Part shown: piece after piece, positions 1 to 38,345 of the stretch | How the letters are laid out: the number at the start of each line of letters is the position of its first letter | Numbering within the stretch: the stretch's first letter is position 1 | Assembly: GCA_002457595.1 (NCBI GenBank) | Contig: NTJR01000005.1 | Coordinates: 1 to 38,345 of the forward strand | Reading direction: 5' to 3' | Length of the DNA stretch: 38,345 nucleotides | DNA from: Marine Group II euryarchaeote MED-G36 | GTDB taxonomy: Archaea; Thermoplasmatota; Poseidoniia; Poseidoniales; Thalassarchaeaceae | Notes under the pieces: generated by a model | Told to the model about the DNA's origin: nothing | Databases searched by the model: none | The model's input: only the letters and a program-made list of their open reading frames with translations | Position numbers and translations under genes: made by a program

Positions 1-27
1 AATTCGACTCCAATGAACCTTATTGGG

Positions 28-1965
28 TCATTCAGCGCCGAAGAATTCACGCAGAACTGGATGCATTTCCATAGCCTGTTCTTTCTGAATTTGTTCATAT
101 GTTCTGAGAATAATTCCAACTGCTAGAAGCAGACCAGTTCCGGTTGCATTACCCACGGTTCCCAAAAGATCTGCACCGGCTGCTAGAAGTCCGACGAAGG
201 CTCCAGAGAAGATAGTTACAGGTGGAATATATCGCTCTAGAATGCGCTCTAGAACTACAGGGTTCTTCCTGAATCCTGGTATCTGCATTCCAGTTCTCTC
301 AATCTGTTTTGCAACATCTTTTGAGCCCATATTTGTAGTTTCAATCCAGAACTTCGCGAAGACTGTTGAACCTGCAGTCATGAAGAATACATAGGTGAAA
401 ACGTGGACCATTATCTGACCTAATGAATGCCCCATTGCATCTCCAGATTGATTGAGTAATGGCATCAGCCAATCACCAACACCATTGACCATTGATGAAT
501 ACCAAGCAAATCCACCCGTTGGAGTGGTAGCATTTGGCTCATAAGAACCAAACCAATGCGCATAGGATATGTCAGCATTTCTGCCTAATATCGGCACCTT
601 TGACAGGACAGGATGGCTCCAAAACAGAAGAGTAAACATATTGACGTTAGCCAATAATGCAGCCATCAAAATCACAGGAATGTTACTCGCATAAACAAGA
701 CGGATTGGATACTGACCTCTATGACCTCGAACCTTTCCATGTGTAAGAGGTAATTCCAACTTACTTGATTCGGCATAAGCAACAACTAGGAACACAATAA
801 CAGATGAAACCAAAGCAGCTACAGGATTTGCGTGATTTAGCAGAATCGTTTCAAAACCATTTTGGGAAACTAATTCTGAATTGGTAGCAGTCCGTAACGT
901 GTAGAAAATCATCGGAAGCGTCCCCGAAGGTGGATTTTCTATAGACATTGGTGAGCCCTGAACTACTGGTAATGGAGAGAGTGTACCTACGAACGTGGAT
1001 TGAGCAACACCTGCAGCAATGAATAGAGATATTCCGCTACCTATGCCCCATTTGCTAACTAATTCATCAAGAAGGAAAACAAGATATGAACCAATGAATA
1101 ACTGAGCTACAATTAGTGCATTAGCCCAACCTATACCAAACTGTATGATCACCGATTCATGAGGATCTAGGAATCCATATACTTGAGGTATTGATTCGAT
1201 TGGAATCATAATTAGAACAAGGATTTTCTGAACTCCTTGGTAGAGTCGCTTATCGGCTGAATCCTGTAGGTCTAATTGAATAATCTTAGCTCCAGCGAAC
1301 AATTGCATAATAATTGAACCCGTAACAATTGGTCCAATTCCTAAGTGCATTATCGAACCGGATGCACCGGCCATAATTGCTCGGAAGGATGAGAAAACAT
1401 CCAGAGTAGAATCGGATAGACCCCATATCATTACATTGGTCATCATAAAGTAAATGATTAGGACAAGGGTTGTTGTCCACAATTTCTGATTGAAGCGAAC
1501 ATGGCCCTCAGGTTTAGTAATTGAAGGATATACATCTACTAGACGTTCTAGGGCATAAAGCCGACTTGATTCAGGTCCTGAATACATCAAACATACTAGG
1601 GCTAGGGCCGATGTAAGACCGAGTAGTCCAACTCCAACAAGAAGGAAGCCAACAACTGAAGGGTCCACCCAACCCCAAGCGAAGAAGAATACCATAAATG
1701 CTAACCAAATAACTGGCTTTAGCATTCTTCCAACATATGGCATCTCTGCTATATTTTCAGGTAAATCGGTTTGAGTACCCCAAATAATAAACAAAACATA
1801 AGGGAATGAAACTCCAATGATTTTCAGAGCCTTTGTCTTTGCCGCTGTCAGAGCCCACAAGCTATCTGCACTCTGAAGAGGATCCTTGAGCCACCAAATT
1901 AGAGCGCCCCAGTAAATTAGAGACATCGCGGAGGTTCCGATTACAGATGCTTTTCTGTCAACCAC
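28..1965 (-). CDS. secY: Preprotein translocase subunit SecY with N-terminal membrane extension
   Basis: Central pore subunit of the Sec translocon, which moves unfolded proteins across or into the cytoplasmic membrane. The recognisable SecY core starts near residue 140 (LERLVDVYPSI) and includes the plug/TM2 region around residues 190-223 (FSSFRAIMAG, GIGPIVTGSIIMQLF), followed by the remaining helices and a basic loop near the C-terminus. At 645 residues it is far longer than the roughly 430-480 usual for SecY. The first 135 or so residues are extra and hold four hydrophobic stretches (about 8-26, 47-63, 81-100, 103-128). The GTG start at 1965 is preceded by a GGGGAG site, and no internal start near residue 127 has one. 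It is the last gene of the ribosomal operon, 35 bases after uL15, as is typical of archaea. Identity is certain; the role of the extension is unknown. Confidence 0.96.
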   Translation of the reverse strand: MVDRKASVIGTSAMSLIYWGALIWWLKDPLQSADSLWALTAAKTKALKIIGVSFPYVLFIIWGTQTDLPENIAEMPYVGRMLKPVIWLAFMVFFFAWGWVDPSVVGFLLVGVGLLGLTSALALVCLMYSGPESSRLYALERLVDVYPSITKPEGHVRFNQKLWTTTLVLIIYFMMTNVMIWGLSDSTLDVFSSFRAIMAGASGSIMHLGIGPIVTGSIIMQLFAGAKIIQLDLQDSADKRLYQGVQKILVLIMIPIESIPQVYGFLDPHESVIIQFGIGWANALIVAQLFIGSYLVFLLDELVSKWGIGSGISLFIAAGVAQSTFVGTLSPLPVVQGSPMSIENPPSGTLPMIFYTLRTATNSELVSQNGFETILLNHANPVAALVSSVIVFLVVAYAESSKLELPLTHGKVRGHRGQYPIRLVYASNIPVILMAALLANVNMFTLLFWSHPVLSKVPILGRNADISYAHWFGSYEPNATTPTGGFAWYSSMVNGVGDWLMPLLNQSGDAMGHSLGQIMVHVFTYVFFMTAGSTVFAKFWIETTNMGSKDVAKQIERTGMQIPGFRKNPVVLERILERYIPPVTIFSGAFVGLLAAGADLLGTVGNATGTGLLLAVGIILRTYEQIQKEQAMEMHPVLREFFGAE

Positions 1966-2000
1966 TTACTCCCCTCCTTGATTTTTGAAATTTGAACGGA

Positions 2001-2417
2001 TTATTCCTCTTCCCACTCTTCATCGCCATCTTCTAGAATGACTGATCCACCAGCTGCTTGGACCTTCTCAATTGCGCGTGCACTAGCATATGCAACTGTT
2101 ATTTTCAGAGCCTTCTCTATTCGGCCGCTTCCTAGCAGTTTGTCATATCCCATCTCACTCAGATTGATCTCATCGCCTTCAGCGATTTGGCAAACTTCTT
2201 TGAGATTGATACTAATATTGACTTTGCGAAGACTTGGGTGTCGATTAAATCCGTGCATACCCCAGTGACCTGGCATATACTTGAGACGAGTCATCAAGCG
2301 ATGCTTGTTGATTCCAGCATTTCCTCGACCGCCTCGCAGTCCAGCACCACGGCCTGCCTTCTTTCCACGACCGTGATACCTACTGCGTCCACGGAATTTG
2401 TTAGTTCGTGATACCAT
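2001..2417 (-). CDS. rpl15: Ribosomal protein uL15
   Basis: Large-subunit protein that binds 23S rRNA and helps late 50S assembly. The glycine- and arginine-rich N-terminus (RGRSRYHGRGKKAGRGAGLR) is the extended rRNA-penetrating tail of uL15, followed by the compact domain with RLKYMPGHWGMHGFNRHP, typical of archaeal and eukaryotic members. The C-terminus ends in a short acidic run (DGDEEWEEE). Length is 138 residues, normal for the archaeal family. The ATG at 2417 has a GAGGTGA site six bases upstream. It lies between uL30 and secY, its usual place at the end of the spc part of the operon. Confidence 0.97.
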   Translation of the reverse strand: MVSRTNKFRGRSRYHGRGKKAGRGAGLRGGRGNAGINKHRLMTRLKYMPGHWGMHGFNRHPSLRKVNISINLKEVCQIAEGDEINLSEMGYDKLLGSGRIEKALKITVAYASARAIEKVQAAGGSVILEDGDEEWEEE

Positions 2418-2427
2418 TCATCTCACC

Positions 2428-2898
2428 TCAAATCATCCTCTCAGCGAGAGCACTAATGTCCTCGCCTCGATATCCAAGAGCTCCACCAACAGTGTATGCT
2501 CGCTTTATTCCGCCCCAGCCCTTTGAGCCACGAGGAGGATGAAGACGCAGGACTGGCTTTAGCCCGTCCACAGACTTCATTGTAGCCTCACCATTGGCTA
2601 GTGCCTTAGCGAAGGCTTTGACCGTCTTGAATTCAGAACCTGACTTAATTGCAGCATCATCAACTGGTTTATCACCAACAAGACGACCGCGTGTCTTCAA
2701 TAGATTCTCAATTGTTTCAGCATCAACAACACCCCATGTGACGAAGTCTTTGGACTTCTGAAGCATTCCTGAATATGTTGCATTTTCTGGGATGATTGTT
2801 GCATGATTAACACGTGTTAAGTTAAGCATAGCCATTGTATCACGAATTCTTCTTTCGACACCACGGTCACTTCTTACACGTACTACCAAGAAAGTCAT
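2428..2898 (-). CDS. rpl30: Ribosomal protein uL30
   Basis: Large-subunit protein. The N-terminal ferredoxin-like fold ([20 protein letters not shown], then [16 protein letters not shown]) is the uL30 core. The C-terminal extension, with [20 protein letters not shown], is found in archaeal and eukaryotic (L7-type) proteins but not in the roughly 60-residue bacterial form. At 156 residues it has the normal archaeal length. Its ATG overlaps the uS5 stop in an ATGA arrangement with a GGAGGGG site upstream, so translation is probably coupled to uS5. Confidence 0.97.
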
Positions 2899-3668
2899 TG
2901 TTCACCCCTCCCACTAGTGATGAATAGTCGATCTCTATCTGCATCTACGATTCGAGTTTTATTTAATTCAACAAGAGCATTGTATGTAGCCTTTGCAAAA
3001 TTGATTGTAGTTCGAGTTTGTCCGGCGGAACGACTCCAAACATCAGTAATCCCAGCAAGTGTAAGTACACGACGACCATAGTCGCCAATTACGAGCCCCT
3101 TACCTGCAGGAGCCGGCATCAAAGTTACCCGAGTTGAACCTGAGCGGCCTGTGATCTTCAGAGGAACGCTAGTTCCAGGGCCACCACCAGATTCCCATGA
3201 TCCATTTCCACGCATTACGGGAATTAGATTTAACTTGGCCTTGTCAATAGCCTTTCGAATTGTACTAGCAACTTCCTTACCCTTGCAGATTGCAAGACCT
3301 ACATATCCATCACTATTTCCAACAACACAAAGAACATTGAATCGGACACGACGACCAGAGTCAGTCATTCGCTGAATCATGTTAACTGCAAGAACATCAT
3401 CAGCTAGATTAGGAATCAAAGCATCTACAATTTCGACCTCTCGAATTGGGAGTCCTGTTGCTAATGCAGCCTCGTATGTCAGAATTTCACCATTGGCAAC
3501 CATTCGACCAAGCCGAGTTCTAGGTTGCCACGATCTAAGGGCAGCAAGAGGATCTGGACCACGCCTTCGGCGCTGATCTCCACCCTCTTCTTCCTGTGCT
3601 AGAGCAAGAGCAAGACCGGGGGCGATTGCCGGAGCGGCCTCAACAATATCAGTTTCTTCTTCACTCAT
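2895..3668 (-). CDS. rps5: Ribosomal protein uS5
   Basis: Small-subunit protein at the mRNA entry channel and near the decoding site, involved in translational accuracy and, with uS3, in unwinding mRNA. The double-stranded RNA-binding domain is visible around residues 90-155 ([19 protein letters not shown]), followed by the conserved C-terminal domain ([20 protein letters not shown]). The protein is 257 residues, with an acidic, low-complexity first 35 residues ([16 protein letters not shown]) that is longer than usual. The start overlaps the uL18 stop as ATGA. Preceded by uL18 and followed by uL30, the standard archaeal order. Confidence 0.97.
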
Positions 3669-4180
3669 GCTTTAGCCCCCTCAATTGCCTTCTTAGTAGA
3701 CTCGACTGCTTTTGCAATCGATTCATCAATATGTGCTCCTGAGACGCGGTTATCATCAGGTAGAACATCCTCTCCGTGTGGAATTTCTAGTCCTGCGTCG
3801 ACCATTCCTTTGAGAGCGGAAAAGGCGCGGTTTCCGGATGAAGATGCTGCCAAACCTATGTCCAGAACTGCTTCATCATGACCTGCTGCTAGAGCAGCCT
3901 TGCCCATAGCAAATCCAGTCAAGTAACTGGCTGGAACAGACTTTCGAGATGCATCGATTGGCCATTTAAACTTGTCAACTAGAGTTCGCCCATCGATTGA
4001 GACGAGAATCTCGTCACCTCCAGATTGATAGTCTACAAGTTGACAAATTGTCTGAGTATTCGATACACGAACTACTGCTCTAACAGAGCCACCTCGGAGC
4101 ATTCTCATTCTACGACGGTAGTCGGTCTCTCCATTTCGGCGACGCTTGTATCGCAATCTCTGATTTTTACCATGTGCCAT
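3665..4180 (-). CDS. rpl18: Ribosomal protein uL18
   Basis: 5S rRNA-binding protein of the large subunit, forming the 5S particle with uL5 and linking it to the central protuberance. The basic N-terminus ([20 protein letters not shown]) and the following [20 protein letters not shown] are characteristic of archaeal uL18. Helical C-terminal segments follow, with a lysine-rich end. It is 171 residues, normal for archaea and longer than bacterial L18. The ATG at 4180 sits in a TAATG overlap with the eL19 stop and has a GGAGGTGA site. Confidence 0.96.
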
Positions 4181-4662
4181 TATTGCTCACCTCCGAGCTC
4201 AATTCCATCGATCTCCATATTAGATCGCATGTGAGAGACTGAACGATATGAACCACCCTTAGCCTTCCTGTAATAGTAACGATATTCCGATGCAGTAATT
4301 GATTCGCTTTCACGCATCGACTTCAATTCCTTTCTCTGAGCACGAATAGTTCTCATCCATCGGCTCTTTCGAGGATGTCTTGCATTTGCAGAACCCTTCC
4401 TAGAACCATGTCCTGTTCGGCGTCCCTTTGCTTTCTGAGCCGATGCCTTTCGGGCACGGCTTCGACTAGTACCAACTAGAGGTCTTGACTTGATTATGCC
4501 TTCTTCAATCAAGCGACGAACGTCTTCTTTCTGAACTGCGTTAGCAACCTCATCTAATGCCTGTGGACTTGGGTCAACCCAAATTCGGTGGACACCAACT
4601 TTTCGTCCCTCTCGCTTACTGAAAATTTCAGCCGCAAGACGCTTCTGATTAGTAATCATCAT
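4180..4662 (-). CDS. rpl19e: Ribosomal protein eL19
   Basis: Archaeal/eukaryotic-specific large-subunit protein that reaches from the tunnel-exit side toward the subunit interface. The N-terminal helical bundle with KRLAAEIFSKREGRKVGVHR, the strongly basic middle (RSRARKASAQKAKGRRTGHG) and the long C-terminal helix are the family pattern. At 160 residues it matches archaeal members. The gene begins with two consecutive ATG codons; the first overlaps the eL32 stop (CAATGATG) and is preceded by a GGGGGA site, so I chose 4662. Starting at the second ATG would shorten it by one residue. Confidence 0.96.
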   Translation of the reverse strand: MMITNQKRLAAEIFSKREGRKVGVHRIWVDPSPQALDEVANAVQKEDVRRLIEEGIIKSRPLVGTSRSRARKASAQKAKGRRTGHGSRKGSANARHPRKSRWMRTIRAQRKELKSMRESESITASEYRYYYRKAKGGSYRSVSHMRSNMEIDGIELGGEQ

Positions 4663-5318
4663 TGTAAGTCCCCCTTACGCCTGAAGCGGCGTCTGTTTAG
4701 GATTCTCAGACCCAAATCATCTGCACGATCATGAATTGAAGCTCTCTTTCGGTTTCCTACTGATGCGGCAATCCTGACTGCTTGACGCTCTGGATTTAAA
4801 CCATCTAGATCTCCTGCAGTTTCAACAATAATTTCCTCGAACCCTGAAGGATGAAGTCCTCGGGCATCGGCAATCTTACCATATCCTACACGGACCATTG
4901 GTGAGCGGTACTTGCGGTTCTTTCGCTGACTTGAGTCATCACCGCGAGGTTTCTTCCAACCAGTTCGTGATAGACGCTTGTAGCGGAACCATTCTTGGCG
5001 ACGGAATTTAGGTTGCTTCTTTTTCTGAGCTGAACGTGTCTTCAACGCATCCTTAGTTTCATCATCTAAGACTGGCTTTTGTCTAGCAGTATGGAAATCA
5101 TCCCACTCGTCTTCGAAAAATTCCTCGCCTTCAAAGTCATCATCATCTATTTCGTCAATCGATTCTTCAATTTCCGACTCTGTCTCTTCGACAGATTCAG
5201 GGGTATCACTCGACTCTTGCAAGCGAGTGATGAGTTCTGCCTTCTTACCAGAAACCGGTAGTCCGGCTGCACGAAGCAAATCCTTGAGTTCAGCAACTGT
5301 CATGTTTTCGTATTCCAT
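4659..5318 (-). CDS. rpl32e: Ribosomal protein eL32 with N-terminal SAP domain
   Basis: Archaeal/eukaryotic-specific large-subunit protein. The C-terminal part (about residues 95-219) is eL32: KKKQPKFRRQEWFRYKRLSR, WKKPRG and a glycine/arginine-rich core ending in RILNRRRFRRKGDLQ. Ahead of it are two unusual parts. Residues 5-36 (NMTVAELKDLLRAAGLPVSG and the following KKAELITRL) match the SAP helix-turn-helix motif, usually associated with DNA or RNA binding. Residues 37-85 are a very acidic linker (EETESEIEESIDEIDDDDFE). The total of 219 residues is well above the roughly 130-150 of simple archaeal eL32. The ATG at 5318 has a GAGGGGG site. There is no alternative start that would separate the SAP part. 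Confidence 0.95.
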   Translation of the reverse strand: MEYENMTVAELKDLLRAAGLPVSGKKAELITRLQESSDTPESVEETESEIEESIDEIDDDDFEGEEFFEDEWDDFHTARQKPVLDDETKDALKTRSAQKKKQPKFRRQEWFRYKRLSRTGWKKPRGDDSSQRKNRKYRSPMVRVGYGKIADARGLHPSGFEEIIVETAGDLDGLNPERQAVRIAASVGNRKRASIHDRADDLGLRILNRRRFRRKGDLQ

Positions 5319-5330
5319 TCAGATACCCCC

Positions 5331-5885
5331 TCACTCATTCCCCTTAGAGACAATGTAAATTCCATCTTGGAAAACACGTCTGTCTCTTTTCTTAATGTGA
5401 CAAGCACGCTCAATATTAGCCGCAGTTTGTCCAACCTTCTCTCGATCTGCTCCTGAAACTGTAACCTCAGTTTTATTTTGAACCTTGACTTCAACCTCGG
5501 CAGGAGACCAAGGTAAGGCAGCTATACGAGGAACCTTCTCTCCGAATAGATTGGTAATTTTCATCTCATTACCCTGTACTTTGAGAGTCATAGGGAAGTG
5601 AGAGTAAACTGCTTTGAGTTTGTATTCAAAGCCCGAGTCAATTCCTCGGGCCATGTTGTTTAGATGTGCGGCCCAAGTTCCAGCAAGAGCCTTCTCCTTA
5701 CGGCGAGGCAAATTGCAGAATACCTGCAGACCGTCTGTAGAATTACGAACCTCTAATCGAGGATGACGGAACTCTCTAGACAAGGACTTACCATCCTTTG
5801 CAAAAGTTACATCATTACCTGACAAGGTTACTGTAACGCCCTCAGGGACGTTAATTTGATGAGAAATCATATCCAATTTCGGCAT
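5331..5885 (-). CDS. rpl6: Ribosomal protein uL6
   Basis: Large-subunit protein near the base of the sarcin-ricin loop and the factor-binding site. The two repeated uL6 domains are seen: the first with VPEGVTVTLSGNDVTFAKDG and the second with KVQGNEMKITNLFGEKVPRI. It ends with the archaeal-type C-terminus (CHIKKRDRRVFQDGIYIVSK). Length is 184 residues, normal. The start at 5885 is clear from an AGGAGG site 8-13 bases upstream. Confidence 0.97.
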   Translation of the reverse strand: MPKLDMISHQINVPEGVTVTLSGNDVTFAKDGKSLSREFRHPRLEVRNSTDGLQVFCNLPRRKEKALAGTWAAHLNNMARGIDSGFEYKLKAVYSHFPMTLKVQGNEMKITNLFGEKVPRIAALPWSPAEVEVKVQNKTEVTVSGADREKVGQTAANIERACHIKKRDRRVFQDGIYIVSKGNE

Positions 5886-5897
5886 ACCTATTCCTCC

Positions 5898-6287
5898 TCA
5901 GAAGATGTAAGCGAGCAATCGCCCGCCGACACGCTCCTTCTTCGCATCGTGGTGGTTCATAACACCTTGATTAGTTGATAAAATCAGTAAACCGAAATCC
6001 TGAGCCGGCAAATATCTCGACTCCCACTTATCGTAGTCGGTTCTTTTTACTGAATGTCGTGGCTTGATGACACCACAGCGATTTATTGCGCCGATTAACT
6101 CAACGCGATATGAACCGCCGCGACCATCATCTAATGGTTGATATTCTCCGACATATCCAGACTTCTGCATTATAGACAGCATGCTACCTAGCAATTTACT
6201 GGCTGGGCTAACTGTCACTTCGTAGTGTCCGGCTTGCTCCGCATTGAAAATACGGACAAAAGCATCACTTAATGGGTCAAATTGCAT
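5898..6287 (-). CDS. rps8: Ribosomal protein uS8
   Basis: Small-subunit assembly protein that binds the central domain of 16S rRNA. The N-terminal DPLSDAFVRIFNAEQAG and the C-terminal QDFGLLILSTNQGVMNHHDA, ending in GGRLLAYIF, are conserved in archaeal uS8. It is 129 residues, the usual size. The ATG at 6287 follows a GAGGTGA site that overlaps the uS14 stop codon. It is placed between uS14 and uL6. Confidence 0.97.
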   Translation of the reverse strand: MQFDPLSDAFVRIFNAEQAGHYEVTVSPASKLLGSMLSIMQKSGYVGEYQPLDDGRGGSYRVELIGAINRCGVIKPRHSVKRTDYDKWESRYLPAQDFGLLILSTNQGVMNHHDAKKERVGGRLLAYIF

Positions 6288-6298
6288 CCTTCATCACC

Positions 6299-6451
6299 TC
6301 ACGCATACTTCTTGAATCCAATCTGTGGGGCCACATCTCGGAAACACTGACGGCACAATCTAAGGCCATGTCGGCGAATTAATCCGCGTTTTCTTCCACA
6401 ACGACGACAGCCGTTACTTCTACCGATTTCTTCTCCATGATCCTTTGCCAT
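6299..6451 (-). CDS. rps14: Ribosomal protein uS14 (zinc-binding form)
   Basis: A 50-codon gene that fills the gap between uL5 and uS8. The translation begins [20 protein letters not shown] and ends [13 protein letters not shown]15-x2-C18 and C33-x2-C36 form the zinc site of the short C+ type of uS14, which sits in the head of the small subunit. The [17 protein letters not shown] segment is the family signature. The start at 6451 lies three bases after the uL5 stop and has a GGAGGAGTGA site just upstream. It is easily missed by length cut-offs, but the cysteine pairs, the position in the operon and the length all agree. Confidence 0.97.
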
Positions 6452-6454
6452 GTT

Positions 6455-6982
6455 TCACTCCTCCACTATGGTGAGTCCAAAGTGTTCCTTGAACCACTCT
6501 TTAGACTCGTCCTTGCCCACTCGGTGGTCCATACCCACCTTGGCGCTACGTCGGCGACGACGTGACACCCTGTGACCGGGGCGTTCGAGTACAATATTGA
6601 TGTCCATTCCGAAGATTCCTATATCTGGATCATACTTCTGTTCAGGGAAATCTGTGTAGTCGGCTATGCCGAAAGAAAGATTTCCTGATTGGTCAAAGTT
6701 GTATCCAGGCAATGTGTTCTCACGAACCCAAAATGCATCCTTTAGGAATAACTGAATTTTCTCTGATTCCCTCATAGTAACCTTACAACCAATAGGAGCA
6801 CCAAGACGAGCACCTAGATCACGGTTTGTGGACTTGGAAATTGTTCGAATCGACGTCATTCCAGTTAGTAACTCAAGAACTCTCTCAGCTAGTTGTAGAC
6901 GTGCACCGCCTTCACCAACACCGATATTTACAGTGACCTTAGAGATTGTTGGCGTCAACATTGGATTTGCATTCTGACTCAT
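6455..6982 (-). CDS. rpl5: Ribosomal protein uL5
   Basis: Large-subunit protein that binds 5S rRNA and contacts the P-site tRNA. The segment ISKVTVNIGVGEGGARLQLA, TSIRTISKSTNRDLGARLGA and GNLSFGIADYTDFPEQKYDP are classic archaeal uL5 motifs. Length is 175 residues, normal. The ATG at 6982 overlaps the eS4 stop (ATGA) and has a GGAGG site nine bases upstream. The methionine eight residues further in has no such site. Confidence 0.97.
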   Translation of the reverse strand: MSQNANPMLTPTISKVTVNIGVGEGGARLQLAERVLELLTGMTSIRTISKSTNRDLGARLGAPIGCKVTMRESEKIQLFLKDAFWVRENTLPGYNFDQSGNLSFGIADYTDFPEQKYDPDIGIFGMDINIVLERPGHRVSRRRRRSAKVGMDHRVGKDESKEWFKEHFGLTIVEE

Positions 6983-7677
6983 GCAGATTCCTCCAATGGA
7001 AGGTCCTTTTGCGAACCAATGATGAAAACATAATCAGCAATAGTGCCGAAGTTTTCGAATTGAACTTCATTTGCCTTGGATGAGCGCTTGATATCTCTAG
7101 AAACAACCTTAGCAGTTGTTCCAATGTGACTTCCGCCTGTAAGGTAGGCTAGTGTTCCTTCAGAAAATGCATGATGTACGGAGACCTCTTGTGTTGGAAG
7201 AGAAAGAACTAGTGTATCTCCTGAATTGTATTGATTTGCGTCATCGACTGTGATGTTGCGTCCATCATGCAGGTGTACCTGCGTCTTTCCACCACGGATT
7301 GTTGACTTGCCTGTCACTCTGCATAGTTTAGTGGCAGCTGACTTGTCTGAAATTGAGCGATATCGAAGTTTACCATTTTGGTCGAGAATACATCGATAAC
7401 TATCCTCACCAACTGTCAGAACATCCATCAGTCCAACTCCTCGGCCCGCATCAGTTTCAACTCTTCCATCGACGAGAACTTTACGAGTAGCTAGCATTCG
7501 CTTAGCTTCTCTCTGGCTATGTGCAAGTTCCATGACATCTCTCAGAATTACACCAAGAGGCATACACATCTCATCACTATGGCCACCTGGATTTGGTTTT
7601 TGGACCCAAATATCAGTCTTACGAGTAAGTGGCCAACTTCGTGGCATTGTTAATCTCTTCATGTGACTGCTGCTCAT
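6979..7677 (-). CDS. rps4e: Ribosomal protein eS4
   Basis: Archaeal/eukaryotic-specific small-subunit protein. The N-terminal MKRLTMPRSWPLTRKTDIWV and NPGGHSDEMCMPLGVILRDV are signature segments. An S4-like RNA-binding motif follows (REAKRMLATRKVLVDGRV), then the central eS4 domain and a C-terminal KOW-like segment (YLTGGSHIGTTAKVVSRDIK). At 232 residues it has the usual length. The ATG at 7677 overlaps the uL24 stop as ATGA and has a GGAGGTG site. A start at the sixth codon would resemble other eS4 proteins but lacks a well-spaced site. Confidence 0.96.
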   Translation of the reverse strand: MSSSHMKRLTMPRSWPLTRKTDIWVQKPNPGGHSDEMCMPLGVILRDVMELAHSQREAKRMLATRKVLVDGRVETDAGRGVGLMDVLTVGEDSYRCILDQNGKLRYRSISDKSAATKLCRVTGKSTIRGGKTQVHLHDGRNITVDDANQYNSGDTLVLSLPTQEVSVHHAFSEGTLAYLTGGSHIGTTAKVVSRDIKRSSKANEVQFENFGTIADYVFIIGSQKDLPLEESA

Positions 7678-8111
7678 TGATCAGCACCTCCGTTAGAACG
7701 TTCAACGATGCTCTTTCTTCGTAGAGGATCTGCATCATTTAATTTAGTGACAATTAAGTTTGAGGGGTGAAGAGGAACTGCCTCTTCCTTTCCATCAGCA
7801 GTAGTTTTTGTGACGCCATCAACAAAGACAATTCCTTTCTTAGTATCGACACTAGCAATGGTGGATTTAACTCCAGCACGACCACGACTCTGACCTAATC
7901 TCTTGCCACGTGAATCTGTTTTGACACTATTTGGGAATCCAAAGTCTCCGCGAAGAACTTCAACAGTATCGCCCACTCTTACAGTTACTGAGCGGACTGA
8001 CTGAAGTTCAGGATCGTCTGTTATTAGACGCGCGCGCATTCTCTTGCGAAGGACGTGAATTGGAGCATCGGTCTGAGCCTGACGCTGTTTTCCTGCTTTC
8101 TTACTTACCAT
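7674..8111 (-). CDS. rpl24: Ribosomal protein uL24
   Basis: Early-assembly large-subunit protein near the polypeptide exit. The KOW motif is visible at about residues 42-60 (VRVGDTVEVLRGDFG), preceded by the archaeal-type basic N-terminus (HVLRKRMRARLITDDPELQ). The C-terminal half continues with VDTKKGIVFVDGVTKT and HPSNLIVTKL, all typical. It is 145 residues, slightly longer than many archaeal uL24. The ATG at 8111 has an AGGTG site. Confidence 0.96.
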   Translation of the reverse strand: MVSKKAGKQRQAQTDAPIHVLRKRMRARLITDDPELQSVRSVTVRVGDTVEVLRGDFGFPNSVKTDSRGKRLGQSRGRAGVKSTIASVDTKKGIVFVDGVTKTTADGKEEAVPLHPSNLIVTKLNDADPLRRKSIVERSNGGADQ

Positions 8112-8119
8112 TCTAACAC

Positions 8120-8518
8120 CTACACTATTTGTTTCGCTGTTGCAGCGATTCTAGGCCAGCGCTCTGCCGCTTCACGGCTTACTGGACCCTTGATATCGGA
8201 ACCCTTGACTTCACCACGCTCGTTGGTAATGACACAGGCATTATCCTCAAATTGAACCCAAGTTCCGTCAACGCGACGGAAAGGACGTCTTTGGCGAACA
8301 ATTACTGCATTGAATATCTGACGACGGGTTTCAGGAGTACCTCGACGTACGGTTACGCGGATCATATCACCTACGCCACCCGCAGGATATCTGCGAGCCA
8401 CACCACCTTTTTTCAGGACAGTGATTAGTTGAACGACCTTTGCACCGGTGTTGTCCACACAGTCCATTCTGGCCATGCTTGGAAGACCTGCGGTTGAATT
8501 TCCTGCAATTCCCCTCAT
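8120..8518 (-). CDS. rpl14: Ribosomal protein uL14
   Basis: Large-subunit interface protein that forms inter-subunit bridges and is part of the site where the anti-association factor aIF6 binds in archaea. The conserved MDCVDNTGAKVVQLITVL, RYPAGGVGDMIRVTVRRG and RVDGTWVQFEDNACVITNER segments identify it without doubt. It is 132 residues. The ATG at 8518 overlaps the uS17 stop codon, which indicates translational coupling. Confidence 0.97.
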   Translation of the reverse strand: MRGIAGNSTAGLPSMARMDCVDNTGAKVVQLITVLKKGGVARRYPAGGVGDMIRVTVRRGTPETRRQIFNAVIVRQRRPFRRVDGTWVQFEDNACVITNERGEVKGSDIKGPVSREAAERWPRIAATAKQIV

Positions 8519-8847
8519 TCAACTTCCCCCTTCTCAATTACGCAGAATTTTACAGTCTTCGATAGTGGCCTACATTCCATTATTCGGACACGTTCTCCAC
8601 TAGAGACCTCACCAAGACAAGATGGAAGATGAGCTGCATATCGGCGAGTTCTCTTCTCGTATCGTTCATACTTCTTCATGTAGCGAGTGACTTCTCTTTC
8701 AACAATAATTGAATTTGTCATTCCTAAGGAAGATACAGTTCCTTCGATAATCTGACCGCGTACCCTCAAGCTCCCATAGAATGGACAATTCTGGTCTCCA
8801 TCCCATTCACCCTCTGGTGTACTGACATCTACTCCAATATCTTTCAT
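8515..8847 (-). CDS. rps17: Ribosomal protein uS17
   Basis: Primary 16S rRNA-binding protein with an OB fold. The segments CPFYGSLRVRGQIIEGTVSS, the RYMKKYERYEKRTRRYAAHL stretch and RIMECRPLSKTVKFCVIEK are the archaeal uS17 pattern. I chose the ATG at 8847 (110 residues, begins MKDIGVDV) because it has an AGGAGGAAC site at the right distance and lies one base beyond the Rnp1 stop. An upstream in-frame ATG at 8913 would overlap Rnp1 by 65 bases and has no support. Confidence 0.96.
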   Translation of the reverse strand: MKDIGVDVSTPEGEWDGDQNCPFYGSLRVRGQIIEGTVSSLGMTNSIIVEREVTRYMKKYERYEKRTRRYAAHLPSCLGEVSSGERVRIMECRPLSKTVKFCVIEKGEVE

Positions 8848-8848
8848 T

Positions 8849-9106
8849 TCAGTTCCTCCTGTATCTTCGGTTAATTCTGTCCTCTGGACGTTGTGTAACG
8901 GATGCTCCATCAATAACGTCCTTATCAGAATCTATGGTGAATGTGATGACATCTTTAGGCAGAGTTAAGATTCCAGAAATTGTACGGACTCGCAGGGTTC
9001 TGCGAGTTTCTTCAACAATCATTCCAGATACTCCGACCAATGTTGGATCCTTACTCTCAACAACGCTAATGTTTCGAGCCAACCAAGGTGCATGATAGAG
9101 ATTCAT
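8849..9106 (-). CDS. rnp1: Ribonuclease P protein component 1 (Rpp29/Pop4)
   Basis: Protein subunit of RNase P, the enzyme that removes 5' leaders from pre-tRNAs. In archaea this subunit pairs with Rpp21 and contacts the RNA specificity domain. The compact Sm-like core is seen in VGVSGMIVEETRRTLRVRTI and LPKDVITFTI. At 85 residues it is normal for archaeal Rnp1. It sits between aIF1 and uS17, the position commonly seen in archaeal ribosomal clusters. The ATG at 9106 overlaps the aIF1 stop and has a GGAGGTG site. Confidence 0.94.
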   Translation of the reverse strand: MNLYHAPWLARNISVVESKDPTLVGVSGMIVEETRRTLRVRTISGILTLPKDVITFTIDSDKDVIDGASVTQRPEDRINRRYRRN

Positions 9107-9406
9107 TCAGCGCACCTCCACTTGGTATCCATTCTGTTCGAGAACTTTAGCAACACGCTTCTTGTGTTCGCCTTGGAGTTCTATAGTTCGGCCTTTCACA
9201 GTGCCTCCACTAGCGCAAGCACCTTTCAGGAGCTTGGCAAGCTTACCAATGTCGATTGCAGAATCATCGATTCCTTCAACAATAGTAACCATCTTTCCAT
9301 ACCTCCTTCTTACAGTTGAAATTATTGCTTTTTGTTGTTCCTTTGCTATTTCTTGGCATATGCATAATTCATCAGGTAAACCACATAGATTGCAAATGCC
9401 AGCCAT
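9107..9406 (-). CDS. sui1: Translation initiation factor aIF1 (SUI1 family)
   Basis: Initiation factor that binds the small subunit near the P site and enforces correct start-codon choice. The SUI1 fold is recognisable in RRRYGKMVTIVEGIDDSAID, LAKLLKGACASGGTVKGRT and IELQGEHKKRVAKVLEQNGY. The N-terminus carries four cysteines (C5, C8, C15, C17), a likely zinc site found in many archaeal aIF1 proteins. It is 99 residues. The gene is embedded between uL29 and rnp1 and is presumably co-expressed with the ribosome. The ATG at 9406 has an AGGAGT site. Confidence 0.95.
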   Translation of the reverse strand: MAGICNLCGLPDELCICQEIAKEQQKAIISTVRRRYGKMVTIVEGIDDSAIDIGKLAKLLKGACASGGTVKGRTIELQGEHKKRVAKVLEQNGYQVEVR

Positions 9407-9412
9407 TCAATT

Positions 9413-9616
9413 CTACTCCTTAGTCTCCTCAGACATCTTAGTTAGAAGTCGGGCTATGGTTCGACGAGTTTGTTTGTAAGCACCAGCATCGGAGGAAGAA
9501 CCTCCAAGAGCCTGTTGAGCACGAAGTTGCAAAAGCTCTTCCTTCAGTTCAAGAAGTCGGCGCTCCCTTTGCTCAGGGTTCATCTGATCGATGTCGCGTG
9601 ATTTGATGTGTGTCAT
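9413..9616 (-). CDS. rpl29: Ribosomal protein uL29
   Basis: Small two-helix large-subunit protein beside the polypeptide tunnel exit, where with uL23 it helps form the docking site for nascent-chain factors such as SRP. The helical pattern REIDQ-like N-terminus (KSRDIDQMNPEQRERRLLEL), KEELLQLRAQQALGG and KQTRRTIARLLTKMSEE is typical. It is 67 residues. The ATG at 9616 overlaps the uS3 stop (ATGA) with a GGAGGG site. Confidence 0.96.
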   Translation of the reverse strand: MTHIKSRDIDQMNPEQRERRLLELKEELLQLRAQQALGGSSSDAGAYKQTRRTIARLLTKMSEETKE

Positions 9617-10464
9617 TCGCCACCCTCCTCAGAACCTTCTTCGACTTCGACTGTTTCAACTACTTCTTCAGCATCTTCAGTTTCGATTTCAACATCCGCT
9701 TCTTCTGCAGCAGCCTCAATCTCGGCCATCTTCTCAACGACATTGTCGGCGACTTCTTTGGCATCTGTCTGAGCAGCCTCATCGACTACTGGAGCCTCGG
9801 GCTCCTCATCTGGGATTTCTAACATCGAGACTTCTTCGATTGGACCAAGGCCAGATTCGGCACGATCTTGTATGCTAATTTCGTGGGGTAACTTGACACC
9901 AGGGCGCATAATACGGACTGTACAACCAATAGTTCCAAGTTTCTTAACCGCAGTAGCAAATCCTTCATCCATGAATTCTAGAGCAGTTTCGCCACAGAAC
10001 TTGATGTGCCCCTTCTGGAATTTCTGAACTCGATGACGAGCACCTGAAATCTTTCCACTGAGAATAATCAAGCAGCCTCGGGCACCGGCATCCATAATGT
10101 TCTGTGAAGTGCTGTGTCCAGCTCGGCGGAAGAACCAACCGCGCTCAAGTGAAGAAGCAAGTCGGCTGGCCATAACTTGAGCATTAAGACGAGGTTCCTC
10201 TATTTCGTTGACTTCCAAACGAGGTTTGTCAAGATTAAAGTCCTCTTGTAAACGGCGCTGGAGTTCGTGAATTACTTTTCCACGTCGACCAATTACTCGA
10301 CCGACTTGTTCTGCTTGTAGTGTTACTTTTGTGCCCTCAGGAGTTCGGTTAAACTCAAGGCCTCCAAATCCAGCACGCTCGGTTTCTCTAAGAAGAAATT
10401 CACGTACTAATTGACGCTCAATATTTCGGTGAATGATGTTACGAACGGTATTTGTTTTACTCAT
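9613..10464 (-). CDS. rps3: Ribosomal protein uS3
   Basis: Small-subunit head protein lining the mRNA entry tunnel. The N-terminal KH domain holds the GRRG loop at about residues 59-62, followed by the C-terminal uS3 domain (RGCLIILSGKISGARHRVQK, GCTVRIMRPGVKLPHEISI). The final 65 or so residues are a highly acidic, alanine- and glutamate-rich tail (EIETEDAEEVVETVEVEEGS), probably flexible. I chose the ATG at 10464 (283 residues, starts MSKTNTVRN) because the GAGGTGA site is five to six bases upstream. An ATG three bases earlier is possible. An upstream start at 10515 would overlap uL22 and is not supported. Confidence 0.96.
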   Translation of the reverse strand: MSKTNTVRNIIHRNIERQLVREFLLRETERAGFGGLEFNRTPEGTKVTLQAEQVGRVIGRRGKVIHELQRRLQEDFNLDKPRLEVNEIEEPRLNAQVMASRLASSLERGWFFRRAGHSTSQNIMDAGARGCLIILSGKISGARHRVQKFQKGHIKFCGETALEFMDEGFATAVKKLGTIGCTVRIMRPGVKLPHEISIQDRAESGLGPIEEVSMLEIPDEEPEAPVVDEAAQTDAKEVADNVVEKMAEIEAAAEEADVEIETEDAEEVVETVEVEEGSEEGGE

Positions 10465-10474
10465 CATATTCACC

Positions 10475-10999
10475 TCAGAATTCGTCCTCTTCCTCTTCCT
10501 CACCGAAGTGCTCAAGGAAAATCTCTAGATTGATTTGGTAGTGATTCTTCGGAGTTGCACGGCCCTGCGCACGAGGCTTCCATCCAGAATGGACCTGGCC
10601 TCGGTGAGCAGCACAGTGAGTTATCACCATATCTTCTGCATCGATTGTATCATAGCGTTGACGAGCATTTTCCATAGCGCTGTTAATGAGTTTGATGAAA
10701 ACCTTGGATGCCTTGTTAGGGAATTTTCCAGGACCCATCTTACCCTTCCTGTGTCCGGCCATTGTGTTTCCACCCTTGCCCTTACGGGAACGTCGAGTGT
10801 ATGGGATTGCTTTCTTTTGTACAATTACCATCTCAAGGTACTCGATAGCCTCAACACAATTCATTCCACGCAGGAATTTAGCGATTTGATAGCAATGCTT
10901 GTGATGTACGTCAACATTTACTGCACGTGCAGTTGAGAGGTATGAACCCTCGAGCAATTGTGTGTATCCAGATTGTGGTTTTCCTGATATCCTACTCAT
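10475..10999 (-). CDS. rpl22: Ribosomal protein uL22
   Basis: Large-subunit protein whose beta-hairpin lines the exit tunnel. Conserved segments: LRGMNCVEAIEYLEMVIVQK, PNKASKVFIKLINSAMENAR and the hairpin region with HRGQVHSGWKPRAQGRATPK. The acidic C-terminus (HFGEEEEEDEF) is common in archaeal forms. I chose the ATG at 10999 (174 residues) because a GAGGTGA site precedes it by six bases; a GTG three codons upstream would place that site inside the gene. Confidence 0.96.
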   Translation of the reverse strand: MSRISGKPQSGYTQLLEGSYLSTARAVNVDVHHKHCYQIAKFLRGMNCVEAIEYLEMVIVQKKAIPYTRRSRKGKGGNTMAGHRKGKMGPGKFPNKASKVFIKLINSAMENARQRYDTIDAEDMVITHCAAHRGQVHSGWKPRAQGRATPKNHYQINLEIFLEHFGEEEEEDEF

Positions 11000-11009
11000 C
11001 TTTCTCACC

Positions 11010-11510
11010 TCACTTTAGCGCCACGTGCTTACTCGAACGAGTAGCACCCACACCAGGTCCGGTGTGCGTAACTGACCGACGAGTAGGAGCAAACTCTCCC
11101 AATGCATGTCCTATCATTTCAGGAATAATTTCTATTTTGACAAAGTCACGACCATTGTGTACGCCTACAGTAGTACCAACCATCTCTGGGAGAATATACA
11201 TGCCACGACAGTGTGTTTTGACAATCTTGGATCCTTCATTATTTCGCACCTTCTCTAGGAAATGCTCGCACTCCTCGGAAAGTCCACGAGATAGTGACCT
11301 CTTTGCACGAGAGGGCATAAGTGTGGCAATGCATGGTGCCTCAGGTTGATCCTCAGGAGGATAAAGTGGTAAAGCGCTGAGCTCATCCATTGTCATTCCA
11401 CGCCAAAGGAATTCTTTCTTACGGCGCTCAGCAATAGTTGAACGACGCTTGCGTGCCTGACGACGAGCAAGCTTTGGTGAGCGGAAAACCTTCTTTGATC
11501 TACGTGCCAT
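11010..11510 (-). CDS. rps19: Ribosomal protein uS19
   Basis: Small-subunit head protein near the A-site tRNA. The segment KTHCRGMYILPEMVGTTVGV followed by HNGRDFVKIEIIPEMIGHA and LGEFAPTRRSVTHTGPGVGA is the conserved core. The N-terminal third is basic and longer than in bacteria (KKVFRSPKLARRQARKRRST), with the archaeal/eukaryotic motif RGMTMDELSALPL. Length is 166 residues. The ATG at 11510 has a GAGGTG site. Confidence 0.97.
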   Translation of the reverse strand: MARRSKKVFRSPKLARRQARKRRSTIAERRKKEFLWRGMTMDELSALPLYPPEDQPEAPCIATLMPSRAKRSLSRGLSEECEHFLEKVRNNEGSKIVKTHCRGMYILPEMVGTTVGVHNGRDFVKIEIIPEMIGHALGEFAPTRRSVTHTGPGVGATRSSKHVALK

Positions 11511-11520
11511 TTTTCACACC

Positions 11521-12237
11521 TCACTGTTCCCTTGTCCTTCCGCGACCAGTTCGGCTCGGAGCAATATGTCCAACCTTCTGTCCAGGAGGAGCATTACGGC
11601 TAACCGAATTCGGTCCGTGGACAGCCTGGTGATTTCCACCACCATGAGGGTGGTCGACTGGGTTCATTGCAACACCGCTGACTGTTGGGTATAGTTTTCC
11701 TCGAGCCTTTGCACGATAATGTGCTGCGCCAGCCTTCATCAGAGGTTTCTCAGTTCGTCCATGACCTCCAAGGACACCAATTGTGGCCCTACAGGAGGCA
11801 GGTAGTTCCTTGAGAGAACCACTTGGGAGACGAACTCTTACTTTGTCCCCCATTCGAGTTTCAAGAGTTGCTGAATTACCACCGGAACGAGCAAATTTAC
11901 CACCGTCGCCCGGTCGACACTCAACATTAGAAATTGGAGTTCCTTCTGGAATTTCAGAGAGGTTTGTGACATTTCCTGGTCTAAGACTGACATTTTCACC
12001 AAATGCAAGTTCCTGACCAATGGATACTCCCTCTGGCGCAGCAATATGAGCTATGGTTCCATCCTCAAACTTCACGCGCGCGAGAGGAGCGGTGTGAGCT
12101 GCACTGTGAACAAGATCGGTTACTTCACCCATCTTCTCACTAACGCGAGGAAGGCGATTAGCAGCAGGGAATCTGTGGCTTGATACGCGATTCTTTGGAC
12201 TTGAACCGCGACGTTGTGATCGTGTACGCTTACCCAT
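11521..12237 (-). CDS. rpl2: Ribosomal protein uL2
   Basis: Large-subunit protein next to the peptidyl transferase centre and needed for subunit association. The signature near the C-terminus, GVAMNPVDHPHGGGNHQ, carries the conserved histidine of the family. The OB and SH3-like domains are covered by LARVKFEDGTIAHIAAPEGV and VRLPSGSLKELPASCRATIG. It is 238 residues, the normal archaeal length, with an archaeal-type basic N-terminus. The ATG at 12237 has a GAGGTGAT site. Confidence 0.97.
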   Translation of the reverse strand: MGKRTRSQRRGSSPKNRVSSHRFPAANRLPRVSEKMGEVTDLVHSAAHTAPLARVKFEDGTIAHIAAPEGVSIGQELAFGENVSLRPGNVTNLSEIPEGTPISNVECRPGDGGKFARSGGNSATLETRMGDKVRVRLPSGSLKELPASCRATIGVLGGHGRTEKPLMKAGAAHYRAKARGKLYPTVSGVAMNPVDHPHGGGNHQAVHGPNSVSRNAPPGQKVGHIAPSRTGRGRTREQ

Positions 12238-12249
12238 AATATCACCTCA

Positions 12250-12540
12250 TCAGAATGCTCCAAGTTTGAGCGATGCCTCCTCTGCATCGTAACCTTCAGC
12301 AAGACGCACGGATGCATGCTTGCCAGTAATCGTAATCTTTGTGTTGACCTTCGCAACTTGAACATCTAGAAGTTCCTCAACAGCCGCCTTAATCTGAGCC
12401 TTAGTTGACTCACGGCGGACTATGAATTCAATTCGGTTGTTGTTCTCACGGTAAACGCCTTCTGCATCGGCAATACGACGTGCCTCAAGAGTCTTCTCAG
12501 TAATCCAAGGCATCTTAATTACGCTGTACGGATCAACCAT
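12250..12540 (-). CDS. rpl23: Ribosomal protein uL23
   Basis: Large-subunit protein at the tunnel exit, the main contact for SRP and the translocon. The core is visible in IKMPWITEKTLEARRIADAE, IEFIVRRESTKAQIKAAVEE and LLDVQVAKVNTKITITGKHA. I chose the ATG at 12540 (96 residues, starts MVDPYSVIK) because it has a GGAGTGA site at the right distance; an in-frame start at 12579 would overlap uL4 by 34 bases and encode an unrelated 13-residue leader. The length is at the upper end for archaeal uL23. Confidence 0.96.
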   Translation of the reverse strand: MVDPYSVIKMPWITEKTLEARRIADAEGVYRENNNRIEFIVRRESTKAQIKAAVEELLDVQVAKVNTKITITGKHASVRLAEGYDAEEASLKLGAF

Positions 12541-12545
12541 GAAAA

Positions 12546-13424
12546 TCACTCCATTGCTCCTATTGCAGCCTTGGTCCAAACTGTAAGACGACCTGCGTCG
12601 CCGCCTGGTGCTAAATCCTCAGCAGAGATATCCTTGGCTGCGACAACATCCACACCCGGGACATTCCTAGCAGCCTTAGCAAGACCATCAGTCTGTGCAA
12701 CCACAAGAAGGATACTCTTTGGAGAGCGGTATTTTCTTCCACGCATTGTACCTTTACCTGCACGAATGTTTCGCCCATCACGAGCTCGGTCAAGATCTGA
12801 GCCAAGCCCTAGTCCTTCCATCATAGCAACGAACTTGCGTGTTGAATACTGAAGTGGCATAGACTCGATATCGTACTTTTCGTCGCCCTCATCACGAGAC
12901 TCGATATATCCATCGATGATAATAGGGAATCTTAGATTTTCGTCAAATCGATGACCACGGGCTGCGACAATTTCTGAATTGGCAGTAGCAGCAATTGCAG
13001 AATTACGAGCAAGGGAGTTTTCCTTACTGTTAATCTTCTGTGTCCAGTCCTTGGCAACCATAGGGCCATGAGCTCGACGGCCACCTCGAGTGCGAGGGTC
13101 TTGGGCACCAGTACGCTGTCCTGCCTTACGCATAATTCGAGCGACACCTCGGCCCTTACCCCACCATTCAACTGAATGCTTCATCCCAGGTTGCGGAGCT
13201 CTCTTACCATCATGTTCCCTGTGACCGTATGCTTGACGACGATTTGCACGAGATGCTAGAACTGCTCGACGAATAAGATCCTCTCTGACTTCTGATTCGA
13301 AGACATCAGGGAGAGCAATAGCCTTGCCATCTTTCACGGCTACTGTGTAGTACTCGGCGAGAAGACCTGCGTCCATCTCTTCTTGTTCTACTGTGTTGAC
13401 CAAATTGTAGGACTTTGTCTTCAT
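12546..13424 (-). CDS. rpl4: Ribosomal protein uL4
   Basis: Large-subunit protein with a long loop reaching into the exit tunnel. LPDVFESEVREDLIRRAVLA, QAYGHREHDGKRAPQPGMK and GGRRAHGPMVAKDWTQKINS are archaeal/eukaryotic uL4 motifs, and the Rossmann-like C-terminal part contains ILLVVAQTDGLAKAARNVPG. The protein is 292 residues, with about 35 residues ahead of the usual start region (NLVNTVEQEEMDAGLLAEYY). The ATG at 13424 follows the uL3 stop by two bases and has a GGAGTGTGA site. Confidence 0.96.
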   Translation of the reverse strand: MKTKSYNLVNTVEQEEMDAGLLAEYYTVAVKDGKAIALPDVFESEVREDLIRRAVLASRANRRQAYGHREHDGKRAPQPGMKHSVEWWGKGRGVARIMRKAGQRTGAQDPRTRGGRRAHGPMVAKDWTQKINSKENSLARNSAIAATANSEIVAARGHRFDENLRFPIIIDGYIESRDEGDEKYDIESMPLQYSTRKFVAMMEGLGLGSDLDRARDGRNIRAGKGTMRGRKYRSPKSILLVVAQTDGLAKAARNVPGVDVVAAKDISAEDLAPGGDAGRLTVWTKAAIGAME

Positions 13425-13428
13425 TTAA

Positions 13429-14505
13429 TCACACTCCCTGCTTACTCGAGGTACTGACGTAGGTCAACTGAACCTCGTGAGTACTAGACTTAGGGCGAAC
13501 CGCGTCCCTGAAGCGCAGAAGGCGCTTGGCTGGGCCCGGTAGGCTACCTTGGATTATCATGTAAGGATTGGAGACTTCACCATAATGAAGGAAGCCTCCT
13601 GCTGGAGTTACATCTGACTCCTCTGAATTTGATATACGTAGGACACGCTTGTTGAGTTCTGTTCTCTGGTGGTATCCCATTTGACCTGCTTGACGAATAG
13701 TCTTCCTGACATAGCCTGTTCCGAAGTCACCCATGTTTCCTATTTGTCGGCGACGCTTGCTGTTTTTGTGAGATAGCAACTTGACACCGAATCGCTTGAT
13801 GACACCTTGCCAGCCCTTGCCCTTAGTAATTCCAACAACGTCAATTTCCTGACCAGATTGGTAAACGTCATCTACGCCAATTTCTCCACCAAGGCGTTCC
13901 TTTGCCCATTCTAGTTTAGCAGAATTATCGCCACCGACAAGTCCTACTTCCATGATCTCAGGAGTCTTGGAAGGAACGCTCTTTACGAGAGTAGGTTGAG
14001 TGGAGACGATTAGACGTACTTCACAAAGGCTAGAATTGGATAATGCTTCAAATGCTTCTGAGTTTACTTCGCCATCTCGGCGAGGTATACGACCAGCTCG
14101 CATAGCCGGCTTGCGACCTTCTTCTGCATCCCTTTCCCCACGGGTTTGATTAGCAAAGCGTGGCATTAGACCATCAGGAGATGCTGCGGTTTCTGCCCAG
14201 ACTTCCCCTACAGTTTGCATCCCATAAGGAGTCATGTGGTAACCACGTACTGCCAAGACCTTCATTGGAGGGACTTCAACAACTGTAGCCGCCTTTCTGA
14301 CTTCTTGACCGGCTGAAGTGGAATATGGATTGGTATCAACCATGAGAACATGAGTCATTCCGGCTTTCCATCCAGCGAAACCCTGAACTCTGATTTCAGA
14401 AGATTCAGTCTCTGGCCACGATGTAATTCTTCCATACGGTCGTACAGCCCTCTTTCGAGGGCTAAAGCCCATGCTACCTCGGCGAGGGTTGTGTCGATCG
14501 GCCAT
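13429..14505 (-). CDS. rpl3: Ribosomal protein uL3
   Basis: Large-subunit protein close to the peptidyl transferase centre, an early assembly protein. MADRHNPRRGSMGFSPRKRA at the start, the basic loop with KGKGWQGVIKRFGVKLLSHK, and GQMGYHQRTELNKRVLRI are diagnostic of archaeal/eukaryotic uL3. The protein is 358 residues. I chose the ATG at 14505 because it has a GGAGGA site and matches the conserved N-terminus; an in-frame start at 14592 would add 29 residues translated from a structured leader. It is the first gene of the operon. Confidence 0.97.
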   Translation of the reverse strand: MADRHNPRRGSMGFSPRKRAVRPYGRITSWPETESSEIRVQGFAGWKAGMTHVLMVDTNPYSTSAGQEVRKAATVVEVPPMKVLAVRGYHMTPYGMQTVGEVWAETAASPDGLMPRFANQTRGERDAEEGRKPAMRAGRIPRRDGEVNSEAFEALSNSSLCEVRLIVSTQPTLVKSVPSKTPEIMEVGLVGGDNSAKLEWAKERLGGEIGVDDVYQSGQEIDVVGITKGKGWQGVIKRFGVKLLSHKNSKRRRQIGNMGDFGTGYVRKTIRQAGQMGYHQRTELNKRVLRISNSEESDVTPAGGFLHYGEVSNPYMIIQGSLPGPAKRLLRFRDAVRPKSSTHEVQLTYVSTSSKQGV

Positions 14506-14560
14506 TTTCTTGTCCTCCAGTAATTTACCGATTAGTTTGCCGCCAAAGCGGATTCGAACC

Positions 14561-14644
14561 GGGCTCTCCACGTTAGGGAGGAACCGTGACACCGAACGCC
14601 TGTTCCCGATTGGGTTCAGTGTTCCGGGTTGTATTTCAGAGCCC
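14561..14644 (-). promoter_or_regulatory. Nested hairpin in the leader of the uL3 operon
   Basis: Read on the minus strand, GGGCTCT (14638-14644) pairs perfectly with AGAGCCC (14561-14567). Inside it, ACACTGAAC (14614-14622) pairs with GTTCGGTGT (14589-14597), nine pairs with one G-T, and a short GGA/TCC stem extends it. Immediately downstream is GGTTCGAATCC (14550-14560), which looks like a tRNA T-arm, and a small CCGC/GCGG hairpin (about 14541-14552). The element ends about 35 bases before the uL3 start, so it is probably part of the mRNA leader. Autoregulatory binding by a ribosomal protein is a possibility, not shown. Confidence 0.4.
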
Positions 14645-14695
14645 TATGGTGTCTGGTACCTCACGTAGTGAGCGAGGCTTGCGACCTCCATACCC

Positions 14696-14703
14696 TATAT
14701 GAA
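14696..14703 (-). promoter_or_regulatory. Candidate TATA box of the ribosomal operon
   Basis: TTCATATA on the minus strand, about 190 bases upstream of the uL3 start. A start of transcription about 25 bases downstream would give a leader of roughly 165 bases containing the nested hairpin. This is a match to the loose archaeal TATA pattern only. Confidence 0.3.
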
Positions 14704-14725
14704 CGAATCGGGCAAGATGAATTTG

Positions 14726-14740
14726 CACCCCTGAGGGGTG
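14726..14740. promoter_or_regulatory. Dyad in the uL3/hef divergent region
   Basis: CACCCC-TGA-GGGGTG, six perfect inverted base pairs around three bases. A second, weaker dyad (CTCAC-GTA-GTGAG) lies at about 14660-14672. The rest of the 294-base region between uL3 and hef contains no further gene that I can see. Either dyad could be an operator or an RNA hairpin. Confidence 0.35.
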
Positions 14741-14768
14741 TAACTGAAGAGGCGGGGCAGTGCAACGA

Positions 14769-14775
14769 TTTAGAA
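14769..14775 (+). promoter_or_regulatory. Candidate TATA box of hef
   Basis: TTTAGAA lies 25-31 bases before the chosen hef ATG (14800). That spacing, together with the absence of a ribosome binding site, suggests a leaderless transcript. Confidence 0.35.
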
Positions 14776-14799
14776 CCCTGACTTTGTACATCAGTGTCC

Positions 14800-17400
14800 A
14801 TGAAGGCCATTCTTCGACATGAACACCTCGCAGAGGGGCAAGTTGAAGCGAGAGCTTACCAATTAGAAGCGGTTGATGAGGCTCTATCTGGTTCTTCTCT
14901 ACTTGTTCTTCCTACGGCAGCCGGTAAGACTGCTGTCGCTTGGTTAACAATCGCAGAGATGCTTCGCAGAACTGAGGGCTGGGCGTTGATGCTGGCACCT
15001 ACTGTAGCCTTAGTGAAACAACATATGGATGATTTAGAACGAGTTTTTGCTGGTTCTGGAATTAAACCACTTTCAATGAGTGGGGCGGTTTCAGTTGAAA
15101 AACGTCAACCTCTATGGGGTTCAAGCCGCCTAATTGTCTCAACTCCACAAGTCGTTCGCAACGATGTCAATAGAGGCGTATTAGATCTGCGTGATTGTTG
15201 TATTCTAGTTGTTGATGAAGCACACCACACTACAGGTGAAAGAGGAGAAGCACAAGTCGCAGATTTGTACTTGAGTTTGGCTAGCAAACCACTTATCCTA
15301 GGGATGACTGCTAGCCCAGGATCTAACTTCGACAAGGTCGACGAAATTTGCAGACGGCTAGAAGTTGAAAGAATCCACATTCGTTCATCGACGGAACCAA
15401 TGTTATCTGAACATCTAGCATCTCTAGATATTGAAGAATTGAGAGTTAGAGTTCCAGACGAAATTCGTGAGTTAGCCGAGCCTTTTGTACGATGGCAGGA
15501 AGGCATAGTCGATAGAGAAAGAAGACTTGGCAGATATGTCATGAGTGGGGCAGTTACTCATTCAGGACTAGCTAATGCAATGGATAGGTCAAAAATGGCT
15601 GTAAACAGAGGTGAAGCGAATGCTTACTCTTCGATGAGTCAGATTGGCCTTGCAATGAGTCTGCACCACCTAATTAATCACCTTCTTTGCCAAGGAACTG
15701 CAGCTTCCAAGGAATTCTTAGATAGAAAGGAAACTGGTGGAGATTCTGGAAAGAAGAATACACGTAATCTACTCAGAGATCCGCGAATTCAGAGTCTCAG
15801 AAAGAGTCTAGAAGAAATGTCTGAATCGCATACAAAAGTTAGCGCAATACGTCGATTAGTACGTGAAAGGTTACGTCGTGACCCCGAATCCCGAATAATT
15901 GTTTTCGCTACTTATCGAGATACAGTAGGAGCTCTAGAAAATGTCCTTGAGGGATTGGAGGGCGTGAAGCCAATTCAATTCATAGGACAGAGTAAACGGG
16001 GTTCTGGAAAAGGCCTAACACCAAAGCAACAAGTTGAACGAATTGAAAAATTTCGCAATGGCGAAGGAAATGTTCTGATTGCGACAAGTGTAGGAGAGGA
16101 AGGTTTGGATATCCCTTCCGCTGACTTAGTCATATTCTACGAGCCGGTTTCAAGTGAAATTCGAAATATTCAGCGCAGAGGCAGAACCGGCCGACATCGC
16201 GATGGAGATGTTGTGGTTTTGATTGCAGAAGAAACTAGAGATGAAGGGGCTCGCGCTGCGGCCCTTCGAAGAGAGGAATATATGCATAGAGCCGTATCGA
16301 AAGTTCGTAGGAAATTGACTCGCAAAACTCATCATGATTTATCTAATCTAGATTCATTCCAAGTAGAAAGAAAAAATGAGTTTTGTGCTGCTGTTGAATT
16401 TGTTAAAGAAATAAGAGAAAAACACCGACCGGAGTTTGCAACTGAAGAAAATGTTGAGTCGGACCCTGAGGCTGAGAGAATTCCAAATTTACCCCCGTCA
16501 ACATTCAGACCTAAAGGACAAACAGGACTTGAAAATTTTCGGGCGACAAAAACAATACCAGATTCAGAAAAGGAAATCTATCCTTCAGTTAATGCAAAAA
16601 AGGATGATGCAGAAACCACTCTTTCAGTAACACAAAACGTGACTGAACTTAATGAATCTATACTTCCAGATGTTCCTGGTGCAACTATTACTGCAGATGA
16701 TAGGGAACTGAATAGTGCAGTAATAGCCCGATTAAAGGCCATGGGTGCTGATGTGAAAATAGACAGGTTGCTTACTGGTGATTTTCGCATTGGTGAAAGG
16801 ATTCTTGTCGAGCGAAAGACCGTGCGTGACTTTGTTGATTCATTAGTTGACGGTAGGCTTCTTGAACAAGCTTCAAGGATTGTTGGAGCCGCCCCTCGAT
16901 CGTTGATACTCATTGAAGGAGAGGGGTTATTCAGATCTACAAGAGTTCACCCACATGCATTAATGGGTGCCCTAACTACACTGACTCTTGATTTCGGAAT
17001 CCCTGTTGTTACTACAAAGGATGGAACCGAAACTGCTAGGTTTCTCATTGTAGCCTCAAGACGTGAAGAATCTATGCTAGATGGATTGAGTTCGAATGCT
17101 CGTGAACGATTGGAGTCAGGTAGACCCGAATTATGGACAGACCCTATGATGCAGGCAGCGGCTGGAGTTAAGGAATTACGAGATATAGATGATGAAAGAG
17201 TCGCCACAAGAGATCTCCTAGTAGCTATTCCGAGTGTTGATAAAGAACTTGCAAATCATCTTCTTGATAAATTTGGAACAATAGCCGGACTAGTTTGGGC
17301 AGATGAAGACGAACTTCGACAAATTGAAGGGATTTCTGAAACACAAGTAAGGGAAATCTGGAGAACATTTCGCTCGGGTGAGAAAATTAGTCACCGATAA
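14800..17400 (+). CDS. hef: Hef helicase-nuclease (FANCM/XPF family)
   Basis: Repairs stalled or branched replication forks: an SF2 helicase joined to an XPF-type structure-specific nuclease. Helicase motifs: LPTAAGKT (residues 37-44, Walker A), VVDEAHH (about 140, DEAH box), GMTASPG, and in the second RecA domain ATSVGEEGLDIPSADLVIFY and QRRGRTGRHRDGDV. After a variable charged linker comes the ERCC4 nuclease domain with GDFRIGERILVERKT (about residues 663-673), so the GD...ERK catalytic residues are present. Tandem helix-hairpin-helix motifs follow (LLVAIPSVDKELANHLLDKF, QIEGISETQVREIWRTF). The total of 866 residues fits the complete archaeal form. ATG at 14800 chosen; a GTG two codons upstream is possible. 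It overlaps the convergent HdrB-like gene by 14 bases. Confidence 0.95.
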   Translation: MKAILRHEHLAEGQVEARAYQLEAVDEALSGSSLLVLPTAAGKTAVAWLTIAEMLRRTEGWALMLAPTVALVKQHMDDLERVFAGSGIKPLSMSGAVSVEKRQPLWGSSRLIVSTPQVVRNDVNRGVLDLRDCCILVVDEAHHTTGERGEAQVADLYLSLASKPLILGMTASPGSNFDKVDEICRRLEVERIHIRSSTEPMLSEHLASLDIEELRVRVPDEIRELAEPFVRWQEGIVDRERRLGRYVMSGAVTHSGLANAMDRSKMAVNRGEANAYSSMSQIGLAMSLHHLINHLLCQGTAASKEFLDRKETGGDSGKKNTRNLLRDPRIQSLRKSLEEMSESHTKVSAIRRLVRERLRRDPESRIIVFATYRDTVGALENVLEGLEGVKPIQFIGQSKRGSGKGLTPKQQVERIEKFRNGEGNVLIATSVGEEGLDIPSADLVIFYEPVSSEIRNIQRRGRTGRHRDGDVVVLIAEETRDEGARAAALRREEYMHRAVSKVRRKLTRKTHHDLSNLDSFQVERKNEFCAAVEFVKEIREKHRPEFATEENVESDPEAERIPNLPPSTFRPKGQTGLENFRATKTIPDSEKEIYPSVNAKKDDAETTLSVTQNVTELNESILPDVPGATITADDRELNSAVIARLKAMGADVKIDRLLTGDFRIGERILVERKTVRDFVDSLVDGRLLEQASRIVGAAPRSLILIEGEGLFRSTRVHPHALMGALTTLTLDFGIPVVTTKDGTETARFLIVASRREESMLDGLSSNARERLESGRPELWTDPMMQAAAGVKELRDIDDERVATRDLLVAIPSVDKELANHLLDKFGTIAGLVWADEDELRQIEGISETQVREIWRTFRSGEKISHR

Positions 17401-18244
17401 CAGCGATGCGGGTTCGGAGCATGGCTAATCTGTCATTGTGGCAACCAAGTGCAAACGATAACATCTCACATAGATGAATCACAGGGATATTCGTGGCCAA
17501 CCCTGTATTCCGACCAGCCTTTCCTTGGTATATGTCAAGTACTGCATGAGACAGATTACAGGCGCTAACAATCAATTCTGCGCCTTCGGCCTTGGCTTCA
17601 GAAAGAGCTTCAGCAGCCTGCTTCATTACAGTAGACTCCTCTGAAAATAGTCCAGGAACACCTACACTTTGAGTGCGAGACTCCCAGACAATTGGAGTCC
17701 CACCAAGAGCTGAGATGACCTGTTCTAGATAATTAGGATCAAAGACATCGTCACCGCCACACATACCCTCCTGCTGCATATTTGGACCATAATAACCGGC
17801 AACAGTAAAATCGATCGGGTTTACAATCTTCTTTTCCAAAACATCAATCCCTATTTCATCGACTATGACATGAAGGAGATGATGAACGGATACGTCTCCA
17901 GTAAATGTCAAACCACAAGTTTTGGCAAGCGTATCGTTAATCTCTTTCAATAGAATTTGATCACTCTTCAGAGTAGCCAAATCTTCATTCAAATTCCCTG
18001 CAGTAGCAGCGCATGGAGTCATGATGTCAAGCCCTAGGGCCTCCGCCATTGCAAAAGTTCGAGCATTGAGAGTCAACTGTAAACGTCTGTTAGCCTGACG
18101 GACAATACCTGCACCACAACTAGTTGCACCATTCAATGGAACAAGCGTAATGTTTAGTGTATGTGCCAAAGACTCCATTGTTGTAGCAACCTCTGGAGCA
18201 CTGCTGTGAGCTACATTTCCTGGATGGTAAGCATATTTAGCCAT
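17387..18244 (-). CDS. HdrB/SdhE-like CCG-family protein with most cluster cysteines missing
   Basis: Resembles subunit B of heterodisulfide reductase, the C-terminal half of thiol:fumarate reductase TfrB, and SdhE of type-E succinate dehydrogenases. The scaffold is clear: YHPGNVAHSSAPEVATTMES, LNARTFAMAEALGLDIMTPC, FTGDVSVHHLLHVIVDEIGI, VAGYYGP, EGAELIVSACNLSHAV. In HdrB ten cysteines in two CCG motifs bind two noncubane clusters. Here, by my eye alignment, only C43, C78 and C229 remain; the others are N10, S42, T81, P154, S193, V194 and S232. There are other cysteines (C110, C162, C259, C268) at unrelated positions. The gene is 285 residues, complete, nine bases after the upstream fusion gene and with a GAGGTG site, so it is co-transcribed with it. 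The original Fe-S chemistry is unlikely; the actual function is unknown. Confidence 0.8.
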   Translation of the reverse strand: MAKYAYHPGNVAHSSAPEVATTMESLAHTLNITLVPLNGATSCGAGIVRQANRRLQLTLNARTFAMAEALGLDIMTPCAATAGNLNEDLATLKSDQILLKEINDTLAKTCGLTFTGDVSVHHLLHVIVDEIGIDVLEKKIVNPIDFTVAGYYGPNMQQEGMCGGDDVFDPNYLEQVISALGGTPIVWESRTQSVGVPGLFSEESTVMKQAAEALSEAKAEGAELIVSACNLSHAVLDIYQGKAGRNTGLATNIPVIHLCEMLSFALGCHNDRLAMLRTRIAVIGD

Positions 18245-18253
18245 AATAACACC

Positions 18254-20218
18254 TCAGAATCTCCCATCTAATTCGTTGAATATAGCCACAACTTCGTGAT
18301 GATTGTCAACAGACGAATTGAATTGGCGAGGCATCTTTCCAACACCGGCCGGAGGTGCTACTAATGCAAGCATATCATAGAACATGTCGCCTCCAGTTCG
18401 GGTGAATCCAGTAACCATCCTTGCGGTAACTCCAGAAGTCAAATTGCCAAGAAGTCCGATTGGCCCTAATACCTGTCTGTAGAGAACGGTATCATTCACC
18501 TTCCCACTACTCTTCAAAGTCCAGGTGTACCACCAAACGTGCTTACCATGCCTACCATTGTAACCATCTCCTTCGAGGACATGGGTTTTGGCATCAAGTA
18601 AGGCATCTGCAATAATTGCTGCAGAAGGATTTTGTCGACGAATACTAGTGAAATCAGTCTCAGCCTTAATTCCATTTGAAGAACTGAGAGTAGCATCCAT
18701 AGATGCAACAGAGCCTTGAGATGAACGTGGATCGTTACGTCTAGCCCATATGCTAGACAATACAGATGGACCTAGATATCCATTTGCATAAGGTGCTGCA
18801 TCTGAAGACGCATGGAGTAAGGCAGCACTACAGAAATCAGTAACCGAGTGCAAGGCACTAGCTGTATTTCCATCCATAATCCCTATCGTGCCTTGGGGGG
18901 TAGAAGCTCCTTCTCGAGTTGCGGCGACCATCCAAGGCTTAGATGACTCTCTTTTGCGCTCTAGAGACCAATGATCTACAACAAGGTCCCTGACTACATC
19001 AAATCCAGGAAGTGGGTCTATTCGAAGACGGAGTGTGCCATCTCTCATTGGGGCAACAGAGTCGATTCGAACAGTTCCAGGAAGGATAAGACGACCGTTC
19101 ACACAGATTGCTGTTGTAGGATCATTAGTTGATCCATCTCTAAATGACAGACTACCATCATGAGTACTCTTTAGCATTCGAAGAACTTCTAGCATACTCA
19201 TATGACCGGGGAGTGAACATACCCAAGTGTCTGCACCTGTTGATGCACTTTCTGGGTCATATCGGAATATTGAAATCTCAGCAGGAATTGATTCACTAAG
19301 TATATTTGGAACAGTAAATCCATCTTCACCCTCAGCGCCGCTGACATCACCGGCAGCGTGAGCCATCATTGCTTCAACCATATTTTCATGGAACACGCCA
19401 GTACCATCTACGGCAGCCATAGCTGCAAGAGAATTAACCGCCCATTCAGATGCAGGAGACTCATAATCAACATCACAATCAACGCGATCAATAAGTCGAG
19501 TTGCACCAAGTTTCTCAAATTGCTCATCCCAATCCTTTCCAGATTCACAGTAGAATTCGTAACTTGAATCTCCAAGTGCACAAACAGAAAAGTGCACTCC
19601 ACTCAGCATTCCTGCAGCACCTTTCTGTGCCGCATTCCAGAGTTCTTCTGCATTATCCGGCATCTCACCTTCGCCCCATGTCGAGCATACAATGAGGACT
19701 CGCTTCATCGATGAAAGAGAGGATAAATCAAAACCATCCATGTCATGAACTGTACCTTCCAAACCATAGTTGGCAGCCTGTTTGGCAATCTTAGCCGCAA
19801 CTCCTTCTGAGTTTCCGGATTGCGAACCGAACAGAATTGCGAGACTTCTATCGCCTACACTGAGTAGTTCCCCCAAGTCATCTCCTGCAATTTCCACAGG
19901 TTCGGCTACAACTTCCTCTGACTCTTCCTCAACCACTGGGGTTTCTTCTACAAGAGTGGGGGTCGAACCACCCTCTACAATGATAATGACATCAACAGGA
20001 CAGGCATCGGCTGCATCAAGCAGATCATCCTTGAATTGAGATATAAAGTCCTGCTTCAAAGCGCTTTGAGATTCATTACGATCGTAGCCGCCATCAACTC
20101 TAGAATCAGGCTTAATGAAGCAGGTATCATCGGTAACTTCGAAAACCTCTGGTAAGGTTTCTTCACAAGCATCACAGGTAATACAACCATCTTCGATGTA
20201 AACGCTGACAATGGACAT
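18254..20218 (-). CDS. Ferredoxin-flavodoxin-SdhB-like fusion protein
   Basis: Three parts in 654 residues. Residues 1-80: single-cluster ferredoxin with C12-x2-C15-x2-C18 and C73-P, complete for one [4Fe-4S]. After an acidic linker (88-115), residues 125-270: flavodoxin of the diflavin-reductase type, with FGSQSGNSEGVA (130-141), CSTWGEGEMPDNAEE (178-192) and ALGDSSYEFYCESGKDWDEQ (214-233) for FMN. Residues 313-654: a chain that follows the succinate dehydrogenase Fe-S subunit (EISIFRYDPE, SMLEVLRMLKSTHDGSLSFR, LRLRIDPLPGFDVVRDLVVD, YLGPSVLSSIWARRNDPR) and a TfrB-like tail (PPAGVGKMPRQFN). The 2Fe-2S motif is replaced by RDGSTNDPTTAIC, and the CxxCxxCxxxCP motifs by DFCSAALLHASSD and TDFTSIRRQNPS, so the SdhB clusters cannot form as usual. 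The chain may carry electrons through its own ferredoxin and FMN instead. No flavoprotein SdhA lies nearby. Partner: the HdrB-like gene downstream. Confidence 0.8.
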   Translation of the reverse strand: MSIVSVYIEDGCITCDACEETLPEVFEVTDDTCFIKPDSRVDGGYDRNESQSALKQDFISQFKDDLLDAADACPVDVIIIVEGGSTPTLVEETPVVEEESEEVVAEPVEIAGDDLGELLSVGDRSLAILFGSQSGNSEGVAAKIAKQAANYGLEGTVHDMDGFDLSSLSSMKRVLIVCSTWGEGEMPDNAEELWNAAQKGAAGMLSGVHFSVCALGDSSYEFYCESGKDWDEQFEKLGATRLIDRVDCDVDYESPASEWAVNSLAAMAAVDGTGVFHENMVEAMMAHAAGDVSGAEGEDGFTVPNILSESIPAEISIFRYDPESASTGADTWVCSLPGHMSMLEVLRMLKSTHDGSLSFRDGSTNDPTTAICVNGRLILPGTVRIDSVAPMRDGTLRLRIDPLPGFDVVRDLVVDHWSLERKRESSKPWMVAATREGASTPQGTIGIMDGNTASALHSVTDFCSAALLHASSDAAPYANGYLGPSVLSSIWARRNDPRSSQGSVASMDATLSSSNGIKAETDFTSIRRQNPSAAIIADALLDAKTHVLEGDGYNGRHGKHVWWYTWTLKSSGKVNDTVLYRQVLGPIGLLGNLTSGVTARMVTGFTRTGGDMFYDMLALVAPPAGVGKMPRQFNSSVDNHHEVVAIFNELDGRF

Positions 20219-20289
20219 TTCACCAGCTCGACCCTTGCGGGTGAACCGCCCACCTGAAACCGATTCTTGAACTTGATGTAGTCAAGGTG

Positions 20290-20306
20290 TACGACCTACG
20301 GTCGTA
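20290..20306. promoter_or_regulatory. Perfect hairpin after the thermosome gene
   Basis: TACGACC-TAC-GGTCGTA, seven perfect pairs with a three-base loop, starting seven bases beyond the thermosome stop codon on the minus strand. No T-run follows, so it is not a clear terminator; it could stabilise the thermosome transcript end or serve as an operator for the fusion gene that starts at 20218. Confidence 0.4.
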
Positions 20307-20313
20307 TTAGACC

Positions 20314-21924
20314 CTACATGTCGAAGCCATCGAAGTCACCAGCATCCATACCAGTGCCACCCTTACTTGAGATGACGTCATCAATTCTTAGAATCATAAC
20401 TGCAGTCTCAGAAGCGGATTGGATTGCCTGCTCAACTACTCTACTAGGTTCGAAGACCTTGCTCTTTGCCATATCGACCACCCCCCCATCATAGACATTC
20501 ACACCATGAGTAGAATGTCCCTCTGAGTGAGCCTTTCTGAGATCAATGATAGTATTGACTGGATCGAGGCCTGCGTTTTCTGCTAGAGTGCGAGGGATTA
20601 CTTCAAGGGCCCCTGCAAATGCCTCAATGGCCATTTGTTCGCGGCCACCAATCCCTTCCGCATAACTACGCAAATCTCTACTAATTGCTGCCAAAACAGA
20701 GCCACCTCCAGTTAGAACTGCTCCATCTTCGTGAGCCACGGCAACTACACCAACTGCATCATCGAAGGCACGCCTAATCTCATCGACCACATGCTCAGTA
20801 CCACCACGAAGAAGTACACTGACGCTTTTTGCTTCAGGGCATCCTGTAACGAATACCATATCAGAATCACCAATTTTTCTCTCTTCGACCGTGGCAGCAG
20901 TTCCAAGATCCGCTTCAGAAAGGTCATCAATATTGGTAACTATGTTGCCTCCAGTTGCCTTCGAAAGAGCCTCCATATCACTCTTTTTGGCTCTTCGGAT
21001 AGCAAACAAACCAGACTTTGCCATGTAATGTTGTGCCAAGTCATCAATGCCCTTCTGACAGATTACAACATTGGCTCCAGCAGACTGAATTTTCTCAACC
21101 AGACCTTTTAGATAGGATTCTTCTTCATCAAGGAACTGAGCCAACATATTCGGATCTGTAATCTGAATCTTAGCATCGACCTCCGTTTTCTTCACTTCAA
21201 TAGGGGAATTAATCAATGCAACCTTAGCATCTGAAATGCTACGGGGCATTCCAGAGTGCACTCTTTCTTTGTCAAGAATAATTCCATCAACAAGAGTGCT
21301 GTCTTTGATTGATCCACCTTGCTTCTTCTCGATTTTAATATCATCCAAATCGACAATAATTTCTTCTCCACTATCCTGAGTCACAGCGAGAACTGCACGA
21401 ACGCTGATATCAGCAAGAAACTCTTTGACTGCTCCTGCACTCTTACCAGTAAGGGCTGTTTTAGCAACCTCTTCTAGCATTTTCTCATCAACATTAACTG
21501 CATGTGAATCGATTAACTCAGCAGCCTTGTCAGCAGCTAGTCTGAATCCTTCACAGATTACTGTAGGGTGGACATTCTGTTCAACTAAATCCTCACTACG
21601 CTTGAGTAATTCTCCAGCAATAACTACTGCGCTGGTAGTTCCATCGAAGCAGTGTTGTTCCTGTGTCTTTGCTATCTCAATGATCATCTTGGCTGCAGGA
21701 TGTTCAATGTCCATTTCCTTGAGGATTGTTGCACCATCATTGGTTATCACAACATCTCCCATAGAATCGACCAACATCTTGTCCATCCCCTTTGGACCTA
21801 GGGTGCTGCGAACAGCATCCGAGACTGCCTTGGCGGCTGCAATATTATTGCTCTGAGCGGTCTTTCCACTGGTTCTCGTAGTACCCTCTTTGAGGATAAA
21901 AATCGGTTGTTGACCGTTGTACAT
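20314..21924 (-). CDS. ths: Thermosome subunit (group II chaperonin)
   Basis: ATP-driven protein-folding chaperonin forming a double-ring particle with a built-in lid. Family motifs: ILKEGTTRTSGKTAQSNNIA, STLGPKGMDKMLVDSMGDVV, ITNDGATILKEMDIEHPAAK near the N-terminus, DGTTSAVVIAGELL, and in the C-terminal equatorial domain HEDGAVLTGGGSVLAAISRD and DVISSKGG. The length of 536 residues is normal. The usual VGDGTT sequence of the nucleotide site reads HCFDGTT here: the aspartate is kept but the preceding glycine is phenylalanine. The C-terminal tail (GMDAGDFDGFDM) is shorter on GGM repeats than many. The ATG at 21924 follows a GGAGTGTGA site. A single promoter probably lies in the 107 bases upstream. 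Confidence 0.97.
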   Translation of the reverse strand: MYNGQQPIFILKEGTTRTSGKTAQSNNIAAAKAVSDAVRSTLGPKGMDKMLVDSMGDVVITNDGATILKEMDIEHPAAKMIIEIAKTQEQHCFDGTTSAVVIAGELLKRSEDLVEQNVHPTVICEGFRLAADKAAELIDSHAVNVDEKMLEEVAKTALTGKSAGAVKEFLADISVRAVLAVTQDSGEEIIVDLDDIKIEKKQGGSIKDSTLVDGIILDKERVHSGMPRSISDAKVALINSPIEVKKTEVDAKIQITDPNMLAQFLDEEESYLKGLVEKIQSAGANVVICQKGIDDLAQHYMAKSGLFAIRRAKKSDMEALSKATGGNIVTNIDDLSEADLGTAATVEERKIGDSDMVFVTGCPEAKSVSVLLRGGTEHVVDEIRRAFDDAVGVVAVAHEDGAVLTGGGSVLAAISRDLRSYAEGIGGREQMAIEAFAGALEVIPRTLAENAGLDPVNTIIDLRKAHSEGHSTHGVNVYDGGVVDMAKSKVFEPSRVVEQAIQSASETAVMILRIDDVISSKGGTGMDAGDFDGFDM

Positions 21925-21979
21925 CGGAAATCACACTCCAGATTCTAGCATCCCGCCGACCCAAGAGGGGGTCATAAGG

Positions 21980-22001
21980 CCTCGCACACGTATACGCGAG
22001 G
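21980..22001. promoter_or_regulatory. Inverted repeat upstream of the thermosome gene
   Basis: CCTCGC (21980-21985) and GCGAGG (21996-22001) form a six-pair stem enclosing the palindrome GTATAC. Next to it, GACCC and GGGTC can form a second short stem (about 21957-21974). Both lie 35-80 bases upstream of the thermosome start, in the region expected to hold its promoter or leader. The function, for example a heat-shock regulator site, is a guess. Confidence 0.35.
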
Positions 22002-22031
22002 ATGAATCAGGCTTAGGAAGCAATTTCAGGC

Positions 22032-25000
22032 TCACTCGCCTTTGTTTTGATCCAGCCACTTCTGACCATAATATGCCCACTGCTCCATAGTCCACCCATC
22101 TGGCAGGCCATCTTCTGGGACAGGAGGGGCACCAGGAGGTAATTCGTCTTGGACGACATTAGTTGAAACCTCATCGTCTGGCTCAACTTCAAATGTGTCT
22201 TCGATTATTTCTGGCTGAGGCATCTCTGGTTCAGGGAGAGGTGGGGGGGGCATATCCGCAACTGCAGTTTCAAAAATTTCTCTTGTTCCGCCGTACATTG
22301 AGTTTGCAACATCATCATCAATAGGCAAACTAGGAGCAGAAGGAACTGATGAATCACCGCCAAATTCACCTAGAACAGAGGAATAATCATCAAGACTAGA
22401 ATACTCCTCTAATGGAGCACCAGCATCCTTGATTATTCTCATTGTAATAACTAACACAAATCCCATCGCAATTAGACCTGCAATTACAAAAAGGATATTC
22501 GCAGTTAGTTTCGCATAGAATCCTGTATCTGGCCCTTCCTCAATTTGAATCGTTTTTATAAATCTAATTTTGGAAGGAGTTGTAACTTTATCTATGTCTG
22601 AGTCAATTGCTAATCTCACATTGAATTCCAAAGAATTTTCAGCTAAATTATCAAGATTTTCTTCACTCACATCTACCTCGACTGTTACAATTCTACTTTC
22701 ACCAGGGCCAAGTACGAAATCTCGATCATTTTTCTCTACTCTCACATCAATGACGTTGAAGAATAATTCCGGCTCTGTATTTCTGTCTATATCGGCTCTC
22801 ATCAATTGTACCGCATCAGGATGGAGATTCAGAACCGTATACTCGATTAGATAAGTACCTCTGTCATCAATAACTAATGTCGCCGTTGACGAAGGGCTGA
22901 CTAAAAGCCATCCAACTTGACCTACTTTGAATTGGGCTTGCCCTTCATTTGAAACAGATTGACCAGAATATGTATCTGATTCAATAGATTGAAGACTTTC
23001 AGCTATCATTGTGACTGTCCTGTCGCCATCTGCATCTATTCCAAATGAATAAGTTAGAGTCAAGTTATATGAAGAACCGGGTTCAACCCAATTCGTATTG
23101 CCATTATTCAATCCATCAGAAAAGGCAGTAATATCATCATGACTGGAGTCGAAAGACACATGGAATCTGTCTGCCTTGTTACCATGATTCCATATTTCCC
23201 ACCTTAGAGTTCGTGGATCATCACCTCCACGATAAACTTCAGTTGTCAAATCTAGGTCTGGAATCTCAATCAAATATGTCTCACTGACTGTAAGATAAAT
23301 GAAAACCCCCTTAGAATAAGAGGGGTCGCTTCTACTTGTAGCCTGAATCAAAATTTGATATGTATCATTAACTATCCCATGTGGCATTGGGAATAGCAAA
23401 AGAACTCGAGTGTCGCCTCCAAATGAATCAATTCCGAGAGTCTGTTCACTGGGGAAATGAATGCCAAGTTTCCAATCAGCATCAACACTCAAATCGAATG
23501 ATTCTTCGGTGTTTCCTAAATTAGTTAACTCAATCTCTAACATCTTCAGACTTCCGTCAGCAGGGAACATCAGATGAGTATGTTCGGGAGTAATTTCCAA
23601 ATTATGATAAATTGGAATTTCGATATAAATTACCCAAGACGACTGCGTTTCTGCTGGAGGTGCTCCGATCGCAAGAAGAGTAATTGCATAAGTTCCCGGC
23701 AAGATATTTTCAGGGGCAGTCAAATGAACATTCAAGTCATGCATTTCTTTAACGACTGTGTGAATACTACTAATCTCAATACCGGATTCATTTAACCATT
23801 TTATATTGCTAGAACCCCAACTATTATCAGAAAAAGAGGCTGAAAGATCCCAAGAAGAAATCTTATTCCCGGTATTTTTTAGAGTCATTGGAACAGTCCC
23901 ACTCTCACCAGGAAGGAGAGTAAGAGCGGGATTAGAATATGGAGGTGCCTGCGTCAAATAAGCAGAATATGATGATTCGACATCCACAGGAAGATTGAGG
24001 AAATTTTTTGTTGAATTTGTCACACCATCGCCTATGTGGACATACCACATTAATTCCTCAACACCGGCCCCATCAGGAATATCAAGACTAAACCAAACTT
24101 CGGTCGAATTAAGAGCCTTAATGGAATTAGTTTTGACATAGTTATCGTGATCAGTTGGATTATTTGAGTCAATACGAATTGCATCATCATACATCCAAGA
24201 AATATTGTTAATCTCAGAATATAATTTCAGCTCAATATCAATATACCCATTATTATGGATTATACAATGAAGAACGGGAGGTTCGGGATCATCAGGGATG
24301 ACAATGTAAGCATTTGGTAGGATGTCATCACATTCAAGATCCAAAGTATATTCGGGTACTTTCTCGATAGCAAACATGATGAAACCATCTAGATGAATTC
24401 CTTCAGTAGCAATGGAACTATCTGAATTAAAACGGAAAGCTAAGTTGTAGGAGTCATTAGGGAGAGTATCGGTCATATCCCAGATTAATTGAGACCAGTC
24501 ACCTTCAACACTAGATAAGCCAGTTGAGGGATAAGTGTAATTTTTATTTTCAGAATTCGAAGAAGATGGATCGAGTTCAATTTGAATTTGATCACCTTCA
24601 CCCATATCACCCCATGCGTTAGTAACCAATTGTAGAGTTAGAAATTCATAACCCGAGATACTGACCTTACAGAAATTATTAGCATAAACTGATGAAACAA
24701 GTGAATCATAATTGCCGTAACCAAAACCATGGCCTTGATCATCACAAGTATCAGTAGGAGAAAGCCATCCCCACCATAGACGATCCTGTCTGTTACTGGC
24801 ATAGTCTGAACCTGGGCGAGAAACTCTCCAATGGCGCTCACCTATCGCACTAGAATTTTCGCCCATTCGCCAATGACCAAAAGAATCAGGGTAATCCGAT
24901 ATCGTGCCATCTGAATCATATCCGGTAGAAACCCAGATGGGATTACCATAACTGAGTTGGTTAGGACAGTCAACTAATCCATCTCCATCAACATCTCCAC

Positions 25001-25562
25001 AAATCCCATTTTCCATTGCATCATTCCAAATAGCGACGGGCATTTGATAATCTAACTGATTATTATTGGAATTACCATCAGCCAGACCACCATCAATTAA
25101 CCCCCTAAGGATAATTCCTCCAACAAGGTTTCCATCCTCATCAATTTGACTATGGGCTGCATTAGGAGTCCAATAAAACTGGGCTCTAAATGACTGGCCT
25201 CCGGAGATGGTCATATTGACCTCCCACTCTTGAATCATGAAGCCAATCGGATGCCAGATAATTAATTTCCCGATGGCAAAAGAAGGCTGTCCTGAAGTTC
25301 CAACTTGGGCGAATGTGACGTTAATCTGAATTAATTCGTCACGGATTACGTAGTATACAATACTGTCATCAGAGTTGACCCATTCATGAGCATTGTTGGA
25401 ACTGTTTCCAATTTCTATACCCGTGACCTCAAAATCAATTAAATCACGGGATGATACTGAATTAGTATGCTTGGTAATTTCTAGATTAGAATCAAATGCT
25501 AGCGGGGAAAGACTAGTTAACATCAGAATGGCAAAAAGTGCCAGTGGTGATATGCTACGCAT
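22032..25562 (-). CDS. Large membrane-anchored surface protein
   Basis: Function not recognised. The 1176-residue chain starts with a signal peptide (MRSISPLALFAILMLTSLSP), then a long extracellular part of beta-rich, Asn/Ser/Asp-rich repeats. Segments such as LLPGESGTVPMTLKNTGNK, LEIELTNLGNTEESFDLSVD and RWEIWNHGNKADRFHVSFD repeat the NEW3/CARDB-like Ig-fold theme of archaeal surface proteins. DVDGDGLVDC near residue 195 looks like a calcium-binding Asp-rich loop. A transmembrane helix (NILFVIAGLIAMGFVLVITM, about 1022-1042) precedes an acidic, proline-rich cytoplasmic tail of about 130 residues that ends with GWTMEQWAYYGQKWLDQNKG. I chose the ATG at 25562; a TTG three codons earlier is possible. 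It is transcribed divergently from the polytopic protein at 25709. Confidence 0.75.
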   Translation of the reverse strand: MRSISPLALFAILMLTSLSPLAFDSNLEITKHTNSVSSRDLIDFEVTGIEIGNSSNNAHEWVNSDDSIVYYVIRDELIQINVTFAQVGTSGQPSFAIGKLIIWHPIGFMIQEWEVNMTISGGQSFRAQFYWTPNAAHSQIDEDGNLVGGIILRGLIDGGLADGNSNNNQLDYQMPVAIWNDAMENGICGDVDGDGLVDCPNQLSYGNPIWVSTGYDSDGTISDYPDSFGHWRMGENSSAIGERHWRVSRPGSDYASNRQDRLWWGWLSPTDTCDDQGHGFGYGNYDSLVSSVYANNFCKVSISGYEFLTLQLVTNAWGDMGEGDQIQIELDPSSSNSENKNYTYPSTGLSSVEGDWSQLIWDMTDTLPNDSYNLAFRFNSDSSIATEGIHLDGFIMFAIEKVPEYTLDLECDDILPNAYIVIPDDPEPPVLHCIIHNNGYIDIELKLYSEINNISWMYDDAIRIDSNNPTDHDNYVKTNSIKALNSTEVWFSLDIPDGAGVEELMWYVHIGDGVTNSTKNFLNLPVDVESSYSAYLTQAPPYSNPALTLLPGESGTVPMTLKNTGNKISSWDLSASFSDNSWGSSNIKWLNESGIEISSIHTVVKEMHDLNVHLTAPENILPGTYAITLLAIGAPPAETQSSWVIYIEIPIYHNLEITPEHTHLMFPADGSLKMLEIELTNLGNTEESFDLSVDADWKLGIHFPSEQTLGIDSFGGDTRVLLLFPMPHGIVNDTYQILIQATSRSDPSYSKGVFIYLTVSETYLIEIPDLDLTTEVYRGGDDPRTLRWEIWNHGNKADRFHVSFDSSHDDITAFSDGLNNGNTNWVEPGSSYNLTLTYSFGIDADGDRTVTMIAESLQSIESDTYSGQSVSNEGQAQFKVGQVGWLLVSPSSTATLVIDDRGTYLIEYTVLNLHPDAVQLMRADIDRNTEPELFFNVIDVRVEKNDRDFVLGPGESRIVTVEVDVSEENLDNLAENSLEFNVRLAIDSDIDKVTTPSKIRFIKTIQIEEGPDTGFYAKLTANILFVIAGLIAMGFVLVITMRIIKDAGAPLEEYSSLDDYSSVLGEFGGDSSVPSAPSLPIDDDVANSMYGGTREIFETAVADMPPPPLPEPEMPQPEIIEDTFEVEPDDEVSTNVVQDELPPGAPPVPEDGLPDGWTMEQWAYYGQKWLDQNKGE

Positions 25563-25708
25563 CAGAAACAAATTGTTGCGGCTTCAATTTGTGTATGAAG
25601 GTTCGCTAATTGCGTGCGGCACTCTTTGAAAGTTACATCTTCGTGATTTGGAGAATTTATTTACCTCAAGTAACCACTTCGAATAATGCTAATAGGAATG
25701 AAGGCCTT

Positions 25709-26854
25709 ATGTTTGCTACTAGACGCGAGACACCTATGGCAAGGCGAGATAAACCACTCTTGCCCAGAATTGTTCTGATAACTATAGTGCTTGGACAGGT
25801 TACTGTTGCACCTATAGTTGGATTCTCACTAACTTATTTGTTAAAAATTGAAAGAGTAGATGACCAATTGGCATTTAATCTAGATTTAGGTTCATTATAT
25901 TGGATTATCATTGCTGGATTAGTTTATGGATTGCTATCCTTATTTTTAGCTCTAATTGCTGGAGGATACAGACCCACAAGTGTAGCCAACAGAGGGGGTT
26001 GGATTACTGTTCTAGGATTAAGGAGGCCAGTAAATTCTTCAGAAATTGTAGAACGTGCAAGATTAGATTTACATCGCAGCCCATATGGAAAGATGGCAAG
26101 AATTGTGAACAGTAAATCAGAAGATTATGATCTATTATCGATTCATGGAGGTTTGCAAATTCTTGCCATTCCAATCCAAGTAGCGCTTATTGCAATTCCA
26201 TTGGCTATAATGGAAGGTATTCCCTCAAAATACATTGAACCTGATCACGCATTTGAGTTAGGAATGGCGGGATATTTTGTAGCACTGTGGTTTGGCCTTA
26301 GACTTCAACCAGTCTACTCAATCCACCTAATTGGCATTGCTGCTTGGTTTCGAAAAATACTTGCGAAAATCTCTAAATTTTCATGGATATTGCCAATCAT
26401 CATATTTTGGTTCTTTGCTAGAATTAGTCTAGAGTTAGGACTTTCTTGGCTCGATGTTGATTATTCTGCTTGGCATACTGTTCAACTAGAAGCAGTTTTA
26501 CTAAACACAATTATGCCGGAAGAAAGTATTCCTGATGCTGCAATTATTGATTTTCTTGTTGCAATTTCAGTCCTACCTGTGGCTGTGTTTACTACAATCT
26601 CGGTACTTGGTGGTGCCCATGATATGCCTAATTGGATGAGAGACCAAGAAGAAAAAATAGTGAATCTAAATCAGGATGTGCTTGAGGAAAAAAATAAGCA
26701 GGAGAATGAAGAAGAAGAAACAGACCCCCTAGATGGATTCGCCCCGTGGAAAAGAACCACCAATAGTGATAATGACTCAACCAATGAGGAAGAGAATAAT
26801 CAAGATCAAGGGAGCCGCATGATTGATTTGCCATTCAATTTGTTCGATGATTAG
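25709..26854 (+). CDS. Polytopic membrane protein of unknown function
   Basis: A 381-residue protein with six to seven hydrophobic stretches, for example LPRIVLITIVLGQVTVAPIV, LYWIIIAGLVYGLLSLFLAL, GLQILAIPIQVALIAIPLAI, AGYFVALWFGLRL, LPIIIFWFFARISLELGL and FLVAISVLPVAVFTTISVLG. The C-terminal 85 or so residues are soluble and strongly acidic (ENEEEETDPLDGF, then asparagine/glutamate-rich). No catalytic motif was seen. I chose the ATG at 25709 because an AAGG-like site precedes it; ATG at 25736 is an alternative, and an earlier GTG at 25610 lacks support. The 146-base region between it and the divergent surface-protein gene contains AT-rich TATA-like stretches (TTTATTTA near 25656). Confidence 0.6.
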   Translation: MFATRRETPMARRDKPLLPRIVLITIVLGQVTVAPIVGFSLTYLLKIERVDDQLAFNLDLGSLYWIIIAGLVYGLLSLFLALIAGGYRPTSVANRGGWITVLGLRRPVNSSEIVERARLDLHRSPYGKMARIVNSKSEDYDLLSIHGGLQILAIPIQVALIAIPLAIMEGIPSKYIEPDHAFELGMAGYFVALWFGLRLQPVYSIHLIGIAAWFRKILAKISKFSWILPIIIFWFFARISLELGLSWLDVDYSAWHTVQLEAVLLNTIMPEESIPDAAIIDFLVAISVLPVAVFTTISVLGGAHDMPNWMRDQEEKIVNLNQDVLEEKNKQENEEEETDPLDGFAPWKRTTNSDNDSTNEEENNQDQGSRMIDLPFNLFDD

Positions 26855-26855
26855 A

Positions 26856-27086
26856 TTACAACTCTTCAACTGGGAAAATTATGCCGACTCCCACCGACAA
26901 CAAGTGCCAACCTGTTGCTAAGAATATACCAAAGAGGAAGGGGTTAGGTCCTATTGAGTAAAGGGCGATTCCTGCAGGAATTATGATTAATCCAACATAT
27001 GGCAATTTGATTCTCTTTGAAATAATTGAAAATAGAATCAAACAGAATAAGAATCCTACAGCGTCAGTGAGTACTGTATCAGCCAA
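26856..27086 (-). CDS. Small membrane protein of unknown function
   Basis: A 76-residue protein with two or three hydrophobic helices (LTDAVGFLFCLILFSIISK, LPYVGLIIIPAGIALYSIG, FLFGIFLATGWHLLSVGVG). The TTG start at 27086 is supported by a GAGGTG site five bases upstream that overlaps the stop codon of the aminotransferase gene, so the two are probably co-transcribed and coupled. It ends one base short of the convergent gene at 26854. No family recognised. Confidence 0.6.
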   Translation of the reverse strand: MADTVLTDAVGFLFCLILFSIISKRIKLPYVGLIIIPAGIALYSIGPNPFLFGIFLATGWHLLSVGVGIIFPVEEL

Positions 27087-27095
27087 TTCTACACC

Positions 27096-28244
27096 TCAAT
27101 CGCCGCGTAGGTTTGCAAGTATATTCTCTACTCTATCCATACCTCGAGATATATCCTCACGACCTATTGTGTAAGCGAAGCGAAGGTGACCTTCGCCCGC
27201 CTCACCAAATGCAGAACCAGGGCTGCAAAGAACACCTCCCTTGAGAAGAGCCATAGCAATCTCTTCACTATTCATTCCTGGCACCTCGACCTTAGGGAAT
27301 ACGTAAAATGCCCCTGTGGGTACATGACAAGAAACTCCTGGCATAGCATTCAATCTATCACAAATCAAGTCGCGGCGCGCCTTGAATTCTTCACACATTT
27401 GAGCCGGATAATCAGAGGCATTCTCCATTGCTTCAAGAACTGCATACTGCATGGCATCATTGCTACATGCTGTTACATAATACTGCATTTTTGTGATATG
27501 GCCCATTGCTTCATCATTTTCAGAAAGGATATATCCAATTCTCCATCCAGTCATTGCAAAGGTTTTCGAAAATGAATTAATCATGATGACCTTGTCATAT
27601 CCTGCCCCAAGGAATGATACGTGTTCTGTATCGTAGACAATTCTATCGTACACCTCATCAGTAACAATCCACAGATCATTTTTTTGAGCAAAATCAACAA
27701 GTTCATCTCGCTGATCAGATGTGACATTTCCTCCAGTAGGATTGCTTGGAAAATTGTACAAGATAGCTACAGTATTTTCATTAACGAGGTTCTCCAAATC
27801 CTTAATGGTTGGAACAAAACCGTTCTGGAATAAACAAGGATAGAGTATAGGATTACCTCCACAAATCACTGCATCAGTAGGGTATAGAGGAAAATATGGT
27901 TCAGGGAGTAATATTTCATCCCCTGGATTAAGGAGGGCTAAGAATACATCCAATAGTGCATTGGTTCCACTCATAGTCATACAAACATTAGACTCATCTA
28001 GAGATGGAGACAAATGATGCCACGTCTCCGCTATTTTTTGTCGAAGGGCAGGAAGACCTGCAGTAGTTGTGTACTTGTTCTTCCCATCCTCCATCGCTCG
28101 AGTGAATGCCTTGATAGCAATTTCAGGAGGTTGGAAGTCTGGTTCACCTAGGCCAAACTGAACAGCATCATCGCCAGCCATGTCAAACATGCGGCGAACA
28201 CCCGTAGGTTGGATGTTGTTAGCTCTGTCCGAAAACCGCACCAT
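27096..28244 (-). CDS. PLP-dependent class I aminotransferase
   Basis: Aspartate-aminotransferase-like enzyme (fold type I, AspC/PatA group) that transfers amino groups between an amino acid and a 2-oxo acid. Motifs: FGLGEPDF near residue 30, LPEPYFPLY (113-121), NFPSNPTGG with the cofactor asparagine near 168, TDEVYD with D196 and Y199, and the PLP lysine K227 in NSFSKTFAMTGWRIGY. A C-terminal arginine (LRFAYTIG) would bind the substrate carboxylate. It is complete at 382 residues. Substrate is not decidable from sequence; aspartate/glutamate or an aromatic amino acid are the likely choices. Confidence 0.9.
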   Translation of the reverse strand: MVRFSDRANNIQPTGVRRMFDMAGDDAVQFGLGEPDFQPPEIAIKAFTRAMEDGKNKYTTTAGLPALRQKIAETWHHLSPSLDESNVCMTMSGTNALLDVFLALLNPGDEILLPEPYFPLYPTDAVICGGNPILYPCLFQNGFVPTIKDLENLVNENTVAILYNFPSNPTGGNVTSDQRDELVDFAQKNDLWIVTDEVYDRIVYDTEHVSFLGAGYDKVIMINSFSKTFAMTGWRIGYILSENDEAMGHITKMQYYVTACSNDAMQYAVLEAMENASDYPAQMCEEFKARRDLICDRLNAMPGVSCHVPTGAFYVFPKVEVPGMNSEEIAMALLKGGVLCSPGSAFGEAGEGHLRFAYTIGREDISRGMDRVENILANLRGD

Positions 28245-28313
28245 GACCTACGGACGTCTGACTAAGCATTTTAAGACACGCCTTCGAAACCTTCAGATTC
28301 TGCTTTCATAGTT

Positions 28314-28319
28314 AAAAAA
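28314..28319 (-). terminator. T-run after the subtilase gene
   Basis: Six consecutive T on the minus strand, seven bases past the protease stop codon. Archaeal RNA polymerase often stops at such runs without a hairpin. Confidence 0.4.
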
Positions 28320-28325
28320 TGCAGA

Positions 28326-30434
28326 TTATTCAATCAACTCGGCTTCAAAAACATCTTCAGTATGATTTTGATTTTTAATGTTTGAAATAATGTTATCAAT
28401 CTCATCATCTGAACGAAATCGAATCAAAACTAGTGAAGAGATCCAAGTTAGAGCAACTAGGGCAACGAATCCTATCGCATATGCCGGGATTCCAGTAGTA
28501 GACTCACCTCCACTAGTTCCAATCACATCTGCAAAAACAGGTAATGAAATGGATTCGCCAGAGATTGCATGGACTTCGATTTTGTGTTGCCCAGCACTAA
28601 GAGACTTTGGATTGAGAAGTACATGCCATTCAAATGGAGTCAAAGCACCCAGCTCACTTGGAACAACAGAATATGTGACCTCTTCCCAAGTACCACCATC
28701 AATCCTATACACGACCCTATCAATCGAGTCAATCTGCCCCCATGAGTGGCCAGTGACATTGATTGAATCATTAGCGGAAATGGAAAGTAAGTGATTTTGG
28801 ATGCTAGAATCAACAGTCAAAGTCTGGCCTGATTCTTTAAGAAAAATAGCAAGTTCAACTGCTGCTAATGCATCCACTATACCATAACCAAAATCACGAT
28901 TCCAATATGGGTCAACATCAGGAGCACTAGGTTCTCCACGACGTTCGGCAGTTTGTTTGAGAACCTCTTTGATTTGCAATGGAGTAAGATCCTCATTCGC
29001 CTCCATAACTAATGCAATAACACCGCTTACTGATGGCGTTGCATATGAGGTCCCACTGCCTCGTCCAGTGTATGTGTTCTGAGTTGCATCGCCTCCAAGG
29101 AAATTATTGCAACTTCCGCTAGATACACATCCCTCAGCCTGAATTATGTTTGAACCCGGTGCGCCAATCTCTGGAATTAACTCATTGATTGGGTTTCCAT
29201 CTCCATTATCCTTGCGAGGACCACGTGAAGAATATCCAGCAATAGTGTCATCCGTTCTGTTGACTGTGTTTTGATCGTCAGACGCGGCAACTGTGATGGA
29301 GAGTGATGAGGCGCTCATTCCTGAGAAACCATCATTGTCTGGGCCATCATTACCTGCGGCATTAGATACTGTGACTCCTAATTCCATGGCTTCGTCGAGT
29401 ATTCGACTATGCATATCAGAACCATCCGAACCGCCATTTTCATGACTTGTTATTCCCCAAGAAAGTGAAATTATGTCAATGCCATAGTTGCTCTCATCTG
29501 CTCCAGACCAAGCATCATCTCTGTGGTCAATAATCCATTGTAGTCCATTCATTGCAGATTCATAAAATTCCTGCTCTAACAAATAATTTTCAAAGGGACC
29601 AGCCCCCACATCAGTACCAATTCTCACATCTATTAAGGAAGCATTAGGCGCAGAACCATAGAACTCTGATTGAGAACCATCGGCCTCTAATCCTGTTGAA
29701 CTAGCCATCCCCATACAAGCAGTTCCATGCTGATTGCCATCATCAGGATCAAATGAACCGTCCTCGGCTCGACCACCTGCAAGAATACATTGAGGGTCTG
29801 AATGCATGTAGCAAACAGCATCATATCCTGCGATGAACTTCTGGTTCAAGCCGGGATGTTCATTGTCTACTCCAGTATCAACCATTGCAATGTTAACTCC
29901 CTGACCTGATACTCCAGAATCCCAAGCACCAATTGGATATTCAGTTGAATTACGAGCTTTGACGTTTGGAGTTTGAACATCACCGTAGAAAACTAAAGAG
30001 CCATATCTCTCAACCATAACTACTCCATCAATTTCAGTTAACTCCCAAATTTGACTAGATTCAACATTTCCAAGTAATAGTGCATTAACCACTGGTAATT
30101 CGACATTTATCTCAAAGCCAAGTGATTTCAGAAGTTCACGGTCTTCCTCAGTCACCTCATTATCGTATGAGAGACCAATATTCACCTGACCAATTGCATT
30201 TTGTAAAGAATCATGAATGCCATTTCGGTCTATGTCTAATGTAGTAACTTCCCACCACTCTATATCTTCATCCCACCAGATTTCGGCTTGCTGAGGAATT
30301 TCTGTTGTCTGACCCTCTCCAATCAACTGCAAATTGTCAGAATCTAAGAAATGATGAGTTGGTGCAGAGAGACTTCCTGCTAATGGAGAGAGCATCAAAA
30401 AGACAAGCGCCATAGCGACCATTCTGCGACTCAT
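28326..30434 (-). CDS. Secreted, membrane-anchored subtilisin-like protease
   Basis: Serine endopeptidase of family S8. After a signal peptide (about residues 1-23, MVAMALVFLMLSPLAGSLS) comes a propeptide-like region with an inhibitor-I9-type pattern (residues 70-140), then the catalytic domain. The triad is D186 (MVDTGVD), H236 (QHGTACMG) and S463 (GTSYATPSVSG), with the oxyanion asparagine in SNAAGNDGPD. A beta domain of about 110 residues follows, then a transmembrane helix (AYAIGFVALVALTWISSLVL) and a short charged cytoplasmic tail, which places the enzyme outside the cell but membrane-bound. It is 702 residues and complete. Aspartate-rich, consistent with a saline habitat. It probably degrades extracellular protein or processes envelope proteins. 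Confidence 0.93.
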   Translation of the reverse strand: MSRRMVAMALVFLMLSPLAGSLSAPTHHFLDSDNLQLIGEGQTTEIPQQAEIWWDEDIEWWEVTTLDIDRNGIHDSLQNAIGQVNIGLSYDNEVTEEDRELLKSLGFEINVELPVVNALLLGNVESSQIWELTEIDGVVMVERYGSLVFYGDVQTPNVKARNSTEYPIGAWDSGVSGQGVNIAMVDTGVDNEHPGLNQKFIAGYDAVCYMHSDPQCILAGGRAEDGSFDPDDGNQHGTACMGMASSTGLEADGSQSEFYGSAPNASLIDVRIGTDVGAGPFENYLLEQEFYESAMNGLQWIIDHRDDAWSGADESNYGIDIISLSWGITSHENGGSDGSDMHSRILDEAMELGVTVSNAAGNDGPDNDGFSGMSASSLSITVAASDDQNTVNRTDDTIAGYSSRGPRKDNGDGNPINELIPEIGAPGSNIIQAEGCVSSGSCNNFLGGDATQNTYTGRGSGTSYATPSVSGVIALVMEANEDLTPLQIKEVLKQTAERRGEPSAPDVDPYWNRDFGYGIVDALAAVELAIFLKESGQTLTVDSSIQNHLLSISANDSINVTGHSWGQIDSIDRVVYRIDGGTWEEVTYSVVPSELGALTPFEWHVLLNPKSLSAGQHKIEVHAISGESISLPVFADVIGTSGGESTTGIPAYAIGFVALVALTWISSLVLIRFRSDDEIDNIISNIKNQNHTEDVFEAELIE

Positions 30435-30487
30435 CTAATTACTGGCGCACAAGAGGAGGTCTTCAACCTCTCTTATTCTCAATTGTT

Positions 30488-30495
30488 AAAAAAAA
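30488..30495 (-). terminator. T8 terminator of tRNA-Trp
   Basis: Eight consecutive T on the minus strand, starting nine bases after the CCA end of the tRNA. A hairpin (GAGGT/ACCTC, about 30449-30463) lies further downstream in the leader of the protease gene. Confidence 0.55.
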
Positions 30496-30504
30496 GATGA
30501 AATT

Positions 30505-30693
30505 TGGTGGGGGCACTGGGATTTGAACCCAGATTAGCGGGTATCTTCCGCTTAGCGTGCACCTGGCAGATGCACGCTCTCGGTTTGCGAAGGGTCGGTG
30601 CTCCAGTTGGTCATCAAAACCATCAGATTACCCACTCGTCGTCATTCCCGTGCAACTGGAGCCCGCGGTACTACCAGGTTATACTATACCCCC
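30505..30693 (-). tRNA. tRNA-Trp (anticodon CCA), intron-containing
   Basis: Exon 1 is 30656-30693 and exon 2 is 30505-30542; the intron (30543-30655, 113 bases) lies after G37, the standard archaeal site. Acceptor stem GGGGGTA pairs with TGCCCCC, the D stem is GTAT/GTAC, the anticodon stem is GCGGG/CCCGC, the loop is CTCCAGA with anticodon CCA, and the T arm is CTGGG-TTCAAAT-CCCAG. The 3' CCA is encoded. A TATA-like ATCATAAG lies 30-37 bases upstream (30723-30730). The splice junctions can form an imperfect bulge-helix-bulge in which TCC of the anticodon pairs with GGA of the intron end. Confidence 0.95.
30543..30655 (-). ncRNA. tRNA-Trp intron with box C/D guide layout
   Basis: Boxes in order: C ATGACGA (30639-30645), D' CTGA (30623-30626), C' TGATGA (30611-30616), D CCGA (30595-30598, non-canonical). 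The guide before D (30600-30609) is complementary over ten bases to the anticodon/intron junction (30653-30662), and the fifth base upstream of D faces C34. The guide before D' (30629-30635) pairs over seven bases (one G-U) with the start of exon 2, and the fifth base upstream of D' faces C39. In Haloferax the tRNA-Trp intron guides 2'-O-methylation of positions 34 and 39, so the same job is inferred. Past box D is a perfect 8-pair hairpin (AGCGTGCA 30571-30578 with TGCACGCT 30554-30561). Confidence 0.85.
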
Positions 30694-30750
30694 AAAGGAG
30701 TAACCCAACGAGTGACTCCACTCTTATGATGCTCTCGGTTGTTCGCTGTC

Positions 30751-33078
30751 TCACATCGAACCCAAAACAGGGCCCACGAGTAGGCTAATTAGTAGCCAAC
30801 CACCTAACATTGCACTGGCCAACCCCCAGGCACGTGGACGGATTCCTACACTCGAACTTCCAAGTGTTCTAGGTATTGGCCCAGTGATTCCAATGATTAT
30901 TCGAGCAATGGAAACTGAAAGACCAGCAGAAACAATCAATCCAATTAGAATCATTGTAGCCATAATTACTCCAATAATTCCGGTTCTAGCTACTGAACCC
31001 ACCCCCTGTGCAACTAAATCTGGTGTCCGTAACCAAATTAGCCAAGCAGACCATAGCCCTAAATGTACATCATCACTAAATGAAGATTCAGTGCGCCATT
31101 TTCTGTAAACTTCGGGAAGCTTTGAGTGAATAATCGCAGATAACCAGTCAACCTCAGGAATTCGACCATTCAATAGAGTACGGACTCCATGGTACATCAT
31201 TAGGATGCAAAGGAATGCCTCGATCCAAGTCCAATAAAATCCTAAGCCAATTGCTGATAATAGAGAAATAGGGACTGCCCAAATCGCGAATCCTGAACCT
31301 GCTGCTAATAGAGTAAGCAACATTCCAGCACCAGGAACAAGAGGTTCCTCAGGTTCCTCATAACGCCTTTCTCGAGGCATAGACAGAATGAATAAGGGTA
31401 GTAATGCAGTACCCCAAAGTAACGCTATAGGATCAATTACAGAATGACCAGAACCTTTTCTTGCGTCTTCCACGGCCTCTGATATTTCTGTGCTAGAAAG
31501 TGTCCCAGGAGCCCAACTAGTTACAAATCCCCCCGCATCAATTATGATTACGGAATCAGAAGCCCCACTAGGAAATGATTTCCCTACCGAAGAATCTGCC
31601 CTATCCATTAGTAGTGGCCATGATTCATTAATTAGGAGTGAGTGAGAATCAAGATCTACTGCTCTAACTCCTTTTCCGGTAGCGATTTGAACAAATGAAA
31701 TATCCCTGTCTATTAACTCATCAGCCATAATAAAATCATTAGCCTGACGAGCAGCATTGGGAGAACCTGGGACATAAATTCCAACAACAACAGCATCGGA
31801 TTGTGAAAGTAAATCACTGAGGGAAATTGATCCTTCGCCACCATGTTCTAGTAATGTGAAAGCGGGTGCAGCCCCCTCAAGTCGAGGTTGATTAGCATCA
31901 ATATCTGGAAGATTAACTGCTGGACCAATACTAGCAATTGCAAGTACGATAATCACCAAATAGGCAGGAAGAGGTAACATGGCCTCTTTCATCGAAGCAC
32001 CTAACCAAGCAATTATCCCTAGAGGGATTAGTACCGCCACCCATGTCCCACTAAGTATCGCCTTGGGGTCTTCGGGAACTTCAAAACGAAGAACTGCAAT
32101 CACGTCACAAGGATCTGCTGGATCTTGATCAGATAAGGTGAGACAAGCATCAATCATGTAAATGCCAGGAGTTAATGGCTTGGCTACAGACCAAGTTCTT
32201 ACGGTTCTATTACCTTCTCCAACTCTAAATGAATGTGGTGATTCAAAGTGCTCTAACCTTTGTTCCTCCTGACCAAAACCATGTACCATTGAGGACCAAT
32301 CATCCATTGGTCCAACAACCTCAATAATCTGAGCGGGATAATCATCAGCCCCCCATGGTGAAATTGGAGTAAATTCAACACGAACCATTCGATTGTTATC
32401 AAGTAAAATATCAAGTTCAGGATCTACTAAATCACCAACTAGAGTTATTCCTGAACGTGAATCAAAGGTACCCCACCAAAGTGTTCCAGCTTGTGCACAA
32501 TCATGCTGAACATCAATAGAAAGAGAAAAAAAGTCACCGGGACCAATTGATACATTAACATTCTCAATTTCAATAGAAAACTGATGAGCATTGGTGTACG
32601 ATTCCTCCATTGTCACACTATTTGTAGACATTGAATCGATTAAACTGAATCCACCCCACGAGAGTGAAACAAAAAATGTCGTAGTAGCACCTGCTGGAGT
32701 TCCCGGAATTAAATTAGTTTGACGGCACAATGGTGATTTTGCATTTAATGAAGCAAATAGATTTACTATTACACTACCATTGAAAGAAACTGCTTCATTT
32801 ATTGGCGCAGAGTCTATTGAAAGAAGGTTTTGAGTTGTTCCACTAGTCTTTGAAAATGAGGCTGCACCCAACGGCACACCTGTGAGAATTGGCCATGAAC
32901 GTTTCAATTCCGGTTCTTCTTCAGTTCCATGTAAGAAAATATTGTGTTCCGTTGGAAGAATTAATTCAATCCCAGGGCCATCGCGCTCTTCTGCAAATTG
33001 AGCAGAACCAAGTGAACTAGCAAGATTTGCAATTAGCAATAATATGACTACTCGAGTCACAACTCCATGACTTGCCAT
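30751..33078 (-). CDS. Envelope protein with redoxin-like domain and multiple membrane segments
   Basis: A 775-residue protein of unknown function. It has a signal peptide (VVTRVVILLLIANLASSLGS), an extracellular beta-rich half of about 340 residues, a membrane pair (TWVAVLIPLGIIAWLGAS, LPAYLVIIVLAIASIGPAV), then a thioredoxin-fold domain (about residues 405-545: GAAPAFTLLEHGG, AVVVGIYVPGSPNAARQAND, SDSVIIIDAGGFVTSWAPG) that resembles the AhpC/TlpA redoxin family. The position of the redox CxxC reads GSPNA, so thiol chemistry is absent. Several further membrane helices and a long hydrophobic C-terminus follow. The ATG at 33078 has a GGAGGGTG site. The tRNA-Trp gene starts 57 bases downstream on the same strand. 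Confidence 0.65.
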   Translation of the reverse strand: MASHGVVTRVVILLLIANLASSLGSAQFAEERDGPGIELILPTEHNIFLHGTEEEPELKRSWPILTGVPLGAASFSKTSGTTQNLLSIDSAPINEAVSFNGSVIVNLFASLNAKSPLCRQTNLIPGTPAGATTTFFVSLSWGGFSLIDSMSTNSVTMEESYTNAHQFSIEIENVNVSIGPGDFFSLSIDVQHDCAQAGTLWWGTFDSRSGITLVGDLVDPELDILLDNNRMVRVEFTPISPWGADDYPAQIIEVVGPMDDWSSMVHGFGQEEQRLEHFESPHSFRVGEGNRTVRTWSVAKPLTPGIYMIDACLTLSDQDPADPCDVIAVLRFEVPEDPKAILSGTWVAVLIPLGIIAWLGASMKEAMLPLPAYLVIIVLAIASIGPAVNLPDIDANQPRLEGAAPAFTLLEHGGEGSISLSDLLSQSDAVVVGIYVPGSPNAARQANDFIMADELIDRDISFVQIATGKGVRAVDLDSHSLLINESWPLLMDRADSSVGKSFPSGASDSVIIIDAGGFVTSWAPGTLSSTEISEAVEDARKGSGHSVIDPIALLWGTALLPLFILSMPRERRYEEPEEPLVPGAGMLLTLLAAGSGFAIWAVPISLLSAIGLGFYWTWIEAFLCILMMYHGVRTLLNGRIPEVDWLSAIIHSKLPEVYRKWRTESSFSDDVHLGLWSAWLIWLRTPDLVAQGVGSVARTGIIGVIMATMILIGLIVSAGLSVSIARIIIGITGPIPRTLGSSSVGIRPRAWGLASAMLGGWLLISLLVGPVLGSM

Positions 33079-33135
33079 AAGCACCCTCCAAGTTGCCGTT
33101 GTTCAGTCGGCATTCAAACCCCCCGCCTACTCGAC

Positions 33136-33876
33136 CTATAGAAAGTACCAATTTGCAATGAGGGCCATCAAGGCACCAGAAAGTGTGGCAATGAAGTTGA
33201 CGGTGTGCTTGCCGATGTACCCCTTGTTCTCAAAAAGAGCTCCTAAAATAGAGTCCACCTGACAACCCAACCATCCGATTATTGCCACAGCAAGGAATAG
33301 ACTAGACATTGAAATCTGTTCACCTGGAATTGAAGATAGGGTTGTGGCTATAATTGCAATTAGTAGACCTCCACTCAATGCTGCAAAAGAACCAGTGATT
33401 GACATTCCTCCATTAGTGCCTGCAGGAACCGCTTCAAGATTGATTATTGAACGAGTTCTTGGGTCAAGACTACCGATTTCAGAAGCAAGAGTATCAGCGG
33501 CTGCAACAGAAATACTTGAGGCTGCAGCAAAGTATGCCCAATCTAAACCCCCCATTGAATAATTGATAATTGCAATCATTGAAGCAACACCACCATTAGC
33601 GACTACATTTCTCCAACCCCTCATGCCCTCATTTTCCTCTTCTAGATGTAATCGCTGTTTTTCCTCATATCGCCATGAAGTAGAAATAGAACCTATAATT
33701 AAGAAAAATACCAGTATTGCTAACCATGTCCAATGGCCAAGAATAGAAACTAACAACCCCACAATTAAGGCAGCAATCAACCCACTATGATCAAGTAAAC
33801 TCTTTTTCCAAGCAACAATAAGTAAGGTCATGACCATTGTTAGGGCCACTAACTCATCGGTTGTCGGTTGTATCAT
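33136..33876 (-). CDS. DUF92/VTE6-family integral membrane protein
   Basis: Resembles the DUF92 family, whose plant member VTE6 phosphorylates phytyl phosphate; the archaeal role is not established. The family pattern is visible in VANGGVASMIAIINY, AAADTLASEIGSLD, EAVPAGTNGGMSITGSFAAL, CQVDSILGALFENKGYI and KHTVNFIATLSGALMALI. About six membrane helices. I chose the ATG at 33876 (246 residues) because GGAAGGATTAGG precedes it and the first helix follows directly. In-frame upstream starts (33912 or 34008) are possible but 34008 would overlap the PrsW gene. It lies 50 bases after the PrsW-like gene. Confidence 0.8.
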   Translation of the reverse strand: MIQPTTDELVALTMVMTLLIVAWKKSLLDHSGLIAALIVGLLVSILGHWTWLAILVFFLIIGSISTSWRYEEKQRLHLEEENEGMRGWRNVVANGGVASMIAIINYSMGGLDWAYFAAASSISVAAADTLASEIGSLDPRTRSIINLEAVPAGTNGGMSITGSFAALSGGLLIAIIATTLSSIPGEQISMSSLFLAVAIIGWLGCQVDSILGALFENKGYIGKHTVNFIATLSGALMALIANWYFL

Positions 33877-33926
33877 CCTAATCCTTCCCTTAGCCCACGG
33901 ATGATGAATCATTCCCTCTGCTTTAG

Positions 33927-35471
33927 TCAAGAAGTAGACAATGAACGCACACCTTTCATGATTTTTGTTGCTAAGAAGAGAACTGTTGAAATCAGTACTG
34001 CCATCCAAGATAAATTAAGAAGAATATCAATACCAAGAGATAGACCATAATTTCCACCGAGAAGGGAGACTAGGAATGAACTACCATTCCAGAACGCATG
34101 ACCCAGCATCGCAAGAATAAGACAAAATAGAGCATTACTTGGAGGTAATAATTGGAAACCTGATTCCTTTCTATACTGCTCTGCTTGCACTGCTGTTACT
34201 ATGGTGGTCCCAACATCTTCCTCCTCAATACCATCGGGATTTACAGGATGTCCGGTTTTCTGATCAATTAGTAGCCATGAACTTGAAGCCGGGGTATCCC
34301 CATCTAGAACGTCATCAAGAGATTGCCGAAGATGGTCATAACCAGAGTGATCACCATCTCCATCTACGTCAATTCCTAAGTTCTCTACAAAGTCGACGGT
34401 TCGAATACTCAATCCCCTAAGCATCCATCTCATACGTCTGTCGACGTCAGTAGAATTGGCCAAACAACCTATGCCGAATCCAGTAACTCCAGTCCAAACC
34501 GCATGACCGGGGATTGAACCAATTCCACGAACTAATGTGGTCAAGGTCAAACTTATTGCACCACCAAAAGAACTACCCATTATGTACATTAGATTCTCAA
34601 TTAATGCAAAACCGAGACCAACTGTGAAACCAACTTGGAAACCTTGCCTAGCGTTTCGAATATTCGGTAGGAAAAGACAGACTGCAAGCATTTTGAAAAA
34701 TTCCTCACCAACTGGAGCACTGACTGTCAACAAAAGAAACATTTGAGCATTTTCAGATAAGAACGAAGGAAGTAATGCGGGAAAAATCCAGGTATTGATT
34801 ATTAATGCTGGAAGTGCGGAGGCCATTCCTGCAATCAACCAAGCCTCGGCATCTCTACGACGAGTAGGTAATCCAAGCCACTTTGATGAAGTCGCCCACC
34901 ACGCAAAAACTGGAATTGAAAAACCAAGTATGAACAAAGGAATTACTGCGAACAAGTAAATTACAATGCCCGCAACTAGAGTTTCTTCAAACAATAGTGG
35001 GATTGAGAGTACTGCTCCAATTACGACGACCACGATGAAAATAGCCCAAATCTGTCGGTGAGGAGGGAGGTCAAGTACCGAATCATCTGTTGTGATGAAT
35101 CTTTTGAAAACAGTAGGCTGAGGCGTGTATAACGAGCCTCCTTCTGGTAAGGGATGGTACTTCTTTCCTTTGGAATCAGGTGTAGCCAATCTAACATGAA
35201 CCATCTTTGGCCTATGGAGAATAATTAGTAGAGGCAAGGGGGCAAGGGAGCAAAATGTACCCAATGCAGTTAGTAGAAAATCACCTGAAAGAAGTGAAAA
35301 AATCAGAATAGAAATTCCGAAATCGATTAAGATAAACGCAAGAATTACAGTTCCAAGCATTCGCCAATAATTCTTCCAAGGTTTGCTTTCAGTAGCCAAT
35401 CGGATTCTTTCAGGAGCAGGAGTCAAAGGAACTGGATCTTCCATTGCAAATTTGCGCCCTTGGGCGTCCAT
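33927..35471 (-). CDS. prsW: PrsW-type intramembrane protease
   Basis: Membrane metalloprotease of the PrsW (M82) family, relatives of which cut anti-sigma factors or other membrane proteins. The conserved glutamates are in VSAPVGEEFFKMLAV, and conserved histidines are in PGHAVWTGVTG and ILAMLGHAFWNGSSF. There are about ten hydrophobic stretches. A soluble stretch between the histidine motifs (DVDGDGDHSGYDHLRQS) looks like a calcium-type loop. At 514 residues it is longer than most PrsW proteins. I chose the ATG at 35471; a TTG five codons upstream is possible. A TATA-like CATAAGG about 38 bases upstream suggests a short or absent leader. Confidence 0.82.
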   Translation of the reverse strand: MDAQGRKFAMEDPVPLTPAPERIRLATESKPWKNYWRMLGTVILAFILIDFGISILIFSLLSGDFLLTALGTFCSLAPLPLLIILHRPKMVHVRLATPDSKGKKYHPLPEGGSLYTPQPTVFKRFITTDDSVLDLPPHRQIWAIFIVVVVIGAVLSIPLLFEETLVAGIVIYLFAVIPLFILGFSIPVFAWWATSSKWLGLPTRRRDAEAWLIAGMASALPALIINTWIFPALLPSFLSENAQMFLLLTVSAPVGEEFFKMLAVCLFLPNIRNARQGFQVGFTVGLGFALIENLMYIMGSSFGGAISLTLTTLVRGIGSIPGHAVWTGVTGFGIGCLANSTDVDRRMRWMLRGLSIRTVDFVENLGIDVDGDGDHSGYDHLRQSLDDVLDGDTPASSSWLLIDQKTGHPVNPDGIEEEDVGTTIVTAVQAEQYRKESGFQLLPPSNALFCLILAMLGHAFWNGSSFLVSLLGGNYGLSLGIDILLNLSWMAVLISTVLFLATKIMKGVRSLSTS

Positions 35472-35586
35472 AATTATCCGCGGCAAACGAATCCGACCTT
35501 ATGCCACTCAGATCGCCCATCACTCGCGACGCCCAAGACGCCCGGTGCGGTTTTTCATCACAGCGGCAATCATCGGTGAGCGCCGA

Positions 35587-35599
35587 CCCATATAGGGTT
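35587..35599. promoter_or_regulatory. TATA-like dyad between the zinc-ribbon and PrsW genes
   Basis: ACCC-ATATA-GGGT, a 13-base near-perfect inverted repeat centred on an AT-rich core, about 115 bases upstream of the PrsW start and just beyond the zinc-ribbon stop. It may be a TATA box, an operator or a transcript-end hairpin. The rest of the 137-base spacer shows nothing else. Confidence 0.25.
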
Positions 35600-35608
35600 C
35601 AGCCCATC

Positions 35609-35806
35609 TTAGTTACTATTACCCATGATTGCGCCACAAGCTCCACAATACAACTCAACTCGAGAACTATCTTTCTGCATGCTCCATTCCCCACAAGCAG
35701 GGCATGGAGGTAGCCCCCTTTCACTAGGTGCTACTCGTGGACCTAACCTACGCTTTTTTTTACGAGGAACATACCATCCACTTTTCGGTTTCCTCACCTT
35801 CGGCAA
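35609..35806 (-). CDS. Small zinc-ribbon protein
   Basis: A 65-residue protein with a basic N-terminal half (YVPRKKKRRLGPRVAPSERG) and a two-knuckle zinc ribbon (C35-x2-C38, C54-x2-C57), as in small ribosome- or RNA-associated proteins. The TTG start at 35806 is chosen because of a nearby GGTGAT; a GTG three codons later is an alternative. It is transcribed divergently from the amine oxidase gene. No family assigned. Confidence 0.6.
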   Translation of the reverse strand: MPKVRKPKSGWYVPRKKKRRLGPRVAPSERGLPPCPACGEWSMQKDSSRVELYCGACGAIMGNSN

Positions 35807-35892
35807 CCAATCACCATCACGCCGACTGAGCCACTAATTCAAAGAGCCTTGCACACCGAGTGTCTGATGTGCTGGAGATACTTCAGAGAGGT

Positions 35893-36822
35893 ATGGACTG
35901 CATTGTTGTTGGCGCTGGAGTCTCTGGACTCAGCAGCGGAATTAGGTTACTGGAAGATGGTTACAAGGTGACCATTGTGGCGGATAGCCTGAGTCCAGAT
36001 ACCGTTTCAGATAAAGCCGCAGCATGGTGGTATCCATTCTTAGCCGAACCTGTAGAGAAAACAAATAGATGGTCTTCCGAAAGTCTCACAGAATTTATAC
36101 GGCTTATGGACGAAGAAAAGCTTGAATTTATTACAATGAGGATGGGGAGGGAGTATCTTGAGGAAAGTTGCCCACCACCGGGTTGGAGTTCCGACTTATC
36201 TCATTTCAGAATATTGGAAGAAAACGAAGTTCTGAACAACTATTCATTCGGATGGGAAATAGAAGCCCCCGTAATCGAGATGGCACATTACATGCCGTGG
36301 CTCAAGTCAAGATTTGAATCACTTGGAGGTGTAATTGTAGTTCGAAAACTATCTGATCTCGAAGAATTAAAGTGCAACTTAATTGTCAACTGTAGTGGAC
36401 TAGGGGCTAGAGAACTCTGTCAAGATGAGGAAGTAGTTCCAGTTAGAGGTCAGATTATTTACATCAAGCAGGACCCTGGATTTGGTAGATACGACCAAAG
36501 ACCTGAATCTCTAATATATACAATCCCAAGAAGAGATGTTACCGTTCTTGGTGGAACAGCCCAAAAAGGCGACTGGACAAGAGAAATCCGTGAAGAAGAT
36601 GAAGAATACATTCTAACAAAATGTGAATTACTGTGGCCTGAACTAGATCGAGATAATATTGTAGGAAGAGCTGTTGGATTGAGGCCTTCTAGGGCAGAAG
36701 TTCGTTTAGAAAAAGAAATTGTGAATGGTAGAACTATTATCCATAATTATGGCCATGGAGGTGCTGGTGTAACATTATCCTGGGGATGCGCTGATGAGGT
36801 TTTGAGGTTAGTAAATGAATGA
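35893..36822 (+). CDS. D-amino-acid-oxidase-family FAD oxidoreductase
   Basis: FAD-dependent enzyme of the DAO family, which oxidises D-amino acids to 2-oxo acids, ammonia and hydrogen peroxide. The dinucleotide-binding start (MDCIVVGAGVSGLSSGIRLL), AAAWWYPFLAEP, VNCSGLGARELCQDEEVVPV followed by RGQI, and the C-terminal YGHGGAGVTLSWGC agree with the family. The RPSRAEVRLE segment near the end may supply the substrate-binding arginine. The ATG at 35893 (309 residues) puts the FAD motif at the N-terminus; GTG at 35860 would add 11 residues. It overlaps the Nudix gene by eight bases, so they are co-transcribed. The substrate cannot be told from sequence. Confidence 0.85.
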   Translation: MDCIVVGAGVSGLSSGIRLLEDGYKVTIVADSLSPDTVSDKAAAWWYPFLAEPVEKTNRWSSESLTEFIRLMDEEKLEFITMRMGREYLEESCPPPGWSSDLSHFRILEENEVLNNYSFGWEIEAPVIEMAHYMPWLKSRFESLGGVIVVRKLSDLEELKCNLIVNCSGLGARELCQDEEVVPVRGQIIYIKQDPGFGRYDQRPESLIYTIPRRDVTVLGGTAQKGDWTREIREEDEEYILTKCELLWPELDRDNIVGRAVGLRPSRAEVRLEKEIVNGRTIIHNYGHGGAGVTLSWGCADEVLRLVNE

Positions 36823-37315
36823 GGAAATTTTCGATGTCGTTGACGAGAATAACTGCGTAATCAAACAGCTTCCACGCAGTGAAGTTCACAGACTCGGCCT
36901 ACGACATCGTTCTGTTCATTTACTGGTTTTTAACTCAAAAGGAGAATTATTTCTTCAGAAACGTTCCATAAAAAAAGATTGTTCACCGGGAACATGGGAT
37001 TCTTCCGTATCGGGTCATCTGGATTCAGGAGAGGACTACGATGAGTGTGTCATACGTGAATCGAAGGAAGAAATTGGATTAGTACTAAATTCAGTTCCTG
37101 AAAAATTATTCAATATTGATGCATGTGAAGATACGGGGCAAGAATTCGTATGGGTATACCGTCATGAAGCGGAAGGGCCATTCACCCTTAATTCAGAAGA
37201 AATCTCAGAAGGAAATTGGTTTGCACCAACTATTATCTCAGAATGGATTGAAAAATCACCCGAAGAGTTTGAATCCTCATTCCCTCTTATCTGGAGGAAT
37301 CTTCAGACTCAGTAA
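36815..37315 (+). CDS. Nudix hydrolase
   Basis: Mg-dependent hydrolase of nucleoside diphosphate-linked compounds. The Nudix box is perfect: GHLDSGEDYDECVIRESKEE followed by IGL, fitting GX5EX7REUXEEXGU. The N-terminal region (EEIFDVVDENNCVIKQLPRS, then EVHRLGLRHRSVHLLVF) and the length of 166 residues resemble the YfcD and isopentenyl-diphosphate-isomerase-like branch of the superfamily, but the isomerase cysteine motif is not seen. The gene starts inside the end of the oxidase gene and overlaps the convergent glutamine synthetase gene by seven bases. Confidence 0.88.
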   Translation: MNEEIFDVVDENNCVIKQLPRSEVHRLGLRHRSVHLLVFNSKGELFLQKRSIKKDCSPGTWDSSVSGHLDSGEDYDECVIRESKEEIGLVLNSVPEKLFNIDACEDTGQEFVWVYRHEAEGPFTLNSEEISEGNWFAPTIISEWIEKSPEEFESSFPLIWRNLQTQ

Positions 37316-38316
37316 GATGCCTTAGTTGTGCTAATCACAACTGCGCCTATCTTGTATGGGTCTCCATTAGAGGATGGTCTTCGATCTTCTAACCTACCCT
37401 TCCAACCATCTTCGATTGTACCAATAGGGATTCTAATGGAGGCTCCACGGTCCGAGACCCCGTATGAGAACTCATGAATTGACTGAGTCTCGTGAAGGCC
37501 AGTTAATCGCTGTTCATTGTGAGCACCATATACGTCCATGTGCTTCTTGATATTCTTTCCAAATTCCTCGCAAATTTGACTCATTAATGCCTCTCCACCT
37601 TCATCGCGCATTCTCCCATCGCTGAAGTTAACGTGCATTCCTGAACCGTTCCAATCAGTAGCTCCCAAAGGCTTAGGGTGCCATTCAATAGAAAGGCCGT
37701 ACTTCTCTGCATTCCTCTCAGCAAGATATCGAGAAACCCAAATCTGATCTCCAGCATCCTTCGCTCCTTTGGCAAATATTTGATACTCCCATTGACCCAC
37801 TGCTACTTCGGCATTGATTCCTTCAACATTCAAACCAGCATCGAGGCACATATCCAAATGTGTCTCAATTATATCTCTACCAAATGTATTTTGAGCACCA
37901 ACAGAACAGTAAAACTGACCCTGCGGAGTTTGATCTCTAGGGAATCCGTAAGGGAGGTCTGTTTCAGGGTCCCACAAGAAGTACTCTTGTTCGTATCCGA
38001 ACCAGAAGTCATCATCATCTCCTTCGATTGTGGCTCGACCATTAGTAACATGAGGAGTACTGTCTGAGTTGAGAACTTCACACATTACTAGATACCCGTT
38101 AATTCGATCGGGATCAGGGTAGATTGCAACTGGCTTGAGAAGGCAGTCGGAGTCGCCTCCTTCTGCTTGTAGAGTAGAAGAACCGTCAAATGACCACATG
38201 GGGCACTCATCAACAGTACCTCCAAAATCTGACCTAATCAGCGTCTTGCTTCTCATGCTCTGTGTCGGTTCAAAACCGTCTAACCATATGTACTCAAGTT
38301 TGGACTTAGTTGCCAT
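37309..38316 (-). CDS. glnII: Glutamine synthetase, eukaryotic type (GSII)
   Basis: Makes glutamine from glutamate, ammonia and ATP; main entry point for ammonium. KLEYIWLDGFEPTQSMRSKT, WSFDGSSTLQAEGGDSDCLL, the glutamate motif FGYEQEYFLWDPETDLPYGF, HPKPLGATDWNGSGMHVNFS, SYGVSDRGASIRIP and LEDRRPSSNGDPY follow the eukaryotic/Rhizobium-Streptomyces type II enzyme rather than the GSI type usual in archaea. It is 335 residues, normal for GSII. The ATG at 38316 has no ribosome binding site, and AATAAACC lies 22-29 bases upstream (38338-38345), which suggests a leaderless transcript. Confidence 0.95.
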   Translation of the reverse strand: MATKSKLEYIWLDGFEPTQSMRSKTLIRSDFGGTVDECPMWSFDGSSTLQAEGGDSDCLLKPVAIYPDPDRINGYLVMCEVLNSDSTPHVTNGRATIEGDDDDFWFGYEQEYFLWDPETDLPYGFPRDQTPQGQFYCSVGAQNTFGRDIIETHLDMCLDAGLNVEGINAEVAVGQWEYQIFAKGAKDAGDQIWVSRYLAERNAEKYGLSIEWHPKPLGATDWNGSGMHVNFSDGRMRDEGGEALMSQICEEFGKNIKKHMDVYGAHNEQRLTGLHETQSIHEFSYGVSDRGASIRIPIGTIEDGWKGRLEDRRPSSNGDPYKIGAVVISTTKASY

Positions 38317-38337
38317 ATCGTAATGCCCAGCCTACAC

Positions 38338-38345
38338 GGTTTATT
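38338..38345 (-). promoter_or_regulatory. Candidate TATA box of the glutamine synthetase gene
   Basis: AATAAACC at the right edge of the window, 22-29 bases before the ATG. The window ends here, so upstream elements cannot be seen. Confidence 0.3.

Follow-up and report, generated by a model that had tools for sequence, protein, structure and literature searches.

The window analysed here, i.e., the whole stretch of 38,345 nucleotides, comes from a 57%-complete MAG (G000, contig C36), whose relatives belong to Marine Group II (order Poseidoniales, family Thalassarchaeaceae). Few uncultured archaea of the surface ocean are as abundant as the Poseidoniales. On the minus strand, at positions 18254..20218, an open frame with orthologs across the order encodes a 654-aa fusion protein, in which a ferredoxin (Fd) is followed by a CysJ-type flavodoxin (Fld), an SdhB-like domain devoid of cluster ligands (SdhB*) and a C-terminal extension. 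The gene of a 285-aa HdrB/SdhE-like partner (HdrB*; 17387..18244, minus strand) starts nine bases downstream, in the same frame.

We read the synteny in 80 loci from the GTDB collection; in those with flanks, the gene order is always aminotransferase, membrane protein, secreted protein, thermosome, fusion, HdrB*, Hef, L3 and L4. SdhB* and HdrB* are adjacent in all loci where the contig holds both genes, and two loci of identical sequence (L059, at 8016-10979, and L164) carry them as one natural fusion, i.e., a single 987-aa frame in which the last SdhB* residues are lost. Among the other genes of the window, that of the Hef helicase-nuclease (14794-17400) encodes 868 aa, against ~580-600 aa for the syntenic ORF of most Thalassarchaeaceae loci (L003-L082), which suggests that the nuclease part is absent or split in the short forms. 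A 777-aa ORF (30751-33084) has no Pfam match at E 1, and a 414-aa ORF (25610-26854), without NCBIfam match, has syntenic homologs in most loci.

HdrB* was found in 113 of the 116 Poseidoniales genomes, including all 30 of those that are at least 90% complete, and is essentially single-copy. The SdhB* profile gave full-length matches in ~80 of the sampled Poseidoniales genomes; in the phylum sample, no full-length match was found outside the order and none in MGIII, which belongs to the same class. Matches elsewhere were partial, and the four that were read turned out to be canonical SdhB. Pairwise dN/dS values of 0.02-0.07 for both genes indicate strong purifying selection. Some MAG copies are faulty (fragments at contig ends, an odd insertion in L070). 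Because of this order-wide conservation, the fixed synteny and the low dN/dS, the fusion gene cannot be regarded as a product of chance or as an artefact.

Domains and cluster ligands of the fusion and its partner

The first-pass annotation had read this open frame as ferredoxin, flavodoxin and SdhB-like domain, in that order, and had proposed domain searches as a check. Pfam and NCBIfam indeed returned a ferredoxin, a CysJ-type flavodoxin and an SdhB-like part, and every statement made then about the sequence itself holds. The N-terminal [4Fe-4S] ferredoxin (residues 9-78; 19985..20194, minus strand; Fer4_13, 3.5e-7) carries C12, C15, C18 and C73, and, as expected of a [4Fe-4S] ferredoxin, the CxxCxxC...CPV ligands are retained in 59 of the 59 ferredoxin-type relatives scored. 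The FMN-type flavodoxin domain (residues 125-264; 19427..19846, minus strand) is matched by Flavodoxin_1 at residues 128-253 (3.6e-32), by the flavodoxin part of CysJ at residues 124-269 (3.5e-40) and, at the level of the fold, by the CysJ flavodoxin domain 1ykg (TMt 0.92). This core flavodoxin is found in all intact members of the fusion family, and its FMN loops are intact among the relatives, except in the divergent L148. Together with the kept motifs, these matches bear out the intact ferredoxin and diflavin-type flavodoxin described earlier. The L148 protein (G305) is the most divergent fusion, with 724 aa, an unusual flavodoxin loop and a long branch.

SdhB* (residues 313-501; 18716..19282, minus strand) is an SdhB by homology. 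It is matched by Fer2_3 at residues 315-417 (1.9e-9), by NCBIfam SdhB models at residues 313-492 and 318-499 (~1e-13, far below their cut-offs) and by PDB SdhB chains (4.8e-11, profile A1), and its predicted fold agrees (TMt ~0.8). On the contrary, when aligned to canonical SdhB, it fails the cluster-ligand criterion of that family. In the lost [2Fe-2S] loop (19076..19132, minus strand), residues 363, 366, 369 and 381 are S, D, T and G, and the ligands of both clusters in the helical domain (residues 462/465/468/472 and 520/523/526/530; 18629..18835, minus strand) are lost as well. Counting the twelve ligand columns in ~117 relatives, we found that 11 are never Cys and that column 369 is Cys in two sequences.

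The AlphaFold model of the fusion alone has a pTM of 0.35, and that of the fusion joined to HdrB* a pTM of 0.62, with a higher pLDDT in the middle of SdhB*. The joined model is an artificial in-frame read-through of the window pair, made with an alignment to 42 other rows (A6), and the read-through tether may partly cause the contacts. Its fold matches are HdrB (8rwn_B, TMt 0.89) and SdhB/FrdB (TMt ~0.8). One chain from Helicobacter pylori, PDB 3kwl (514 aa), spans the SdhB*-HdrB* part (E 1.5e-13, TMt 0.67, 11% identity, rmsd 9.8) and is possibly its bacterial counterpart.

HdrB* is matched by CCG in Pfam (6e-10), by the HdrB and MFR SdhE models of NCBIfam (~1e-36) and by PDB HdrB chains (5.8e-29). 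Canonical HdrB and SdhE have two CCG domains, each bearing the site of a noncubane [4Fe-4S] cluster (5+5 Cys), with ten ligand columns which, in window numbering, are 10, 42, 43, 78 and 81 for the proximal site, and 154, 193, 194, 229 and 232 for the distal one. HdrB* fails this criterion: in the window, the proximal site reads N10 S42 C43 C78 T81 (2/5 Cys) and the distal site P154 S193 V194 C229 S232 (1/5 Cys). The distal site is down to C229 alone in all HdrB* sequences with a complete C-terminus. The proximal site is whole (CCCCC, thus 5/5 + 1/5) in eight rows (L124, L127-L131, L149 and L150), which sit at the base of both families, Thalassarchaeaceae and Poseidoniaceae. It reads NSCCT in the remaining Thalassarchaeaceae and NSDC followed by S or A in the remaining Poseidoniaceae, with NGDCA in two. 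The tree requires two losses of the proximal site, a single loss being rejected (AU p 0.012). C78 and C229, one per pseudo-symmetric half, are kept wherever readable, i.e., in essentially all sequences, and the architecture of HdrB lets us infer that C78 would lie near C229. HdrB* is not an ordinary HdrB and has lost most cluster ligands of its own. By homology, the pair is of the SdhB-HdrB kind, yet it fails the ligand criteria of both families.

Descent of the pair, its N-terminal module and the reductase

The first-pass annotation had left to be checked whether the same genome has a separate, cysteine-complete SdhAB. It does: a separate SdhA-SdhB is encoded in the window's genome (L001), its SdhB having all cluster cysteines. 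SdhB* matches this SdhB of the same organism weakly (6e-4). The SdhB* of a Poseidoniaceae member aligns with the SdhB of L134 along 317 positions that take in the C-terminal extension (BLASTP, 2e-14), and this SdhB belongs to an SdhA-SdhB-SdhE operon found elsewhere in the phylum. In that comparison, the closest canonical match of HdrB* is the SdhE of the same operon (32% identity). The extension of the window fusion (residues 502-654; 18257..18715, minus strand), which has no domain match of its own in Pfam or NCBIfam, is by this BLASTP homologous to the tail of SdhABE-type SdhB. Since one operon is nearest for both genes, the most likely ancestor of the SdhB*-HdrB* pair, judged from these similarities, is an SdhB-SdhE pair of the SdhABE type that lost SdhA. 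SdhA was never found adjacent to SdhB*, thermosome and Hef being the neighbours in all loci with flanks. Such a descent supports the previous reading of a rewired SdhB/HdrB module, of which the electron path itself remains inferred. As for the canonical SDH operon of Poseidoniales, it opens with a gene for a 270-290 aa membrane-protein-like product before SdhA-SdhB (L136:3247-4059, L140:8725-9591, L139:8308-9162), seen in relatives more complete than the window's genome and possibly an unusual anchor.

The core formed by flavodoxin-SdhB* and HdrB* is constant, and the N-terminal module varies: it is a ferredoxin in 60 rows, a second flavodoxin in 41 and nothing in 13. This interchangeability, the ferredoxin being one of three states, had escaped the first-pass annotation, as had the ligand loss of the HdrB-like neighbour and the separate reductase treated below. 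On a core tree built from SdhB* and HdrB*, with the HdrB ligand columns excluded, the N-terminal state changes 19 times, including between close sisters. Indeed, the cores of L017 (Fd) and L036 (Fld) are 96.0% identical and those of L005 (Fd) and L020 (none) 97.0%, and sister rows with differing modules share 96.8% (L030/L072), 96.4% (L015/L029) and 94.2% (L064/L077) of their core residues. A single origin of the flavodoxin-type module was rejected by a one-clade constraint on the core tree (AU p 1e-65), and the flavodoxin tree requires several origins or transfers of the N-terminal flavodoxin. The second flavodoxins arose several times, with duplication of the core domain accounting for at least part of them, and a number of rows look exchanged between lineages.

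The ferredoxin-less forms could have been caused by a missed upstream or frameshifted ferredoxin. We read 450 bases upstream in three frames in 14 such loci and rejected this explanation, a ferredoxin being seen solely in L067; the other absences are real losses, or the contig begins inside the gene. In L067 (~4200-4520), one in-frame stop, which is a sequencing error or a true split, stands between an intact-looking ferredoxin and the flavodoxin. Both the ferredoxin form (L069) and the flavodoxin form (L039) occur in AG-422 records, apparently single-cell genomes, and therefore module switching cannot in general be put down to chimeric bins.

Cluster loss and the replacement of ferredoxin by flavodoxin both save iron, and we infer that iron economy drives them. 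MAG names encode the Tara province (naming rule, PMC5769542), and among Tara-province MAGs the ferredoxin is found in 0/11 from the Pacific and South Atlantic vs 5/7 from the North Atlantic, Arabian, Red and Mediterranean provinces (p 0.0025). This comparison was chosen after the names had been seen and is uncorrected for kinship, and we treat it as a lead.

A further element is a CysJ-type reductase encoded apart from the fusion. PF00667, the FAD domain of such reductases, is present in 111 of the 116 Poseidoniales genomes and in 30/30 of the near-complete ones; beyond the order, MGIII alone has it among the families listed in the phylum sample. The reductase of the window's genome (L212) corresponds to the FAD/NADPH half of CysJ and lacks a flavodoxin (CysJ match, 1.2e-108), so that the FMN flavodoxin plus FAD/NADPH part that defines a CysJ-type diflavin reductase is present there across two genes, whose physical pairing is inferred. 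The sulfite/nitrite reductase domain (NIR_SIR) was found in 0/60 Poseidoniales genomes by a search positive in 11/14 control genomes, and on this ground we rejected a role of the CysJ-type parts in sulfite reduction.

The syntenic ortholog of this reductase is standalone in some genomes and, in others, has its own N-terminal flavodoxin (diflavin). Scoring the reductase type mostly by open-frame length, we counted 40 standalone and 0 diflavin reductases in genomes with a ferredoxin-type fusion (among them G179, assigned by hand since its sequence reads CITCDVC), 1 and 11 in genomes without N-terminal module, and 10 and 8 in genomes with a flavodoxin-type fusion. A reductase with its own flavodoxin is thus found in 0/40 ferredoxin-type vs 19/30 ferredoxin-less genomes (Fisher 8.6e-10, kinship ignored). 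On the tree, ~4 independent contrasts support the link and 0 oppose it, a number too small for significance (p ~0.06-0.25); for instance, G188, with a ferredoxin-less fusion and a flavodoxin-bearing reductase, lies beside G144 and G316, with a ferredoxin and a standalone reductase. On the other hand, 11 ferredoxin-less genomes carry a standalone reductase, which counts against this link. The flavodoxins of the reductases group close to those at the N-terminus of the fusion. This grouping, together with the distribution, therefore suggests that a shuttle module always stands between reductase and core, on either protein, with one exception (G294).

The separately encoded NADPH reductase is thus likely the electron donor of the fusion. 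Five MGIII genomes (G003, G082, G095, G170 and G176) have an FAD_binding_1 reductase of ~381-438 aa without the SdhB* fusion, and the reductase family therefore has other possible partners. The gene neighbours of the reductase, an MBL-fold protein and a biotin carboxylase, give no pointer to a substrate.

Proposed function of the pair and known systems

We propose that the pair would be a soluble two-subunit redox complex derived from the SdhB-SdhE part of SdhABE, i.e., of a thiol- or menaquinol:fumarate-reductase-type enzyme. SdhA would have been dropped. SdhB would have stayed as a scaffold without ligands, joined to a CysJ-type flavodoxin that would provide an FMN in place of the iron-sulfur wire. 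Electrons may flow from NADPH to the FAD of the order-wide CysJ-type reductase, the probable donor, which lacks a sulfite reductase partner, then to the N-terminal ferredoxin or flavodoxin acting as a shuttle, to the FMN of the core flavodoxin and finally to HdrB*. In basal HdrB*, the acceptor would be the one five-cysteine noncubane-cluster site; in HdrB* of the window type, C78 and C229, at the old site, would probably perform thiol/disulfide-type chemistry, perhaps as a redox-active pair, the system having presumably been losing iron stepwise. Thioredoxin reductases offer precedents for the reduction of disulfides driven by ferredoxin or flavin. At the level of sequence, we have shown the homology, ligand loss, conservation, module switching and link to the reductase; the direction and order of electron flow, the binding of FMN and clusters, and the thiol/disulfide chemistry are inferred, without biochemistry. 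Taken as a whole, this model of a reductase-fed, flavodoxin-rewired complex with HdrB* as acceptor has, in our estimation, an even chance of being right.

Another reading, possible though doubtful, is that the ferredoxin/flavodoxin part distributes electrons as a hub to many enzymes (radical-SAM, P450, methionine synthase), SdhB*/HdrB* being a mere scaffold or regulator without chemistry. CysJ-type flavodoxins serve many acceptors, all SdhB ligands and most HdrB ligands are gone, and most genomes searched have no Flavodoxin_1 beyond the fusion and the reductase. However, separate free flavodoxins exist in some genomes, and HdrB* matches the rest in conservation (mean column identity 75%, dN/dS ~0.03), with C78 and C229 kept. 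The complete five-cysteine site of the basal lineages therefore indicates that HdrB* had a chemistry after the fusion formed.

The facing of one invariant Cys per pseudo-symmetric half of HdrB* may also recall Asp/Glu racemases, and a sub-threshold match to Asp_Glu_race exists (3.4e-4), so that HdrB* might be a cofactor-free, non-redox enzyme or binding protein. We consider this improbable: the match lies under the Pfam cut-off, the best folds are HdrB, and the obligate flavodoxin/ferredoxin linkage speaks for a redox role. It is very unlikely, too, that SdhB* is an alternative SdhB docking on the canonical SdhA to form a soluble fumarate reductase or succinate dehydrogenase linked to flavodoxin. 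The SdhB fold is retained and an SdhA is present in the genome, but SdhB* is far closer to SdhABE-type SdhB (2e-14) than to the organism's own (6e-4), no cluster could accept electrons from the FAD of SdhA, and the canonical operon, which SdhB* never borders, has its own SdhB and membrane protein gene. Finally, a decaying relic or an assembly or annotation artefact, as the many lost ligands and the faulty MAG copies (contig-end fragments, the L067 stop, the L070 insertion) could suggest, is hardly credible for an order-wide single-copy gene under such selection, with intact ferredoxin and FMN motifs and both forms in apparently single-cell records.

Returning to the flavodoxin-rewired complex, the pair is present in practically every Poseidoniales genome, yet we found no description of it in the literature searched, where the first-pass remark that no described protein with this domain order was known also stood. 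A canonical complex II and an incomplete Rnf were reported in MGII (Tully 2019, PMC6336850), in a paper from which the terms flavodoxin and heterodisulfide are absent. The pair offers a graded natural series of iron-sulfur-cluster loss in a Complex II/Hdr-type enzyme, from one full site plus ferredoxin to neither. Ferredoxin and flavodoxin are usually exchanged as separate proteins; here, the swap takes place between close relatives and at the level of a domain within a single protein. More tentatively, and with somewhat less than an even chance, this would be the first HdrB-type reductase known to have abandoned its noncubane clusters, twice independently, in favor of a flavodoxin-fed cysteine pair, with a domain-level exchange of its Fd/Fld input, probably iron-saving, and a shuttle flavodoxin moved between the complex and the NADPH reductase. 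The model predicts FMN, an NADPH reductase partner, two active cysteines and a dependence on iron supply.

Among known systems, 3kwl, listed in one paper as of unknown function, covers the SdhB*-HdrB* fold with one chain, and no flavodoxin or ferredoxin match was noted for it. HdrB, subunit B of the CoB-CoM heterodisulfide reductase (5odc, 8rwn), shares its full-length fold with HdrB* (TMt 0.87-0.89), but the distal site of HdrB* has one Cys in all sequences and the proximal site was lost twice, eight basal rows keeping it in full. As in CysJ of sulfite reductase, both the flavodoxin (3.5e-40) and the separate FAD/NADPH half (1.2e-108) are CysJ-type in Poseidoniales; unlike in CysJ, the genome of the window encodes the halves by two genes, the flavodoxin forms one chain with SdhB*, and no sulfite reductase hemoprotein was found (0/60). 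In composition, the pair resembles SdhABE/MfrABE (8-methylmenaquinol:fumarate reductase) and TfrAB, which have SdhB-like and SdhE/HdrB-like parts in the same order as the pair, SdhABE-type SdhB also sharing the homologous C-terminal extension. Unlike MfrABE and TfrAB, the locus has no SdhA, i.e., no fumarate-reducing FAD subunit, and the pair has no SdhB ligands, one noncubane site or none, and a flavodoxin together with an Fd/Fld module fused in front.
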